Assembly (NCBI GenBank): GCA_902597545.1
Contig: CACJYD010000003.1
Span: 1-64,000, forward strand
Length of the DNA stretch: 64,000 bases
Source: an uncultured Bacteroidota bacterium
Lineage (GTDB): Bacteria; Bacteroidota; Bacteroidia; Flavobacteriales; Flavobacteriaceae
Direction of reading: 5' to 3'
The translations under genes and the position numbers were made by a program. Below are positions 1 to 64,000 of the stretch, piece after piece. How positions within the stretch are numbered: the stretch's first letter is position 1; each line of letters starts with the position of its first letter. The notes below the pieces were generated by a model, which was not told where the DNA came from, ran no database searches, and worked only from the letters and a program-made list of their open reading frames with translations.

Positions 1-3000
1 ATTTTACCATCATTAGAACTTCTACAAGTTTCATTTGATGATTGTAAGCTAAATGTATCTTTAGGTAGAGGATTTGAATCACAAACATCACCAATGCCAT
101 CTCCATCTAAATCTGATTGATTCGGATTAGCAGTTTCAGGACAATTATCAACATCATTTTTTACTCCGTCATTATCAACATCATCAGATGTGACCTCAAG
201 CAGTAAACCAGTTGTTTTATTTTGAGTAGCGGATACAGCATTTATTGTAAGAGGGTATGTTTTTGTATCAGCGTTTTCATTAATATTAAGAGTTATGCCT
301 AATGTACCATCTTGATTTACGGTTATTATATTACTTGGATCATAATCGACTGTTGTATCTTGTGGTAATCCATCAATTGAGAACTCAACTTCTTCATTAA
401 AGTCATTTAGAGCCTTGTAATCTACATTGAAAGAACCACTTTCACCTTTAAAAATTACTATATTTTCAACATCTGTTGATATTTTGATTGCAGGGTCACC
501 TCCTGTCTCAGTGAAGTATGATGAATAAATACCTAAGCCATAAGTTGCGGCAAATACTTTGTAGTCATCTCTCATGTCTAAGTCTGTAATTCTTACATCT
601 TTCATCCCAGCATTTGCCTGAGACCATGATGGGTTTGCAGTATCGAAATCTTTGGTATACCATACACCAAGTTCAGTTCCTACTATTACTTCATTTTCAA
701 GTAGCGGATTTTGTAGTATACATCTAACTGGAATATCTGGTAGATCCCCCTCTTTTTCTTGCCATGTTTCACCACCATCATTGGAATAAAAAATATTTTC
801 GACTCCGTAGTTATGGAAAGTAACAAAAATATGATTCTCATCTTTTCCAATTTCAATATCGGAGACACTCCCAACAAACTTTTGATCTGTTAAGCTAGTA
901 AACTTAGCATTAGATTCTCCAGTAGTCGAGTTAGGAACAGAGTTGGCATTTTCAACTTTAACAACTTGCCCAGCTTCAGTACCAAAATATAATGTAGATG
1001 ATACCTTTGTGTGAGGACATACAGTCAGTGCAGATACGTTAGAGGTTAAAAATGTGGAATTCTCAAGTATAAAACTAGGTGCATTTTGATTTCTGTCTTC
1101 TTCTTTGAAGTCATCCCAATCGTAAATGACAATAATTCTATTATTGCCATAATTAGAAAAGACAACACCCTGGTTGGAATCTAGTGTTTGTGTAGTAATA
1201 AAATCTCCATTTGAACCTCCCTCATTTAATAAATCAAATTCTCTTGAATTGGTGCCATTTAGATTTACTGCACGAACGTCATTATTATAAACATAATTTT
1301 GAATAAAATATTTGTTATCTGGATTTTGGGAAAACATCGTTGCAGCACCATCTCCACCACCAGATCGCGTAGATGTAGTCGACCCATTACTTCTATCAAC
1401 TGAGAACTGAGTTCCATTGTCTTGTAGTCCACCTGCAAACACATCTTGTTTTCCTGCTTCAGCCTGAGTGACTGTTTTGGGAAACGACATTAAATTCCTT
1501 AAATCTCTCCCACTGACTGTGACTCGGTGATCAGTAAACATTGTTGAAGGGGCTACAGCAACAGTATAGTATTGCGAAGTGTGGTAATTATCATTTCTAG
1601 AGCTCATATTGTCTCCTCCGTCTGTTGAAAGGAAAACCCCACCATCATTACCAAAAAGAATTTTATTCGGATCAGATTCTAGAATTGATGCTCCATGTTG
1701 ATCTGCGTGTACATATTGATAAGATGTTCCATTAAAAGTACCACCATACCATTGACTCAATTGTGTCCATGGGTTTGTTGTTCCAGTTGCTCCACCATTT
1801 GTTGTTCTATGTAAGTTAATACCACCAACAAATACTTTGTTTGGATTAACAGGATCTGATTCGAGCATTTGGTCATACCAATGTTGACTTCTTGTAAAAT
1901 CACCATTGATATCAACTGCTTCAGGTAAATCAATAGCTGTTGGAGCTCCATTCAAACCATTATTACCCTTGTATATTTTAACTGGTGAGGAGTCTTGAGT
2001 CGATGAAAAAATCCATACAGTATTATTAGATGTTACTTCAATCTCAGTTCTTCCTGGTTCAAATTCAATATCAACTTGATATTTTTTTGTAAAATTATCT
2101 CCAGAGTCATCTGATTGCCAAACTCCACCACCTCCATTTCCAGAGAAATCTCTAGTAGAAGAAACCCATACAGAATTATCAACTGGACTAATTTCAAGGT
2201 CAATTGGCTGAATAGGTCTAGTTGAGTTATCAATATAAATTTCAAGTTTTTTCCAATTTTCACCACCGTCAGTAGACTTGTAGAGACCATAATCTTCTCC
2301 ACCAAACAGTGTAGATGCGGTATCTCTATTTCCTGAGAGTCCTACAGCTGCGTAAATTTCAGATGCTCCATTATTATTCCTAACAACAACATCATTGATA
2401 TAAAAGGTGCCAGGAACAATTGTATATCCTGAGGCAACTTGAACGGTTTTTTGAATGGACAATCTAACATTATCATTGTTGTTAAGTAAGTTTTTTAGAT
2501 TGGTGCCATCAGCTCTAGATATCATTATAGTTGGAATGTTAATAGCATTTAAATCAACAGACCCATCACTTGGAGCAGCCATACCAACAGGTGGTCCATC
2601 AACATTATTCACTATGATAAGTAGTTTTGCTCCAGCCGCTTGAGCATTTACTGTTTTTGTTGCGAAATAACAAGCGCCTCTATCAACTATAGCAATTTTC
2701 CCATTAATTGAAGATGCATTGGATAGTGATGAACAACCATCAGTACCAGTTCCATTACCTTGATCACCATCATTAGCTGCATCAAGTCCTAGAATTGCGT
2801 CATGAACAATGGGTGCATCAGATGGTACGCTGGGTCCAAAAGACGCTTCTGTGTATCGATATGTCCTATTTGAATTTGGAACTACAATTTCAACTACATT
2901 GTATTCACTCACATAACTAGTTTCTGTGTCTCCACCCATAACTTTATTCCATGAATCTCCACCATCTGTTGATTTCCACAAACCATTGCCAAGGGCATCT

Positions 3001-3608
3001 CCAGCAGTGTAGGATTCACCTGTGCCAACATAAAAAGTTTTTGTATCATTTGGATCATACGTTATTGATGAGACAGCTAGGTTTTGTGGCATATTTTCAT
3101 CAACCAAAGTCCATGGTGAATTAGGGTTAGAGATACTTGTATTTTTAAATATACCTCCAGAAACTCCACCTGCAAATACTGTCTCGTTTGTGGGATCATT
3201 AGGGTCCCACATCATGGCCTTTGTACGACCGCCTACGTTGTATGGGCCTCTATGAACCCATTTTGTTTCATCATTATTTGGTTCACCTGGGACACCAGCA
3301 ACTCGATTTTGTGGATCATTTTTTTCTCTCAATTCTTTTTGTAATCTGAAGAGTTTTTCAGGTTCTGTTCTACCTGTGTAAGGATTCATAGAGAGTTCCC
3401 ACATTCTTTCAGCATATGCATTGGGTGGTAGCTCCATTTTTTTTCTTTGATCTTTTGGAAGATTCTTAGTTTCTTTAAATGGACTATTTTTTAAAAACTC
3501 ACTATGTTTTAATCTAACTTGATCGTAATCAACTTGATTATAATTAGTAATTAAAAAAATACCCAAGACTAGTATTGAAAAGAGAGATAAATATTTAAAG
3601 TTTTTCAT
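1..3608 (-). CDS. Giant secreted Asp-box (BNR) repeat protein with PA domain and thrombospondin-3 repeat, truncated
   Basis: An uninterrupted reading frame starts at the ATG at 3608 and runs off the window start, giving at least 1202 residues; the C-terminus is missing. It opens with a hydrophobic signal-anchor-like segment (residues 5-21). Next come beta-propeller-like repeats with Asp-box motifs (STDGGDSW near 212, a second STDGGENW near 445, NDGGETW further on), as in sortilin/VPS10 or sialidase-like folds. A protease-associated (PA) domain at about 265-380 (GKIAIVDRGACYF, then NAQAAGAK) is inserted between the first propeller repeats. The last visible part (about 1160-1195) is a calcium-binding thrombospondin type 3 repeat (DNDGVKND, DLDGDGIGDVCD). 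Such proteins in Flavobacteriia usually end in a type IX secretion sorting domain, which would lie outside the window. The protein is inferred to be secreted or on the cell surface; no catalytic function can be assigned. A TAAATTTG promoter element lies just upstream. Confidence 0.85.
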   Translation of the reverse strand, partial: MKNFKYLSLFSILVLGIFLITNYNQVDYDQVRLKHSEFLKNSPFKETKNLPKDQRKKMELPPNAYAERMWELSMNPYTGRTEPEKLFRLQKELREKNDPQNRVAGVPGEPNNDETKWVHRGPYNVGGRTKAMMWDPNDPTNETVFAGGVSGGIFKNTSISNPNSPWTLVDENMPQNLAVSSITYDPNDTKTFYVGTGESYTAGDALGNGLWKSTDGGDSWNKVMGGDTETSYVSEYNVVEIVVPNSNRTYRYTEASFGPSVPSDAPIVHDAILGLDAANDGDQGNGTGTDGCSSLSNASSINGKIAIVDRGACYFATKTVNAQAAGAKLLIIVNNVDGPPVGMAAPSDGSVDLNAINIPTIMISRADGTNLKNLLNNNDNVRLSIQKTVQVASGYTIVPGTFYINDVVVRNNNGASEIYAAVGLSGNRDTASTLFGGEDYGLYKSTDGGENWKKLEIYIDNSTRPIQPIDLEISPVDNSVWVSSTRDFSGNGGGGVWQSDDSGDNFTKKYQVDIEFEPGRTEIEVTSNNTVWIFSSTQDSSPVKIYKGNNGLNGAPTAIDLPEAVDINGDFTRSQHWYDQMLESDPVNPNKVFVGGINLHRTTNGGATGTTNPWTQLSQWYGGTFNGTSYQYVHADQHGASILESDPNKILFGNDGGVFLSTDGGDNMSSRNDNYHTSQYYTVAVAPSTMFTDHRVTVSGRDLRNLMSFPKTVTQAEAGKQDVFAGGLQDNGTQFSVDRSNGSTTSTRSGGGDGAATMFSQNPDNKYFIQNYVYNNDVRAVNLNGTNSREFDLLNEGGSNGDFITTQTLDSNQGVVFSNYGNNRIIVIYDWDDFKEEDRNQNAPSFILENSTFLTSNVSALTVCPHTKVSSTLYFGTEAGQVVKVENANSVPNSTTGESNAKFTSLTDQKFVGSVSDIEIGKDENHIFVTFHNYGVENIFYSNDGGETWQEKEGDLPDIPVRCILQNPLLENEVIVGTELGVWYTKDFDTANPSWSQANAGMKDVRITDLDMRDDYKVFAATYGLGIYSSYFTETGGDPAIKISTDVENIVIFKGESGSFNVDYKALNDFNEEVEFSIDGLPQDTTVDYDPSNIITVNQDGTLGITLNINENADTKTYPLTINAVSATQNKTTGLLLEVTSDDVDNDGVKNDVDNCPETANPNQSDLDGDGIGDVCDSNPLPKDTFSLQSSNETCRSSNDGK

Positions 3609-3620
3609 TTTCACGGTTAC

Positions 3621-3628
3621 CAAATTTA
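3621..3628 (-). promoter_or_regulatory. Candidate -7 promoter element for the Asp-box protein gene
   Basis: On the minus strand this reads TAAATTTG, an exact match to the Bacteroidota -7 consensus TAnnTTTG. It lies 12 bases before the ATG at 3608, so the untranslated leader would be very short. No clear TTTG -33 element was found at the usual distance. Confidence 0.5.
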
Positions 3629-3684
3629 AACAATAATAATTAGATTTCTATTGAGATTTTCATGTTTCAAATACCATACCAAAA

Positions 3685-4509
3685 TCAAATTGAAACAACC
3701 CCTTTTATATGTGGATGTGGGTTGTAATTCAAAATTTCAAAATCATCATATTTAAAATCAAAAATATCTTTGACACTTCTTTTAATTTTTAAGGATGGTA
3801 GTTTGTTTGGTTTTCTACTAAGTTGAAGTTTAACTTGATCAAAATGATTAGTGTAAATATGTGCATCACCAAACGTATGAATAAAATCTCCAACTTTTAA
3901 CTTACATACATGTGCTACCATATGAGTAAATAAAGAATAAGAAGCTATATTAAAAGGAACTCCTAGGAAAATATCTGCACTTCTTTGATAAAGTTGGCAG
4001 GATAATTTTCCATTAGCAACATAGAATTGAAAAAAAGCATGACATGGTGGAAGGGCTGCTTTGCCATTTTTAATATTTTCATCAAAAGAAATTGATGTGT
4101 CAGGTAAGACACTTGGATTCCATGCCGACACAATCATTCTTCTGCTTTTGGGATTCTTTTTAATCATTTCTATTAAATTTGAAATTTGATCAATATTATC
4201 ATTATTCCAATTTCTCCATTGTGACCCATAAACAGGTCCGAGATCTCCATTTTTATCCGCCCATCCATCCCAAATTTTTACACCGTTATCTTGAAGATAT
4301 TTGATATTGGTATCACCTTTTAGAAACCATAATAATTCATAAATAATAGACTTTAAGTGAAGTTTTTTTGTTGTAATTAAGGGAAATCCATCCTCAAGAT
4401 TAAATCTCATTTGATATCCAAAAATGCTTTTTGTACCAGTGCCTGTTCGATCATTTTTTGACACACCATTATCCATTACATGTTGAACCAAATCAAGATA
4501 TTGTTTCAT
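3685..4509 (-). CDS. thyA: Thymidylate synthase
   Basis: Converts dUMP to dTMP using methylenetetrahydrofolate, in the cytoplasm. The 274-residue length is close to the usual 264 of bacterial ThyA. Visible family features are the phosphate-binding RTGTGT (21-26), the catalytic Cys156 in [11 protein letters not shown], and [16 protein letters not shown], which contacts dUMP and folate. No dihydrofolate reductase gene follows, because the next gene downstream on this strand is the giant secreted protein. It is transcribed in the same direction as the nucleoside transporter gene 65 bases upstream, which fits a common role in pyrimidine supply. The start ATG at 4509 gives the expected N-terminus. 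Confidence 0.97.
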
Positions 4510-4574
4510 CTACTTAAAAATATAAATATTGACTTTTTTTTTAAAGTAAAATTTGAAAAAAAAATGAAAAGATA

Positions 4575-5921
4575 TTAACCAATCAACATTCCAGCAATTG
4601 CTGCTGATAATAGTGATGCTAGAGCGCCACCAATTAGTGCTTTAATACCAAAGTTTGCCAAATTTTTTCTTTGGTTTGGAGCAAGTGATCCAATACCTCC
4701 AATTTGAATTCCAATAGACGAAAAATTTGCAAATCCACATAACATATATGTAGCCATTATCACAGATTTTTCATAAGATAATTTAACAGTGTTCAATGGG
4801 TTTTCAAGCTCTGCCAATTGCATGTAAGCAATAAACTCATTGATTGATAATTTGATTCCAAGTAATTGACCCATTGGCATAATGTCAGTTGTTGCTACAC
4901 CAATTAGCCACATGAGAGGGGCAAAAATTATACCCATCAAGGCTTCAAGAGAAAGACTTTGATATATTGAATTAGCTTCTATAAATCCATTTATGCCTGT
5001 AATATCACCAAATTGAAATAGTACATAATTAAACATGGCAACAAAGGCAATAAACACTAGAACCATTGCTCCAATATTTACTGCTAATTTAATGCCTTCA
5101 ATTGTCCCGTTGGAAATTGCATCTAAGATATTGGATCCTGCATTATAATCTGAAATATTAATATCACTGTTGATCTTTTCAGTTTGCGGAAATAGTATTT
5201 TGGAAATTAAAATCGCACCAGGTGCAGCCATAACAGAAGCAGTCAATAAATGTTTTGCAAATTCAATTTTTTTAACTGGATCATCACCTCCAAGAAAAGC
5301 AATGTAAGCTGCTAGTACGCCACCAGCAACTGTCGCCATCCCTCCAATCATAACCAAAAGGATTTCCGATTTATTCATCTTTGGCAAGTATGCTTTTATA
5401 AGAAGTGGGGCTTCAGTTTGCCCCAAAAAAATATTACCAATTACAGATAAGCTTTCAGATCCTGAAATTTTTAAAATCCTAGTGTAAAGCTTTGCAAAGA
5501 AGCTAACTACCTTTTGAATAATTCCAAAGTAAAAAAGTAAAGATGTTATCGCTGAGAAGAATATAACCGTTGGTAAAATCTCAAATGCCCATATGTAGCT
5601 ATTTGTTTTTGGGGTCAACAGATCTCCAAAAACAAAAATTGTTCCTTCTCTTGTAAAATCAATCAATTTTACAAATAAAGAGCCTGCTTTTTCAAAAATT
5701 ATTTGAAAGAATTTTACTTTAAGAATTAAAACTCCAATAGTAAGCTGTGCTATAAGTGCTAAAAAAATAGTTTTCCATGCAATTTTTTTCTTGTTGGCAC
5801 TCATTAAAAATGCAAGAATTAAAATTGATAGGATTCCTAATAATCCTCTAAATATCCCATTGATAGTAATTCCGGTGCTTGGAATTAGTTCAGAAATTAG
5901 TTCGTAATTAGTTATTATCAT
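4575..5921 (-). CDS. Concentrative nucleoside transporter (NupC/CNT family)
   Basis: An inner membrane symporter expected to import nucleosides with Na+ or H+. The 448-residue protein is strongly hydrophobic, with about ten membrane segments, and carries the CNT signatures GQTEAPL (167-173) and, near residue 395, NFSSIGIQIGG. Both motifs line the substrate and cation site in structurally known members. The coding region begins 3 bases after the stop of the upstream bifunctional-nuclease gene, so the two are probably co-transcribed. The coupling ion and the range of nucleosides cannot be read from the sequence. Confidence 0.93.
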   Translation of the reverse strand: MIITNYELISELIPSTGITINGIFRGLLGILSILILAFLMSANKKKIAWKTIFLALIAQLTIGVLILKVKFFQIIFEKAGSLFVKLIDFTREGTIFVFGDLLTPKTNSYIWAFEILPTVIFFSAITSLLFYFGIIQKVVSFFAKLYTRILKISGSESLSVIGNIFLGQTEAPLLIKAYLPKMNKSEILLVMIGGMATVAGGVLAAYIAFLGGDDPVKKIEFAKHLLTASVMAAPGAILISKILFPQTEKINSDINISDYNAGSNILDAISNGTIEGIKLAVNIGAMVLVFIAFVAMFNYVLFQFGDITGINGFIEANSIYQSLSLEALMGIIFAPLMWLIGVATTDIMPMGQLLGIKLSINEFIAYMQLAELENPLNTVKLSYEKSVIMATYMLCGFANFSSIGIQIGGIGSLAPNQRKNLANFGIKALIGGALASLLSAAIAGMLIG

Positions 5922-5924
5922 TTG

Positions 5925-6488
5925 CTATTTTCTTTGATTGATCTCATCTCTAAGTTTTGCAGCAAGCTCATAATCCTCTTCCTCAATAGCTTTTGAAATC
6001 TTTTTGTTTAATTGTTTTATGCTAAAACCTTTAAAGCTCTCATCAAATTTTTTTTGCTTTTTATCTTTTATTTCTTTTTTTAAAATAATTCCTGCTTTAT
6101 CTAATATTTTGTCATAAGTATAAATTGGAGATTCAAACCTTAGTGCAAGTGCAATTGCGTCTGAAGTTCTGGCATCAAAAATTTCTTCCTCTTGATTTCT
6201 TTCACAAATTACACTTGAAAAGAAAATTCCATCAACAAGCTTGTGTATAATTACTTGCTTTATTTTAATATCATAATTATTGGCAAAATTTTTAAATAAG
6301 TCATGAGTTAGTGGTCTTGGTGGTTGAATTTCTTTATCTAAAGCAATAGCAATAGATTGAGCTTCGAAGCCACCTATCACGATGGGCAATTTTCTTTTAC
6401 CATCTATTTCTTCAAGAATCAATGCATATGCTCCATTTTGAGATTGACTGTATGAAATTCTATTGACGGCTAATTCTACTAAACTCAT
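5925..6488 (-). CDS. Bifunctional nuclease family (BFN/DUF151) protein with C-terminal UVR motif
   Basis: A 187-residue soluble protein. Residues 1-135 match the BFN (DUF151) domain, including the conserved LPIVIGGFEAQSIA near 34 and ARTSDAIALALR near 105. The C-terminal 35 residues form a UVR-type helical hairpin (EEEDYELAAKLRDEI), as in UvrB/UvrC and McsA. BFN proteins have reported RNase/DNase activity in plants and unclear roles in bacteria. This BFN plus UVR layout is common in Bacteroidota. The gene lies between etfA and the nucleoside transporter on the same strand, and a candidate promoter sits in the 30-base gap upstream. A nucleic-acid-related function is likely, but the exact one is unknown. 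Confidence 0.88.
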   Translation of the reverse strand: MSLVELAVNRISYSQSQNGAYALILEEIDGKRKLPIVIGGFEAQSIAIALDKEIQPPRPLTHDLFKNFANNYDIKIKQVIIHKLVDGIFFSSVICERNQEEEIFDARTSDAIALALRFESPIYTYDKILDKAGIILKKEIKDKKQKKFDESFKGFSIKQLNKKISKAIEEEDYELAAKLRDEINQRK

Positions 6489-6505
6489 ATGATAACTTAA
6501 TATTT

Positions 6506-6513
6506 CAAAAATA
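6506..6513 (-). promoter_or_regulatory. Candidate -7 promoter element upstream of the BFN-UVR gene
   Basis: On the minus strand this reads TATTTTTG, matching TAnnTTTG. It is 17 bases upstream of the ATG at 6488, in the short gap after etfA, and may provide separate expression of the BFN and transporter genes. Confidence 0.4.
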
Positions 6514-6518
6514 GAAAA

Positions 6519-7481
6519 TTAGTTATTTTCAGCCTTGAAAGCTTTAAGTTTTTCATTTAATTTAGGTACAACTTCAAATGCATCACCAACAACCCCATAA
6601 TCAGCAGCCTTAAAGAAAGGTGCTTCGGGATCATTATTTATAACAACTTTTACTTTTGATGAGCTAACCCCTGCTAAATGTTGAATTGCACCAGATATAC
6701 CTATCGCTATATATAAATTTGTAGCTACAGGTTTACCAGTTTGACCAACATGTTCACTGTGGGGTCTCCAACCTAAATCTGATACTGGTTTGGAACATGC
6801 AGTTGCAGCATTAAGTGTATTGGCTAAGTTTTCAATTAGATGCCAGTTTTCAGGACCTTTCATTCCTCTTCCCGCAGATACTACAATATCAGCATCTGCA
6901 ATACTAATATTACCTTTTGATAAATCAACAGAAGCTTGTATGATATTTGAATCAGGAATTTCAGCATCAAATTCAATTATTTCTGGATTTGAGGGTGTTA
7001 TCTTTTTTTCAAATGAATTACTAGAAATACTAATAATTTTATTTTTTGATGAAATTGATACATCACAAAATGATTTATTGGAGAAAGATGTTCTTTTGAC
7101 AGTAAATGGCTCATAATTGGATGGTGCTTCAACTACATTGGATACATAACCAGCATTTAGTTTTATTGACAATATTGGCGCTAAAAACTTACTATCTGCA
7201 CCACCACCAAGAATAATATGATTTGTTGAGTTTTTTATACAGATCTGATAGATAATTTCAGCATAAATTTTTGGATTAAAATTTTTAATGGATTGATTAT
7301 TTACAACAACAATTTTGTCTGGACCATACTTGCTTATTTCATTTGTGTTGTCAACATTAATTGCAACGACAATTAATTCAGTTGATAATTGATCAGAAAT
7401 ATTTTTTGCATATGAAATAACTTCATAAGCACTTTTTTTAGGTTCTTTGTTACTAGATTCTATATATGCGATTATCGACAT
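6519..7481 (-). CDS. etfA: Electron transfer flavoprotein subunit alpha
   Basis: The FAD-binding subunit of the ETF heterodimer, which passes electrons from acyl-CoA and other flavin dehydrogenases to the respiratory chain. Its 320 residues are typical of bacterial EtfA. The C-terminal FAD domain is well preserved: GRGMKGPENWHLIE near 203, SDLGWRPHSEHVGQTGK near 240, SGAIQHLAGV near 265 and VINNDPEAPFFKAADYG near 283. It follows etfB with a 3-base gap, as expected for subunits made together. Confidence 0.96.
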   Translation of the reverse strand: MSIIAYIESSNKEPKKSAYEVISYAKNISDQLSTELIVVAINVDNTNEISKYGPDKIVVVNNQSIKNFNPKIYAEIIYQICIKNSTNHIILGGGADSKFLAPILSIKLNAGYVSNVVEAPSNYEPFTVKRTSFSNKSFCDVSISSKNKIISISSNSFEKKITPSNPEIIEFDAEIPDSNIIQASVDLSKGNISIADADIVVSAGRGMKGPENWHLIENLANTLNAATACSKPVSDLGWRPHSEHVGQTGKPVATNLYIAIGISGAIQHLAGVSSSKVKVVINNDPEAPFFKAADYGVVGDAFEVVPKLNEKLKAFKAENN

Positions 7482-7484
7482 TTT

Positions 7485-8231
7485 TTAAATCACTTTAGCT
7501 TCATTATGTAGTAGATCGATGAGTTTATCTAAATTATCAGGATCAACCATTTTAATTTCCTTTTTATCTTCAGGCTTATAAAATTTGTGGGTTTCTGTTT
7601 TAAATTTAGATTCATCTGATTCGATAACATCTAGAGGTTTTTGCCTTGCTTGCATAATTCCTCTCATGTTAGGTATCTTTAAATCACTTTCTTCAACAAG
7701 ACCCTTTTGGCCACCTATGATCAAAGGAAGTTCACAAGTTAATGTTTCGATTCCTCCTTCCATTTCTCTTTTGGCAGTAGCATTAGAGCCATTAATTTCC
7801 AAGCTAACACAATTTGTTATAAAATTTATATTTAAAATTTCGGAAATCATTCCTGGTACCATAGATCCGTTATAATCTATTGATTCTCTTCCAGCAATTA
7901 TTAAATCATATGATTTTTCCTTAATAAAATTTGATATATTTTTTGCAACTTGATAACTATCAATTGCTTTTGAATCAATACGAATTGCTCTATCTGCACC
8001 AATTGCAAGAGCTTTTCTTAAAACGGTTTCATTGGATTGTTCTCCAACATTTATTACGTCAATTGATGCATTGTTTTTTTCTTTAAACCACATTGCTCTT
8101 GTCAATCCAAATTCATCATTTGGGTTGATGACGAATTGCACACCATTAGTGTCAAAATCTGTGTCATTATTAGTAAAGTTAATTTTGGAAGTTGTATCTG
8201 GAACACAACTTATACAAACTAAAATTTTCAT
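7485..8231 (-). CDS. etfB: Electron transfer flavoprotein subunit beta
   Basis: The AMP-binding partner of EtfA. The 248-residue protein starts with the conserved MKILVCISCVPDTTSKI and has NPNDEFGLTRAM near 37. The ETF-beta signature region around 153-172 contains KREMEGGIETL and LPLIIGGQKG. It is first in the etfBA pair, and its promoter lies back-to-back with that of pdhB. The divergent region of about 90 bases contains a GC-rich palindrome that might control one or both promoters. Confidence 0.96.
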   Translation of the reverse strand: MKILVCISCVPDTTSKINFTNNDTDFDTNGVQFVINPNDEFGLTRAMWFKEKNNASIDVINVGEQSNETVLRKALAIGADRAIRIDSKAIDSYQVAKNISNFIKEKSYDLIIAGRESIDYNGSMVPGMISEILNINFITNCVSLEINGSNATAKREMEGGIETLTCELPLIIGGQKGLVEESDLKIPNMRGIMQARQKPLDVIESDESKFKTETHKFYKPEDKKEIKMVDPDNLDKLIDLLHNEAKVI

Positions 8232-8237
8232 TCAATA

Positions 8238-8245
8238 CAAATATA
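8238..8245 (-). promoter_or_regulatory. Candidate etfBA -7 promoter element
   Basis: Minus-strand TATATTTG (TAnnTTTG) 6 bases upstream of the etfB ATG. If used, the mRNA would have almost no leader. The 8257-8268 palindrome falls where the -33 region of this promoter would be. Confidence 0.5.
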
Positions 8246-8256
8246 GTACAATTTAT

Positions 8257-8268
8257 TATGCGCGCATA
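8257..8268. promoter_or_regulatory. Perfect 12-base palindrome TATGCGCGCATA in the etfB/pdhB divergent region
   Basis: TATGCGCGCATA is its own reverse complement, and its CGCGC core stands out in very AT-rich DNA. It covers the expected -33 region of the etfB promoter and lies about 50-60 bases upstream of the inferred pdhB start site. That position would suit an operator for a dimeric regulator. No regulator is identified, so this is inference from symmetry and position. Confidence 0.35.
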
Positions 8269-8303
8269 GTATTTTTTTAATTTTAAATCTAATTAAATAT
8301 TCA

Positions 8304-8311
8304 TATTTTTG
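8304..8311 (+). promoter_or_regulatory. Candidate pdhB -7 promoter element
   Basis: TATTTTTG matches TAnnTTTG and ends 9 bases before the pdhB ATG at 8321, implying a nearly leaderless mRNA. Its presence supports starting pdhB at the ATG and not at the TTG at 8309, which lies inside the element. Confidence 0.5.
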
Positions 8312-8320
8312 CGTTACAAA

Positions 8321-9298
8321 ATGAGAGAAATTCAATTTAGAGAAGCTGTTTGTGAAGCAATGTCTGAAGAGATGAGATTAGATGAATCAATTTATCTGAT
8401 GGGAGAAGAAGTTGCTGAGTATAATGGAGCTTACAAAGCATCAAAGGGCATGTTAGATGAGTTTGGTGAAAAAAGAGTCATCGATACTCCTATCTCAGAA
8501 TTAGGATTTGCTGGAATTGGCGTTGGTTCTACGATGACAGGAAACAGGCCAATAATTGAATTTATGACTTTTAACTTTGCTTTAGTTGGTATTGACCAAA
8601 TTATAAATAATGCTGCTAAAATTAGGCAAATGTCCGGAGGTCAATTTCCTTGTCCAATAGTATTTAGAGGACCAACTGCTTCAGCTGGTCAACTCGCTGC
8701 AACTCATTCTCAAGCCTTTGAGAGCTGGTATGCAAATTGCCCAGGTTTGAAAGTCATTGTCCCATCAAATCCATATGATGCAAAAGGCTTATTAAAATCT
8801 GCAATTCGTGATGATGACCCAGTTATTTTTATGGAGTCTGAACAAATGTATGGTGATAAAGGACAAGTACCAGAGGAAGAATACTTGATTCCAATTGGTG
8901 AGGCTGAAATTAAAAAAGAAGGAAATGATGTAACTGTTGTTTCCTTTGGCAAAATTTTAAAGGAAGTTTTCAAAGCAGATGAAAAGCTCAAGGAGGACAA
9001 TATTGATATAGAAATTATTGATCTTAGAACGATACGTCCTCTTGATATCGATACAATAATTAGTTCTGTCAAAAAAACCAATAGGTTGGTTATTCTTGAG
9101 GAATCTTGGCCTTTTGGAAATATATCAACTGAAATAGCTTACCAGGTACAAAACAAAGCAATGGATTATCTGGATGCCCCAATAATAAAAATTAATACGG
9201 CAGATACTCCAACACCATATTCTCCAGTTTTGTTGAAAGAATGGCTACCTAATTACAATGATGTGGTAAAAGCAGTAAACAAAGTACTTTATAAATAA
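8321..9298 (+). CDS. pdhB: Pyruvate dehydrogenase E1 component subunit beta
   Basis: The beta subunit of the E1 component of pyruvate dehydrogenase, which decarboxylates pyruvate using thiamine diphosphate. With the ATG at 8321 it is 325 residues and begins MREIQFREAVCEAMSEEM, the usual flavobacterial start. An in-frame TTG at 8309 would add four residues but sits in the promoter element. Conserved segments are YLMGEEVAEYNGAYK, RVIDTPISELGFAGIGVG and GGQFPCPIVFRGP in the pyrimidine-binding domain, and a C-terminal transketolase domain with DLRTIRPLDIDTI. No alpha subunit or E2 gene is next to it. Confidence 0.95.
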   Translation: MREIQFREAVCEAMSEEMRLDESIYLMGEEVAEYNGAYKASKGMLDEFGEKRVIDTPISELGFAGIGVGSTMTGNRPIIEFMTFNFALVGIDQIINNAAKIRQMSGGQFPCPIVFRGPTASAGQLAATHSQAFESWYANCPGLKVIVPSNPYDAKGLLKSAIRDDDPVIFMESEQMYGDKGQVPEEEYLIPIGEAEIKKEGNDVTVVSFGKILKEVFKADEKLKEDNIDIEIIDLRTIRPLDIDTIISSVKKTNRLVILEESWPFGNISTEIAYQVQNKAMDYLDAPIIKINTADTPTPYSPVLLKEWLPNYNDVVKAVNKVLYK

Positions 9299-9322
9299 AA
9301 GTACATTATAATAATAAATTTA

Positions 9323-9330
9323 TATTTTTG
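9323..9330 (+). promoter_or_regulatory. Candidate hppA -7 promoter element
   Basis: TATTTTTG (TAnnTTTG), 19 bases before the hppA ATG at 9350. The transcript would have a short leader of roughly a dozen bases. No convincing -33 TTTG is visible. Confidence 0.45.
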
Positions 9331-9349
9331 ACCCCTAAATTTTAAGATT

Positions 9350-11710
9350 ATGAACTTCGATCCAATTTTTATACCTATAATTTTATCTATTCTAGGACTT
9401 ATTTACATGTATATAAAAGCTAAATGGGTAAAAAAACAAGACCCAGGAAATGAAAAAATGGTTTCTATTAGTTCAGCTATTAAAAAAGGAGCTCTAGCAT
9501 TTTTAAATGCTGAGTATAGACTACTATTGATATTTGTAATTGTTGCTTCTGCTGCACTATTCGGAATTTCACTTGTAGTAGAAACGACTAGTTGGCTTAT
9601 TATACCTGCTTTTGTTGTAGGTGCAATTTTTTCTGGTTTAGCTGGAAATATAGGTATGAGAATAGCAACTGATGCTAATAGCAGAACAACTCAAGCTGCA
9701 AGAACAAGTCTACCAAAAGCTCTTGACGTTGCATTTGGGGGTGGGACTGTAATGGGGCTTGGTGTCGCAGGTTTAGCTGTTTTAGGACTAAGTTTATTTT
9801 TTATGTTCTTCATCAACCAATTTATGAATGATGGAGGGGATTTTTATACCAACATGACAATTGTTTTAGAAGCTCTTGCAGGATTCTCACTAGGTGCTGA
9901 ATCAATAGCTCTTTTTGCAAGAGTTGGAGGAGGTATTTACACTAAGGCCGCTGATGTTGGAGCAGACTTAGTTGGTAAAGTTGAAGCTGGTATACCTGAA
10001 GACGATCCTAGAAACCCTGCGACTATTGCAGATAACGTCGGGGATAATGTTGGTGATGTTGCTGGTATGGGAGCAGATCTATTTGGTAGTTATGTAGCTA
10101 CTGTTTTAGCCTCTATGGTTCTTGGTAATTATATTATAAAAGATATGAGTGATTATGCATCTTCACAATTCGAAGATCCATTTGGTGGAATTGGTCCCAT
10201 TTTATTACCATTATTTATTGCTGGAATTGGAATTATTGCATCTATAATTGGAACACTATTTATTAAAGTAAAAAGTAATGAAGCCAAGGAAGCACAAGTT
10301 CAAGCCTCATTAAATACAGGAAATATAATTTCAATCATAATTACACTTATTTCTTGTTGGTTTTTAATAGATTATTTATTGCCAGACACTATAACAGGCA
10401 TGAAATTTTTTGGAGAAGGTACTAGAGATATTCCAAGTCAAAATATTTTTTATTCAACTATTGTTGGTTTAGCTGTTGGTTATTTAATCTCTGCTTTTAC
10501 TGAATATTATACTGCACTTGGAAAAAAACCTGTATTGAATATTGTTCAAAACTCCTCAACTGGTGCAGCAACAAATATTATAGCTGGTTTAGCCACAGGT
10601 ATGAAATCAACTTTCTCTTCAGTAATTTTGTTTGCACTAGCTATTTGGGGTGCCTATGAACTTGGAGGTTTTTATGGTGTAGCTATTTCTGCATCTGCAA
10701 TGATGGCTACAACAGCCATGCAATTGGCAATTGATGCTTTTGGCCCTATTTCTGATAATGCTGGAGGTGTCGCAGAAATGAGTGAATTACCAAAAGAAGT
10801 AAGAGAAAGAACGGATATTTTAGACTCTGTTGGAAATACTACCGCTGCTACTGGAAAAGGTTTTGCTATAGCATCAGCTGCACTAACAGCTCTTGCACTT
10901 TTTGCTGCTTATGTAACATTCACTGGAATAGATGGTATCAATATTTTCAAAGCTGATGTACTCGCTGCGTTATTTATAGGAGGGATGATTCCCGTGATTT
11001 TCTCAGCACTTGCTATGGAATCAGTTGGAAAAGCTGCCATGAAAATGGTACAGGAAGTTAGGAGACAGTTTAAAGAAATACCTGGTATTCTTGAAGGTAA
11101 AGCAAAACCAGATTATGAGAAGTGTGTTGAGATATCAACTAATGCTGCTTTAAAAGAAATGCTTCTTCCTGGTATTATAACAATTGTTACTCCAGTATTA
11201 ATTGGTTTTACAATGGGAGCTGAGGCCCTTGGAAGTTATATGGCAGGTGTTGCCGTCTCTGGTGTCTTATGGGCTATTTTTCAAAACAATGCTGGTGGCG
11301 CTTGGGATAATGCAAAAAAATCATTTGAAGCTGGAGTTGAAATTAACGGAAAGATAGAAAAGAAAGGATCTGATGCTCATAAGGCTGCTGTTACTGGCGA
11401 TACGGTTGGAGATCCATTTAAAGATACATCTGGGCCATCAATGAACATATTGATTAAATTAACATGTCTCGTTGGGCTTGTAATTGCACCAATTCTTGGA
11501 AATCATGGATCTGTAGATTATGTATCTAGTGATTATGAAAATGTTGAAAAAAATATAGTTTTGGATGTTAACGAAGACAATCCAGAAGAGAGCTCATTAA
11601 CAATCGTAACCATTTCTGAGGTTAACGGTGTTGTTACTGAAAATACTGAGAAATGTTATGGGTCTAAAGCAGAGTTATTGCTAAAAATGAATGAATTAAA
11701 AAATCAGTAA
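9350..11710 (+). CDS. hppA: K+-dependent membrane-bound ion-pumping pyrophosphatase
   Basis: Hydrolyses pyrophosphate in the cytoplasm and pumps H+ and/or Na+ across the inner membrane. The 786-residue protein has many membrane helices. Its pyrophosphate-binding motifs are [18 protein letters not shown] (193-210), [19 protein letters not shown] (218-236) and [12 protein letters not shown] (462-473). [10 protein letters not shown] (495-504) has Ala at the position where K+-independent enzymes have Lys, so this is a K+-dependent type; that subfamily contains both Na+ and H+ pumps. Residues 721-786, after the last membrane helix, form an unusual soluble tail rich in acidic residues and Val/Thr/Ser. 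Confidence 0.96.
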
Positions 11711-11718
11711 TTAAGTAG

Positions 11719-12333
11719 CTAGCCTAGTTTTTTAATCTTAGAGTCTATTTTACTTAAAATTGATTTGAAATCATCTTTGTTTTCAACAAAATCAATGTCA
11801 TCAACATCAATTATTAGCAAATTGCTTTTATCGTAGCTCTGAATCCAAGCTTCATATCTTTCATTTAGCCTGCTTAGGTATTCAATGCTTATCGAGTTTT
11901 CATACTCTCTTCCTCTTTTGTGAATTTGATCAACTAAATTCGGAATATTACTTCTTAAATAAATTAATAAGTCTGGATCCTTAACAAAAGATTTTAATGT
12001 TTTAAAAATGGATTCATAATTATTAAAGTCTCGATTTGTCATTAAACCCATAGACTTAAGGTTAGGAGCAAAAATAAACGCATCTTCATATATAGTTCTG
12101 TCTTGAATTGTATCTTTTTTGTTTTGTGAGCATTCAATCATTTGATTGAAGCGACTATTCAAAAAATAAATTTGAAGATTGAATGACCATCTTTCCATTC
12201 TTTCATAGAAATCATCTAAATAAGGATTTTTAAGAACATCTTCATAATGAGGTTCCCATCCATAATGCTTTGACAGCATCTCAGTAAGTGTTGTTTTACC
12301 AGCTCCTATATTTCCAGCTATAGCTACGTGCAT
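11719..12333 (-). CDS. Deoxynucleoside kinase (dNK family)
   Basis: Phosphorylates deoxyribonucleosides with ATP for dNTP salvage. The 204-residue protein opens with a P-loop, GNIGAGKT (7-14), followed by the dNK pattern HYEDVLKNPYLDDFYERM and WSFNLQIYFLNSRF, then the catalytic DRTIYEDAFIFA and the Arg-rich lid KRGREYE. Substrate specificity (deoxyadenosine, deoxyguanosine or others) cannot be read with confidence. It is convergent with hppA with only 8 bases between stops. It is divergent from the GLPGLI gene, and an imperfect 30-base inverted repeat lies between them. Confidence 0.9.
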   Translation of the reverse strand: MHVAIAGNIGAGKTTLTEMLSKHYGWEPHYEDVLKNPYLDDFYERMERWSFNLQIYFLNSRFNQMIECSQNKKDTIQDRTIYEDAFIFAPNLKSMGLMTNRDFNNYESIFKTLKSFVKDPDLLIYLRSNIPNLVDQIHKRGREYENSISIEYLSRLNERYEAWIQSYDKSNLLIIDVDDIDFVENKDDFKSILSKIDSKIKKLG

Positions 12334-12380
12334 CAGATAAGTTTTTAAAATTAAAAATATATTTGAAAACTTTTAAATAA

Positions 12381-12410
12381 CCACATGTTTTTTTTAAAAA
12401 AAAATTGTGG
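12381..12410. repeat. Imperfect 30-base inverted repeat between divergent genes
   Basis: Two 15-base arms begin CCACA and end TGTGG around a T8/A9 core, with two mismatches between arms. It lies between the divergent dNK and GLPGLI genes, so it is not needed as a terminator for either. It could be an operator, a DNA bend or a chance A/T tract flanked by a short repeat. Confidence 0.35.
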
Positions 12411-12451
12411 CTTAGTTTTTGCACATATTTTACACAACTAACTAAAAAACT

Positions 12452-13273
12452 ATGAGATACATTTTTCTTCCTCTAATTCTGGTCTGTAGTTTGTCTTTTT
12501 CTCAACAATTTCAAGGAAAAGCATACTATATGTCTAAGATAGGAGTTGATAAGTCTTTCCTTGACAACCCTAGAACTGCTCAATACAGAGGATACATGGA
12601 AAAAATGTTAAAACAAAATACTGAGAAAGATTATGTTTTAGAATTTAATTCCACTGAATCAATTTATACTGAACAAAAAAAACTTGACATAGATGATGGT
12701 AGAAGTGGATTTAATTGGATGGCTCAATATGTTGGTGATAACATAGGTAAGCTTTATAAAAATATTAACGATAAAATATCAGTAAATGAAACTGAATTTA
12801 TGGGTAGATTCTTTCTCCTAACGGACTCATTAAGTGATCAAAAATGGAAAATGACAGGTGAATCAAAAAAGATTGGAAAATACACTTGTTACAAAGCCAC
12901 TTATGAAAAGGAAGTTGAAGAGTCTACATTTAGTTTTGGTAATTGGGAACAAAATCTCAACAATAAAAAGAAAAAAATGAGAAAAGTAAATGTAGTTGCT
13001 TGGTTTACACCAGAAATTCCAATCGCTACAGGACCATCTTGGTATGGAGGTCTTCCTGGTTTAATTCTTGAGATTAGTGACGATAAAACAACTGTTTTAT
13101 GCACCAAAATTGTAATGAATCCAACTGAAAAAACAAAAATTAAAAGACCAAAAAAAGGTAAGGTAATAGCTACATCTGATTTTTTAGTTTTACAGGACGC
13201 AAAAAGAATAGAGGCAAGGGAAATGTGGAATAAATCTAGAGCACGTGGAGGTTCTGCTAGACTAAATAGGTAG
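12452..13273 (+). CDS. GLPGLI family secreted protein
   Basis: A 273-residue exported protein of unknown function. It starts with a signal peptide (IFLPLILVCSLSFSQQ, cleavage near 18). It contains the family-defining WYGGLPGLILEIS (197-209), preceded by VVAWFTPEIPIATGPSWYG. The C-terminus ends in an Arg/Gly-rich stretch (RARGGSARLNR). Three bases separate its stop from the next gene, an outer membrane barrel protein, and this pairing is frequent in Flavobacteriia. The two products probably act together at the outer membrane; the substrate or cargo is unknown. Confidence 0.92.
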   Translation: MRYIFLPLILVCSLSFSQQFQGKAYYMSKIGVDKSFLDNPRTAQYRGYMEKMLKQNTEKDYVLEFNSTESIYTEQKKLDIDDGRSGFNWMAQYVGDNIGKLYKNINDKISVNETEFMGRFFLLTDSLSDQKWKMTGESKKIGKYTCYKATYEKEVEESTFSFGNWEQNLNNKKKKMRKVNVVAWFTPEIPIATGPSWYGGLPGLILEISDDKTTVLCTKIVMNPTEKTKIKRPKKGKVIATSDFLVLQDAKRIEAREMWNKSRARGGSARLNR

Positions 13274-13276
13274 CCT

Positions 13277-16045
13277 ATGAAAAAAATAATTTTCTTTTTA
13301 CTTTTTCCACTATACATTCTATCTCAGTCTAGTTTTAGCGGAACAATTAAAGACAGTTCAGGCTATCCAATAATGGGAGCTAATGTAATTGCTGTCAACA
13401 ATGAAACAAGCGTTCTTGATGGTTTTGGTATTTCAAATGATAATGGTTATTTCACAATTAATCTTAGAAATGATACTGAATTTAATATTAAAATCACATT
13501 CATTGGATTTAAGCCAATAGAATTTAATATTAATTTGAAAGATGATTTAGTAAGAAATTTTGTCTTAGAGGAACAATCTGAGGCACTTGATGCTGTTGAA
13601 ATTGTTTATGAAATGCCTGTTGAAATAAGAGGAGATACTATTGTTTACAGTGCTGATGCTTTTAATACTGGAACAGAAAAAAAATTAGCAGACGTTTTAA
13701 AAAATTTGCCAGGTGTTGAAGTTAATGAGGATGGTAGAATTGAAGTTGAAGGTCAAGAAGTTAGGAAAATTCAGATTGAAGGAAAAGATTTTTTCGATGG
13801 GGATACTAAATTAGCTGCACAGAATTTACCTGCCAAAGCAGTTGGAAAAATTGAAGTTTTACGAAATTTTACTGAAGTCGGACAGCTGAGTGGTGTTCAA
13901 AATAATGAAGATAATTTTGCTATCAATATTAGGCTTAGGGAAGGCAGGGATAAGTTTTGGTTTGGTGAAATTCTAGCTGGTACTGGACCTGACGACATTC
14001 ATCTTGTTGCACCCAAGGTTTTTTATTATGCTCCAAAATTTAACTTTAGTGTTATTGCTAATTCAAACGATATTGGTCAGCCTCCTCTCTCTCGAAGAGA
14101 TTTTTACCGATTCTCAGGTGGATTTGGTAACCTAAATTCAAGAACAGGCACATCAATTAATATTGGTTCTGACTTGGCTGGTTTAGGAAGTTTAAATAAT
14201 AATCGAGCGAAATATATTGATTCAAAACTCACAGCTACAAACTTTTCAGTAAGTAATGATAAAGGTCTTGAAATATCTGGTTTTACAGTCCATTCATCAA
14301 CCACTAATGAGTTAGAGGAACAAATTGATAGAACTTATATTGGTACTAATGCTCTTGAAAACACAAGTGAATTCTCATTACAGGAGAATGAATTAGAGCT
14401 TTATAAGTTTAGTCTTGAATATGAACCTAGTGAAATTTTGCAATTAGAATATAATATTTTGTTGAATAAATCCGATCAATATGAAAATAATGACCTTACA
14501 TCAATGTATGGAAGACAAGATAACAGAACGCAAGAAACACTTGATATTACAAGATCTCAAAAACCGCAATCATTAAATCAAGAGTTTAAACTATACTTTA
14601 CTTTGGCAGATGATCATATTTTTTCGTTTGAGGCTCAGCATTTAGATCAAGAAGAAAATCCTTTTAGTAGGGCAATAAGAGATAGAAACCCTTTCACTAG
14701 ATTAATCCCTTTTAGTTCATCTGTTAACAAATATGATGTGACTCAAGAGAGGTTAGTACAGACTGCAAAACTTGAGGCAAAGCTGGATTATTATTATTTA
14801 TTAAATGATACGTCAAATATAAACCTAAGTTTAGGTGTAACAGATGTTAAACAGGATTTTGATTCAAGTTTTTTTCAAATATTGGATAATGGATCACTTT
14901 TAAATTTTAATGACCCAACATTTAATAACGATGTAAATTTTGACTTTAGTGATGCATATATTGCTTTAAACTATAGATTAAGAACTGGAATTTTTACCAT
15001 TGATCCAGGTTTAACCCTACATTATTACAAAACAAAAAATACTCAGTTAGGGACATCATTCGAGAGAAATATAAGTGATGTAAGACCAAACCTTAGAATA
15101 AATTTACAGTTTAAAAAGTCTGAGAGTTTAAGACTTACTTACAGAAAAAATACACAATTTACAGACATAAATAACCTTGCAGAGGGTTTTGTTTTTAATA
15201 ATTATAATAGCATATTTCAAGGTAACAGGGAACTTGAGGCTGCGGTTGTCAATAATTATAATTTAAATTATAGAAGTATAAATCAATTTACTTTTACTAA
15301 TATTTTTGCCAATGCGAATTATTCTAAAAGAAGTAATTCAATTCAGTCGAGAGCTAATATTAACGGAATTGATGCTATTAGAACCTCAACAAACTCTAAT
15401 TTTCCAAGAGAAACTTATTCTTTGAGCGGAAGGATAGATAAAAGATTTAAAAATTTTAAGTTAAATTTTTCAACTCGATTTAATTACAGTGATTTTACAA
15501 ACGAGGTAAATAATCAAATAAGAAATTCAAAAAGCCTGAATCAAAATTATTCTGCAAGTATTGAAACTAATTTTAGAGATAAACCAAATTTTGAGATAGG
15601 ATATAAGTATAATATTAACGATTATAATAATGGAGGCATTGAAAACCAGTTTATAACTGAGTCTCCATTTGCTAGAATAGATGCATATTTTGGAAAAGGA
15701 TTTGTATTTACTACTGAATACAGTTATAACCATTACAGAAATCAGGATCAGACTTTGAATAAATTTAGATTTATGGATGCTGATTTAACATACAATAAGG
15801 ACGGTTCTAAATGGGAGTTTGGAGTCGGAGTTACAAATTTATTGAATGACCAATCAATAAATAGAGATTCATTTAATCAATTTTTCTCTCAAACTAGAAT
15901 GTATGTAATTCAACCCAGATATATTTTATTTAAACTTAAATATGATTTGACTCTTTTTGGGGGTAAGGATAATAAAGAGAGTGATAAAGCATCTACACCA
16001 AACCCTAGACCGCGTGGAAACAGAGGTGGTGGTAGGCTCAGATAG
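13277..16045 (+). CDS. TonB-receptor-like outer membrane beta-barrel protein with carboxypeptidase-regulatory-like domain
   Basis: A 922-residue outer membrane protein. A signal peptide (IIFFLLFPLYILSQ) is followed by a carboxypeptidase regulatory-like beta sandwich (about 20-95; GTIKDSSGYPIMGANVIAV). A plug-like region (about 115-220) contains GDTIVYSADAF, LADVLKNLPGVEV and RKIQIEGKDFFDGD. The remainder has alternating aromatic strands typical of a large barrel. No TonB box could be assigned. It is probably co-expressed with the GLPGLI gene. The very C-terminus is Arg/Gly/Pro-rich (RPRGNRGGGRLR) where receptors normally end in an aromatic strand, and it echoes the GLPGLI tail. The transported compound is unknown. 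Confidence 0.9.
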   Translation: MKKIIFFLLFPLYILSQSSFSGTIKDSSGYPIMGANVIAVNNETSVLDGFGISNDNGYFTINLRNDTEFNIKITFIGFKPIEFNINLKDDLVRNFVLEEQSEALDAVEIVYEMPVEIRGDTIVYSADAFNTGTEKKLADVLKNLPGVEVNEDGRIEVEGQEVRKIQIEGKDFFDGDTKLAAQNLPAKAVGKIEVLRNFTEVGQLSGVQNNEDNFAINIRLREGRDKFWFGEILAGTGPDDIHLVAPKVFYYAPKFNFSVIANSNDIGQPPLSRRDFYRFSGGFGNLNSRTGTSINIGSDLAGLGSLNNNRAKYIDSKLTATNFSVSNDKGLEISGFTVHSSTTNELEEQIDRTYIGTNALENTSEFSLQENELELYKFSLEYEPSEILQLEYNILLNKSDQYENNDLTSMYGRQDNRTQETLDITRSQKPQSLNQEFKLYFTLADDHIFSFEAQHLDQEENPFSRAIRDRNPFTRLIPFSSSVNKYDVTQERLVQTAKLEAKLDYYYLLNDTSNINLSLGVTDVKQDFDSSFFQILDNGSLLNFNDPTFNNDVNFDFSDAYIALNYRLRTGIFTIDPGLTLHYYKTKNTQLGTSFERNISDVRPNLRINLQFKKSESLRLTYRKNTQFTDINNLAEGFVFNNYNSIFQGNRELEAAVVNNYNLNYRSINQFTFTNIFANANYSKRSNSIQSRANINGIDAIRTSTNSNFPRETYSLSGRIDKRFKNFKLNFSTRFNYSDFTNEVNNQIRNSKSLNQNYSASIETNFRDKPNFEIGYKYNINDYNNGGIENQFITESPFARIDAYFGKGFVFTTEYSYNHYRNQDQTLNKFRFMDADLTYNKDGSKWEFGVGVTNLLNDQSINRDSFNQFFSQTRMYVIQPRYILFKLKYDLTLFGGKDNKESDKASTPNPRPRGNRGGGRLR

Positions 16046-16064
16046 GTATTTTCATAGATTATAT

Positions 16065-16095
16065 TTTGTAGAAATAAAATACTATCTTATTTTTA
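16065..16095 (+). promoter_or_regulatory. Candidate promoter of the aromatic amino acid operon leader
   Basis: TTTG at 16065-16068 and TATTTTTA at 16088-16095 are separated by 19 bases, matching the Bacteroidota -33 TTTG / -7 TAnnTTTG layout with one mismatch in the last base. Transcription would start within a few bases of the leader-peptide ATG at 16101, making the leader ORF nearly leaderless. An alternative weaker element, TATATTTTG at 16060-16068, has one extra base and would start the RNA about 25 bases earlier. Confidence 0.45.
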
Positions 16096-16100
16096 GCGAA

Positions 16101-16175
16101 ATGTTTAATAAAAATTATTACAATCAAATCTATTTTTTCTTTTACTACTTAAGTAATAGCAGGATTTTTTGTTAA
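16101..16175 (+). CDS. Phe/Tyr-rich leader peptide of the pheA operon attenuator
   Basis: A 24-codon ORF with an ATG start and TAA stop, 56 bases upstream of pheA. Ten of the 24 residues are aromatic (Phe at 2, 12, 13, 14, 23; Tyr at 6, 7, 11, 15, 16), including six consecutive aromatic codons, Y-F-F-F-Y-Y at 11-16 (16131-16148). It has no Trp. Shortage of charged tRNA-Phe or tRNA-Tyr would stall the ribosome just before the segment 16160-16169. A ribosome that reaches the stop codon would cover that segment. This is the layout of attenuation leader peptides in proteobacterial phe, trp and his operons. The peptide itself probably has no other function. The assignment is inference, supported by composition, position and the RNA structures downstream. 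Confidence 0.8.
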   Translation: MFNKNYYNQIYFFFYYLSNSRIFC

Positions 16176-16208
16176 TAATTGTTAAAAAGAATTAATATAA
16201 AAGTCCTG
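16160..16208 (+). promoter_or_regulatory. Antiterminator stem of the Phe/Tyr attenuator
   Basis: CAGGATTTTT at 16160-16169, inside the last codons of the leader ORF, can pair with AAAAGTCCTG at 16199-16208 over ten base pairs, one of them G-U. The 3' segment is also the 5' arm of the terminator hairpin, so the two structures exclude each other. The antiterminator segment begins 11 bases after the last Tyr codon. It would therefore be free when a ribosome stalls at codons 11-16 and covered when a ribosome sits at the stop codon (16173-16175). Confidence 0.75.
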
Positions 16209-16228
16209 AATTTCAGGACTTTTTTTTT
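16199..16228 (+). terminator. Intrinsic terminator of the pheA-operon attenuator
   Basis: GTCCTG (16203-16208), a 5-base AATTT loop, CAGGAC (16214-16219), then nine T residues (16220-16228). Flanking A4 and T4 can extend the stem. The T tract ends 3 bases before the pheA ATG. A terminator immediately in front of a biosynthetic operon and behind a Phe/Tyr-rich ORF fits conditional termination better than the end of the outer-membrane gene 150 bases upstream. Confidence 0.9.
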
Positions 16229-16231
16229 GTT

Positions 16232-17053
16232 ATGAAAGTTGCAATACAAGGGATTAAAGGATCATATCATCATCAAGTAGCTATTGAGTTCTTTAGTGAT
16301 GATATAGAAATTGATGAATGTATGTCATTTGATGCTTTAATTGAGTCATTGATTGAGGATAAAAGTGATTTTGGAGTGATGGCAATTGAAAATTCTATAG
16401 CAGGGTCCATCATACCCAACTATTCATTAATCGACAAATATGGTTTATCTATCATTGGCGAACATTATATAAATATTAACCATAATCTGATGGTTTACCC
16501 AGGTGTTAAGTTAAATGATGTAAAATTTATTTCTTCTCACCCCATGGCTTTATTACAATGCAAAGATTTTATAAAAAATTCAAAAAAAACCATTGTGGAG
16601 GATAGAGACACAGCAGATGTTGCCAAAAGAATCATTGAAAATAAAATCATTGATACTGCTGCTATTGCAAGCTTTCAAGCATCTGAACTTTATGGTCTTG
16701 AAATAATAGAAAAAAATATTCAAACTATAACAGATAATGAGACAAGGTTTGTAATCATATCTAAAAAAAGTAATAAGGGAGATAAATTAGATTTAAATAA
16801 AGCTTCCCTTAAATTTATTCTTAGTCATGAAAATGGGAGTTTAGCTCAAATCTTAAATATATTGGCTAACCATAATCAAAATTTAACAAAGATTCAGTCG
16901 ATACCAATTATTGAAACTCCTTGGAAATATTCTTTCTTTGTTGACTTAACATTTAAAGATTATAATAATTATAAAAAAGCAATCGATGAGGTTACAAAAT
17001 CTTCTGAATTAGTTAAAGAATTTGGTGTTTATTTAAATTTTAAATCAAAATGA
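16232..17053 (+). CDS. pheA: Prephenate dehydratase
   Basis: Converts prephenate to phenylpyruvate in phenylalanine synthesis. The 273-residue protein has the dehydratase domain (about 1-180; MKVAIQGIKGSYHHQVA, the ENSIAGSI segment, and the catalytic TRF in DNETRFVII near 170). It ends with an ACT regulatory domain (about 190-270; ENGSLAQIL and KIQSIPI), where phenylalanine usually binds and inhibits. There is no fused chorismate mutase; that activity is encoded at the end of the DAHP synthase gene. It is the first gene of the operon. The start codon lies 3 bases after the attenuator T tract, and no Shine-Dalgarno is seen. Confidence 0.96.
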   Translation: MKVAIQGIKGSYHHQVAIEFFSDDIEIDECMSFDALIESLIEDKSDFGVMAIENSIAGSIIPNYSLIDKYGLSIIGEHYININHNLMVYPGVKLNDVKFISSHPMALLQCKDFIKNSKKTIVEDRDTADVAKRIIENKIIDTAAIASFQASELYGLEIIEKNIQTITDNETRFVIISKKSNKGDKLDLNKASLKFILSHENGSLAQILNILANHNQNLTKIQSIPIIETPWKYSFFVDLTFKDYNNYKKAIDEVTKSSELVKEFGVYLNFKSK

Positions 17054-18192
17054 AGACTGCAAAAAGATTAGAACATATTCAGGAATATTATTTTTCAAGA
17101 AAATTAAAAGAAATTAATTCTTTGATTTCAGCTGGTAAACCAATTATTAATTTAGGTATCGGAAGTCCAGATATAATGCCTCCAAGATCTGTAGTTGAGA
17201 AACTTAAAAAATCTTTAGATTCACCTGTTGCGCATAAGTACCAAGGTTACAAAGGAATTGAGCCTTTTCGGATTGCAATCAAAGATTTTTATCAGAATAA
17301 TTACAAAGTAAAGTTGGATTCTAATAACCAAATTTTACCATTAATCGGTTCCAAAGAAGGAATTATGCACATTTCTTTAGCATTTTTAGATGAGGGAGAC
17401 GAAGTTTTAATTCCAAATCCTGGATATCCAACCTATTCTGCAGTTACTAAAATTGTTGGAGCAAAGCCTATTTATTATAGCTTAAAAGAATCAAAATCTT
17501 GGCTTCCGGATATTAATGAACTGACAAAACTTGATTTATCTAAAGTAAAGATTATGTGGATTAATTATCCAAATATGCCCACTGGTGCTGGATGTAGTTT
17601 GAACTTTTTTCAAAATTTAATTGATTTATGTATACAGAATGGTATTCTTTTAGTAAATGATAACCCATATAGTTTTATATTAAATGAAAACCCAACAAGT
17701 CTTCTTTACAATAATGAAAATTGTGAAAATTGCCTTGAGTTAAACTCACTCAGTAAATCACACAATATGGCAGGTTGGAGACTAGGAATGGTAGTTGGGT
17801 CAAAAAATAATATTCAAAGTATTTTAAAAATAAAATCTAATATGGATTCTGGAATGTTTTTTCCTGTGCAACAAGGTGCTATCGAGGCGTTAAATCAAAA
17901 TAAAAAATGGTATTCAGATTTAAATAGCATTTATAAAAAAAGAAAAGATATAGTGATTGAAATTTGTAATAAACTCAATTTAAAATATTATAAAAATGGT
18001 TTAGGCTTATTTCTATGGGCAAAGATCAATAATTCAGCAACGAAATCTAAAGATTTTACAGATGAATTATTATATAACAAAAATATTTTTATAACACCAG
18101 GATCTATTTTTGGCACTGCTGGAGAAGGTTATGTAAGAATATCACTTTGTCAAGAAGAAAAAAAATTAATTGAAGCTCTAAATAGGTTATAG
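17050..18192 (+). CDS. Pyridoxal-phosphate aminotransferase, probably aromatic
   Basis: A 380-residue class I/II aminotransferase. Visible features are the substrate-binding GIGSPDIMPP near 35, NPGYPTYSAV, NYPNMPTGAG near 178, and the PLP-lysine in SLSKSHNMAGWRLG near 235. It begins with an ATGA overlap with pheA. Its position between prephenate dehydratase and prephenate dehydrogenase suggests it transaminates phenylpyruvate and hydroxyphenylpyruvate to give Phe and Tyr. Aspartate or LL-diaminopimelate-type activity cannot be excluded from sequence alone. Confidence 0.88.
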   Translation: MKTAKRLEHIQEYYFSRKLKEINSLISAGKPIINLGIGSPDIMPPRSVVEKLKKSLDSPVAHKYQGYKGIEPFRIAIKDFYQNNYKVKLDSNNQILPLIGSKEGIMHISLAFLDEGDEVLIPNPGYPTYSAVTKIVGAKPIYYSLKESKSWLPDINELTKLDLSKVKIMWINYPNMPTGAGCSLNFFQNLIDLCIQNGILLVNDNPYSFILNENPTSLLYNNENCENCLELNSLSKSHNMAGWRLGMVVGSKNNIQSILKIKSNMDSGMFFPVQQGAIEALNQNKKWYSDLNSIYKKRKDIVIEICNKLNLKYYKNGLGLFLWAKINNSATKSKDFTDELLYNKNIFITPGSIFGTAGEGYVRISLCQEEKKLIEALNRL

Positions 18193-19056
18193 ATGAAAGT
18201 TGGAATAATTGGACTTGGTTTAATGGGTGGATCTTTTTCCATGGATATAAAAAATATCTATAAAAAATCTAAAATTTTTGGATTAGATTCCTCTGAAAGT
18301 AATTATCAAATGTCTATGAAATTAAAATTGATTGATGGTAAGTTAGATGATAATAATATTTCTGTTATGGATGTTGTATTAATTTCAGTACCTGTTGATG
18401 AAACAGTAAAAATATTACCTGACGTATTAAATAAAATTGGAAATAAAACCCTTGTAATTGATGTTGGTTCCACAAAAAATCAAATTTGTAAGTCAGTTTC
18501 AGATCACAAAAATAGAAAACAGTTTTTAGCAACACATCCTATTGCAGGTACCGAAAATAGTGGTCCAAATGCATCAGTTTCAGGTCTCTATTTTGGGGTA
18601 ACTAATATTCTTTGTGAAATTGAAAAAACGGAAAAATATTTTCTTGAAAAGGCAATGAAAATTTTTAGTGATTTTCGAATGAAAATCATATATATGGATT
18701 CTAAATCTCATGATGAACATATTTCATACGTTTCACATTTATCTCATGTAACATCATTCATGTTGGCTAAGACGGTAATTGAAAAAGAAAAAAATGAAAA
18801 GAATATTTTTGATATGGCTGGTAGTGGTTTTGAATCAACGGTGAGACTTGCAAAAAGTTCACCTAACATGTGGGCACCGATTTTTTTACAAAATAAAACT
18901 AATTTAGTTAAAGCTCTTGATAACTATATTAAAAACATAAACGATTTAAAATCAAAAATTGAAAATGATAATAAAAATTCAATTTTAATCGATTTAAATA
19001 ATATCAATAGGATCAAGAAAATTTTAGGAGGAATTAAAAATAATAATGAAAAATAA
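18193..19056 (+). CDS. tyrA: Prephenate dehydrogenase
   Basis: Oxidatively decarboxylates prephenate to 4-hydroxyphenylpyruvate for tyrosine synthesis. It is 287 residues with an N-terminal Rossmann motif GLGLMGGS (7-14). Family motifs include VDVGSTKNQI near 94, the catalytic-region ATHPIAGTENSGP near 113, and the helical DEHISYVSHLSHV near 175. No C-terminal ACT domain is present. The ATG directly follows the stop codon of the aminotransferase gene. Confidence 0.94.
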   Translation: MKVGIIGLGLMGGSFSMDIKNIYKKSKIFGLDSSESNYQMSMKLKLIDGKLDDNNISVMDVVLISVPVDETVKILPDVLNKIGNKTLVIDVGSTKNQICKSVSDHKNRKQFLATHPIAGTENSGPNASVSGLYFGVTNILCEIEKTEKYFLEKAMKIFSDFRMKIIYMDSKSHDEHISYVSHLSHVTSFMLAKTVIEKEKNEKNIFDMAGSGFESTVRLAKSSPNMWAPIFLQNKTNLVKALDNYIKNINDLKSKIENDNKNSILIDLNNINRIKKILGGIKNNNEK

Positions 19057-20128
19057 TAAGAAACTTAGAACATGGTTAGATGATTTTAATTTGAGTCATC
19101 CTTTAGTTATTGCAGGGCCTTGTAGCGCTGAAACAGAAGAACAAGTATTAATGATAGCTCATGAACTTAAAGATACGGATGTATCAATTTTTAGGGCTGG
19201 GATTTGGAAGCCAAGAACAAGACCTGGAATGTTTGAGGGTGTTGGTGCAATTGGTTTGAAATGGCTAAAAAAAGTTAAAGAAGAAACTGGCCTCATGATA
19301 ACAACAGAAGTTGCAAATGCAAATCATGTTAAATTGGCAATAGAAAATGATGTTGATGTTCTTTGGATTGGAGCTAGATCTACGGTAAGCCCATTTATTG
19401 TTCAAGAAATTGCGGATGCACTTGAGGGAACTGATAAAATAGTTCTTTTAAAAAATCCTGTAAACCCTGATTTATCTTTATGGTACGGAGGAATAGAAAG
19501 ATTATACTCATCAAACATTAAAAAACTTGGAGTTATTCATCGAGGTTTTTCGAGTTATAGCAAATCAAAATATAGAAATAATCCTGAATGGCAAATACCA
19601 ATTGAGTTACAAAATAAATTTCCAGATCTCCCTCTAATTTGCGACCCCTCACATATATGTGGAAGAAGAGATTTAATACATGATGTATCTCAAAAAGCGT
19701 TAGACTTAAATTTTGATGGTTTAATGATAGAATCTCACATTGATCCCGATAATGCTTGGAGTGATTCAGCTCAGCAAATAACACCAAAAAAATTAATTCA
19801 GCTTATGAAGGAATTAAAAATTAGAAAATTGAGTGTTAATCAGGAAGATTATATAAAAAACTTAGAAAAATTAAGAACAAAAATAGATTCGGCTGATAAT
19901 GACATCCTAGATATTCTTGGAAAAAGAATGAAAATTTCTGATGATATTGGAAAATTAAAGAAAAAAGAAAATGTAGCAATTTTACAATCCAAGAGATGGA
20001 ATGAAATTTTAGGAAAAATGATATTAGAGGGTAAAGAAAGAGGTTTAAGTGAAGAATTCGTTTTAAAAATTTTTAAAGCCATTCATCAAGAGTCTATTAA
20101 TCATCAGGAAAAAATAATTAAAGATTAA
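19046..20128 (+). CDS. Bifunctional DAHP synthase / chorismate mutase
   Basis: A 360-residue fusion. Residues 1-255 are a type I-beta (KDO8P-synthase-like) DAHP synthase, with AGPCSAETEEQ near 20, FRAGIWKPRTRPGMF near 50, DVLWIGARS near 107, and the DPSH and LMIESH motifs. DAHP synthase starts the shikimate pathway. Residues 265-345 are an AroQ-type chorismate mutase (LRTKIDSADNDILDILGKRM), which makes prephenate for PheA and TyrA. Joining the first enzyme of the pathway to the branch-point enzyme is common in Bacteroidota and Bacillus-type systems; the mutase domain often carries the prephenate feedback site. It overlaps tyrA by 11 bases. Confidence 0.95.
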   Translation: MKNNKKLRTWLDDFNLSHPLVIAGPCSAETEEQVLMIAHELKDTDVSIFRAGIWKPRTRPGMFEGVGAIGLKWLKKVKEETGLMITTEVANANHVKLAIENDVDVLWIGARSTVSPFIVQEIADALEGTDKIVLLKNPVNPDLSLWYGGIERLYSSNIKKLGVIHRGFSSYSKSKYRNNPEWQIPIELQNKFPDLPLICDPSHICGRRDLIHDVSQKALDLNFDGLMIESHIDPDNAWSDSAQQITPKKLIQLMKELKIRKLSVNQEDYIKNLEKLRTKIDSADNDILDILGKRMKISDDIGKLKKKENVAILQSKRWNEILGKMILEGKERGLSEEFVLKIFKAIHQESINHQEKIIKD

Positions 20129-21036
20129 TGATTGGAACTATCTATAAATCCACTGGAAGTTGGTATAAAGTTAAACTTGAAAATGGAAAATTTATAGACT
20201 GCAGACTTTTAGGAAAATTCAGAGAAAAAAATATAAAATCTACAAATCCTGTCTGTGTAGGAGATGTTGTCAAGTTAAATAATAATAAAAACACACCTCA
20301 AATAGAATTTATTTTAGAAAGAAAAAATTACTTGATTAGAAAATCAGTAAAACTTTCTAAGCAATTTCACATAATTGCATCTAATATTGATATATGTTTC
20401 TTAATAATTACTGTTAAAAACCCAGAGACATCTACAATGTTTATAGATAGATTCTTAGCATCAACTTTCTCATATAATATTGATACAGTTTTACTTTTCA
20501 ATAAGGTTGACGATATAAGTGATAAAGAAGAGAATACTTTAAAAACTTTTTTAGCTACATATAAATCTGCTGGTTATGATTGTCTAAAAATCTCTGGAAA
20601 AAAAGGAATTAATATAGATAAATTGAAACTTATCATGAAAGGTAAGTCATGTGTTTTTTCAGGCCACAGTGGTGTTGGAAAATCTACATTAATCAACAGA
20701 CTTGATTCAAAATTTAATATTAAAACATTACCAATTTCAAAATCCAATCTATCGGGTCAGCATACTACAACATTTTCAGAAATGCATGATCTCGAATTTG
20801 GATCAAGAATAATTGATACACCCGGCATAAAAGGATTTGGTTTATTTGATGTATCTAACTTTGAACTTAAAGATTTTTTCAAAGAGTTCATTAGTGTTGA
20901 ACAATGTAAGTTTAATAATTGTTTGCATCACAATGAACCAGGGTGTAATGTAAAGAACTTGGTTGAAAATGGTTCAATATCAAGATCTAGATATGATAAT
21001 TACATACAACTTTTAGAAGAAATACAAAATAGTTAA
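20128..21036 (+). CDS. rsgA: Small ribosomal subunit biogenesis GTPase RsgA
   Basis: A circularly permuted GTPase that helps late maturation of the 30S subunit. Of 302 residues, the N-terminal OB fold is followed by G4 (LLFNKVDD), then G1 (GHSGVGKSTLIN near 178), the switch-I LSGQHTTTF, and G3 (DTPGIKGF). A C-terminal zinc motif (Cys in EQCKFNNCLHHNEPGC) is intact. Start and stop share bases in TAATG, so translation is coupled to the DAHP synthase gene. A housekeeping ribosome factor within an aromatic amino acid operon is notable. Confidence 0.96.
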   Translation: MIGTIYKSTGSWYKVKLENGKFIDCRLLGKFREKNIKSTNPVCVGDVVKLNNNKNTPQIEFILERKNYLIRKSVKLSKQFHIIASNIDICFLIITVKNPETSTMFIDRFLASTFSYNIDTVLLFNKVDDISDKEENTLKTFLATYKSAGYDCLKISGKKGINIDKLKLIMKGKSCVFSGHSGVGKSTLINRLDSKFNIKTLPISKSNLSGQHTTTFSEMHDLEFGSRIIDTPGIKGFGLFDVSNFELKDFFKEFISVEQCKFNNCLHHNEPGCNVKNLVENGSISRSRYDNYIQLLEEIQNS

Positions 21037-21046
21037 ATATCATTTA

Positions 21047-21496
21047 ATGAAAGCAGTTATACAAAGAGTAACATATTCAAACTTAAGTATTGAAAATAAA
21101 ACTTACAGTCAGATTAAAAGAGGGCTTGTAGTTTTACTTGGAATAACTCATTATGATGATGATAATGATATTCAGTGGTTAGCAAAAAAAATTGTAAATC
21201 TTAGAATATTTAATGATGATAAAAAAATAATGAATAAGTCTTTGATTGATGTTTCAGGGGAATTGATGATAGTTAGTCAATTTACATTACATGCCCAAAC
21301 AAAAAAAGGCAACAGACCTTCTTATATCGATGCTGCAAATGGTGATATCGCAGAAAAAATTTATAAGTCTTTCATTTTAGAAATTGAAAATAAATATAAT
21401 CTAAAGCCAAAAACTGGTAAATTTGGTGCGGATATGAAAGTAGAGTTGGAGAATGATGGGCCGGTAACCATCATTATTGATACAAAAAATAAATAA
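21047..21496 (+). CDS. dtd: D-aminoacyl-tRNA deacylase
   Basis: Removes D-amino acids (and glycine on tRNA-Ala) from mischarged tRNAs. The 149-residue protein has the family motifs MKAVIQRVTYSNL at the N-terminus, the catalytic-site SQFTLHAQTKKGNRPSY near 79, and the Gly-cis-Pro motif NDGPVTIII near the C-terminus. Ten bases separate it from rsgA, so it is probably in the same transcript. Confidence 0.96.
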   Translation: MKAVIQRVTYSNLSIENKTYSQIKRGLVVLLGITHYDDDNDIQWLAKKIVNLRIFNDDKKIMNKSLIDVSGELMIVSQFTLHAQTKKGNRPSYIDAANGDIAEKIYKSFILEIENKYNLKPKTGKFGADMKVELENDGPVTIIIDTKNK

Positions 21497-21500
21497 TTAT

Positions 21501-21827
21501 ATGGATTTAAATACTTTACAGAAAAAAGTTGATAATTGGATAAAAGAATATGGCGTTAGATATTTCGACGAATTAACAAATATGGCTCAATTAACCGAAG
21601 AGGTAGGGGAGGTTGCCAGAATAATTTCAAGGACTTATGGTGAGCAGTCAATTAAAGAAAATGAAGAACTAAACGATTTGGGTGAAGAGTTAGCAGATGT
21701 ATTATTTGTTCTTTTATGTTTAGCTAACCAAACTGGAATAGATCTAGAAAAGTCTTTTGAAAAAAAATTAAAGAAAAAATCCCAAAGAGATAAAACTAGA
21801 CATTTATCTAACAAAAAATTAAAATGA
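21501..21827 (+). CDS. MazG-like nucleotide pyrophosphohydrolase
   Basis: With the ATG at 21501 the protein has 108 residues; a longer frame to 21477 would overlap dtd and lacks a standard start codon. It is a compact all-alpha MazG-type domain with the metal-binding pattern EEVGEVARII (about 29-38) and GEELADVLFVLL (about 62-73), then a Lys-rich tail. Such enzymes hydrolyse NTPs or dNTPs to monophosphates, cleaning the nucleotide pool. The actual substrate is unknown. It overlaps aroA by 4 bases (ATGA). Confidence 0.88.
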   Translation: MDLNTLQKKVDNWIKEYGVRYFDELTNMAQLTEEVGEVARIISRTYGEQSIKENEELNDLGEELADVLFVLLCLANQTGIDLEKSFEKKLKKKSQRDKTRHLSNKKLK

Positions 21828-23059
21828 AAAAGGTCAGCATTGATGGTTCAAATCTAAAGTCATACTATGAATTGGACATCTCTGGATCAAAGAGTGAATC
21901 AAATAGAATTTTGATTCTTAAATCAATATTCAACAATATAAAAATTAATAATTTATCATCATCAGATGATACATCTGTCTTAAATCACAGCTTACAAAAT
22001 TTGAATGAAAATATAGATGTTGGTCATGCAGGTACATCTATGAGGTTTTTAACTGCATACCTAGCAACTTTGGAAAATAAAAAATTTATTATTTCAGGCT
22101 CAGAGAGAATGCATCAACGTCCAATAGGGCTGTTGGTTGATGCCCTAAATTCTCTTGGTTTTAAAGTAAATTATTTGAATAAAAGAGGATTTCCACCACT
22201 AGAAATTATTGGTTCAAAAAATTTGCATCATGAAGTTGTTTTAAAATCTCATATTAGTAGTCAGTTTGTAAGTGCCTTAACATTAATTGCGCCCTCTTTA
22301 GATAATGGTTTAAGAATTATTCTACAGGATGATATAACATCAAAGCCATACATTGATATGACCATTTCAATATTAAATAAAATTGGTGTTGATGCAACAT
22401 TTGAAAAAAATTTAATTAATGTCAAACCATTAAAAAAAATTAATGATATAATATATGACGTTGAATCAGATTGGTCATCTGTATCGTACTTTTTTTCAAT
22501 GGTGGCATTGGCTAAAAATTTAAAGTTGTCAATCTCAAATTTTAGAAAGGAAAGTTTTCAAGGTGATGTAAATGTTTGTAAATACTATGAAACTTATGGT
22601 ATCAAAACTGTATTTGAAGGAAATAGACTAATTATTATTAAGGATGAAACTAAAAATCTTCCAAAAAAAATTGAGATTGATTTAAATGATAATCCAGATT
22701 TAGCACAGACAATTATTGTAACATCTTTTGGTCTCAATATCCCTACTAAATTAACAGGCTTATCTACATTAAAAGTTAAGGAAACTAACAGACTAGAAGC
22801 TCTTTACAATGAATTAACTAAACTGGGTGCTAAATGTAAAATAACTAATGATTCAATTGAAATTTTTAAATTAAAAAAACTAAATATTAAGCATTGTACT
22901 ATTGAGACATACAATGATCATAGAATGGCTCTTGCATTTGCACCATTGTCCATTTTAAAATCATTGGAGATTATTGAACCTAGCGTAGTTTCAAAGTCAT
23001 TTCCAGAATTTTGGAAAAAACTAAAAGATGTGGGGTTTTCAGTTGATTTTTGTAATTAA
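21824..23059 (+). CDS. aroA: 3-phosphoshikimate 1-carboxyvinyltransferase (EPSP synthase)
   Basis: The sixth step of the shikimate pathway, joining shikimate-3-phosphate and PEP. The 411-residue protein has the N-terminal substrate Lys/Ser in SGSKSESNRI, the PEP site GTSMRFLTAYLA near 68, SSQFVSALTL near 145, KETNRLEAL near 318 and DHRMALAFA near 364. This is near the usual 410-430 residues. It is the last gene of the run that begins at pheA, giving the operon the entry, middle and terminal aromatic steps. A promoter for queA follows after its stop. Confidence 0.94.
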   Translation: MKKVSIDGSNLKSYYELDISGSKSESNRILILKSIFNNIKINNLSSSDDTSVLNHSLQNLNENIDVGHAGTSMRFLTAYLATLENKKFIISGSERMHQRPIGLLVDALNSLGFKVNYLNKRGFPPLEIIGSKNLHHEVVLKSHISSQFVSALTLIAPSLDNGLRIILQDDITSKPYIDMTISILNKIGVDATFEKNLINVKPLKKINDIIYDVESDWSSVSYFFSMVALAKNLKLSISNFRKESFQGDVNVCKYYETYGIKTVFEGNRLIIIKDETKNLPKKIEIDLNDNPDLAQTIIVTSFGLNIPTKLTGLSTLKVKETNRLEALYNELTKLGAKCKITNDSIEIFKLKKLNIKHCTIETYNDHRMALAFAPLSILKSLEIIEPSVVSKSFPEFWKKLKDVGFSVDFCN

Positions 23060-23071
23060 TTGGATTTTTAC

Positions 23072-23103
23072 TTGACAACCCATATTTCACAAATGTATAT
23101 TTG
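23072..23103 (+). promoter_or_regulatory. Candidate queA promoter
   Basis: TTG at 23072-23074 and TATATTTG at 23096-23103, separated by 21 bases, match the Bacteroidota -33/-7 pattern. The -7 element ends 13 bases before the queA ATG at 23117. Confidence 0.55.
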
Positions 23104-23116
23104 CATTTTTTAAATT

Positions 23117-24166
23117 ATGAAATTATCAAATTTTACTTACGATTTACCTAAAGAATTACTTGCTGAATATCCCTCTGATCAGAGAGATGAGTCTAGATTA
23201 ATGGTATTACACAGAGACTCAAATAAAATTGAACACAAATTATTTAAAGATGTCATCGATTATTTTAATGATGGTGATTCATTTATTCTAAATAATACTA
23301 AAGTCTTTCCAGCCAGATTGATGGGTAACAAAGAAAAAACTGGTGCCAAAATTGAGGTTTTCTTACTAAGAGAATTAAATAGAGATCAAAGACTTTGGGA
23401 TGTATTAGTTGACCCTGCAAGAAAAATAAGAATAGGTAATAAGTTATATTTTGGTGAAGATGATAGTCTAGTTGCTGAGGTTATTGATAATACAACATCA
23501 AGAGGTAGAACACTAAGATTTTTATATGATGGTTCTTATGACGAATTCAGAGAAAAATTAATAGAGCTTGGTCAAACTCCGTTGCCAAAATACATAAAAA
23601 GATCTGAGGAAGATTTTGATAAAGAAAGATATCAAACTATTTATGCAAAAAATGAAGGAGCTGTAGCAGCACCAACTGCTGGACTACACTTTTCCAAACA
23701 TTTACTAAAAAAACTACAAATAAAGGGTGTCAACTTAGGAGAAATCACGTTACATGTTGGTTTAGGTACTTTTAGTCCAGTTGAAGTGGAAGATCTATCC
23801 AAACACAAAATGGATTCTGAAGAATTAATAATTGATGGCGAAGTAGTAAATTTAGTTAACAATACTAAAAAGAATAAGAATAAAGTGTGTGCAGTAGGCA
23901 CTACAGTTATGAGAGGTTTAGAAACTTCTGTGTCGTCAATGGGAACTCTAAATCCGTACAGAGGATGGACTCACAAGTTTATTTTCCCACCTTATAAATT
24001 CAGTATTGCAGATTCATTAATAACTAATTTCCATATGCCAAAATCTACATTGTTGATGATGGTATCAGCTTTTTGTGGCCATGATTTCATGATGGAAGCC
24101 TATGAGGTTGCTATTAAGGAGAAATATAGATTTTACTCTTATGGAGATGCAATGCTAATTCTATAA
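23117..24166 (+). CDS. queA: S-adenosylmethionine:tRNA ribosyltransferase-isomerase
   Basis: Transfers the ribosyl part of SAM to 7-aminomethyl-7-deazaguanine in tRNA, giving epoxyqueuosine. The 349-residue length is standard. Motifs include DFxYDLP-like [19 protein letters not shown] at the start, [31 protein letters not shown] near 180, [11 protein letters not shown] near 212 and FIFPPYKF near 290. It begins a new transcription unit after aroA and is followed by rlmN after 1 base. Confidence 0.97.
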
Positions 24167-24167
24167 A

Positions 24168-25202
24168 ATGTCCTTAAAAGATATAAGGCTTATTACGTCT
24201 GAAAATTTAGAGCAATTGCTCAAAAAGTATAAATTTCCAACATATAGATCAAAACAAATTCAGAACTGGGCTCGAAAAATTAATGTTCAATCATTTAATC
24301 AAATGTCAAATTTGCCAAGTGATTTAATACATTTTCTTATTGAAAATTTTAAATTAAATAAATCAAAAGTAAAGACAAGTAAAAAAAGTTCTGACGGAAC
24401 AATAAAGTTTGCAATTCAGCTTTTTGATAATCTTATTGTTGAGGCTGTATTGATACCATCAAATAAGCGTATCACTGCATGTATCTCAAGTCAGGTTGGA
24501 TGTAGTTTAGATTGTAATTTTTGCGCAACATCAAAGATTAAGAAAATGAGAAACTTGGAGTCATATGAAATTTTTGATCAAATTATGCTCTTGAACAAAG
24601 AATCAATCAATCATTTTTCAGCTCCTATAACTAATATCGTGTTTATGGGTATGGGGGAACCTTTATTGAATTATAAAAATGTAATTGAATCAATAGATCA
24701 GATTACTAGTGATTTTGGAATTGGAATTTCATATAAAAAAATAACATTATCAACGTCTGGAATTTCTAAAATGATAAGAAAGATGGCTGACGACAATGTT
24801 AAATTTAATCTAGCTATATCACTACACACAGCATTAGAAAAAACAAGAAATAATGTGATGCCATTCTCAAAATCATTCCCAATTAAAGAGCTAGTTGATA
24901 GCTTAGAATATTGGTATAAAAAAATTAAAAGAAAAATTACTTTCGAATATTTAATATGGAAAGAAATTAATGATGATTTTGAACATATCAATGCTCTAGT
25001 AAGTATATGTAAAAGAATTCCATCAAAAGTAAATATTATTGAATATAATGATACAGATAACTCTATATTTCGGAATGCAGATAATAAATGGATAAATAAC
25101 TATGTAACTACCTTAAAAGAAAATAGAATTCCTGTCTCTGTAAGAAGATCAAGAGGTAAAGATATTGATGCTGCATGCGGACAATTGGCAAATAAATATT
25201 AA
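24168..25202 (+). CDS. rlmN: Dual-specificity 23S rRNA (A2503) / tRNA (A37) C2-methyltransferase
   Basis: A radical-SAM methyltransferase. The 344-residue protein has the 4Fe-4S motif CSLDCNFC near 110 (CxxxCxxC), GMGEPLLNY near 162, and a second conserved Cys in DAACGQLA near the C-terminus, which forms the methyl-transfer intermediate. It is translated 1 base after queA, so two RNA modification genes are coupled. Confidence 0.96.
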   Translation: MSLKDIRLITSENLEQLLKKYKFPTYRSKQIQNWARKINVQSFNQMSNLPSDLIHFLIENFKLNKSKVKTSKKSSDGTIKFAIQLFDNLIVEAVLIPSNKRITACISSQVGCSLDCNFCATSKIKKMRNLESYEIFDQIMLLNKESINHFSAPITNIVFMGMGEPLLNYKNVIESIDQITSDFGIGISYKKITLSTSGISKMIRKMADDNVKFNLAISLHTALEKTRNNVMPFSKSFPIKELVDSLEYWYKKIKRKITFEYLIWKEINDDFEHINALVSICKRIPSKVNIIEYNDTDNSIFRNADNKWINNYVTTLKENRIPVSVRRSRGKDIDAACGQLANKY

Positions 25203-25211
25203 TTTAAGTAA

Positions 25212-26189
25212 GTGAGTAAAGTATACGAAATAAGAGAGCCAATTTCAGACGAAATGGAAATTTTCGAGAATAAATTTTCGAAATTGATGTTGTCAGATGT
25301 ACCATTGCTTAATAGAATTACCCACTACATTATCAAAAGAAAGGGAAAGCAAATGAGACCAATGTTGATCTTTTTATGTTCCAAGTTATTGAGCTCCGGA
25401 AAGGTTAATGAAAAGGTTTACAGGGGTGCATCTGTGATTGAATTGATACATACAGCTACACTTATACACGATGATGTAGTTGATGAGAGTAATAAAAGAA
25501 GAGGATTTTTTTCAATCAATGCAATATGGAAAAATAAAATTGCTGTTTTGGTTGGAGATTTTTTACTATCTAAAGGCATGTTATTATGTATAGATAATAA
25601 AGACTATGATATTCTAGATGTTATTTCTGAATCTGTCAAACAGATGAGTGAAGGCGAATTGTTACAAATTGAAAAAGCTAAAAAATTAGATATTGATGAA
25701 GAAACGTACTTTGAAATTATAAAAAAGAAAACAGCATCTCTAATAAGTTCATGTTGTAAAATTGCTGCTGTTTCTGTAAATAGCTCATCATCTGAAATCA
25801 AAAGAATTACAAAAATTGGAATGCATATTGGAATTGCTTTTCAAATTAAAGATGACTTATTTGACTATGGAAAAAAAACAATAGGTAAACCCAGAGGAAT
25901 TGATATTAAACAAAAGAAAATTACTCTCCCATTAATATACACTTTAAATAATATTAATAAGTCAGAAAAAAGATGGCTAATTAAATCACTAAAAAAGAAT
26001 AAAAAAAGTAGAGCTTTAATCGATCAAATTATTAGTTTAGTTAAAGAAAGAGGCGGTCTTGATTATGCTATTCAGATTATGAATAAGTATCACAAGCTTT
26101 CCCTTGATGATTTAGAGACTTTTAAAAATAGTCCTTATAAAGACTCATTAAAAAAGATGGTTAATTACGTAATAGAGAGAAATTATTAG
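25212..26189 (+). CDS. Polyprenyl diphosphate synthase
   Basis: A trans-isoprenyl chain elongation enzyme that makes the quinone side chain. The frame begins at GTG (25212). Of 325 residues, the first aspartate-rich motif is in LIHDDVVDES near 80, with the following RRG. The second is in QIKDDLFDYG near 213, and GKQMRP near the N-terminus binds isopentenyl diphosphate. The chain length cannot be predicted with certainty; menaquinone synthesis is the likely use in this group. It lies 9 bases after rlmN. Confidence 0.9.
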   Translation: MSKVYEIREPISDEMEIFENKFSKLMLSDVPLLNRITHYIIKRKGKQMRPMLIFLCSKLLSSGKVNEKVYRGASVIELIHTATLIHDDVVDESNKRRGFFSINAIWKNKIAVLVGDFLLSKGMLLCIDNKDYDILDVISESVKQMSEGELLQIEKAKKLDIDEETYFEIIKKKTASLISSCCKIAAVSVNSSSSEIKRITKIGMHIGIAFQIKDDLFDYGKKTIGKPRGIDIKQKKITLPLIYTLNNINKSEKRWLIKSLKKNKKSRALIDQIISLVKERGGLDYAIQIMNKYHKLSLDDLETFKNSPYKDSLKKMVNYVIERNY

Positions 26190-26190
26190 T

Positions 26191-28119
26191 TTGATATCCA
26201 AGAACACCATAGAAAAAGTTTTTGAAATTTCCAGAGTAGAGGAAGTGATCGGTGAGTTTATACAATTAAAAAAATCTGGTTCAAATTTTAAGGGTCTTAG
26301 TCCATTTACTAATGAAAAGACACCAAGTTTTATGATTTCTCCTGCAAAACAAATATGGAAAGATTTTAGTAGTGGGAAAGGAGGAAATGTTGTTGCTTTT
26401 TTGATGGAACATGAACAATTATCCTATCCTCAAGCTATTAAATTTCTTGCAAAAAAATATAATATTGAAGTTGAGGAAACAGCTATAACATCTGAACAGA
26501 AAGAAAAAATTGATCAAAAAGAGAAGTTTATACTGATATGTGAGTTTGCAAAAAAGTTTTTTAAAGAACAATTAAACAAAACAGATTTTGGAAAAAATAT
26601 TGCATATAATTATCTCTTGGAAAGAGGATTTGATAAAAATACAATAGAAGATTTTGAAATAGGATGCTTAACAGAAAAAAGAGATTCTTTAAAAGAATTC
26701 TCAGTTGAGAAAGGATATGATATTGATGACTTAGTAAGTCTTGGGTTAATTTCAGCTAAAAATCAAAATGATATTTATAGATCTAGAATCATTTTTCCTA
26801 TCAAAACTATCTCTGGAAGAACCGTTGGATTTGGAGCCAGAGTAATAAAAAGTTCATCCAAATCTGCAAAATACATCAATAGTCCTGACTCGATCATATA
26901 TAATAAGAGCAAAATTTTATACGGATTACATAATTCTAAAAATGAGATAGTTAAAAATGATAATTGCTATATAGTTGAAGGATATACTGATGTCATTCGC
27001 TTTCACCAAAAGGGTATCAAAAATGTAGTTTCATCCTCAGGAACAGCTCTAACTAACGGACAAATAAATATAATCAGAAGATTAACCAAGAATATTACTA
27101 TGCTTTTTGACTCTGATAATGCAGGAGTCAATGCAACAATCCGATCTATTGATATGATATTATCTGAGGATATGAATGTTAATATTTGTTTGTTTCCTGA
27201 AAATGAAGATCCAGATAGTTTTGCTTTAAAAAAAGAAACGCAAGAGATAAAGAAATATTTAAATGATAATGCAATTGATTTTATTGAATTTAAAACAAAA
27301 AAACTTAGTGAATCCAAAAGAAATTCAGCAACTGAAAAAGCTCAGGTCATAAATGATATAATATCAAGTATTGCAAAAATTCCTGACAAGATTAAACAAG
27401 AAATATACATCAAACAATGTTCAGAAATGCTTGAAATTAGTGAGAACACATTATTTAATGCACTTGCTCAGTTAACTCAAATATCTAATGTTAATAAAAA
27501 TGTAACCCAGCAACAAACTCAAAAAGTTGAACCTGAAAAAACAACTCAAATTTTTAAATTGGAGAAGAAAATTATTGAGATTTTAATTTTATATGGGAAT
27601 AGTAAAATTACTTTTGATGAAATTAAAATGCTTAAAGATTATAATGGTGATATAGTTTATAAACCGGAAAAGGTGGAATCTTTTGTGCATGAAAAGATTT
27701 TTTTGGATCTACAATCAGATGAAATTGAATTTGCTAACGATGATTTTAAAATCCTGTATAATAAATTAATAAATGAATTTCAGAAAAAACAGAATTTTGA
27801 TCCTAAGGTTTTTATTAATTCTTTAACGCAGAATTTATCTGAGCTTGTTACTTCAATTTTAATTGAAGATGAGATTTATCAATTACATAATTGGAGATCA
27901 AAAAATGTGATAGTTAAAGGAAAAGACCGTTCAATATCTCAATTAGTTACTGAAACCATTTTGACTCTACGAACATTATTAATAAACAAGAAAGTACAAG
28001 ATCTGAGTAAGTTAAATGATAGTACAGATGAGAATTTTAATAAAGATACTTTGGAGGAAATTGTTAACTATTATCAATTAAAATCTTTATTGTCAAAAAA
28101 ACTTAATAGGGTAATTTAG
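26191..28119 (+). CDS. dnaG: DNA primase lacking zinc ligands
   Basis: Makes RNA primers for replication. It starts at TTG (26191), one base after the upstream stop, giving the usual flavobacterial N-terminus ISKNTIEKVFEISRVEEVIG. The 642-residue protein has the catalytic core with TOPRIM motifs YIVEGYTDVI near 258 and MLFDSDNAG near 307. The zinc ribbon is degenerate: the positions of the four Cys/His ligands are Ser37, Thr40, Asp58 and Ser61, although the surrounding fold sequence (NEKTPSF, GGNVVAFLMEHE) is kept. The C-terminal DnaB-interaction region is present but poorly conserved. The gene ends in a 4-base convergent overlap with nadE. Confidence 0.95.
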   Translation: MISKNTIEKVFEISRVEEVIGEFIQLKKSGSNFKGLSPFTNEKTPSFMISPAKQIWKDFSSGKGGNVVAFLMEHEQLSYPQAIKFLAKKYNIEVEETAITSEQKEKIDQKEKFILICEFAKKFFKEQLNKTDFGKNIAYNYLLERGFDKNTIEDFEIGCLTEKRDSLKEFSVEKGYDIDDLVSLGLISAKNQNDIYRSRIIFPIKTISGRTVGFGARVIKSSSKSAKYINSPDSIIYNKSKILYGLHNSKNEIVKNDNCYIVEGYTDVIRFHQKGIKNVVSSSGTALTNGQINIIRRLTKNITMLFDSDNAGVNATIRSIDMILSEDMNVNICLFPENEDPDSFALKKETQEIKKYLNDNAIDFIEFKTKKLSESKRNSATEKAQVINDIISSIAKIPDKIKQEIYIKQCSEMLEISENTLFNALAQLTQISNVNKNVTQQQTQKVEPEKTTQIFKLEKKIIEILILYGNSKITFDEIKMLKDYNGDIVYKPEKVESFVHEKIFLDLQSDEIEFANDDFKILYNKLINEFQKKQNFDPKVFINSLTQNLSELVTSILIEDEIYQLHNWRSKNVIVKGKDRSISQLVTETILTLRTLLINKKVQDLSKLNDSTDENFNKDTLEEIVNYYQLKSLLSKKLNRVI

Positions 28120-28904
28120 TTTTTCAAATTTTCTGGGATTTCGCAAATAGGGATTGGAACCATTTTATGTTTATTCGCAGTATTAAAGTTCTTTAAAATA
28201 TTAAAAACTTCTTTTTCTCTACCAGAGAAATCTGATTCTGATTTGCCGTTATCCAACTCATTCATTGCCCACTCTAGCTCGTTATAGCTTGCTCCAATTT
28301 GATTTTCATCCGTTCGAGTGTCATCCCATAGACCGTCTGTTGGTTCAGCAATAATTATATCGTTATTAATACCCATCTCTTTAGCTATACTTCTAACCTC
28401 ACTCTTCATTAAATCAGCAATCGGTGATAAGTCAACTCCGCCATCTCCATATTTTGTATAAAATCCAACGCCAAAATCTTCAACTTTATTTCCAGTCCCA
28501 GCCACTAAAAAATTATTTACTGAAGCATAATAATAAAGTGTAAGCATTCTTAATCTTGATCTAGAATTTGCTAAAGCAAGTTCATTATTTTTTTTATTCG
28601 TAATAGAAATACTAGTTTTAATTTCATCAAATGATTTAGCCAAGTCTAAGTATTTACTTTCTACATTACTATACTTAGATTTAAGCCATTGAATGTGTTT
28701 TTTAGATCTTTCTAGTTCCTTGCTTGACTGATGGATAGGCATCTCTAAACAAAGAGTTGGGAGTCCTGTTTTTGCACACAGTGTTGAAGTAACTGCTGAA
28801 TCAATTCCACCTGAGACACCAATTACAAAACCATTAGTTTTTGAATTTTTTGAGTAAGAATTAAGCCAATTAACAATGTGTTTGATTAACTTTGGATTAT
28901 TCAT
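28116..28904 (-). CDS. nadE: Ammonia-dependent NAD synthetase
   Basis: Converts deamido-NAD to NAD using ATP and ammonia. The 262-residue protein has the PP-loop SGGIDSAV near 31-38, an Arg-rich RSRLRM near 123, GTGNKVEDFGVGFYTKYGDGGVD-type region near 145 and LSPIADLMKSEVR near 165. No N-terminal glutaminase domain is present. The start codon is only 6 bases from the divergent gldB start. The nadE-gldB-gldC neighbourhood is known from Flavobacterium. Confidence 0.94.
   Translation of the reverse strand: MNNPKLIKHIVNWLNSYSKNSKTNGFVIGVSGGIDSAVTSTLCAKTGLPTLCLEMPIHQSSKELERSKKHIQWLKSKYSNVESKYLDLAKSFDEIKTSISITNKKNNELALANSRSRLRMLTLYYYASVNNFLVAGTGNKVEDFGVGFYTKYGDGGVDLSPIADLMKSEVRSIAKEMGINNDIIIAEPTDGLWDDTRTDENQIGASYNELEWAMNELDNGKSESDFSGREKEVFNILKNFNTANKHKMVPIPICEIPENLKN
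28887..28894 (+). promoter_or_regulatory. Candidate gldB -7 element inside nadE
   Basis: TAACTTTG matches TAnnTTTG and lies 16 bases before the gldB ATG, within the first codons of nadE on the other strand. The two start codons are 6 bases apart, so any gldB promoter must overlap nadE coding sequence. Confidence 0.35.
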
Positions 28905-28910
28905 ATTGAT

Positions 28911-29906
28911 ATGATTAATTTAAAATTTAGTACTAGTCAAATTCAATGCCAAATTAACTCATTTAGTGTTCAAAGTAAAATCTTTATATCAATTATTTGT
29001 ATTTCTTTTTTATCGTGTATTTCAAATACCACCCAGAAATTTGATTCAGATTTTGATATACAAATCGATAGGTTTGAGAAAAAATTTTTCGAAATTTCGG
29101 AGGACTCTATTTCAAATTTAATTAATGAGTATCCTTTTCTTTTTTCTAATGAGTTTGATGTTTCAAATTGGATTGAAATAAAGAGAGATTCTACTCGAAA
29201 TTATATTTACAATAAGACAGTTAATATTTTTGAAGATACATCACTGTTAGAGAAAGATTTTAAAAAAATATTTTCTAAAGCCAAAGGCTATTTTCCAAAC
29301 TTTGATATTCCCAAGATAATTACACTTAACAATGGAGTTGATTACAAATACAATTTAATTGATTCAGACAGTATTATTTTACTCTCGTTAGACTGCTATT
29401 TGGATGATGAATTGCTCTATGGTAATATTCCAAAACATATTTCAGATCAAATGAATCCAGATTTTATTTCAAATGATATTAATGAATTAATTTCATCAAG
29501 ATTTATTGAGTTCCCAACTGATAGAAAATTTATTTCAAAGATTATTTATCATGGAAAATTACTTTTTTTAATGAACAAGCTTTCAGATAATAACGCTAGT
29601 GAGTTATTAGGCTATGATAAAATTAAATCCAGTTGGATTAATGAAAATGAAAAAGAGGTTTGGAAATATTTTATCGAAAATGATTTATTATTTTCAACTA
29701 AATCATCACTTGACTATAGATTTTTGGCTAATGCACCATTTTCAAAATTTGGATTGAGTATAGATTATCAATCACCTCCAATGGTTGGAAGATGGCTTGG
29801 TTTCCAAATTGTAGAATCTTTTTCAAAAAAATCAACTAAAAATCTAATTGAGATATTAGCCTATGATAACTATGAATTATATTTAGAATCAAACTACAAA
29901 CCTTAA
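28911..29906 (+). CDS. gldB: Gliding motility lipoprotein GldB
   Basis: A 331-residue predicted lipoprotein, with a hydrophobic segment from about 23 and a lipobox ending at Cys36 (SFLSC). Conserved features of the GldB family are INEYPFLFSNEFDV near 63, LSLDCYLDDELLYG, SKIIYHGKLLFLM, and the C-terminal ANAPFSKFGLSIDYQSPPMVGRW and SNYKP end. GldB is needed for gliding and type IX secretion in Flavobacterium; its biochemical role is not settled. A 20-residue stretch precedes the signal hydrophobic core, which is long for a lipoprotein, but no other ATG is available. gldC follows after 7 bases. Confidence 0.9.
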   Translation: MINLKFSTSQIQCQINSFSVQSKIFISIICISFLSCISNTTQKFDSDFDIQIDRFEKKFFEISEDSISNLINEYPFLFSNEFDVSNWIEIKRDSTRNYIYNKTVNIFEDTSLLEKDFKKIFSKAKGYFPNFDIPKIITLNNGVDYKYNLIDSDSIILLSLDCYLDDELLYGNIPKHISDQMNPDFISNDINELISSRFIEFPTDRKFISKIIYHGKLLFLMNKLSDNNASELLGYDKIKSSWINENEKEVWKYFIENDLLFSTKSSLDYRFLANAPFSKFGLSIDYQSPPMVGRWLGFQIVESFSKKSTKNLIEILAYDNYELYLESNYKP

Positions 29907-29913
29907 ATAAGAA

Positions 29914-30240
29914 ATGAAAAAAACTGATATTGTAATTACCATATGTCTTGATGATAATAAAATCCCTGAGAAGATGAGTTGGTCCGCTAAGGACGGAGGA
30001 GTTAAAAATCAATCTACAAAAGCTTTGCTTTTTTCATCATGGGATGATAAAAACCAAGAAACAATGAAAATCGATCTATGGACTAAAGATATGCCAATCG
30101 ATCAAATGAATGTTTTTTTTCACCAAACCTTGGTTAGCATGTCAGAGTCATACTTTAAGGCAACTAATAATGAAAAAATGAATGATGCTTTTAATCAGTT
30201 TTGTGAGTATTTTGCTGAAAAATTAGAATTAAAGAAATAA
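29914..30240 (+). CDS. gldC: Gliding motility protein GldC
   Basis: A 108-residue soluble protein with strong match to the GldC family: SWSAKDGGVKNQSTKALL near 23-40, DDKNQETMKIDLWTKDMP near 45-62, FFHQTLVSM near 70 and CEYFAEKLELKK at the end. It has no signal peptide. In Flavobacterium GldC improves but is not absolutely required for gliding. It is co-transcribed with gldB, and its stop is 4 bases from the convergent engB stop. Confidence 0.93.
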   Translation: MKKTDIVITICLDDNKIPEKMSWSAKDGGVKNQSTKALLFSSWDDKNQETMKIDLWTKDMPIDQMNVFFHQTLVSMSESYFKATNNEKMNDAFNQFCEYFAEKLELKK

Positions 30241-30244
30241 TACT

Positions 30245-30829
30245 TTAAGAATTTAATCCCTCAATATATTCCAAAATTTCTTCCCTGCCATTTTTTGTTT
30301 TTGAAGAGCTGGTAAAATAATTTTTATTATAAAATTTATTTATTGAGTTAATGTATTCATTACAATGTTTCTGAATAATTGATTTTTTTATTTTATCACT
30401 TTTTGTAAAAATTATTGTAAATTTTTTTTTTGTTTTTTTTAAAAACTTGATGAATTCGAAGTCAGAATTTTGAAGTTGATGTCTAATATCAATAAGTAGG
30501 AAAATATGTTTTAACTGAGCTCTATTTGTGATATAATTTTCTATTATTTTATTCATTGTAAGAATACTTTTCTTTGAAAGCTTTGCATAACCATATCCTG
30601 GTAAGTCAACGAAATACATATCATTATTCACCAAAAAATAATTAATTAGTTTTGTTTTCCCAGGTATTTTAGAAACTTTAGCAATACTCTTTTTATTAAG
30701 AAGCATATTTAGTAAGCTAGATTTTCCAACATTGGATCTTCCAATAAATGCGATTTCAAAAAGCGCTGAATTTGGACAGTTAGAAATTTCAGAACTGCTT
30801 TTTTCAAAAGAAGCATTTTTAATTTTCAC
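30245..30829 (-). CDS. engB: Ribosome biogenesis GTP-binding protein (EngB/YsxC)
   Basis: An essential-type GTPase for 50S subunit assembly. The 194-residue protein has G1 GRSNVGKSSLLN near 31-42, switch I GKTKLINYF, G3 DLPGYGYAKL near 75, and G4 FTKSDKI near 143 with Thr-Lys in place of the more usual pattern. It starts 1 base after the alpha/beta hydrolase stop, so the two genes form a pair. Confidence 0.95.
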   Translation of the reverse strand: MKIKNASFEKSSSEISNCPNSALFEIAFIGRSNVGKSSLLNMLLNKKSIAKVSKIPGKTKLINYFLVNNDMYFVDLPGYGYAKLSKKSILTMNKIIENYITNRAQLKHIFLLIDIRHQLQNSDFEFIKFLKKTKKKFTIIFTKSDKIKKSIIQKHCNEYINSINKFYNKNYFTSSSKTKNGREEILEYIEGLNS

Positions 30830-30830
30830 C

Positions 30831-31589
30831 TTATAGTTTTTTTTCTTTAAGCCAGCTATTCATGATTGAATTAAATTTTTCAGGATATTCCATCATTGGG
30901 GCATGACCACAATCTTCTATCCAGAAAAGTTGAGAGTTAGGAAGCAGTTTTTTGAACTCATTAGCAACTTCAGGTGGAGTTACAGAATCATTTTCTCCCC
31001 AAATTATTGCAGTTTCGGCTAAAATATTAGGTAGGTCATTTGACATATTGTGTCTAATAGCACTTTTTGCCATTGCTAAAATTTTAATCAATTTTTTTCT
31101 GTCATTAACAGTTTCATAAACTTCATCAACTATTTTTTTTGTTGCTGTTTTTGGGTCAAAAAAAACTGCTTCGGTTCTTTCTTTAATATAATTGTAATCC
31201 TCTCTTTTTGGATATGAATCTCCCATTGAATTTTCATACAAACCAGAACTTCCAGTTAAAACTAGGCCCTTGATCAGTTTAGGATATAATTTTGAAAAAA
31301 TTAAACCTACATGACCTCCAAGAGAATTTCCCAAAATAATAACATCTTTTAAATTTTTAAACTTGATAAATTTATAGACAAACTTGGCAAAAAACTTTAC
31401 GTTAGTATTTAATAGACTTGAATTATAAATAGGTAGTTCTGGAGCAATAACTTGATAGCCTTGTTTTGGAAAATACTTAAAAACACCATCAAAATTGCTT
31501 AATCCGCCCATTAAGCCATGTAAAATTAGTATAGGTTGTCCTGATCCCACAGAGAGATAATTATAACCATTTTCACTAATTGATTTCAT
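30831..31589 (-). CDS. Alpha/beta-hydrolase fold protein
   Basis: A 252-residue cytoplasmic hydrolase without signal peptide. The oxyanion-hole motif LHGLMGG is near 23-29, nucleophile Ser89 lies in GNSLGGH, and an acidic residue in IWGENDSVTP and a His in EDCGHAPMMEYPE complete the triad. The substrate is unknown. The gene is regularly found between engB and mraZ in Bacteroidota, so a housekeeping role is likely. Confidence 0.85.
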   Translation of the reverse strand: MKSISENGYNYLSVGSGQPILILHGLMGGLSNFDGVFKYFPKQGYQVIAPELPIYNSSLLNTNVKFFAKFVYKFIKFKNLKDVIILGNSLGGHVGLIFSKLYPKLIKGLVLTGSSGLYENSMGDSYPKREDYNYIKERTEAVFFDPKTATKKIVDEVYETVNDRKKLIKILAMAKSAIRHNMSNDLPNILAETAIIWGENDSVTPPEVANEFKKLLPNSQLFWIEDCGHAPMMEYPEKFNSIMNSWLKEKKL

Positions 31590-31619
31590 TATTTTTCTTA
31601 GTTATAAAAACTTTTCAAG

Positions 31620-31627
31620 CAAATATA
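31620..31627 (-). promoter_or_regulatory. Candidate -7 element for the hydrolase-engB unit
   Basis: Minus-strand TATATTTG (TAnnTTTG), about 30 bases upstream of the hydrolase ATG at 31589. It begins the divergent intergenic region of 225 bases shared with mraZ. Confidence 0.45.
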
Positions 31628-31752
31628 TGCATTTCATTTTGATGAAAATGAATTAAATATATTGAATTCAAAATATTAATTTATCTTATAAAGTACTGAA
31701 AAACAATCAGTTATAATTTTATTGATTTCATTTGACAGAAATTATTAACAAT

Positions 31753-31782
31753 GTGGTAAAATGTGGTAAAATGTGGTAAAAT
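31753..31782 (+). promoter_or_regulatory. Three tandem MraZ boxes upstream of mraZ
   Basis: GTGGTAAAAT is repeated three times in a row, with GTGGT at 31753, 31763 and 31773, exactly one helical turn (10 bases) apart. MraZ binds tandem TGGGN/GTGGG-like boxes with this spacing upstream of its own gene in other bacteria. The repeats end 6 bases before the -7 element, so bound MraZ would cover the -33 region and repress. The final G of the canonical box is T here. Confidence 0.8.
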
Positions 31783-31787
31783 TTCAA

Positions 31788-31795
31788 TATATTTG
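31788..31795 (+). promoter_or_regulatory. Candidate dcw cluster (mraZ) -7 promoter element
   Basis: TATATTTG matches TAnnTTTG and lies 20 bases before the mraZ ATG, immediately downstream of the three MraZ boxes. This is the likely main promoter of the division cluster. Confidence 0.6.
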
Positions 31796-31814
31796 AGATT
31801 AACGCTAATCGAAT

Positions 31815-32279
31815 ATGATCAACCTTATTGGAACATATGAATGTACAGTTGATAATAAGGGTAGAATTATGATTCCATCTCAGCTAAAAAAACAACTTGA
31901 TGGAGTTATGACAAAGACCTTTATTTTGAAGCGATCTGTCTTTCAAAACTGTCTTGAACTATTCCCTCATGAGGAGTGGAAATCAGTAATGGACAAGGTT
32001 AATAAGTTGAATCGATTTGTTAAAAAGAATAATGATTTTATTCGCATGTATACAGCTGGTGTTAGATCAATTGATATGGATTCTAATGGTAGAATATTAA
32101 TTCCTAAAGATCTAATAACTATATCTAAACTAAATAAGCAAGTTGTTTTATCATCATCAATAAATATTATTGAAATATGGGACAAAGACTTGTATGAAAA
32201 GAATATCAATAATCCAAAGATTGATTTTGCAAAATTAACTGAGGAAGTAATGGGAAATGATGACTCAAATTTATCATAA
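31815..32279 (+). CDS. mraZ: Transcriptional regulator MraZ
   Basis: A DNA-binding regulator of the dcw cluster. The 154-residue protein has two AbrB-like (SpoVT) domains: IGTYECTVDNKGRIMIPSQ at 5-23 and the related RSIDMDSNGRILIPKDL near 84-100. It probably represses its own operon through the GTGGT repeats at 31753-31782. Its last 23 bases overlap rsmH. Confidence 0.95.
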   Translation: MINLIGTYECTVDNKGRIMIPSQLKKQLDGVMTKTFILKRSVFQNCLELFPHEEWKSVMDKVNKLNRFVKKNNDFIRMYTAGVRSIDMDSNGRILIPKDLITISKLNKQVVLSSSINIIEIWDKDLYEKNINNPKIDFAKLTEEVMGNDDSNLS

Positions 32280-33159
32280 GCCAGTCCTATTACAAGAGTT
32301 GATTGATAGTTTAGAAATTAAAAAAAATGGTGTATATGTCGACTTAACTTTTGGAGGGGGTGGACATTCTAGAGAAATACTAAAAAGGTTAGGAGAGTTA
32401 GGAAAACTAATTGCTTTTGATAATGATGAAGATGCGGAGAGAAATATAGTTGATGATTCTAGGTTCACATTTTTGAGACAAAATTTTATATATCTGATGC
32501 AAAATTTAAATTTTTTGAAAATTGGAAAAGTCGATGGAATAATTGCTGATCTTGGTGTTTCATCATATCAATTTGATAATAAAAAAAGAGGTTTTTCATT
32601 TGATTCAGATTATAATCTTGATATGAGGATGAATAAAAATCAAGACAAAGATGCAGTTGAAATATTGAATACTTATTCAAAAAAGCAACTAGCAGATATA
32701 TTTTTTTATAATGGTGATTTGAAAAACTCAAGAGCTATTGCGGATTTAATTTGTGATAAAAGAGCTAAAGAACAAATTACTAACCCAAATCAATTCAATA
32801 ATATTTTGAAGACAATTCTACCAAAGGGTTATGAAAATAAAATTTTAGCAAGAATTTATCAATCTATAAGAATAGAGGTTAATAGTGAAATTGATTGTTT
32901 AAAAAAATTATTAAATCAAATTCCACAAGTACTCAAAAAAAATGGAATAGCCTCAATTATAACTTACCATTCCATTGAGGATAGATTAGTTAAAAGATTC
33001 TTTAAAAATGGTTGTTTTAATGAAGAACCGATGAAAGATGATTTTGGAAATCAAATAAAAATATTTCGAACTGAAAAATTTAAAACCGCTAATGATTTTG
33101 AGTTAAAAAATAATTCAAGATCGAGAAGTGCAAAACTTAGAGTAGCAAAACTAATATGA
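32257..33159 (+). CDS. rsmH: 16S rRNA (cytosine-1402 N4)-methyltransferase
   Basis: Methylates C1402 in the ribosomal decoding centre using SAM. The 300-residue protein has HKPVLLQELID at the N-terminus, the SAM motif VDLTFGGGGHS near 28, DGIIADLGVSSYQFD near 92, RGFSFDSDYNLDMRM, and SYHSIEDR-like TYHSIEDRLVKRFF near 235. Translation may begin at either of two adjacent ATGs (32257 or 32260), inside the end of mraZ. Confidence 0.96.
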   Translation: MMTQIYHKPVLLQELIDSLEIKKNGVYVDLTFGGGGHSREILKRLGELGKLIAFDNDEDAERNIVDDSRFTFLRQNFIYLMQNLNFLKIGKVDGIIADLGVSSYQFDNKKRGFSFDSDYNLDMRMNKNQDKDAVEILNTYSKKQLADIFFYNGDLKNSRAIADLICDKRAKEQITNPNQFNNILKTILPKGYENKILARIYQSIRIEVNSEIDCLKKLLNQIPQVLKKNGIASIITYHSIEDRLVKRFFKNGCFNEEPMKDDFGNQIKIFRTEKFKTANDFELKNNSRSRSAKLRVAKLI

Positions 33160-33473
33160 GAAAAAAAATAATTGATATAGTTGCTGGAAAGTTTATTCTT
33201 GAAAAAACTAATGCCAAAACTGTACGATTCATTTTATTTATTTTTTGTCTTGCACTAATCATGATATACTCATCACACAGTGTTGATAGAAAAATATTTG
33301 AAATCAATAAATTAAATAATGATTTAAATATTGTTGAAAGCACTTACCTAAAAACGAGGAAAGATTTGATGAATTCAAGGATGGAATCAACAATAAGGGT
33401 TCAGCTTTCAGACAAAGAAATTAGACCTTCATTAAACCCTCCAACTAAAATTTTGATAAGTAATGGAAAATAA
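33156..33473 (+). CDS. FtsL-like cell division protein
   Basis: A small bitopic membrane protein of 105 residues: a basic cytoplasmic N-terminus, one membrane segment near 25-42 (IFCLALIMIYSS), and a periplasmic coiled-coil-like stretch (IFEINKLNNDLNIVES). This matches FtsL in size and topology and lies in the FtsL position between rsmH and ftsI; sequence identity in this family is always low. It overlaps rsmH by 4 bases and ftsI by 11. Confidence 0.85.
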   Translation: MRKKIIDIVAGKFILEKTNAKTVRFILFIFCLALIMIYSSHSVDRKIFEINKLNNDLNIVESTYLKTRKDLMNSRMESTIRVQLSDKEIRPSLNPPTKILISNGK

Positions 33474-35301
33474 AAATAATAGTTTTTTATGGAGGTTGTA
33501 TTTGATTTCATCAATACTATTGATTTTTGGTATTGGCATTGGTTATAAATTATTCTATTTACAGTTTGTCGAGGGTGAAAAATACAGAAAAATAGCTGAG
33601 GATAAAACTCTCAAAAGCTTCACTGTTAACTCAGTTAGAGGAAATATTTTCTCTGAAGATGGTAGTTTATTAGCAACTTCTACAACTAAGTATGATATTT
33701 ACTTTGATTCCAAAACAGTATCAAAAACTACATTTGATTCTGAGATTAAAAATCTTTCAATAAGCTTATCAAATCATTTGGATCGTGAAGAAAAATTCTG
33801 GTATGATTATATAATTGATGCCAGAGAAAATGGTAATAGATTTTTACCAATAGCAAAAAATATTTCTCAGGATTTAGTTCAAAAACTTAAAACTTTTCCA
33901 ATTCTAAGATATGGTTCAATCAGAGGAGGATTAATCATTGAAAGGAAAATTAAAAGAGATTATCCACTAGGAAAAATTGCTGAGAGAACCATTGGCTATG
34001 AGCGAATTGATGAAAAGGGAAATTATAGAGGAGTAGGATTAGAGCACGCATTTGGCCCATATTTGAGAGGAAAAAATGGTCAAATGATTAAAAGAAAAAT
34101 ATCAAATGGTCAATGGAAAGTCTTGGAAAACAATGTAAACAAAGAACCGATTGATGGATTAGATGTAAGAACAACTTTAAATACAAGCATGCAAGATATT
34201 GTTCATGACTATTTACTTGAACAAACTCAAAAATATGAGGCAGATCACTCAACTGCTGTATTAATGGAGGTGGAAACTGGAAAAATAAGGGCAATATCAA
34301 ATTTTGGTAGAACTGATGATGGAAAATATTATGAAAAACTGAATTATGCTATAGGTGAAGCTACAGAACCAGGATCAACTTTTAAGCTTATGACTATGAT
34401 AGCTGCACTTGAAGATCAGGTTATAGATACTTTACAAATGATAGATACTGAAAATGGTGAGTTAGATTTTTATGGTTTCAAAGTTAGAGATTCTAGGAAG
34501 GGTGGATATGGGAAAATAAATGCAATGGATATTTTCAGATTGTCCTCGAATACAGGTATGGTGAAGATAATTACAGATGCCTATGAGGGAAAATCTGAAA
34601 AATTTGTTAATAGATTATATAATATGGGTGTCAATAACCCAATTGATTTAGGAATAAAAGGTGAACCAAATCCTAAAATTCCTCATCCTTCGGAAAATGA
34701 TTGGAATGGATTGTCGTTACCGTGGATGTCCTACGGATACGGAATTTTGTTAACACCATTACAAATTTTATCATTTTACAACGGTATTGCAAATAATGGA
34801 GAAATGGTAAAACCAACATTTTTAGAAAGCACAAGTAAACTAGGATCAACAAATTTTTATGAATTCAAAAAAGAAATAATAAATCCTTCAATATGTTCTA
34901 AAAAGACATTGTCAATTGTTCAGAAAATGTTGCTGGATGTTATTCATCATAAAAATGGAACAGCTAAAAATATTAAATCCGAGCATATTAAAATTGCAGG
35001 AAAAACTGGGACAGCTCAAATTGGTTATGGAACAGATGAAATTAATTACATATCAAGTTTTGTAGGATATTTTCCTGCCAATCAACCTAAGTATTCATGC
35101 ATAGTAGTTGTTAATAGTCCAAATAAAGATATAGGATATTATGGCTCAGATGTAGCAGCTCCTGTATTTAAAAGAATTGCTGAAAAAATTTCATCAAGAT
35201 TCCCAATTATTGAGAAACATAATTACGAACAAATAATTGAGAAGATTAAAATTTCCCAAAAACAGAACAAGTCTAATCCTAAAAATAAATTAGATTCATG
35301 A
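33463..35301 (+). CDS. ftsI: Peptidoglycan transpeptidase FtsI (PBP3)
   Basis: Crosslinks septal peptidoglycan. The 612-residue protein has one N-terminal membrane anchor (about 10-28), a dimerisation domain with RGNIFSEDGSLLATS, and the transpeptidase domain. Catalytic motifs are the SxxK in EPGSTFKLM near 305, SxN in RLSSNTGM near 363, and KTG in AGKTGTAQIG near 510. It ends soon after the transpeptidase fold in a Lys/Asn-rich tail; the C-terminal PASTA domain often seen in Bacteroidota homologues is not apparent. Confidence 0.95.
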   Translation: MENKNNSFLWRLYLISSILLIFGIGIGYKLFYLQFVEGEKYRKIAEDKTLKSFTVNSVRGNIFSEDGSLLATSTTKYDIYFDSKTVSKTTFDSEIKNLSISLSNHLDREEKFWYDYIIDARENGNRFLPIAKNISQDLVQKLKTFPILRYGSIRGGLIIERKIKRDYPLGKIAERTIGYERIDEKGNYRGVGLEHAFGPYLRGKNGQMIKRKISNGQWKVLENNVNKEPIDGLDVRTTLNTSMQDIVHDYLLEQTQKYEADHSTAVLMEVETGKIRAISNFGRTDDGKYYEKLNYAIGEATEPGSTFKLMTMIAALEDQVIDTLQMIDTENGELDFYGFKVRDSRKGGYGKINAMDIFRLSSNTGMVKIITDAYEGKSEKFVNRLYNMGVNNPIDLGIKGEPNPKIPHPSENDWNGLSLPWMSYGYGILLTPLQILSFYNGIANNGEMVKPTFLESTSKLGSTNFYEFKKEIINPSICSKKTLSIVQKMLLDVIHHKNGTAKNIKSEHIKIAGKTGTAQIGYGTDEINYISSFVGYFPANQPKYSCIVVVNSPNKDIGYYGSDVAAPVFKRIAEKISSRFPIIEKHNYEQIIEKIKISQKQNKSNPKNKLDS

Positions 35302-36755
35302 TAAAGCTCACAGAATTAATTCAAAATATTGATGATTTGGAAATCTTCGGATCAAATCAAATAGCTGTAAATAATGTATCGAATAACTCAAAAAAAATTA
35401 AATCTGGTGATATATATATAGCAATTAAAGGTTCAAATTTTGATGGTCATGATTTTATTGATGATGCAATTAAAGAAGGAGCTGTTTGTGTCATTTGTGA
35501 AGTTTATCCACTTAACAGATTAGAAAACATAACATATATAATTACTAAATCTTCAAAAGAAACATATTCTAGAATTTGTTCAAATTATTTTGATAATCCT
35601 AGTCACAAGTTAAAACTAATTGGTGTTACTGGTACAAATGGTAAAACATCTTGTACAAGTCTTATGCACCAAATGTTCAATTTAAATGGATTAAAGTGTG
35701 GCCTTATCTCCACTAATAAAATAATTGTTGGTTCAAAAGAATATGATACAAATTTAACAACTCCTGACTCATATGATTTGAATTATTATTTAAATGAAAT
35801 GATTAAAACAGATATTAAATATTGTTTTATGGAAGTATCATCACATTCTATAGATCAGAGAAGAATTTCGGGTTTAAAGTATGAATTAGCAATATTTACA
35901 AATATCACTCATGATCACTTGAATTATCACAAAAACTTTAAAAATTATTTAAATGTTAAAAAGAAATTTTTTGATGATTTGGATAATAATGCCCATTCTT
36001 TGATTAACTCTGATGATAAAAACTCAAAATATATTATTCAAAATACTAAATCAAAAGTTTATACTTATTCTATTTCCAAAAATGCAGACTTCAAATTGAA
36101 AGTTGTAGAGAATAGTTTTGAGGGGCTTATTTTGAAAATTGAAGGTATTGAAGTAAATACTAAACTCATAGGGAAGTTTAATGCATATAATTTATTAACT
36201 GTTTTTTCAGCATCTAAAATTTTGAAAATTAACACTGATAAAATTTTAATTAGTATGAGTTTATTAAAAAACCCTGAAGGAAGATTTGATGTAATAATTA
36301 AAAATAAAATCATTGGAATTATTGATTATGCTCATACACCAGATGCATTATTAAATGTATTGGAAACAATAGTTAAAATAAAGCAAAATGAAAATTCAAT
36401 AATTACAGTAGTTGGATGTGGTGGAGGTAGAGACAGGGCCAAGAGATTAAAAATGGGAAGTATAGCTTCAAGGCTTAGTCAAAAAGTAATTTTTACATCA
36501 GACAATCCGAGAGATGAAGATCCCAAATCAATTATAGAGGATATGATCGCAGGAGTTGATGATGCGGATAAAAGTAAGATTTTAAATATTGTAGATAGAA
36601 AAGAGGCAATAGTTAAAGCCTCCAAAGTTGCTAAACCTAACGATATTCTTCTTGTTGCTGGAAAGGGACATGAAAAATATCAGATAATTAAATCAAAAAA
36701 AATAAGATTTAACGATAAAGAAATTTTAACCCAAACCCTAAAGATGGCAGTATAA
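35298..36755 (+). CDS. murE: UDP-MurNAc-Ala-Glu:meso-diaminopimelate ligase
   Basis: Adds the third amino acid of the peptidoglycan stem. The 485-residue protein has the ATP loop [10 protein letters not shown] near 111-120, the SSHSIDQRR substrate region, and [12 protein letters not shown]. The DNPR motif near 405 (TSDNPRDED) specifies meso-diaminopimelate over lysine. A 4-base overlap links it to ftsI, and 1 base is shared with mraY. Confidence 0.96.
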
Positions 36756-37954
36756 TGTTTTATTATTTATTTGAATACTTTGAAAAAACTTATCAATTAA
36801 CTGGAGCTAGTCTGTTTCAGTACTTATCTTTTAGATCTGCATTAACATTTATTTTAGCACTGGTAATTTCTATGATTTTTGGAAAAAAAATAATAGAATT
36901 TTTAAAATCAAAACAGATTGATGAAAACATTAGAGAATTAAATCTACCTGGTGAGAATGATAAAAAAGGCACCCCAACAATGGGTGGAATCATAATTGTT
37001 TTATCAACCTTAATTCCAATCTTTTTATTTTCTGATTTTAAAAACATTTACATTTTAGTATTAATAATAACAACTATTTGGCTAACCATATTTGGATTTA
37101 TTGATGATTATATAAAGGTTTTTAAAAAAAATAAAAAGGGATTAAGAGGTTCAATAAAAATTTTAGCTCAAGTTATTTTAGGATTATTTATTGGTCTAAT
37201 GGTTTATTTTCATCCTGAAATAACTACACGTAATGTTGATAACAATTCCAGCTCAGAAATAACTGTAGGTGAGAAAAATATTAAATCATTAAATACTACT
37301 GTTCCATTTTTTAAAAACAACGAGCTTGATTATGTAAATGTTTTTAAAATGAAATCTGATAATTTTAATTGGATATTTTATGTAATCGTTGTAACATTTA
37401 TAATTGTAGCACTTTCAAATGGAACAAATTTAACAGATGGACTTGATGGATTAGCTGCAGGATCATCCTCCATAATCGTATTTACCTTAGGTATTTTTTC
37501 ATGGATTTCTGGTAATATAATCTTCTCAGATTATTTAAATATTATGTATTTACCTGGAATCGGAGAAATTGTTGTATTTGTTTCTGCCTTACTCGGTGGA
37601 TTAATAGGTTTTCTTTGGTATAACACATATCCCGCACAGGTTTTTATGGGAGATACTGGTAGCCTAACTATTGGTGGAATAATTGCAGTAATTGCAATTC
37701 TTGTTAGAAAAGAACTTTTACTTCCAATACTTTGTGGTGTATTTTTAATCGAAACTCTTTCTGTTATTATTCAGGTTGGATACTTCAAATACACAAAGAA
37801 AAAATTTGGTGTTGGTAAAAGAGTTTTTTTAATGACTCCTATTCATCATCATTTTCAAAAAAAAGGATACAGTGAAAGTAAAATTGTTGCAAGATTTTGG
37901 ATTATATCAATAATGCTTGCGATTCTTTCGCTAATAACATTAAAAATTAGATGA
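36755..37954 (+). CDS. mraY: Phospho-N-acetylmuramoyl-pentapeptide transferase
   Basis: Makes lipid I on the inner membrane. The 399-residue protein has about ten membrane helices. Signature stretches include GTPTMGG near 71, [18 protein letters not shown] near 113, [15 protein letters not shown] near 221, MGDTGSL near 297 and the HHHFQKKG loop near 370. The length is above the 360 of E. coli because of an insertion around 155-200, which is usual in Bacteroidota. Confidence 0.96.
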
Positions 37955-39300
37955 TTAAGAAGAAAGAAATAACGGTTTTAGGATCTGGTATTAGTGGTAT
38001 AGGTTCTGTGATGCTAGCTAAGAAAATGGATATTGATGTTTTCTTGTCTGAAGGCAACATAATAGATGAGGATACTAAGAAAACATTACGAAATGAACAT
38101 ATTGATTTTGAAGAAAATGGACATGATCCAAAAAAGTTAATTGAGTCTGATGAAATAATTATTAGTCCAGGGATTTCTTTTAGTAAATTAAAAAAATCTT
38201 ATCCTGAAATTGATGGTAAAAAATTTATCTCTGAAATTGAGTTTGCAAGTAGATTTACGGATGCATTTATTATAGCAGTGACAGGCTCTAATGGAAAAAC
38301 AACAACAGCTACCTTAATATACCATATCTTAAAAAATGCAGGTTTAAATGTAGGTCTAGCAGGTAATATAGGTGTAAGTTTTGCTTCATCGGTTTGTGAT
38401 TATTCATATGATTATTATGTTTTAGAAGTTAGTAGTTTTCAACTCGATCACTCAATAACTTTTAAACCAAATATTTCAGTAATAACTAATATTTCACCTG
38501 ATCATTTAGACAGATATGATGAGGATTTTGATTTATATACACTATCGAAATATAGTATAGTCAAAAATCAAAAACCAAATGATTTTTTCGTCTACAATAA
38601 GGATTGCAACGTGACGAAAAAAATATTTTCTAAAGTTCAAATAAAATCAAAATCAATTTCATTTTCAACAAAACAAAATAGGGGACTTAAACACTCCATC
38701 TACACAAATAAAAATAATATCATCTCATCAATAAATAAAGAAAAATTTATGTTAAGTACAGATAAAATTCAGATAAAAGGAATTCATAACATTCAAAATT
38801 CAATGGCTGCAATTAGTGTTGCTCAAATTTTGAAAATTTCTAATAAAAAAATAAAAGAAAGTTTAAAAACCTTTAAAAGTATTCCCCACCGTCTTGAACA
38901 TTTTTTAACAATCCATAAGGTAAAGTATATCAATGACTCAAAGGCAACTAATGTAAATTCAGTTTACTATGCTCTTAATTCATTTGATGAACCAATTATA
39001 TGGGTTGTTGGTGGTATCGATAAGGGAAATAATTATGATGATTTAATTCCTTTGGTAAAAAGGAAGGTTAAAGCAATAATATGCTTAGGAAACCAGAACA
39101 AAAATTTAATAGATGTCTTTTCAAAGTGTACTGAACTTATAATCAGTACTGATAATATGAGCGACGCTGTTAATAGTGCATACAAAGTTTCAAAACCTGG
39201 TGATGTTGTATTGTTATCACCTGCCTGCTCCAGTTTTGATTTGTTTGATAGCTATGAGGAAAGGGGAAATAAATTCAAAGAGGAAGTAAGAAAATTATGA
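37951..39300 (+). CDS. murD: UDP-N-acetylmuramoyl-L-alanine:D-glutamate ligase
   Basis: The second amino acid ligase of the pathway. It is 449 residues with N-terminal [18 protein letters not shown] loop [12 protein letters not shown] near 111, EVSSFQLD near 156, [10 protein letters not shown] near 178, the HRLEHF segment near 315, [10 protein letters not shown] near 328 and [10 protein letters not shown] near 428. It overlaps mraY and ftsW by 4 bases each. Confidence 0.96.
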
Positions 39301-40457
39301 GTATAATTAATAGTTTAAAAGGCGACAAAGTTATATGGATAGTAGTGCTATCATTATCTATTTTTTCATTCTTACCAGTGTACAGCGCTAGCTCAAACTT
39401 TGGTGTTAATTTAATTTTTTCAAGTGTATTTAAACATGTTGCTATAATTTTCATCGGTATATTGATTATGTATGCTACCCATCTTTTAGACTATAAATAT
39501 TTAAGAGGCTTGTCATTAATAATCCTCCCCCTTGCAATTTTTTTACTGTTAATTACTGCCTTACAAGGTAATGAAATTGATGGTGCAAATGCAAGTAGAT
39601 GGATAAGTATTCCAATTATAAATATTTCATTTCAACCATCCTCACTCGCATCAATTTTTCTTTTGATTTATATTTCAAATTATCTGTCAAAAGTTCATGA
39701 AAAAAAAATAAATTTTAATAATTCTGTTTTGAGACTATGGTTACCAATTCTTTTAGTTGTGATGTTAGTTTTGCCATCAAATTTTTCAACATCGTTTATG
39801 ATTTTTAGTCTGGCATTAATCTTAATTTTTATTGGTCAATATCCAATTAAGAAAATTATATTAATAATATTTTCAGGAATTATTCTTAGCGGATCTTTCC
39901 TAGGATTATCCAAAACCTATCCAGATTTAGTCCCAAACAGAATTGATACCTGGTCGAATAGAATTGAAAACTTTATAAATCCAAGCTTGGATAATGATTC
40001 AAATTATCAAATCAATAGAGCTAAGGCTGCGATTGCAAGCGGATCAATTTTCGGAGTTGGAGCTGGAAAGAGTTCAATGAAGTATATTTTACCACAAAGC
40101 ACATCTGATTTTATCTTTTCTATAGTAACTGAGGAATATGGTTTATTTGTTGCTTTAATAATATTGTTACTTTATGTAATATTATTATTCAGGATTGTAA
40201 TTGTATCACAAAAATCAAACAATTATTTTGGCAAGTTGCTAGCCCTTGCAGTCGGATTGCCAATTGTATTTCAAGCATTAATTAATATGGGTGTAGCGGT
40301 TCAATTATTTCCAGTTACTGGTCAACCATTACCTCTCATAAGTACCGGAGGAACATCAATATGGACAACTTTTTTTGCATTTGGAGTTTTGTTGAGTGTT
40401 AGTAGAAATAATACAAATATTATGGAATTAGATTTAAGCGAAAATGTTAATGAATAA
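39297..40457 (+). CDS. ftsW: Septal peptidoglycan polymerase FtsW
   Basis: A SEDS-family glycosyltransferase that polymerises lipid II with FtsI. The 386-residue protein has about ten membrane helices. Key stretches are ASRWISIPIINISFQPS near 100-114, the YQINRAKAAIASGSIFGVGAG loop near 237-257 (the E. coli SEDS YQ and GxGxG region), SDFIFSIVTEEYG near 269 with the conserved Asp/Glu, and PLISTGGTS near 348. Neighbours in order are murD and murG. Confidence 0.96.
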   Translation: MSIINSLKGDKVIWIVVLSLSIFSFLPVYSASSNFGVNLIFSSVFKHVAIIFIGILIMYATHLLDYKYLRGLSLIILPLAIFLLLITALQGNEIDGANASRWISIPIINISFQPSSLASIFLLIYISNYLSKVHEKKINFNNSVLRLWLPILLVVMLVLPSNFSTSFMIFSLALILIFIGQYPIKKIILIIFSGIILSGSFLGLSKTYPDLVPNRIDTWSNRIENFINPSLDNDSNYQINRAKAAIASGSIFGVGAGKSSMKYILPQSTSDFIFSIVTEEYGLFVALIILLLYVILLFRIVIVSQKSNNYFGKLLALAVGLPIVFQALINMGVAVQLFPVTGQPLPLISTGGTSIWTTFFAFGVLLSVSRNNTNIMELDLSENVNE

Positions 40458-41541
40458 AAATTTAATTATATCAGGTGGAGGAACAGGAGGGCATATTTAT
40501 CCTGCAATTAGTATTGCAGATCAGTTAAAGAAAAAGGTTCAGGATTGCAATATTCTGTTTGTTGGTGCAAAAAATAAAATGGAGATGAAAAAAGTACCGG
40601 AAAATGGCTATAAAATAATTGGCCTTTATATCTCTGGATATCAAAGAAAACTAAATTTTATTTCAAATTTAACATTGCCTTTTAAATTAATTTATAGTTT
40701 AATTCATTCACTAATAATTATACTAAAATATAAACCTAAAATAGTTGTTGGAACTGGAGGATATGCTAGTGGACCGGTAATGTACATTGCAGCTTTACTA
40801 AGAATACCTGTTTTTATCCAGGAACAAAATTCTTATCCTGGATTAACTAACCGAATTCTTTCAAAATATGCAAAAAAAATATTTGTTGCCTATGATGGAA
40901 TGGAAAAGTACTTTAAAAATTCAGAGGTAATTTTTTCAGGAAATCCAATTAGAAAATCAATTAAAAATTTTAATGGTAAGAACAAAAAAGAATTTTTAAA
41001 TCAAATTAAACTAGATATTGGTTGTAAAACCATTCTTGTACTTGGAGGTAGTCTTGGTGCAAAAATACTTAATGATTTTATTATCGAAAATCTTGATTTT
41101 TTTAAAAAAAATAATCTCCAAATAATTCTGCAATGTGGAACTAGATATTATGATAACTACAAAAATTTTGAAAATAAGTTTTTAAAAATTTTACCATTTA
41201 TTAATGATATGAATAAAGCATTTTCATCTGCAGATTTAATTATTTCAAGAGCTGGTGCAAGTATAATATCAGAGTTATGTTTTGTTGGAAAACCAGTCAT
41301 TTTTATTCCTTCACCAAACGTAGCAGAAAATCATCAATCTAAAAATGCAAGAAAACTTTATGATGTCGGTGCAGCTGAGTATGTTGAAGAGGATGAAATA
41401 GAATACAAACTCAAATCAATTATTAACAAGATTTTTATTAGTGATGTTTATAAAAAATCTCTTTCTGAAAAGATCGCATCTTTATCAAAACCAAATGCAT
41501 CAAAAATTATTGTGGATGAAATTAAACAGTATATAAAATGA
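40444..41541 (+). CDS. murG: UDP-GlcNAc:lipid I N-acetylglucosaminyltransferase
   Basis: Makes lipid II at the inner face of the membrane. The 365-residue GT28 protein has GGGTGGHIYPA near 10-20, VVGTGGYASGPV near 100, EQNSYPGLTNRILS near 127, LGGSLGAKILN near 200 and SRAGASIISEL near 265. The frame opens with ATG-TTA-ATG, so the true start may be 40444 or 40450; both lie in the ftsW end. Confidence 0.96.
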   Translation: MLMNKNLIISGGGTGGHIYPAISIADQLKKKVQDCNILFVGAKNKMEMKKVPENGYKIIGLYISGYQRKLNFISNLTLPFKLIYSLIHSLIIILKYKPKIVVGTGGYASGPVMYIAALLRIPVFIQEQNSYPGLTNRILSKYAKKIFVAYDGMEKYFKNSEVIFSGNPIRKSIKNFNGKNKKEFLNQIKLDIGCKTILVLGGSLGAKILNDFIIENLDFFKKNNLQIILQCGTRYYDNYKNFENKFLKILPFINDMNKAFSSADLIISRAGASIISELCFVGKPVIFIPSPNVAENHQSKNARKLYDVGAAEYVEEDEIEYKLKSIINKIFISDVYKKSLSEKIASLSKPNASKIIVDEIKQYIK

Positions 41542-42887
41542 GTTATTTAAATTATAATAAATATTATTTTATTGGCATAGGAGGTATAGGAATGTCATCT
41601 GTTGCTGAGTATATTCATTCACTCGGAAAGAATGTTTCAGGATATGATAGAGATAATTCATTAATAATAAAAAGATTAATAAAATTAGGTATTGATATTT
41701 CACATAAAGACGATACAGATATCATTGACTTTGACTTAGTCAATAATTCTAACACCTTAGTAGTTTATACTCCAGCAATAAGTAATGAGAACTGTATTTT
41801 AAATTATTTCAAAAAAAATAATTATAACGTTATTAAAAGGTCTGATTTATTGGCTGAAATTGTTAATTCCAAATTCTGTATTGCAATAGCAGGAACCCAT
41901 GGTAAGACTACTACCACATCAATTTTAGCTCATATCATGTATAGTGCTGGATTAAATTTTACATCTTTTGTGGGAGGTGTTTTGAAGGATTATGAAACTA
42001 ATATTATATTAAATGGTGATGAAATTTTCGTTGTTGAAGCTGATGAATATGATAAAACATTTTTAAAACTACATCCTAATGTAGCATCAATTATGAATAT
42101 TGATGGTGATCATTATGACATATATTCTGATTTTAATGATTTGAAAAAATCATTTAAAAAATTTTCAGATAATCTTAAAAAAGACGGAATATTATTTCAT
42201 GATTCCAATTTGGATTTTAATGGGTTTTCCTTTGGATTGAATTCCGATTCTGATGCTCAAGTAATCAATATTAATAATGTCTCAGGAAAATTAACTTTTG
42301 ATATTAAAATAAATGAAAAAATTTACAAGGATATTATTTTTAATATGTTGGGAACTCATAATGCACTGAACGCATTGGTTGCATTTATAATAGCATTAAA
42401 TTTAAATATTAATATTGATACTATATTAAAAGCTTTAAAATCATTTCCAGGAATAAAAAGAAGATTCTCACTTGAACTTATTAAACCCAAGGTTTTTATT
42501 GATGATTATGCTCACCATCCAAGTGAAATCTTATCTGTATATAATTCAATTAGTAAATTATATCCTGATTTAAAAAACCTAGTAATTTTTCAACCTCACT
42601 TATTTTCCAGAACAAAAGATTTTTTAATTGATTTTGCCAAAGCTTTAGAGAAGTTTGATAAAATAGTATTGTTGGATATATATCCCGCTCGAGAGGATCC
42701 AATTGATGGCATTAGCTCAAAATCAATTTATGATATAATTGAGAATGAAAACAAATCTATAATAAAAAAATCTGAAATTCCGGAATTACTAAAATCTGAT
42801 AATTCAGAATTAATTGTAACAATGGGGGCAGGAGATATTGGTGACCAGGTAGAATTAATTAAAAAGACATTAGCTGAAAACCTATGA
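41538..42887 (+). CDS. murC: UDP-N-acetylmuramate:L-alanine ligase
   Basis: The first amino acid ligase of the stem peptide. The 449-residue protein has the N-terminal IGIGGIGMSSVAEY, the ATP loop AGTHGKTTTTS near 116, VEADEYDKTFL near 168, NIDGDHYDIY near 190, IDDYAHHPSEI near 320 and FQPHLFSRTKDF near 352. It overlaps murG and ftsQ by 4 bases. Confidence 0.96.
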   Translation: MSYLNYNKYYFIGIGGIGMSSVAEYIHSLGKNVSGYDRDNSLIIKRLIKLGIDISHKDDTDIIDFDLVNNSNTLVVYTPAISNENCILNYFKKNNYNVIKRSDLLAEIVNSKFCIAIAGTHGKTTTTSILAHIMYSAGLNFTSFVGGVLKDYETNIILNGDEIFVVEADEYDKTFLKLHPNVASIMNIDGDHYDIYSDFNDLKKSFKKFSDNLKKDGILFHDSNLDFNGFSFGLNSDSDAQVININNVSGKLTFDIKINEKIYKDIIFNMLGTHNALNALVAFIIALNLNINIDTILKALKSFPGIKRRFSLELIKPKVFIDDYAHHPSEILSVYNSISKLYPDLKNLVIFQPHLFSRTKDFLIDFAKALEKFDKIVLLDIYPAREDPIDGISSKSIYDIIENENKSIIKKSEIPELLKSDNSELIVTMGAGDIGDQVELIKKTLAENL

Positions 42888-43591
42888 AAATGAAAATTTT
42901 AACAATATCAGTTTTTTCAATTTTATTATTGTCATCAATGATTTTTTCAAACTACAAACATGGTAATAGATCAGTTTATATTAATGTGAATAGCATAGTT
43001 AATGATTCTCTCACTTTAATCACTAAAGACTCTGTTTTTAATTTTTTAAAGAAAAAAAATGTAATTAAAGATTCTATGTTAACTCTAGATATTGACTTAA
43101 ATAAAATTGAAAATGAATTGAAAAATATTGATTATTTAAAAATGTCTAATGCATTTTATGGAATTAACTCGCCTGTTGTAATTCAAATAAGCGAAAGAAA
43201 TCCTGTTGTAGAAATTAAAAATGAAAATTTTTATTTAGATAATGAAGGTATAATTATCTCAAAGTCAAAAATAAACTCACCAAAAGTAATAGCATTTTTT
43301 GGAAATTTAGATTCACTAAATAATAAAAAAATTGCTAGTCTCGGAAATACAATAATGAGTGATGATTTTTTCAAAAATCATTTTAATTATGTTTTTTCAG
43401 ATTCTCTTGAAATTTATATCAAGCCAAAACTGTTCGATTATGTAATAGAATTTGGTTTGTTAAATAACATTGAGTCTAAGTTAACAAACTACAAACTTTT
43501 TTACGCTGCAAAATCTGAGTCAAATTCTATTAAAGAAGCAAAAAAAATAAATTTAAAATTTACTAACCAGGTAATTGTACAAAAAAAATAA
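42884..43591 (+). CDS. ftsQ: Cell division protein FtsQ
   Basis: A 235-residue bitopic membrane protein: a short cytoplasmic start, one membrane helix (about 3-22) and a periplasmic domain with a POTRA-like part (KIENELKNIDYLKMSNAFYG, then VVIQISERNPVVEIK). Sequence conservation is low, but size, topology and place between murC and ftsA identify it. FtsQ links FtsL/B, FtsI and FtsW to the Z ring. Confidence 0.9.
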   Translation: MKMKILTISVFSILLLSSMIFSNYKHGNRSVYINVNSIVNDSLTLITKDSVFNFLKKKNVIKDSMLTLDIDLNKIENELKNIDYLKMSNAFYGINSPVVIQISERNPVVEIKNENFYLDNEGIIISKSKINSPKVIAFFGNLDSLNNKKIASLGNTIMSDDFFKNHFNYVFSDSLEIYIKPKLFDYVIEFGLLNNIESKLTNYKLFYAAKSESNSIKEAKKINLKFTNQVIVQKK

Positions 43592-43592
43592 A

Positions 43593-44915
43593 ATGGAAAA
43601 AAAAGAATTATACATTGGACTTGACATCGGAACTACAAAAATTGTTGCCATGATAGGTGTAATAAATGAATATGATAAGTTAAAGATTATTGGAGTTGGA
43701 AAATCAAAAAGTTTAGGGGTTCATAGAGGTGTTGTGAATAATATTAGTCAAACGATTCAATCTATACAATCTGCTATTAATGAAGCTGAAAATAATTCTA
43801 ATGAAAAAATTGATAAAGTTATTGTTGGTATAGCAGGTCAGCATATAAGAAGTCTACAACATAGCGATTATATAACAAGAGAGAACTCGGATGAGGTTAT
43901 CGATATACAAGACATTGAAAAGGTCATTAATCAAGTTTACAAGTTGGTAATGATGCCTGGAGAGGAAATTATACATGTTCTTCCACAAGAGTTTAAAATA
44001 GATGGTCAAAGTGAAATTAAGGAACCCGTTGGAATGTTTGGGGGAAGATTGGAAGCAAATTTTCATGTGGTTGTGGGTCAGGTTAGCTCCATAAAGAATA
44101 TTGCTCGATGTGTAAAAAGCTCAGGAATTGATTTTGATGGAATTACACTGGAACCTCTAGCATCAGCTGACGCTGTTTTGAGTAGAGAAGAAAAAGAAGC
44201 TGGCGTAGCACTAATTGATATTGGGGGAGGCACGACAGACCTAGCAATTTTTAAAGATGGTATAATAAGACACACGTCTGTAATACCTTTTGGTGGTAAT
44301 ATTATTACCGATGATATCAAAGAAGGTTGTTCAATAATTGAAAAGCAAGCGGAGTTATTAAAAATTAAATTTGGATCTGCATGGCCGGGTGAGAATAAAG
44401 ACAATGAAATTGTTTCAATTCCAGGCCTTAGAGGAAGAGATCCAAAGGAAATTTCTTTAAAGAATCTTTCAAAAATAATTCATGCAAGAGTTGTTGAAAT
44501 AATTGAGCAAGTCTACATGGAAATAAAAAACTATGGACATGAAGATCAAAAGAAAAAATTGATTGCTGGAGTTGTTTTAACAGGTGGAGGGAGTCAATTA
44601 AAGCATTTAAAACAGCTTGTTGAGTATGTTACAGGAATGGATACAAGGATTGGTTTGCCAAATGAACATTTGGCTGGAAATAACTCAATAGAAATTTCAA
44701 ATCCAACTTTTGCAACTGCAGTGGGACTTGTTATGAATTCCATGGAAAAAAGAAAAAGTAAACCATTGGAATCAAATCTTGAAAACGATGAAATTGAGAA
44801 AAATTATGAAAATGAAACTGAAGTTAGTTCAAATGGAACAAGTACTGATCCATCAAAGTCAATATTTGAAAAATTTACAGAAAAAATAAAAACCTTTTTA
44901 GAAAACGCAGAATAA
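43593..44915 (+). CDS. ftsA: Cell division protein FtsA
   Basis: An actin-like ATPase that anchors FtsZ to the membrane. The ATG at 43593, one base after ftsQ stops, gives 440 residues; an in-frame TTG at 43575 is less likely because it overlaps ftsQ. Motifs are GLDIGTTKIVAMIG at the N-terminus, ALIDIGGGTTDLAIF near 205 and GVVLTGGGSQLKHL near 328. The C-terminus (SIFEKFTEKIKTFL) is an amphipathic helix like known FtsA membrane-targeting sequences, joined by an acidic linker. Confidence 0.95.
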   Translation: MEKKELYIGLDIGTTKIVAMIGVINEYDKLKIIGVGKSKSLGVHRGVVNNISQTIQSIQSAINEAENNSNEKIDKVIVGIAGQHIRSLQHSDYITRENSDEVIDIQDIEKVINQVYKLVMMPGEEIIHVLPQEFKIDGQSEIKEPVGMFGGRLEANFHVVVGQVSSIKNIARCVKSSGIDFDGITLEPLASADAVLSREEKEAGVALIDIGGGTTDLAIFKDGIIRHTSVIPFGGNIITDDIKEGCSIIEKQAELLKIKFGSAWPGENKDNEIVSIPGLRGRDPKEISLKNLSKIIHARVVEIIEQVYMEIKNYGHEDQKKKLIAGVVLTGGGSQLKHLKQLVEYVTGMDTRIGLPNEHLAGNNSIEISNPTFATAVGLVMNSMEKRKSKPLESNLENDEIEKNYENETEVSSNGTSTDPSKSIFEKFTEKIKTFLENAE

Positions 44916-44922
44916 TACAATT

Positions 44923-46698
44923 ATGAATAAAGAAAATCAGTTTGATAATATAGAATTTATACTTCCTAAGAACCAAAGTAATGTCATTAAAGTTATTGGA
45001 ATTGGTGGAGGTGGTAGCAATGCAATTAATTATATGTACAATAAAGGCATAAAGGGTGTGGATTATGTAGTTTGCAATACAGATTCTCAAGCACTTGAAA
45101 ATAGTCCTGTTCCTAATAAGGTTCAATTAGGAATTAAAGAGACTGAGGGACTGGGTGCGGGTGCTGATCCTGTCGTTGGTGAAAAGGCTGCAATTGAAAG
45201 TTTAAATGAAATGCGGGGATTATTAGAAAAAAACACTAAAATGGTATTTATTACTGCTGGTATGGGAGGTGGAACTGGAACTGGCGCAGCTCCAATTATT
45301 TCAAAATTGGCTATGGAAATGGATATTCTCACTGTTGGTATTGTAACAATGCCTTTTGTATTTGAGGGTAAAATTAGAATGAGTCATGCAAATAAAGGTT
45401 TAGAAAAATTGAGAAAAAATGTTGATTCCTTAATAGTTGTAAATAATAATAAGTTAAGAGATATATATGGAAACTTAGGAGTAAAAGAAGGGTTTTCTAA
45501 GGCAGATGAAGTATTAGCTACAGCAGCTAAAGGAATTGCTGAAGTTATAACGCATCACTACACTCAAAATATTGATCTAAAGGATGCAAAGACAGTTCTT
45601 TCAAAAAGTGGAAATGCTATTATGGGATCATATAGTTCATCAGGTGAAAAAAGAGCATTAAATGCAGTTTCAAATGCATTGGATTCGCCGTTACTAAATG
45701 ACAATAGAATTGATGGAGCACAAAATGTTTTGCTGTTAATTGTATCGGGATCTAGTGAAGTTACAATTGATGAAATAGGTATTATTAATGATTACATTCA
45801 GGAAAAAGCTGGAAATAATGCAAATATTATTATGGGTATCGGTGATGATCCAAATTTGGGTGAAGAAATAACCGTAACTGTTATTGCTACTGGATTCGAT
45901 ATGAAACAACAAGATGAAATCTTGCATATTGAACCAAAAAAAACTATTTATAATTTGGATGATGAAACTGAAATTGTAGAGAATTTTAAAGACGAGGAAC
46001 CTACTGACCAATTTGAATTTTCATCTGATGAGATTGATTTTAAAAATATAGATTTTAATATTGATGAAATTCAAGGTGATGATTTTGTTAAAACCAACGA
46101 TGAAATTAAGAATATAGATATTGAATTTGAATCAGTTTCAAATATCAATGAACTTGTTGATGAAAAAATAGATTTAATTGATAGCAGAATTTTAAATGAT
46201 ATTGAGGTTAATGAACCAGAATTTGTAAAAATAAGTAATGAATTAAAGTTTGATTTTCCACATTCCAAAAAGATTGAAAATGATAGGGTTGTCCATATTT
46301 TAGAAGAAGATATAAATGAAATTGAAGTTATTGATCCTGTCCAAATTATTCCATACACAGTCGTTGATGAAAAAAATTCCAAAGTTGTTGCTGATGATAG
46401 CATGAAAGATGAAAAATTGAATTCCAATAAAGAAATCAACCCTTTGAATAGCCCTATTGTTGATGGTTTGGCAAAAAGAACCGAAGAGAGAAAAATTAAA
46501 TTAAAAGAATTTAATTATAAATTTGTAAAGCAAAGAAAAGTAGAGGATATGGAAAACGAACCTGCCTACAAAAGAGCTGGTATTGATTTAGATGAGAGCT
46601 TTGATAGTTCAGCTACCTTATCTTCACTAGATGAAGATAATGATGGTAATTTAGATATAAACTCTAAAAATTCATTCTTACACGATAATGTAGATTAA
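44923..46698 (+). CDS. ftsZ: Cell division protein FtsZ with long acidic linker
   Basis: The tubulin-like GTPase of the division ring. The GTPase core (about 1-325) has GIGGGGSNAINYM near 25, NTDSQAL, and the tubulin signature GMGGGTGTGAAP near 108-119. Residues 335-575 are a long Asp/Glu/Ile-rich region, far longer than the linker of E. coli (383 residues in all), and the last residues NSFLHDNVD form the likely conserved C-terminal peptide for partner binding. The length of 591 is within the range seen in Bacteroidota. Confidence 0.96.
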   Translation: MNKENQFDNIEFILPKNQSNVIKVIGIGGGGSNAINYMYNKGIKGVDYVVCNTDSQALENSPVPNKVQLGIKETEGLGAGADPVVGEKAAIESLNEMRGLLEKNTKMVFITAGMGGGTGTGAAPIISKLAMEMDILTVGIVTMPFVFEGKIRMSHANKGLEKLRKNVDSLIVVNNNKLRDIYGNLGVKEGFSKADEVLATAAKGIAEVITHHYTQNIDLKDAKTVLSKSGNAIMGSYSSSGEKRALNAVSNALDSPLLNDNRIDGAQNVLLLIVSGSSEVTIDEIGIINDYIQEKAGNNANIIMGIGDDPNLGEEITVTVIATGFDMKQQDEILHIEPKKTIYNLDDETEIVENFKDEEPTDQFEFSSDEIDFKNIDFNIDEIQGDDFVKTNDEIKNIDIEFESVSNINELVDEKIDLIDSRILNDIEVNEPEFVKISNELKFDFPHSKKIENDRVVHILEEDINEIEVIDPVQIIPYTVVDEKNSKVVADDSMKDEKLNSNKEINPLNSPIVDGLAKRTEERKIKLKEFNYKFVKQRKVEDMENEPAYKRAGIDLDESFDSSATLSSLDEDNDGNLDINSKNSFLHDNVD

Positions 46699-46701
46699 TT
46701 T

Positions 46702-47151
46702 ATGACACTTTCTGAAAATATTGATAATAAAATAAAAGAAGCAATGAAAAATAAGGATTCTGTTTCACTAGAATCTTTAAGAGCTATAAAATCCTCTATT
46801 CTTATTTTCAATACAAAAAAGGGTGGCTCTGGGGATCTTTCTAAAAATGATGAAATTCAAATCCTTAGCAAATTAGTTAAGCAAAGAAAAGAAAGTGCAG
46901 ATATTTATTTATCTCAAAATAGACCTGAGTTAGCTAAAATTGAAACTGATCAGGCTGATATAATTAAACAGTTTTTACCTGAACAGTTGACGGAGATTGA
47001 AATAGAAAAAATTGTAAGTGAAATTATAAGCAAAATAAATGCCTCAGGAATGAAAGATATGGGTAAAGTTATGGGTTTGGCAACAAAAGAACTTTCAGGT
47101 AAGGCTGATGGAAAAACAATTTCACAAATAGTCCGGAAAAATCTTTCATAA
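46702..47151 (+). CDS. GatB/YqeY domain-containing protein
   Basis: A 149-residue soluble protein matching the YqeY family, which resembles the tRNA-binding tail of GatB: EAMKNKDSVSLESLRAIKS near 12-30, LVKQRKESADIYLSQNRPELAKIE near 57-80, FLPEQLTEIEIEKIV near 92, and MGKVMGLATKELSGKADGK near 118. The role is uncertain; tRNA binding or amidotransferase-related activity has been proposed. It directly follows ftsZ (3 bases), a conserved position in this group. Confidence 0.92.
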   Translation: MTLSENIDNKIKEAMKNKDSVSLESLRAIKSSILIFNTKKGGSGDLSKNDEIQILSKLVKQRKESADIYLSQNRPELAKIETDQADIIKQFLPEQLTEIEIEKIVSEIISKINASGMKDMGKVMGLATKELSGKADGKTISQIVRKNLS

Positions 47152-47160
47152 TACATTAAT

Positions 47161-47234
47161 GGCCAAGTAGTTCAACTGGATAGAACATCAGATTTCGGCT
47201 CTGAGGGTTGAGGGTTCGAATCCTTCCTTGGTCA
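47161..47234 (+). tRNA. tRNA-Arg (anticodon UCG)
   Basis: A 74-base cloverleaf reads cleanly. The acceptor stem GGCCAAG pairs with CTTGGTC (one G-U). The D stem is GTTC/GAAC, the anticodon stem TCAGA/TCTGA with loop TTTCGGC (anticodon TCG at 47195-47197), the variable loop GGGTT, and the T arm GAGGG-TTCGAAT-CCTTC. The discriminator base is A73. CCA is not encoded. It would decode CGA and neighbouring Arg codons. It lies 9 bases after the YqeY-like gene and touches the MATE gene stop codon on the other strand. Confidence 0.95.
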
Positions 47235-48605
47235 CTATTTTTTTATTTCCAAGCTACATTTATTGAAAAATCTTATTGAAAGTAAAATAGATGCTATTAA
47301 CAGACCTATTAAAAAACCAATCCATACACCCGTGGCTTTAAGATCTGTATATAATCCAAGGTAAATCATAATTGGGACACCAAAAACCACGTATGATAAA
47401 AAACAAATAACCGAAGGTATCTTTACATCTTGAATACCACGTAAGGCACCTTGAGCAACAATTTGTATTCCATCAAAGATTTGAAATAAAGCTACTATTA
47501 TTAATAATTTAGAAGCAATACTAACAGTTTCTAAAACATCAAAACTTTCGTTATTATCTAAATAAAGCCAGGGTAATAAGTCAGAGAAAATAATAAATAC
47601 TATAGCAAATATAATTTCAATTAGAATTGTAATTAAGAATATTGATATTGCTATGCGCTTAAGGTTTATGTAATCACTAAGTCCTTTTTGATTTCCAATT
47701 CTTATTGTAGCAGCAACACTTAGGCCTAATGCAACCATAAATGTTAATGAAGATAAATTAAGTGCAATTTGATTTGCAGCTTGATGGTTAACTCCTATAA
47801 TTCCACAAACCCATATTCCTGAGATAAAAAATCCAACTTCAAACATCATTTGTAATGCTGATGGATAACCAAGATTCACAATTTTATTTATAATTTTTGA
47901 AGAATATTTTAGGTTAAATAGCTTATCAATGTATTGATTTATTTTTGGATTAGATTTAATAAGGTATATTATAATTATAACCATAATAAATCTTGATATT
48001 AATGTCCCAATACCTGCACCAACTAACTCTAATCTGGGGAAACCAAATTTCCCATATATTAAAATATAGTTTAAGACAACATTAATGATATTAGCAATTA
48101 CAGTAGAAATCATTGCAATTTTTGTAAAAGATAATCCATCAGAAAATTGTTTAAATGATTGAAAAATAATTAATGGAAACAAGGATATTGCTACTAAGGA
48201 AATATAAGGGTATGCTAAAGTAACCACTATTTCAGGCTGACCCATATAATATATTATTGGTTTTGAAATTAAAACTAAAACAGTTAAAATCAACCCTAAA
48301 ATCGAGCAAATAATTATACCATTTGACAAAATGGATTTTGTTTTATTATTGTCTTTTAACGCGTCACTTTCTGCAATTAAAGGTGTGATTGCAGTTGAGA
48401 ATCCAATACCAAAAGACATTGCTAGAAACACAAAACTATTTCCTAGTGATATTGCAGCTAACTCAGATGTTCCCAATTGACCAACCATAGCATTATCTAC
48501 AAATCCCACTAGTGTATGACCTATCATACCAATAATGACTGGATATGCTAGTTTTAGGTTATATGAAAATTCTTTAGTGTAAGGTTTTAAAAAATTCAAT
48601 ATCAC
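47235..48605 (-). CDS. MATE family efflux transporter
   Basis: An inner membrane Na+- or H+-driven exporter of 456 residues with about twelve helices in two related halves. Family features include the N-terminal LAYPVIIGMIGHTLVGFVDNAMVG-like region near 20-42, LGTSELAAISLGNS, and GFSTAITPLIAE. The substrate is unknown. It is the last gene of a four-gene minus operon and overlaps the M14 peptidase gene by 4 bases, so it may export something connected to the three secreted enzymes encoded upstream, though housekeeping detoxification is equally possible. Confidence 0.92.
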   Translation of the reverse strand: MILNFLKPYTKEFSYNLKLAYPVIIGMIGHTLVGFVDNAMVGQLGTSELAAISLGNSFVFLAMSFGIGFSTAITPLIAESDALKDNNKTKSILSNGIIICSILGLILTVLVLISKPIIYYMGQPEIVVTLAYPYISLVAISLFPLIIFQSFKQFSDGLSFTKIAMISTVIANIINVVLNYILIYGKFGFPRLELVGAGIGTLISRFIMVIIIIYLIKSNPKINQYIDKLFNLKYSSKIINKIVNLGYPSALQMMFEVGFFISGIWVCGIIGVNHQAANQIALNLSSLTFMVALGLSVAATIRIGNQKGLSDYINLKRIAISIFLITILIEIIFAIVFIIFSDLLPWLYLDNNESFDVLETVSIASKLLIIVALFQIFDGIQIVAQGALRGIQDVKIPSVICFLSYVVFGVPIMIYLGLYTDLKATGVWIGFLIGLLIASILLSIRFFNKCSLEIKK

Positions 48606-51067
48606 ATTTTATTTGATAAATAAACAGCATTCATCAATAATCTATTTGTCCCATACCAGAAAGCTCTAAAGTTAGTATTATCAGCAAATAAGAAAATTTT
48701 TCCAGATAAATATCTTTTTATTTTGAATGGTACGCTATTAATTAATAATTCAAAATTATCATCAGAAATATACCCACTGAGTAGTGCATTTTTTGAGTAT
48801 TGAATAGGATTATTGAAACTATTTTTCTCAGGTTTCATAAAAATAGTATTGTTTTTAAAAGTTGGTAGATTATCATTTATAATACCAAAATTAATAGGAT
48901 GGCTTTTATCAATTTCTGTATTGAAAATTGTACCTCCAATAACTTGTGATCCAGTAAATTTTCCTCTGTCTTTGAAGGAAACATTAGAAGCATATTTATC
49001 ATTTTTAAGAAAATCAATATTGATAATTTTATTTTCCTTAAGCCAATTAATTGAACTTCTGTATGCAATTAAATTACCTCCATTTTTTAAATAGTTTTCA
49101 ATTTTTTTAATGTCAATATTTTTTCCGGAATAACTTGGTAGAATAATATGAGAGTATTCCAATAGGTTTGCTCTATTCAAATTTTTTATATCAATTTTAG
49201 TTATTGGGATCTTATATCTTGTATCAAAAAGATGCCAAATTTCTCCTGCATCATATGCTCTAACACCATTTCCAACTATCAATCCAACCTTTGGTTTTAC
49301 AATAGTTGTAAAAGAATTGGAACCAACACCTATATTATCCTCATATCCACTTGATAATGCGTAAACATCAATTCCAGTTTTATTAGAAATATTAGTCAAA
49401 AGATTAAAAAGTTTCTCAGGTTTTTGAGATTGACCTTCCACAGGAATAAGGATACTTCCATAATCAAAATAATTATTTTTTATTTTGAATGATTTACTGC
49501 TTGATTTTAATCTTATTTTTTTTTGTTGCAAATAATTGATAAATGCTGGAATATTATAATCATGAGGTTTGATTAAATATCCATAGTTTGAAAAACCACT
49601 TACTTTTCCCTCTGGTTTTTCAAATATTTTATTCCCTTCTAAACTTTCTTTAAGAAAATCATAATTCAAATTAAATGCTAATGGGAAAGTCCATGCAGAA
49701 ACATCATAAAACAGACTATCCTCAAACTTTGTTTGTGTATCAAACATTGCTTTTATCAATTTTGATTTTTTCTGATTAATGGGTACATAATATTTAAATT
49801 TTTCACCATCAGTTTCAAAAATATCAATTTTGTGAGCCTTAAGAATTTTTGCTAGCTGATAACTACTGGTTTTGTCATGATTATTTCCAAAACCAATTCC
49901 CTTATATTTTAACTTCGTACTTTCATTAAAGTTGTTAACGTAAAAGGCATTCATATATGCAAGAAGCTCATTTTTCAGTGAGCTAGCAGCTTTTAGTGTT
50001 GATAGTGTTGTAGTTAATTGATTTCTTATTGCAAAAGGAAAAGTAAGAATACCATTTTGACTATTTTGTATGTGGCCTCTAGAGCTACCTTGCTCAAATA
50101 ATATTCCAATGCCACCATTTACATCAGGGTATGTTGATCCCTTACCAAAATAGAAATCATCATAATCTTCTTTACTGTAGTATAAGCTTCCAATTTTGTC
50201 TAAATAATCAGCATGATATTTTGCGATTTTTTCAGTTAACTCTTGATTTAAATTAGGTATTAATGGGTTTACTCTAGAGGGAACACCAGGTTGAAAAAAG
50301 AATGTAGAATTTGTACCCATTTCATGGTGGTCAGTAACTATATTTGGTAGCCATTCTGTAAATGTTTTTATTCTAGCCTGAGATTCTGGAAGTTGAACCG
50401 GTAACCAGTCACGGTTTAAATCAAACCAATAATGATTTGTCCTTCCGCCAGGCCAAACTTCGCTAAACTCTCTGTCACTATTATCAGGATTTGGTACTAA
50501 ATTTTTATTAGAATTAACCCATGTAGCAAATCTTTGTAATCCATCAGGATTTAAGCATGGATCAAATAAAATAACAGTGTTGTTCAGAATTTTTAACGTT
50601 TCAGTATCATTTGATGCAGCCAAATAATATAAGCCCAACAAAGCAGCATTAGCTGCGCTTGCTTCATTTCCATGTACTGAGTAACCTTGGTAAACAATTG
50701 CAGGCATATTTTCAAAGTCGGATTTTTTAGCACCATTTGATATTTTTAAATGATTATTTCTAATTAAGTCTAAATTTTTAATATTTTCTTCAGATGAGAC
50801 CTTTAAAATCAATAGTGGTCTGTTTTCATAAGTTTTACCTGTCTCTTTAATTGTTATTCTCTTTGATGCATTAGCTAATGCATACATGTACTGAACTAGT
50901 TTGTCATGTGTTACATGCCATTCACCTACTTCATGACCTATTACTTCACTTGGTTTTGGTATAGATTCATTAAAATTATTTGTATTACCAAAATAATAGT
51001 TTAAATCAGTTTGAGAATTGAGGTTTATTGCATAAAATATTGCAATTACAAAAAATATATTTTTCAT
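48602..51067 (-). CDS. Secreted M14 zinc carboxypeptidase with C-terminal GATase-like domain
   Basis: An 821-residue exported metallopeptidase. A signal peptide (about 1-18) is followed by the M14 catalytic domain. Zinc ligands are His132 and Glu135 in SVHGNEAS and a His in VTDHHEMGTN; the Asn/Arg substrate site is in FDLNRDW, and the general base Glu is in ILFEQGSSRG. Beyond about 400, the C-terminal half contains a class I glutamine-amidotransferase-like fold (VGLIVGNGVRAYDAGEIW, SHIILPSYSG, GGNLIAYRSS) without an obvious catalytic Cys. Likely substrates are peptides or peptidoglycan-derived stems outside the cytoplasm; the specificity is unknown. Confidence 0.9.
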   Translation of the reverse strand: MKNIFFVIAIFYAINLNSQTDLNYYFGNTNNFNESIPKPSEVIGHEVGEWHVTHDKLVQYMYALANASKRITIKETGKTYENRPLLILKVSSEENIKNLDLIRNNHLKISNGAKKSDFENMPAIVYQGYSVHGNEASAANAALLGLYYLAASNDTETLKILNNTVILFDPCLNPDGLQRFATWVNSNKNLVPNPDNSDREFSEVWPGGRTNHYWFDLNRDWLPVQLPESQARIKTFTEWLPNIVTDHHEMGTNSTFFFQPGVPSRVNPLIPNLNQELTEKIAKYHADYLDKIGSLYYSKEDYDDFYFGKGSTYPDVNGGIGILFEQGSSRGHIQNSQNGILTFPFAIRNQLTTTLSTLKAASSLKNELLAYMNAFYVNNFNESTKLKYKGIGFGNNHDKTSSYQLAKILKAHKIDIFETDGEKFKYYVPINQKKSKLIKAMFDTQTKFEDSLFYDVSAWTFPLAFNLNYDFLKESLEGNKIFEKPEGKVSGFSNYGYLIKPHDYNIPAFINYLQQKKIRLKSSSKSFKIKNNYFDYGSILIPVEGQSQKPEKLFNLLTNISNKTGIDVYALSSGYEDNIGVGSNSFTTIVKPKVGLIVGNGVRAYDAGEIWHLFDTRYKIPITKIDIKNLNRANLLEYSHIILPSYSGKNIDIKKIENYLKNGGNLIAYRSSINWLKENKIINIDFLKNDKYASNVSFKDRGKFTGSQVIGGTIFNTEIDKSHPINFGIINDNLPTFKNNTIFMKPEKNSFNNPIQYSKNALLSGYISDDNFELLINSVPFKIKRYLSGKIFLFADNTNFRAFWYGTNRLLMNAVYLSNKM

Positions 51068-52197
51068 TCTATATTTATTTTTTTATTGATTTTTAAGTTT
51101 GTTTTTGGAGCTATTACGTAGTTCAAAATTTCAAAAGGAAGATCTAACGTTGTCAAAATATTTTTAGTTTTAATATAGACCTCTTTTTCAGATTTAGGAG
51201 CTAGCTCTATAAAATTAAAATCACTGTGAAAGGTAAATTCACCCAAATATTTTAGTTGAATAGGTGCTACGGAATGATTTATTAATTTTACTTTCAATAG
51301 TTTTTCAGCACTAAACATTCCACCACTATTATAACCCTCACTAATCACACTTAAATTCTCACTAGCTACATCATACAGATTTTCTTCTTTTCCAATAATC
51401 AAGTCATGGAACCAAACAAAAGTTTTACCTTGAAATAAAGCATCACTAGTTGCTTTTATTGTTCTATTCTCAGCTATTATAAAAGTTAAAGGCCTATGAT
51501 AACTTTCTCTTTCATTTTTAAAATCCCAATCGATAAGGACATGAACATCACTTGTGCCAATAATAGTAAGGTTATTTTCTAATGCAATCTGCATCGCTTC
51601 CTCAGAAAAAGTAAACATATTTACAACTTCAATTCCATGTAAATATTTCTTATTAATTATTTCTTTGTGAATTGGGTCAAGTCTTGCTATACCATCACTT
51701 CTTTGTGCTTCCCAGTGAGGATGATTCCAAAAAACAAACGCATCTTGGTTATTAGCTTCTTTTATTGCATCCATGAATTCTTTAGGTTTTTTGTCTGAAT
51801 TAAAAAATTTATTAACGTCATTTACAAAAATTGCATTATAATGACCTGGTGGCATGCCCTTAGTAATTTCTGTTCCATGAACAACAGCTAAGGGTTGTTT
51901 TTGAACATATCCAGAAGCTATCTGAAATGATCTGTTTCTATTGGGATGGGGTATATCAACTATATGAGATTGGTATTCAATGTGTTCAGTTAGTGATATT
52001 AAATCTATGCTATCACGAATCGCTTCATCAACTCTTATAGTTGGCCAAACTAATCCATCAGAAAATACTGTATGAATATGTAAATCAGAAGATATAAAAA
52101 ATTTACCCTCAGGACTCTTGAAAAATGTTTTAACTCCCTGAGAAAAAATCATATTAGAGAAAATAAAAAATATGATTATGTATTTTGAATTTTTCAT
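51064..52197 (-). CDS. Secreted PHP-domain metal-dependent phosphoesterase
   Basis: A 377-residue protein with a signal peptide (about 1-20) and a PHP domain (about 30-260). Metal-binding motifs are DLHIHTVFSDG (His40, His42), SLTEHIEYQ, FWNHPHWE and GTSDVHVLID. The C-terminal part from about 280 looks like a beta sandwich. PHP enzymes hydrolyse phosphate esters; exported Bacteroidota members resemble phosphodiesterases, but no substrate can be named. It overlaps both neighbours by 4 bases. Confidence 0.85.
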   Translation of the reverse strand: MKNSKYIIIFFIFSNMIFSQGVKTFFKSPEGKFFISSDLHIHTVFSDGLVWPTIRVDEAIRDSIDLISLTEHIEYQSHIVDIPHPNRNRSFQIASGYVQKQPLAVVHGTEITKGMPPGHYNAIFVNDVNKFFNSDKKPKEFMDAIKEANNQDAFVFWNHPHWEAQRSDGIARLDPIHKEIINKKYLHGIEVVNMFTFSEEAMQIALENNLTIIGTSDVHVLIDWDFKNERESYHRPLTFIIAENRTIKATSDALFQGKTFVWFHDLIIGKEENLYDVASENLSVISEGYNSGGMFSAEKLLKVKLINHSVAPIQLKYLGEFTFHSDFNFIELAPKSEKEVYIKTKNILTTLDLPFEILNYVIAPKTNLKINKKINIE

Positions 52198-53834
52198 AGG
52201 CTAACGGTTTTTAATATTCGTTTTTTTATTCGTTTATATTTTTTTAGACTAGTTGAATATGTTGTATAGTTTGTGAAAATTTTATCAATTATCTTTTTAT
52301 GAAAAACAAAATCAATTTTTTTTAACATTTCTAATAACTCATAATCTTCACATCCAATTCTGTGAGCTTCAAACCTCAGAGATGATAAAGGGCCCTCTTC
52401 ACCAGGGTATATAACATGAGTATCTCCTGCAGGAAGGAAATTATTTGGACCTGCAATTGGAGATGGATGTTTTATAACACTTTGAGTAAAAGGGTCAGCT
52501 TTATATTGGTTTAAACCCCAATGTAAATAGCCCATAGTATTATACTTTGAACCACCCCAACCAAAATAAACTTGTCTAATTTTTTCCATATCTAATGTCC
52601 TGTTTAGCCATTTTCCGCCAGGTACCAAACATGTATAAACAAGTACTTTTTCACCCAACTTTTCTCTTGATCTAAAAAAATCTTCATTTTCTTGAAAATC
52701 ATTAATTATTGGACACCAAATATCAATTGCATTACCTAAGCTTTCTCTAGTATTTGTTGCTTCCATTATCTTAATTTCAGGATAGATTGTTTTGATTTGC
52801 ATTGAGACATCGGAATAGCATTTAGCATTAACAGACGTAGGCTCATCGGCAATATGTTGTAACCATTGCTTTGTTAAATTATATTTTTGAGTAAATTTTT
52901 TAATTTTTTTAGTGATAATTTCTATTTCATTTTTACCTTCATCAGTATAATAGCCAACGTTTCTGAGTTTTGTAATAAGTTCAGGACTTCCCCAGTCATC
53001 ATTCTTACCTCTACCTAATAGATGCGGGGACTCAAAAAATTTAAAACCATATTTAAGAAATACATTAATAAATGAGATCATTTTTTCTTCATCTAAAAAA
53101 ATCTCTCCATCTTTTAGATTAATTAATTCTCCTGGTATTTTAACACAATTCTGCCTGCCAGATGCCATCATTTTAGCGTATTTGTCCAACATTATATACC
53201 ATTTAGAACTCCACCTTTTAAGATTATGATATTCTTCCATTTTAGATAAATTAAACCAGTTAGTGTAAAAGAAATTACTTGAATCAAGGTTAGGTATTAA
53301 AGTATCGTAAATATTTATTTTAAGTTTTAAATTATATTGTATGCTGTTAATTAATATTTTAAAATCTAATTTGTGATTTTTCACTACTAAATCTTTATCA
53401 ATTGGAATCTTAATATTAATCAAACTATAGTTTGTTTTGGTAATAATACTTTTAGAATTTAATGGTTTAATGACCTCAAAGATTTCAAAAGGTGCTCGCC
53501 TTATCACATGAGGATTTATTAATCCTTTAAATTGTTCTGTCCTACTATCTAATCCAGTATTTTGTTCAACAGGTACTGCAAGAACTTCACTTAGATCAAC
53601 TTTATTGATTGTTGGACTTTGGTAATTAACTTCAACAATTGAATTTAGATTAGAATAAACTATTAGATTAACATCGACAGTGGTGTTTTTCGCTGTATTA
53701 ACAGTGTATGATTTTGGAAATTTAGTTTTATTAACATCAGGGTAAACGGCATCTAAAACATTAGAAAAACCTACATCCTGAGCGATTGCTAGAAATGAAA
53801 AAAAAAATAGTATTGTATTAAAAATATTTTTCAT
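52194..53834 (-). CDS. DUF4091 / GH123-like glycoside hydrolase-related protein
   Basis: A 546-residue exported protein (signal peptide about 1-18, FFFSFLAIAQ). The second half (about 190-540) matches the DUF4091 catalytic domain of glycoside hydrolase family 123, with the paired acids Asp-Glu in HIADEPTS near 330 and with YLHWGLNQYK and LSSLRFEAHRIGCEDYEL further on. Family GH123 enzymes act on N-acetylgalactosamine-containing glycans by substrate-assisted catalysis, but DUF4091 is broad and the specificity here is unknown. It is the first gene of the operon. The divergent DUF1080 lipoprotein gene starts 43 bases away. Confidence 0.82.
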   Translation of the reverse strand: MKNIFNTILFFFSFLAIAQDVGFSNVLDAVYPDVNKTKFPKSYTVNTAKNTTVDVNLIVYSNLNSIVEVNYQSPTINKVDLSEVLAVPVEQNTGLDSRTEQFKGLINPHVIRRAPFEIFEVIKPLNSKSIITKTNYSLINIKIPIDKDLVVKNHKLDFKILINSIQYNLKLKINIYDTLIPNLDSSNFFYTNWFNLSKMEEYHNLKRWSSKWYIMLDKYAKMMASGRQNCVKIPGELINLKDGEIFLDEEKMISFINVFLKYGFKFFESPHLLGRGKNDDWGSPELITKLRNVGYYTDEGKNEIEIITKKIKKFTQKYNLTKQWLQHIADEPTSVNAKCYSDVSMQIKTIYPEIKIMEATNTRESLGNAIDIWCPIINDFQENEDFFRSREKLGEKVLVYTCLVPGGKWLNRTLDMEKIRQVYFGWGGSKYNTMGYLHWGLNQYKADPFTQSVIKHPSPIAGPNNFLPAGDTHVIYPGEEGPLSSLRFEAHRIGCEDYELLEMLKKIDFVFHKKIIDKIFTNYTTYSTSLKKYKRIKKRILKTVSL

Positions 53835-53876
53835 TTAAATTTTCATTAATTTAAGAAAAAATTAAAACAGCTTAGT

Positions 53877-54482
53877 ATGAAAAAATATTATTTATTATTC
53901 CCTTTGATAGTTTTTTTATTTTCTTGCAATAAGAATCAAAAATTAGAAACTATTTCGCTATTTAATGGTGAAAATCTAGATGGTTGGATCATTTATGGAA
54001 CTGAGAAATGGTATGTTGAGAATAATGAGCTTGTTTGCGAAAGCGGTCCTGACGAGCAGTACGGTTATTTAGGTACTGATGAATATTATGATGACTTTAT
54101 TCTTGAATTAAACTTTAAACAGGAAAATAATGGCAATAGTGGCGTATTCTTTAGATCAACTGTTGATGGTACCAAAGTAAAGGGTTGGCAAGTTGAAGTT
54201 GCACCACCTGGTTTGCATTCAGGTGGAATATATGAATCTTATGGTCGTGGATGGTTAATCAAGCCTGATAAGTCTAATGATTCAGTTGTAAAAATGGGAG
54301 AGTGGAACAAGATGAAAATAAAAGTGTTAGGAGATGAGGTTACAACCTGGATTAATGATTTAGAAATGATTAAAATTAAAGATTCAATAATAGGGGAAGG
54401 AGTAGGTGGCGTTGCTTTACAAATCCATGATGGTGGAGGAATCAAGGTTAAGTGGAAAAATTTAAAGATTCAAAAGCTTTAA
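53877..54482 (+). CDS. DUF1080 (3-keto-disaccharide hydrolase-type) lipoprotein
   Basis: A 201-residue predicted lipoprotein (hydrophobic 5-16, lipobox LFSC17). It has a single concanavalin-like DUF1080 domain: LFNGENLDGWIIYG near 28, NNELVCESG, YDDFILELNFKQENNGNSG-type region near 80, GVFFRS, and GGVALQIHDGGGIKVKWKN at the end. The family is named 3-keto-disaccharide hydrolase and is typical of polysaccharide-using Bacteroidota. Divergent placement next to the GH123-like gene suggests a glycan-related role. Its stop overlaps the anmK stop by 4 bases. Confidence 0.88.
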   Translation: MKKYYLLFPLIVFLFSCNKNQKLETISLFNGENLDGWIIYGTEKWYVENNELVCESGPDEQYGYLGTDEYYDDFILELNFKQENNGNSGVFFRSTVDGTKVKGWQVEVAPPGLHSGGIYESYGRGWLIKPDKSNDSVVKMGEWNKMKIKVLGDEVTTWINDLEMIKIKDSIIGEGVGGVALQIHDGGGIKVKWKNLKIQKL

Positions 54483-55531
54483 CCATAAATATCACCGCTT
54501 GAATGATCATTAGAAGCACCAGTAACACTTCTTAGACAATTTACTTTACCATTAATCTTTAAATAACCTAAAAGAGCAAAAATTAAAGATTCTTTATAAT
54601 TAATTATAGTTTTATCTGGAACAATAAAATTTATTTTTGAATCATGATTAAGAGTTTTTATTAAGTTATCATTAAACGTCCCTCCCCCAGTAAGTAAAAC
54701 TTTAGACCCGTTATCAATGTTTCTTTTAATTTGAAAACTTGCATGTTCAATATATGTAGCAAGAATATCAACTTCTTTAATTTTGTATTTTTCAGTTATT
54801 GGAAAAATATTTTCAATAACAAATTCAAGTCCTAAAGATTTTGGATATGATTTTTTATAATATTCCAAATCATTTAATTCATTAAGTAGATCAATATTTA
54901 TTACTCCTTTTTCTGATAATTTACCATCAAGATCACAATTGTAACCAAGTTTATTAGCATAATGATTTAATACTGTATTCAGAGGGCAGATATCATATGC
55001 ATAAATTGTTCTTGAATCTTTTACAGAAATATTTGTGAAACCACCAAGATTTAAACAATATTTATAATTATCAAAAAGTAATTTATCACCAATTGGAACT
55101 AGTGGAGCGCCTTGGCCGCCAAGTTGTATATCTTGTTCTCTGAAATTATTTACAGTTTTAATTTTGGTGATCTTATTAATTATTTCCCCATTTCCAATTT
55201 GTAAAGTTTTGTTAAACTTTGGTTCATGAAAAACTGTATGTCCATGAGACGAAATCAAATCAGCTTTATATAATGTATTTTTCTTTATAAATTTTAAAAC
55301 ATTTAATCCAATAAACTCACCAAACTCTTTATCAATTTGCTTGATTTGATCATTGTCCATTTCGATAACATTTTTAAGCTTTGTTTTTAAGTTGTCATCA
55401 TAATCTATAGTCTCACAATCAATAATCTCATATTTCGATGGGTCATTATTATCAAAGGAGACGTAACAGATGTCAAGTCCATCAACTGATGTGCCGCTCA
55501 TTAATCCAATAATATTTATTGAATTGGTCAT
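54479..55531 (-). CDS. anmK: Anhydro-N-acetylmuramic acid kinase
   Basis: Recycles anhydroMurNAc from peptidoglycan turnover to MurNAc-6-phosphate. The 350-residue sugar kinase has the N-terminal phosphate motif GLMSGTSVDGLD near 9-20, SSHGHTVFHEP near 93, NNFREQDIQLGGQGAPLVPIGD near 127-148, CLNLGGFTNIS near 157, and LLTGGGTFN near 285. This is shorter than the 369 of E. coli but typical of Bacteroidota. Confidence 0.95.
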   Translation of the reverse strand: MTNSINIIGLMSGTSVDGLDICYVSFDNNDPSKYEIIDCETIDYDDNLKTKLKNVIEMDNDQIKQIDKEFGEFIGLNVLKFIKKNTLYKADLISSHGHTVFHEPKFNKTLQIGNGEIINKITKIKTVNNFREQDIQLGGQGAPLVPIGDKLLFDNYKYCLNLGGFTNISVKDSRTIYAYDICPLNTVLNHYANKLGYNCDLDGKLSEKGVINIDLLNELNDLEYYKKSYPKSLGLEFVIENIFPITEKYKIKEVDILATYIEHASFQIKRNIDNGSKVLLTGGGTFNDNLIKTLNHDSKINFIVPDKTIINYKESLIFALLGYLKINGKVNCLRSVTGASNDHSSGDIYG

Positions 55532-55561
55532 TAATTCAATTTAAAAAAAACTAAAGAAAAA

Positions 55562-56215
55562 TTAATTAATTACTGAGTTTAATTTTTTAATTGTGTTAGA
55601 TGCATCTTCAGATTTGAATACAAAACTTCCTGCAACTAGGATATCAGCACCTAATGAAACTAATTTTTTTGCATTATCAGTACTAACACCACCATCAATT
55701 TGGATCAATGCCTGAGAGTTTTTATCTGTTATAATTTTTTTTAACTTTTCTAGTCTCTCAAATGTATCAGGAATAAATTTTTGTCCTGAGAATCCAGGAA
55801 ATACACTCATTAAACATATCAAATCAATTTCATTTATTAAAGAATACAGTACTGATACATCCGTATCAGGATTAATAGCTACTCCGGCTTTGACATTAAG
55901 TTTTTTTATCTGATTTATGGTATTTTTAAGATTATCGCATGCCTCGTAATGAACTGTTATTGTATTGGCACCAAGTGATGCAAACTTTTCAATATAATTT
56001 TCTGGATTTACTATCATTAGGTGTGCATCCAAGTGCTTGGTTGCACATTTCTTAAAAACTTCAAGAATTGGAGTTCCAAATGTAATATTAGGCACAAAAA
56101 CACCATCCATAACATCAAGATGAAACCAACCAGCTTCACTTTTATTTACCATTTCAATCTCTTCCTCTAACTTTCCAAAGTTACAAGAGAGCATTGATGG
56201 AGCAATAATTTTCAT
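55562..56215 (-). CDS. rpe: Ribulose-phosphate 3-epimerase
   Basis: Interconverts ribulose-5-phosphate and xylulose-5-phosphate. The 217-residue TIM barrel has APSMLSCNFGKLEEE at the start, the metal ligand and signature in FHLDVMDGVFVPNITFG near 32-48, DAHLMIVNPE near 64, MSVFPGFSGQKF near 136, and IQIDGGVSTDN near 170. It lies 3 bases downstream of rpoD, so it is probably co-transcribed. Confidence 0.97.
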   Translation of the reverse strand: MKIIAPSMLSCNFGKLEEEIEMVNKSEAGWFHLDVMDGVFVPNITFGTPILEVFKKCATKHLDAHLMIVNPENYIEKFASLGANTITVHYEACDNLKNTINQIKKLNVKAGVAINPDTDVSVLYSLINEIDLICLMSVFPGFSGQKFIPDTFERLEKLKKIITDKNSQALIQIDGGVSTDNAKKLVSLGADILVAGSFVFKSEDASNTIKKLNSVIN

Positions 56216-56218
56216 TAA

Positions 56219-57082
56219 TTATCCTAAATATGTTTTTAAGATTTTACTTCGAGAAGTATGTTTTAGTCTTCTTATCGCTTTCTCCTTTATCTGTCTAACT
56301 CTCTCTCTTGTTAAATCAAAAGTTTCACCAATTTCTTCAAGTGTCATAGCGTGTTGTTCATGCAGCCCAAAGTATAATCTAACAACATCAGCTTCTCTTG
56401 GTGTTAGCGTTTCCAAAGCCCTTTCAATTTCAGTTTTAAGTGATTCATGTAGCAATTTTTTATCTGGATTAGGTGATTCACCACTTTTTAAAACATCATA
56501 AAGGTTAGAGTCCTCTCCCTCAACGAGAGGAGCATCCATTGAGACATGTCTACCAGAATTTTTCATCGATTCTTTAACATCTGAAACAGTCATATCAAGC
56601 TCTTTAGCAATTTCTTCAGCAGACGGAACTCTTTCATTTGCTTGCTCTAAAAAAGCATACATCTTGTTGATCTTATTTATTGATCCAATTTTGTTTAGAG
56701 GTAATCTAACAATTCTAGATTGCTCAGCAAGAGCTTGTAGAATGGATTGTCTTATCCACCATACAGCATAAGAGATAAACTTAAAACCTCTTGTTTCATC
56801 AAATCTTTTGGCAGCTTTAATTAAGCCCAGATTGCCCTCATTTATTAAATCCGGAAGGGTTAAGCCTTGATTTTGGTACTGTTTTGCAACAGAAACTACA
56901 AACCTAAGATTTGCCTTGGTTAATTTTTCTAGTGCAATTTCATCTCCAGCTTTGATTCTTTGCGCTAAATCTACTTCCTCTTCAGCTGTAATTAGGTCAA
57001 CTTTTCCTATCTCTTGTAAATACTTATCTAAAGAGGCGGTTTCCCTGTTAGTAACTTGTTTTGTAATCTTTAATTGTCTCAT
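56219..57082 (-). CDS. rpoD: RNA polymerase primary sigma factor (RpoD/SigA)
   Basis: The short Bacteroidota housekeeping sigma-70 factor of 287 residues, without region 1.1. Region 1.2 covers about 15-55 ([20 protein letters not shown]). Region 2 follows ([25 protein letters not shown], then [17 protein letters not shown] for -10 recognition), region 3, and region 4.2 ([19 protein letters not shown] near 255). This factor is presumed to recognise the TAnnTTTG promoters seen through the window. Confidence 0.96.
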
Positions 57083-57130
57083 CTAGTTCCTTTACTAACT
57101 TATACGATAAAAAACTGAAAAGGTTTCAAT

Positions 57131-59251
57131 TTATTTATCTTTTTTTGGAGGTCTTTCCAATAGTAGACGCCTTGAGACTTTTTGTTTTTTGGTTTTTGGA
57201 TCAAACCCTACATATTTTACATCAACAAAATCACCTAATCTCAAGTAATCTTCAACTTTCTCAACTCTTTCCCATGCTATTTCAGAAATATGTAAAAGAA
57301 CCTCTTTTCCTGGTCTAAACTCGACAACTGCTCCAAAATCTAAAATTTTAACAACTTTAACATTATAAGTTTCACCAACAACAGGGCTAAATGTAATATC
57401 CTCTATTTTTTGAATAACAGAATCTATCATTTGCTGATCTGTTCCCATAATCTCAACTACACCTTTTTCATTTTCTTCTTCAATAACAATTGTTGTGCCT
57501 GTTTCTTTTTGCATCTCCTGAATTACTTTACCGCCAGGACCAATTACAGAACCAATATAATCACCATCAATAATCATTTTTACCATTTTTGGTGCATGAG
57601 GTTTAACTGAACTGGATGGTTTATCAATTGTTTTGTTCATTTCATTTAAAATTTCAATCCTTCCAACTCTTGCTTGTTCTAGGGCTTTTTCTAGTATTTC
57701 ATAAGACAGGCCTTTAATTTTAATATCCATTTGACATGCAGTAATTCCATTTTCGGTTCCAGTAACCTTAAAATCCATGTCACCCAAATGATCCTCATCA
57801 CCTAATATGTCTGAAAGAATTGAATATCTTTCTCCATCAGATATTAAACCCATGGCAATACCAGAAACAGGGTTGGATATATTTATACCTGCATCCATTA
57901 GAGCCATCGTACCAGAACATACTGTTGCCATTGATGATGACCCATTTGACTCGAGAACTTCTGAAACAACTCTGACTGTATATGGACAATCATCTGGAAA
58001 CACTTTTCCTAGTGCTCTTTGAGCTAAATTTCCATGACCAATTTCTCTTCTTGACGTTCCTCTAAGAGGCCTAGCTTCACCAGTTGAGAATGGAGGGAAG
58101 TTATAATGTAAATAAAAATTTTCTTCACCCTGATTTGTAGGAGAATCTATAATATTAGCATCTCTGGATGTTCCAAGAGTAACTGTAGCTAATGCTTGAG
58201 TTTCGCCTCTCGTAAAAATTGCAGATCCATGAGTAGATGGTAAATATGCTACTTCACACCATATAGGTCTAATGTCAGTTGTTTTTCTGCCGTCAAGTCT
58301 GACTCCTTCACTTAAAACCAATTCTCTTACTGCTTCTTTTTCTACTTTGGAAAAATAACTCTTAATCAAACTTTCATTTTCCTCTAATTCTTCATCAGAA
58401 AAAGACTCAAGTAATTTTTCTCTTATTTTTGAAAATTGTTCGGACCTCTCTTTTTTGCCTAAGCCTTGTTTAGCCACACCATAACATTTATCATAACAAT
58501 CTTTGTGAATTTTACTTAACAAATCTTCATTTTCAATACCATGGTCATATTCTCTAATATTGTCAGTTCCCACTTCTTTTACTAATTCTTTTTGAGCATC
58601 AATTTGTACTTTAATAGCTTCGTGACCAAACTTTATTGCATCAGTCATTTCTTCTTCTGAAATTTCATTAAATTCACCTTCAACCATAGAGACTGAATCA
58701 TAACTAGCTCCTACCATTATATCTATATCTGATTCTTTAAGCTGGGCTCTACTAGGATTGATTATGAATTCTCCATCTATTCTTGCAACTCTAACTTCTG
58801 AGATCGGATACTCAAATGGGATATCGGAAAGTTGTATAACAGTTGATGCTGCTAAGCCAGCAAGTGAATCTGGCATAACATCTTCATCATGAGACATAAG
58901 CTGAATCATGACTTGTGTTTCATAATGATAATCTTTAGGAAAAAGAGGTCTTAAAACTCTATCAACAAGCCTCATTGTAAGTATTTCATCATTCGACGGT
59001 CTAGCTTCTCTTTTAAAAAAACCTCCAGGAAATTTTCCAGATGATGCAAATTTTTCACGGTAATCAACTGTCAATGGTAAAAAATCAACTGGGCTTGCTG
59101 TTCTTGATGACACGACTGTTGCAAGTAACATAGCGTTACCCATTTGAATTACTGCTGAGCCATCAGCCTGTTTTGCTAATTTTCCTGTTTCTATAGAAAT
59201 AACTCTACCATCAGGAAGATTAATTTCTTTTTTATAAACTTTTGTATTCAT
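57131..59251 (-). CDS. pnp: Polyribonucleotide nucleotidyltransferase (PNPase)
   Basis: A phosphorolytic 3'-5' exoribonuclease. The 706-residue protein has two RNase PH domains (the first around 12-220, [13 protein letters not shown]-type [17 protein letters not shown]; the second from about 315, [19 protein letters not shown]), then a KH domain ([16 protein letters not shown] near 570) and an S1 domain ([14 protein letters not shown] near 630). Located 47 bases after rpsO, the classic rpsO-pnp arrangement. Confidence 0.97.
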
Positions 59252-59298
59252 ATGTTTTCATTAATTTAATGTGTTGTGTGAGTAGCAACCAATGAAAA

Positions 59299-59568
59299 CT
59301 ATTTTCTTATAGATAACTTCTTTATGATTGATCTGTATCTTTCAATATCCTTGGTTTTTAAATAGTTTAAAAGATTTTTTCTTTTACCTACCATTTTGAC
59401 TAATGATCTTTCAGTATTAAAATCTTTTCTATTCTTTTTCAGATGATTTGTAAGATGGTTTATTCTTGTTGTAAAAAGAGCTATTTGACCTTCAGCTGAG
59501 CCGCTATCTTTCTCAGATTTACCATGTTCCTTGAATAATCCTTCTTTAATACTTTTTGTTAAATACAT
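59299..59568 (-). CDS. rpsO: 30S ribosomal protein S15
   Basis: An 89-residue 16S rRNA-binding protein with the S15 features DSGSAEGQIALFTTRINHLTNHLK (about 22-45) in the central helices and RKNLLNYLKTKDIERYRSII near 66-85. It is followed by pnp as in many bacteria. A clear TATATTTG promoter lies upstream. Confidence 0.97.
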   Translation of the reverse strand: MYLTKSIKEGLFKEHGKSEKDSGSAEGQIALFTTRINHLTNHLKKNRKDFNTERSLVKMVGKRKNLLNYLKTKDIERYRSIIKKLSIRK

Positions 59569-59586
59569 TTATCAATAATTTGTCGG

Positions 59587-59594
59587 CAAATATA
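59587..59594 (-). promoter_or_regulatory. Candidate rpsO-pnp -7 promoter element
   Basis: Minus-strand TATATTTG, an exact TAnnTTTG match, 18 bases upstream of the rpsO ATG at 59568. Confidence 0.55.
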
Positions 59595-59612
59595 GTATAA
59601 TTTTTTAAAGAT

Positions 59613-60476
59613 TTAGTTGTATGATCTAAGAGGCTTATTAAGGATTAAATCTAGATACATATTAATTTTCTTTTTGAGATCATTTCTATGACTTATAAAG
59701 TCAACAAAACCATTCTCTAATAGAAACTCTGATCTTTGGAATCCATCAGGAAGATCTTGTCCTGTGGTATCTTTCACAACTCTTGGGCCTGCAAAACCAA
59801 TTAAAGCTCCTGGTTCTGAAATAATTATGTCTCCGAGCATGGCAAACGAAGCAGTGGTTCCCCCAGTTGTTGGATCAGTACACAATGAAATATATGGTAA
59901 TTTGTTTTTGGAAAGTTGAGTTAATTTAGCAGAAGTTTTTGCCATTTGCATTAAAGAAATTGCTCCTTCCATCATCCTTGCACCGCCTGATTTTGAAATA
60001 ATCAAAAGAGGAGACTTAAATTTTATAGCATGATCAATTGCTCTAGAAATTTTCTCTCCAACAACAGAGCCCATTGAACCTCCTATATAGGTAAAATCCA
60101 TTGAAGCAATAGTTATGTTTTTCCCAAATGATTTTCCATAAGCAACTTGAATAGCATCATTCAGCCCCGTCTTTTTGTTAGCCTCCTTCACTCTTTGTGG
60201 ATAAGATTTATTATCAGAAAATTTTAATGGATCTGCACTTACTAGATTACCAAATAAAACCTCATAATCATTTTCATCAAATAAAATTTTAAAATATTCT
60301 CTAGATCCAATTCTGAGATGAAAATTGTCTTCAGGAGAAACATAATTGTTTTTGATTAATTCATCATTATCAACAATTTTCCCAGATGGTGTTTTGTGCC
60401 ATAGTCCTTCAGGTGTATCTTTCTTATCTTTAGTGGTTGTTTGAATTCCTTTCTTTGTTCTTTTAAACCAAGCCAT
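59613..60476 (-). CDS. accD: Acetyl-CoA carboxylase carboxyltransferase subunit beta, without zinc Cys
   Basis: Transfers carboxyl from biotin to acetyl-CoA with AccA in fatty acid synthesis. The 287-residue protein keeps the crotonase-like core: [25 protein letters not shown] near 113-137, [19 protein letters not shown] near 162, and [17 protein letters not shown] near 200. The N-terminal zinc ribbon is degenerate: in KTPSGKIV and YVSPED, where E. coli has its CxxC pairs, no Cys remains. This matches other flavobacterial AccD proteins as recalled. accA is not adjacent. Confidence 0.95.
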
Positions 60477-60499
60477 TTAAATAAATTAACAAATTAAAT

Positions 60500-61546
60500 T
60501 TAAAGAGTATTTATATTGTTTAAATCTTCAAAGCATTTTGTCAATCTTTTGACAAAATTTTCCTCAGCTTTTCTAAGCCAAACTCTAGGATCATAATATT
60601 TTTTATTAGGGCTATCTGGGCCATCGGGATTACCAATCTGATTTTTTAGATAATCAGTTTTCTCGTTGAAATATTCACGAGTTCCCTCCATAAATGCGTA
60701 TTGCATGTCTGTATCAATATTCATTTTTATTGCACCATAGTCAATGGCTTCACGAATCTCAGAAACAGAAGATCCCGAACCTCCATGAAAAACAAAATCA
60801 ATTGGATTTACACCTAAGTTGTATTCTTTTGAAATAAGATCTTGTGAGTTTTTTAAAATAACTGGTTTCAATTTAACATTACCAGGTTTGTAAACACCAT
60901 GAACATTGCCAAATGCTGCAGCAACTGTGAATTTATCACTAATCTCTGAAAGTTTATTGTATGCGTATAAAACTTCTTCAGGTTGAGTGTATAATTTTGA
61001 TTCATCAATTCCAGTGTTATCAACTCCATCTTCCTCTCCACCTGTTACACCAAGTTCAATTTCTAGTGTCATATCTATTGCAGACATTCTTTTTAAATAT
61101 TCACAACAGGTATCAATGTTATCTTCAATATTTTCCTCAGATAAATCAATCATATGTGAACTGAAAATTGGTTTTCCAGTTAATTTAAAATTCTTTTCGC
61201 TTTCATTAATTAATCCATCAATCCATGGTAATAATTTTCTAGCAGCATGGTCTGTATGAAGAATTACAGTGGCCCCATATAATTGACTTAATTCATGAAC
61301 ATGTTTAGCACCAGAAATTGCACCTTTTATTGCCGCTGATTGATAACTATTGTCTAAACTTTTACCAGCATTAAAAATTGCTCCACCATTTGAAAACTGA
61401 ATAATAACAGGTGAATTTAATTTAGATGCAGTCTCAAGAGTAGCATTGATTGAATTGGATCCAATTACATTTACAGCTGGAATTGCGAATTTATTTGCTT
61501 TAGCATGTTTAAATAAATCTTGAACCTCACTTCCAGTTAATACCAT
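60500..61546 (-). CDS. fbaA: Class II fructose-bisphosphate aldolase
   Basis: A zinc-dependent aldolase of glycolysis and gluconeogenesis. The 348-residue protein has KANKFAIPAVNVIGS near 15, the metal site ILHTDHAARKLLPW near 95-108, EIELGVTGGEEDGVD near 160-174, the His in AFGNVHGVYKPG near 210, and HGGSGSSVSEI near 252. A TAGTTTTG promoter element lies 16 bases upstream of its ATG. Confidence 0.97.
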   Translation of the reverse strand: MVLTGSEVQDLFKHAKANKFAIPAVNVIGSNSINATLETASKLNSPVIIQFSNGGAIFNAGKSLDNSYQSAAIKGAISGAKHVHELSQLYGATVILHTDHAARKLLPWIDGLINESEKNFKLTGKPIFSSHMIDLSEENIEDNIDTCCEYLKRMSAIDMTLEIELGVTGGEEDGVDNTGIDESKLYTQPEEVLYAYNKLSEISDKFTVAAAFGNVHGVYKPGNVKLKPVILKNSQDLISKEYNLGVNPIDFVFHGGSGSSVSEIREAIDYGAIKMNIDTDMQYAFMEGTREYFNEKTDYLKNQIGNPDGPDSPNKKYYDPRVWLRKAEENFVKRLTKCFEDLNNINTL

Positions 61547-61562
61547 GTGTACTATTGATTAA

Positions 61563-61570
61563 CAAAACTA
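61563..61570 (-). promoter_or_regulatory. Candidate fbaA -7 promoter element
   Basis: Minus-strand TAGTTTTG matches TAnnTTTG and lies 16 bases upstream of the fbaA ATG, in the 40-base gap after the tamL stop. Confidence 0.45.
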
Positions 61571-61586
61571 ATAAGAATATATTTAC

Positions 61587-64000
61587 TTAGAAAGGATAAT
61601 TGAGACCAATATTAAAAACAGCTTTTTTAAGGTTAAAATCTTTCAGCCATCTTCTGTTTTTTTCTTGAGCAGGATTGTAAGTTTTTAACCCCATATCTAA
61701 TCTAAATACAAATAAGCCAGAATCATATCTTAAACCAAAACCAGACCCGATAGCTAATTCGCTTAGGTCTTCAAAACCATTAAATTTTCTATTTTCATCC
61801 TCAGTATCGTCCAGTAGGTTCCAAATATTTCCTATATCAGAAAATAACGCCCCATTAAATCTTCCAAACATTTTAAATCTATATTCAAAGTTCATTGCTA
61901 TTTTAAAGTTTCCTTCATTGAATTCATCTGTTGCTCCGCTACTTCCTGGACCTAACCTGTAGACCTCCCATGCTCTGTTATCATTGGAACCGCCAGCAAA
62001 AAAAGACTCAGAAAATGGAATATTATCAGAATTGCCATATGGAAGTGCAAAACCAACAAAATATCTTGTAGCAAATGTTGAACTCTCTCCTAAATCCCAG
62101 TGTTTTATGTAACTAATCTCAGATTTCAAGAACTGAGAGAAAGGTAAATCGGAAATTATTTTTTTTCCTTCATCATTTTTATTTGAATTTCCAGTAAATA
62201 AGTTTGTTATTAAACCTGCACTTTGAAAGTTTATTCTCCATTGATTAAAATTAGACTTATCATACCTATTATCGTAATTATTTGATATTGAAAATGATGA
62301 TCCAATAATTAGATTATTTGTTGTTAATCTATTTTTCCTATTTGATATGTAATTGATAGTCTTGAGGTCGTCTGAATTCAAAACTGATGAAAAAATTGTT
62401 GGAAAATCATTTAAGAATAAATCAATTCCATTTGGAATTTGTAAGTTACCATCACTAAAATACTTTGCATCAGTTGTATATTGTTTAGCTATTTCATTAA
62501 CTGTCTCATATGAATTTGAGTAAATATTAAAATAATTTTGAATGTTTTTATTTTTAATTAGCTCAACTTGAGAAATTGAAAAATTAAAAAAATTATCGTT
62601 TTTATTCCACGAGTAGTTAAAGTCAAATTTTAAACTATTTCTATCCAAACCAATATTTCTTTGATTCGAGGAACCAAAATTTACATAGGATCTAGGATTT
62701 AAGAGATTAGTAGAGTTATTAACTTTTTCACCTAAAAAAATAAATTTTGGGAATTTTAAAATCAGATCATAGTTTATTTGAGATATGGTCACATTTCCTG
62801 ATTTTCCAATGGATCCGGTAGCGGATAACTCTAGATTCTCTCCATTTTTAAAAATGTTTCTATTTTTTAACCTGCTTTCAAATGAAATTCCAATATCCTC
62901 AATATTTGATTGTTTTACATCAAATCCAAAACCCAAATTATATTTCTTCTTTGAATTTAAAATAATATTTGCCTCTAACAATTCATCACTACCATTAAAA
63001 TAATTGTAACTAATTGAAGGGAAATTAAATAGATCTAGTTGATTAAAATTTTGAATTGTTACTGTTCTCAAGGAGTCATTAAAAGCTGAGTTTTCTTTAA
63101 ATTTTATCTGATTATTTATAAAGTCCTTATTAAAATCTAATTTTTTTTCGTCATAACTAGTAACTGAAACCTTTTTAATTTTATGAACTTTATAATCTTT
63201 CCCCTCAATAATAATTTTAATAGGAAGTGAGAAAATATTATTACTAGAATCAATTTCAACGTCGAAAAAAACAGAATTTATTTGAAAATCATAAATGCCA
63301 GAATTTTTAAATAACTTAAATAATCTTTCCCTTTCAAGTTGAAAATTTTTAGTCTTAAATAATTCATTTTTTACAAGAAATGATTTATCAATGTTTTTAT
63401 TGTAAATAGAATCTAAAGCATTCGAATCAATGAAGGTGTTTACTTCTCCGATGTAATATTGTGGCCCAGTTGTTACTAAATAATCAACATCTGCATAATT
63501 TACGTTTAGCTCATTTGTTTTTATTTTAAAATCAACCTTATTATTTAAATAGCCTATATTTTGAAAATAAGAATTTAAATTTTTTACTGTCTCAGCAGTT
63601 TTTAAAGAATCAATGATTTGAATTTCTTCACCATTATTTCTTTTCCAATCATTAAAGTTTTTATAATATCCCTTTAGTTGATTTACTTGTTTTTGTGAAA
63701 AAACTTTGTTTAAACTTTTAGCTTTATTCTTTTTGGATAACCAATTATTAAAAATACTATCAGTATTATTTTTGGCTGTTGAGTATAGTAATGCGCCAAC
63801 AGGTATACCAATAAAAGTTGAGTTTTTTTTCTGTAAAAATAGATTATTAAGTGAATCTTTTGGTGTTAAAACATCATTGATGTATAGATTGTTTTTTTTT
63901 AAAATTTTTTCATTACTAGTTAAATTTTTTGAAATTGAACAACCAGACAATAAAGTTGTTATCAAAGTAAATAATACTATTTTTACTTTATAAATTCTCA
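61587..64000 (-). CDS. tamL: Outer membrane translocation and assembly lipoprotein TamL (BamA-like), start just outside the window
   Basis: A BamA/TamA-superfamily outer membrane protein of about 804 residues. The frame is open to the window edge: the last two bases read TG before AGA-ATT-TAT, so the start codon (probably ATG) has its first base at 64001. With that start the N-terminus RIYKVKIVLFTLITTLLSGC is an ideal lipoprotein signal ending in a lipobox Cys. A TTG at 63965 would remove most of it. POTRA-like repeats follow (about 100-350) and a C-terminal 16-strand-type barrel with the surface-antigen end (AVFNIGLNYPF). The fold and lipobox match TamL, which works with TamB in Bacteroidota. 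tamB is not visible. Confidence 0.88.
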   Translation of the reverse strand, partial: RIYKVKIVLFTLITTLLSGCSISKNLTSNEKILKKNNLYINDVLTPKDSLNNLFLQKKNSTFIGIPVGALLYSTAKNNTDSIFNNWLSKKNKAKSLNKVFSQKQVNQLKGYYKNFNDWKRNNGEEIQIIDSLKTAETVKNLNSYFQNIGYLNNKVDFKIKTNELNVNYADVDYLVTTGPQYYIGEVNTFIDSNALDSIYNKNIDKSFLVKNELFKTKNFQLERERLFKLFKNSGIYDFQINSVFFDVEIDSSNNIFSLPIKIIIEGKDYKVHKIKKVSVTSYDEKKLDFNKDFINNQIKFKENSAFNDSLRTVTIQNFNQLDLFNFPSISYNYFNGSDELLEANIILNSKKKYNLGFGFDVKQSNIEDIGISFESRLKNRNIFKNGENLELSATGSIGKSGNVTISQINYDLILKFPKFIFLGEKVNNSTNLLNPRSYVNFGSSNQRNIGLDRNSLKFDFNYSWNKNDNFFNFSISQVELIKNKNIQNYFNIYSNSYETVNEIAKQYTTDAKYFSDGNLQIPNGIDLFLNDFPTIFSSVLNSDDLKTINYISNRKNRLTTNNLIIGSSFSISNNYDNRYDKSNFNQWRINFQSAGLITNLFTGNSNKNDEGKKIISDLPFSQFLKSEISYIKHWDLGESSTFATRYFVGFALPYGNSDNIPFSESFFAGGSNDNRAWEVYRLGPGSSGATDEFNEGNFKIAMNFEYRFKMFGRFNGALFSDIGNIWNLLDDTEDENRKFNGFEDLSELAIGSGFGLRYDSGLFVFRLDMGLKTYNPAQEKNRRWLKDFNLKKAVFNIGLNYPF

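Follow-up and report, generated by a model that had tools for sequence, protein, structure and literature searches.

This locus raises the question of how the short interval upstream of pheA, between the stop codon of a 922-aa gene in the same direction (at 16045) and the pheA start codon, might govern the genes that follow. An earlier note on the 64,000-nt stretch of DNA analysed here (referred to as the window) had proposed a ribosome-mediated transcription attenuator at 16101–16228. Our own analysis leads to the same reading, since with a probability of roughly 0.92 we take this interval to be such an attenuator of the classical his/phe/trp type. The window derives from an assembly that is 85% complete and comprises 1.43 Mb in 33 contigs, and its relevant features are collected in Table 1.

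Table 1. Control elements and genes at the pheA locus of the window, with the basis for each assignment.
Feature	Position	Strand	Basis
TTTTG, –33-like promoter element, 19 nt ahead of the –7 element	16064..16068	+	sequence; similar stretches in relatives
TATTTTTA, –7-like promoter element differing from TAnnTTTG at one position	16088..16095	+	inferred from sequence
Leader-peptide ORF MFNKNYYNQIYFFFYYLSNSRIFC	16101..16175	+	direct sequence reading; comparable leaders in relatives
Control codons Tyr-Phe-Phe-Phe-Tyr-Tyr (YFFFYY)	16131..16148	+	sequence; codon columns in genus
Antiterminator 5′ strand, core 16160–16169, overlaps leader ORF end	16160..16176	+	duplex energies, folding, covariation
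Antiterminator 3′ strand; 16199–16208 doubles as terminator 5′ arm	16191..16208	+	folding, covariation
Intrinsic terminator with 11-bp stem, 3-nt loop and T run reaching 16228	16199..16228	+	sequence, terminator scan, covariation
pheA, prephenate dehydratase	16232..17053	+	PRK11898 188 bits, below curated cut-off 219
Class I/II aminotransferase	17050..18192	+	best match LL-diaminopimelate aminotransferase, below cut-offs
tyrA, prephenate dehydrogenase	18193..19056	+	PRK08507 352.7 bits, above cut-off
DAHP synthase / chorismate mutase fusion	19046..20128	+	PRK12595 188.6 bits, below cut-off 279; both domains matched
rsgA, ribosome biogenesis GTPase, one-base overlap with preceding gene	20128..21036	+	TIGR00157 above cut-off
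dtd, D-aminoacyl-tRNA deacylase	21047..21496	+	TIGR00256 above cut-off
Small ORF, nucleoside triphosphate pyrophosphohydrolase-like (weak)	21501..21827	+	22.7 bits against cut-off 208
aroA, EPSP synthase, last of tight row	21824..23059	+	283.8 bits against cut-off 287.25

Downstream of the interval, the genes from pheA to the DAHP synthase/chorismate mutase fusion overlap or abut without a gap, while those from rsgA to aroA are separated by at most 10 nt, and we infer that the whole row is read as one transcript. A terminator scan of 15900–24400 revealed no convincing terminator inside the row: it returned three terminator-like matches where 2.2 were expected, two of them being the two strands of the attenuator itself, and a weak hairpin inside tyrA (18857–18875) was rejected given these numbers. 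Because the scores of pheA, the aminotransferase, the fusion and aroA fall below the NCBIfam curated cut-offs, their names rest on best match and context. Specifically, the class I/II aminotransferase is probably the aromatic one, judging from its context; an aminotransferase lies 3′ of pheA in 108 of the 109 loci with room to see it. For the small ORF upstream of aroA the ATG start was chosen, the ORF list giving a TTG start at 21477. Both rsgA and dtd thus lie within the aromatic row, between DAHP synthase and aroA (20128–21496).

The interval itself opens with a short ORF rich in end-product codons, as carried by ribosome-mediated transcription attenuators (ATG at 16101–16103, TAA at 16173–16175). 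Direct reading confirmed the earlier description of 24 codons, 10 of which encode Phe or Tyr, with six of these in an uninterrupted row at 16131–16148. Between this leader ORF and the first structural gene lies an intrinsic terminator, of which the stem occupies 16199–16223 and is followed by T's up to 16228, leaving 3 nt before pheA (16232). The earlier note had this end and the 3-base distance right, but had let the hairpin start at 16203, whereas the stem begins at 16199. When the 64-kb window was scanned in 250-nt pieces (both strands, step 50) for an ATG ORF of 12–45 codons with at least five Phe, Tyr or Trp codons in eight (the leader rule) that is followed by a terminator, only 3 of 2550 pieces responded, all three covering the 16101–16228 site. 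Moreover, the fold of 16101–16231 was equalled or bettered by only 1 of 200 dinucleotide shuffles (z –3.5).

The third component is a pairing that competes with the terminator. The ten-base pairing of 16160–16169 (CAGGATTTTT) with 16199–16208 that had been noticed earlier is indeed present (one G–U pair, ΔG –10.0), but it was understated, as in RNA ending at 16208 a 17-bp antiterminator helix with a single bulge is predicted (16160–16176 with 16191–16208). According to the attenuator reading, transcription would start at or beside the AUG of the leader ORF. With ample charged Phe- and Tyr-tRNA, the ribosome would reach the stop codon at 16173 and cover 16160–16169, upon which the terminator at 16199–16228 would form and RNA polymerase would be stopped before pheA. 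When Phe or Tyr runs short, the ribosome would instead stall on 16131–16148 and leave 16160–16176 free to pair with 16191–16208. The antiterminator formed in this way would pre-empt the terminator, allowing pheA, the aminotransferase, tyrA and the DAHP synthase/chorismate mutase to be made, perhaps through to aroA.

This geometry, in which stalling frees the antiterminator segment and a ribosome at the stop codon covers it, had been sketched in the earlier note and was borne out by constrained folds in which the ribosome was assumed to mask the RNA from P-site –15 to +15. The last control codon of the run lies 11 bases from the antiterminator. With a ribosome placed at the stop codon, the antiterminator probability was 0.00 at all RNA lengths tried and the terminator formed, whereas with stalling at any of the positions 16131, 16137 and 16146 it reached 0.99 for RNA free to 16208–16218. 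Once the whole terminator was free, however, the terminator won at equilibrium in every state, stalled ribosome included, and the antitermination decision must therefore be a kinetic one in this model. Mutual exclusion of both structures thus appears in the folds, with the footprint as assumed, on the growing RNA and not at final equilibrium. The ribosome-free growing RNA also preferred the antiterminator (up to 16216), from which the model predicts read-through of untranslated leaders; the textbook trp case differs in this respect. A possible protective 1:2 helix (16126–16131 with 16162–16167) is present in the ribosome-free fold.

Conservation was examined in pheA upstream regions obtained by PheA searches of 60 relatives (43 matches), of a named genome collection (587 confirmed matches, the best 80 of which were used) and of 197 genomes of the class with a completeness of at least 85 (56 matches). 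This yielded 174 upstream regions, 165 of which were distinct by their last 200 nt, the 9 duplicates being dropped; three partial matches (G012, G080 and G181) were left aside. In the near set of 109 distinct regions, mostly from Flavobacteriaceae, a leader and a terminator were found together at most 250 nt from pheA in 107 cases, while the combination arose in none of 2180 shuffles of the same regions. Leader-type ORFs as such turned up on the reverse strand of 2 of the 109 regions and in 3.6% of shuffles. The two exceptional near-set loci (L024 and L097) carry a leader and terminator of the same type several hundred nt upstream, behind a repeat array. Within about 500 nt upstream of pheA, these two loci hold the repeat word GTTCGAAGAACGAAATAAAAT in three and four copies, with CCCGCC...GGCGGG hairpins. 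Among other families of the order and class, the leader was detected in 39 of 56 distinct regions (leader and terminator under the strict rule in 26 of 56), leaving 17 of the 56 without a leader by the search rule. At least one leader was seen in 19 of the 28 families other than f1 (64 regions), and family f27 lacked it in all six of its members.

These distributions bear on a plainer explanation of the locus, namely that the terminator merely terminates transcription coming from the upstream 922-aa gene and that the aromatic ORF is a chance product of AT-rich DNA. This gene does point in the same direction, and T runs supply cheap Phe codons in such DNA, yet a homologue was found in only 19 of 110 loci (7 duplicate pairs included, and a few loci extending only a short way upstream), whereas leader and terminator persist. 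Since the neighbour changes and the element does not, this candidate was rejected. The leader and terminator combination is moreover missing from the shuffles and from the other window pieces, and a plain terminator would have no need of the antiterminator covariation described below. We consequently give this explanation next to no credence and retain the attenuator reading.

The codon content of the leaders was compared within the genus by aligning 14 of them gap-free from the stop codon (leaving out three shorter ORFs and one with N's). All 70 codons in the five central columns proved to be Phe or Tyr codons, with only T or C as third base; Phe and Tyr replace each other in three of these columns, and the adjoining columns vary freely. 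The 776 core codons of 97 near-set leaders comprised 229 TTT, 157 TTC, 131 TAT, 73 TAC, 22 TGG, 5 TTA and 0 TTG, a tally that is partly so by construction because the 8-codon core was picked for aromaticity, which makes the stop-aligned genus columns the fairer test. Each of the 97 distinct near-set leaders passing the leader and terminator filter contains both Phe and Tyr, in keeping with the earlier proposal that one leader counts both amino acids. However, 42 of the 97 also contain Trp, so that across the lineage the leader would be an aromatic sensor rather than strictly a Phe/Tyr one.

Pairs of terminator and antiterminator serve riboswitches too, and the structured nature of the region would equally suit a riboswitch or a protein-binding antiterminator that senses the amino acid and to which the ORF is incidental. 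The retention of the codon columns as Phe/Tyr speaks against such a sensor, as does the lack of any Rfam family at gathering score here or, apart from tRNAs, in seven related loci. By eye, no conserved core was seen outside the aromatic run, the antiterminator and the terminator. The sub-threshold Rfam matches, to 15 families or places at E values of up to 10, looked chance-like, the best of them (E 0.013) being an opposite-strand match to an unrelated sRNA family, and a riboswitch was therefore rejected as a candidate. We regard sensing without the ribosome as very unlikely at this locus, and continue with the attenuator.

Covariation was analysed in an alignment of 53 diverse near-set segments that was built without structure information. 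These segments begin where the aromatic core ends and run to the terminator, and they are a thinned subset of 105 N-free segments no longer than 120 nt. In the terminator, all 415 cells were paired (100%) and 48 were changed on both sides, a figure that is partly by construction because the rows had been selected for leader and terminator. The antiterminator, which had played no part in this selection, was paired in 85.3% of 423 cells and showed 51 double changes, whereas 500 shuffles averaged 21.0 and 0 of them reached 51. Sliding the antiterminator by one column lowered pairing to 40–52%. Pairing was weaker at three end pairs, with 13, 11 and 25 cells unpaired. Two further counts were unexceptional: 6 antiterminator pairs carried a double change and 16 further pair types occurred, values that 183 and 59 of the 500 shuffles, respectively, reached. 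Examples of matched changes between loci are CAGGA/TCCTG, CGAGA/TCTCG, CGGGA/TCCCG and GAGGC/GCCTC.

Across 131 loci, among which a few have doubtful ORF choices (e.g., L217, L241 and L261), the mean antiterminator duplex energy was –10.75 kcal/mol for a locus's own strands, –7.11 kcal/mol for strands swapped between loci, and –4.86 kcal/mol for shuffled strands. A locus's own antiterminator outperformed 95% of its shuffles in 103 of these loci and failed to do so in 28. The earlier note had asked whether relatives lack both the aromatic codons and the alternative pairing; on the contrary, leader, terminator and antiterminator are kept with compensatory changes. The leader codons and the three RNA strands look selected across many Bacteroidia families.

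The hairpin could also be imagined to act on translation, by masking the start of pheA instead of halting RNA polymerase, and the mere 8 nt between the end of the stem and the pheA ATG in the window would allow for this. Across loci, however, the hairpin lies anywhere between about 6 and about 100 nt from the start, and in L024 and L097 several hundred nt away; translational hiding was rejected because this spacing is not conserved. The listed terminators moreover have a T run after the stem (the T run being part of the search rule). Control of this kind therefore seems to us highly improbable, and we hold to transcription attenuation as the proposed control mode for the aromatic operon in many Bacteroidota.

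The enterobacterial phe operon leader (pheL/pheA) is built from a Phe-rich leader peptide, an antiterminator and a terminator directly before pheA. The window resembles it in having these same three parts immediately before pheA, but differs in that Tyr is counted together with Phe (and Trp as well in relatives) and in that there is probably no 5′ leader in the window's genus. The corresponding Rfam model (RF01859, Phe_leader) gave a weak full-length match at 16117–16228 (22.5 bits, E 0.13). This falls far short of the 55 bits required for gathering, and families unrelated to it scored equally well in the same search.

In the related fish pathogen Flavobacterium psychrophilum, amino-acid operons have been reported to show strong clues for attenuation by leader peptides, along with 5′ elements upstream of pheA and hisG that occur in other Flavobacteriaceae genera too and have no Rfam hits (PMC9723704, 2021). 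The pheA element of that report is very probably the attenuator described here, which is carried by many Flavobacterium loci, F. psychrophilum itself lying outside our sample. The novelty is therefore modest, as the existence of a pheA element in Flavobacteriaceae had already been flagged, although the text consulted gives no codon content, pairing, covariation or spread beyond the family. New in our analysis are the detailed anatomy, the covariation, the spread to 19 of the 28 other families sampled, the Trp codons and the probable leaderless start, the more interesting parts being the depth across Bacteroidia and this probable start. Short ORFs reminiscent of leader peptides have also been mentioned for B. 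thetaiotaomicron (PMC7366714). In the open-licence literature searched, we found neither the Phe/Tyr codons nor the antiterminator nor the class-wide spread described. A comparative survey of attenuation by Lopatovskaya et al. (2010) reportedly exists and may hold related predictions.

The start of the leader transcript was predicted from its promoter elements. The promoter consensus is TTTG / TANNTTTG; in F. johnsoniae its –33 motif is weak, and transcription starts 4 or 5 nt after the –7 element (PMC6847099). Because the –7-like element of the window ends 5 nt before the leader ATG, transcription is predicted to start at 16100 or 16101. In nine other distinct leaders of the genus, a perfect –7 element (one with N at a free position) ends 4–7 nt before the ATG. 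The remaining five distinct genus leaders listed have imperfect –7 elements, and in other genera the element is mostly located farther upstream. Held against the 4–5 nt rule of F. johnsoniae, the spacing of 4–7 nt suggests that the pheA leader mRNA is probably leaderless in this genus.

Such an arrangement would be uncommon: 87% of F. johnsoniae transcripts with a probable promoter have leaders of more than 10 nt (PMC6847099), leaderless mRNAs amount to 5.5% in F. psychrophilum (PMC9723704), and in Bacteroides thetaiotaomicron roughly 3.7% of 5′ UTRs are shorter than 10 nt (PMC7366714). Mycobacteria have leaderless polycysteine attenuators (Canestrari et al. 2020, cited in PMC9031893) that are similar in that the codons of a leaderless short ORF, as predicted here, count an amino acid. 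As described there, however, they belong to another phylum, count another amino acid and regulate the translation of downstream genes.

Upstream of trpE in the window's own genome (L129, G000:C11), a GTG-start leader with WWW, MKLKNINLWWWFSSNEL, is followed by a terminator before trpE, and 4 nt separate its GTG from the end of a perfect –7 element, TATATTTG. This suggests a leaderless Trp attenuator; in 12 of the 21 trp leaders examined, 4 or 5 nt separate the –7 element from the start. For the trp antiterminators, including that of the own-genome trpE, our script found only weak pairing. Whether the aromatic attenuator is both ancestral to the class Bacteroidia and leaderless in the small-genome genus of the window (at the pheA AUG and the trpE GUG) is a combined proposal for which we consider the odds to be even.

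Because ribosome-mediated attenuation works only if a ribosome follows RNA polymerase closely, a leader that looks selected bears on the coupling of transcription and translation. The pheA leaders in turn suggest that both processes are coupled in Bacteroidota, at least at leaders, and the attenuator offers a simple reporter for testing coupling in F. johnsoniae. If the leader mRNA is leaderless, the ribosome would load at the extreme 5′ end of the emerging transcript and become coupled to RNA polymerase immediately, and would do so in a phylum without Shine-Dalgarno initiation in which leaderless mRNAs are a small minority.

Other amino-acid genes were inspected in up to 40 relatives each. 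For homoserine dehydrogenase the open frame reached the locus edge in 11 of 11 loci, placing the true upstream region outside view. At ilvD, a terminator was present in 14 of the 18 loci looked at (one of them distant), and no consistent Ile/Leu/Val leader was found among these 18. A small terminator, ACTCCATTTACATGGAGT followed by T's, sits directly before ilvD in the own genome (L163) and in genus relatives, where no clear Ile/Leu/Val leader precedes ilvD, and the ilvD locus of another family (L157) carries MRVNNVILSIIILLCQL. HisG had no match in the own genome. In relatives, short ORFs with at least three His in eight codons precede hisG in 13 of 14 loci (L113–L120 and L122–L126; L121 was read in the wrong frame by the script and is hence unassessed), and a terminator follows in 10 of these 13.
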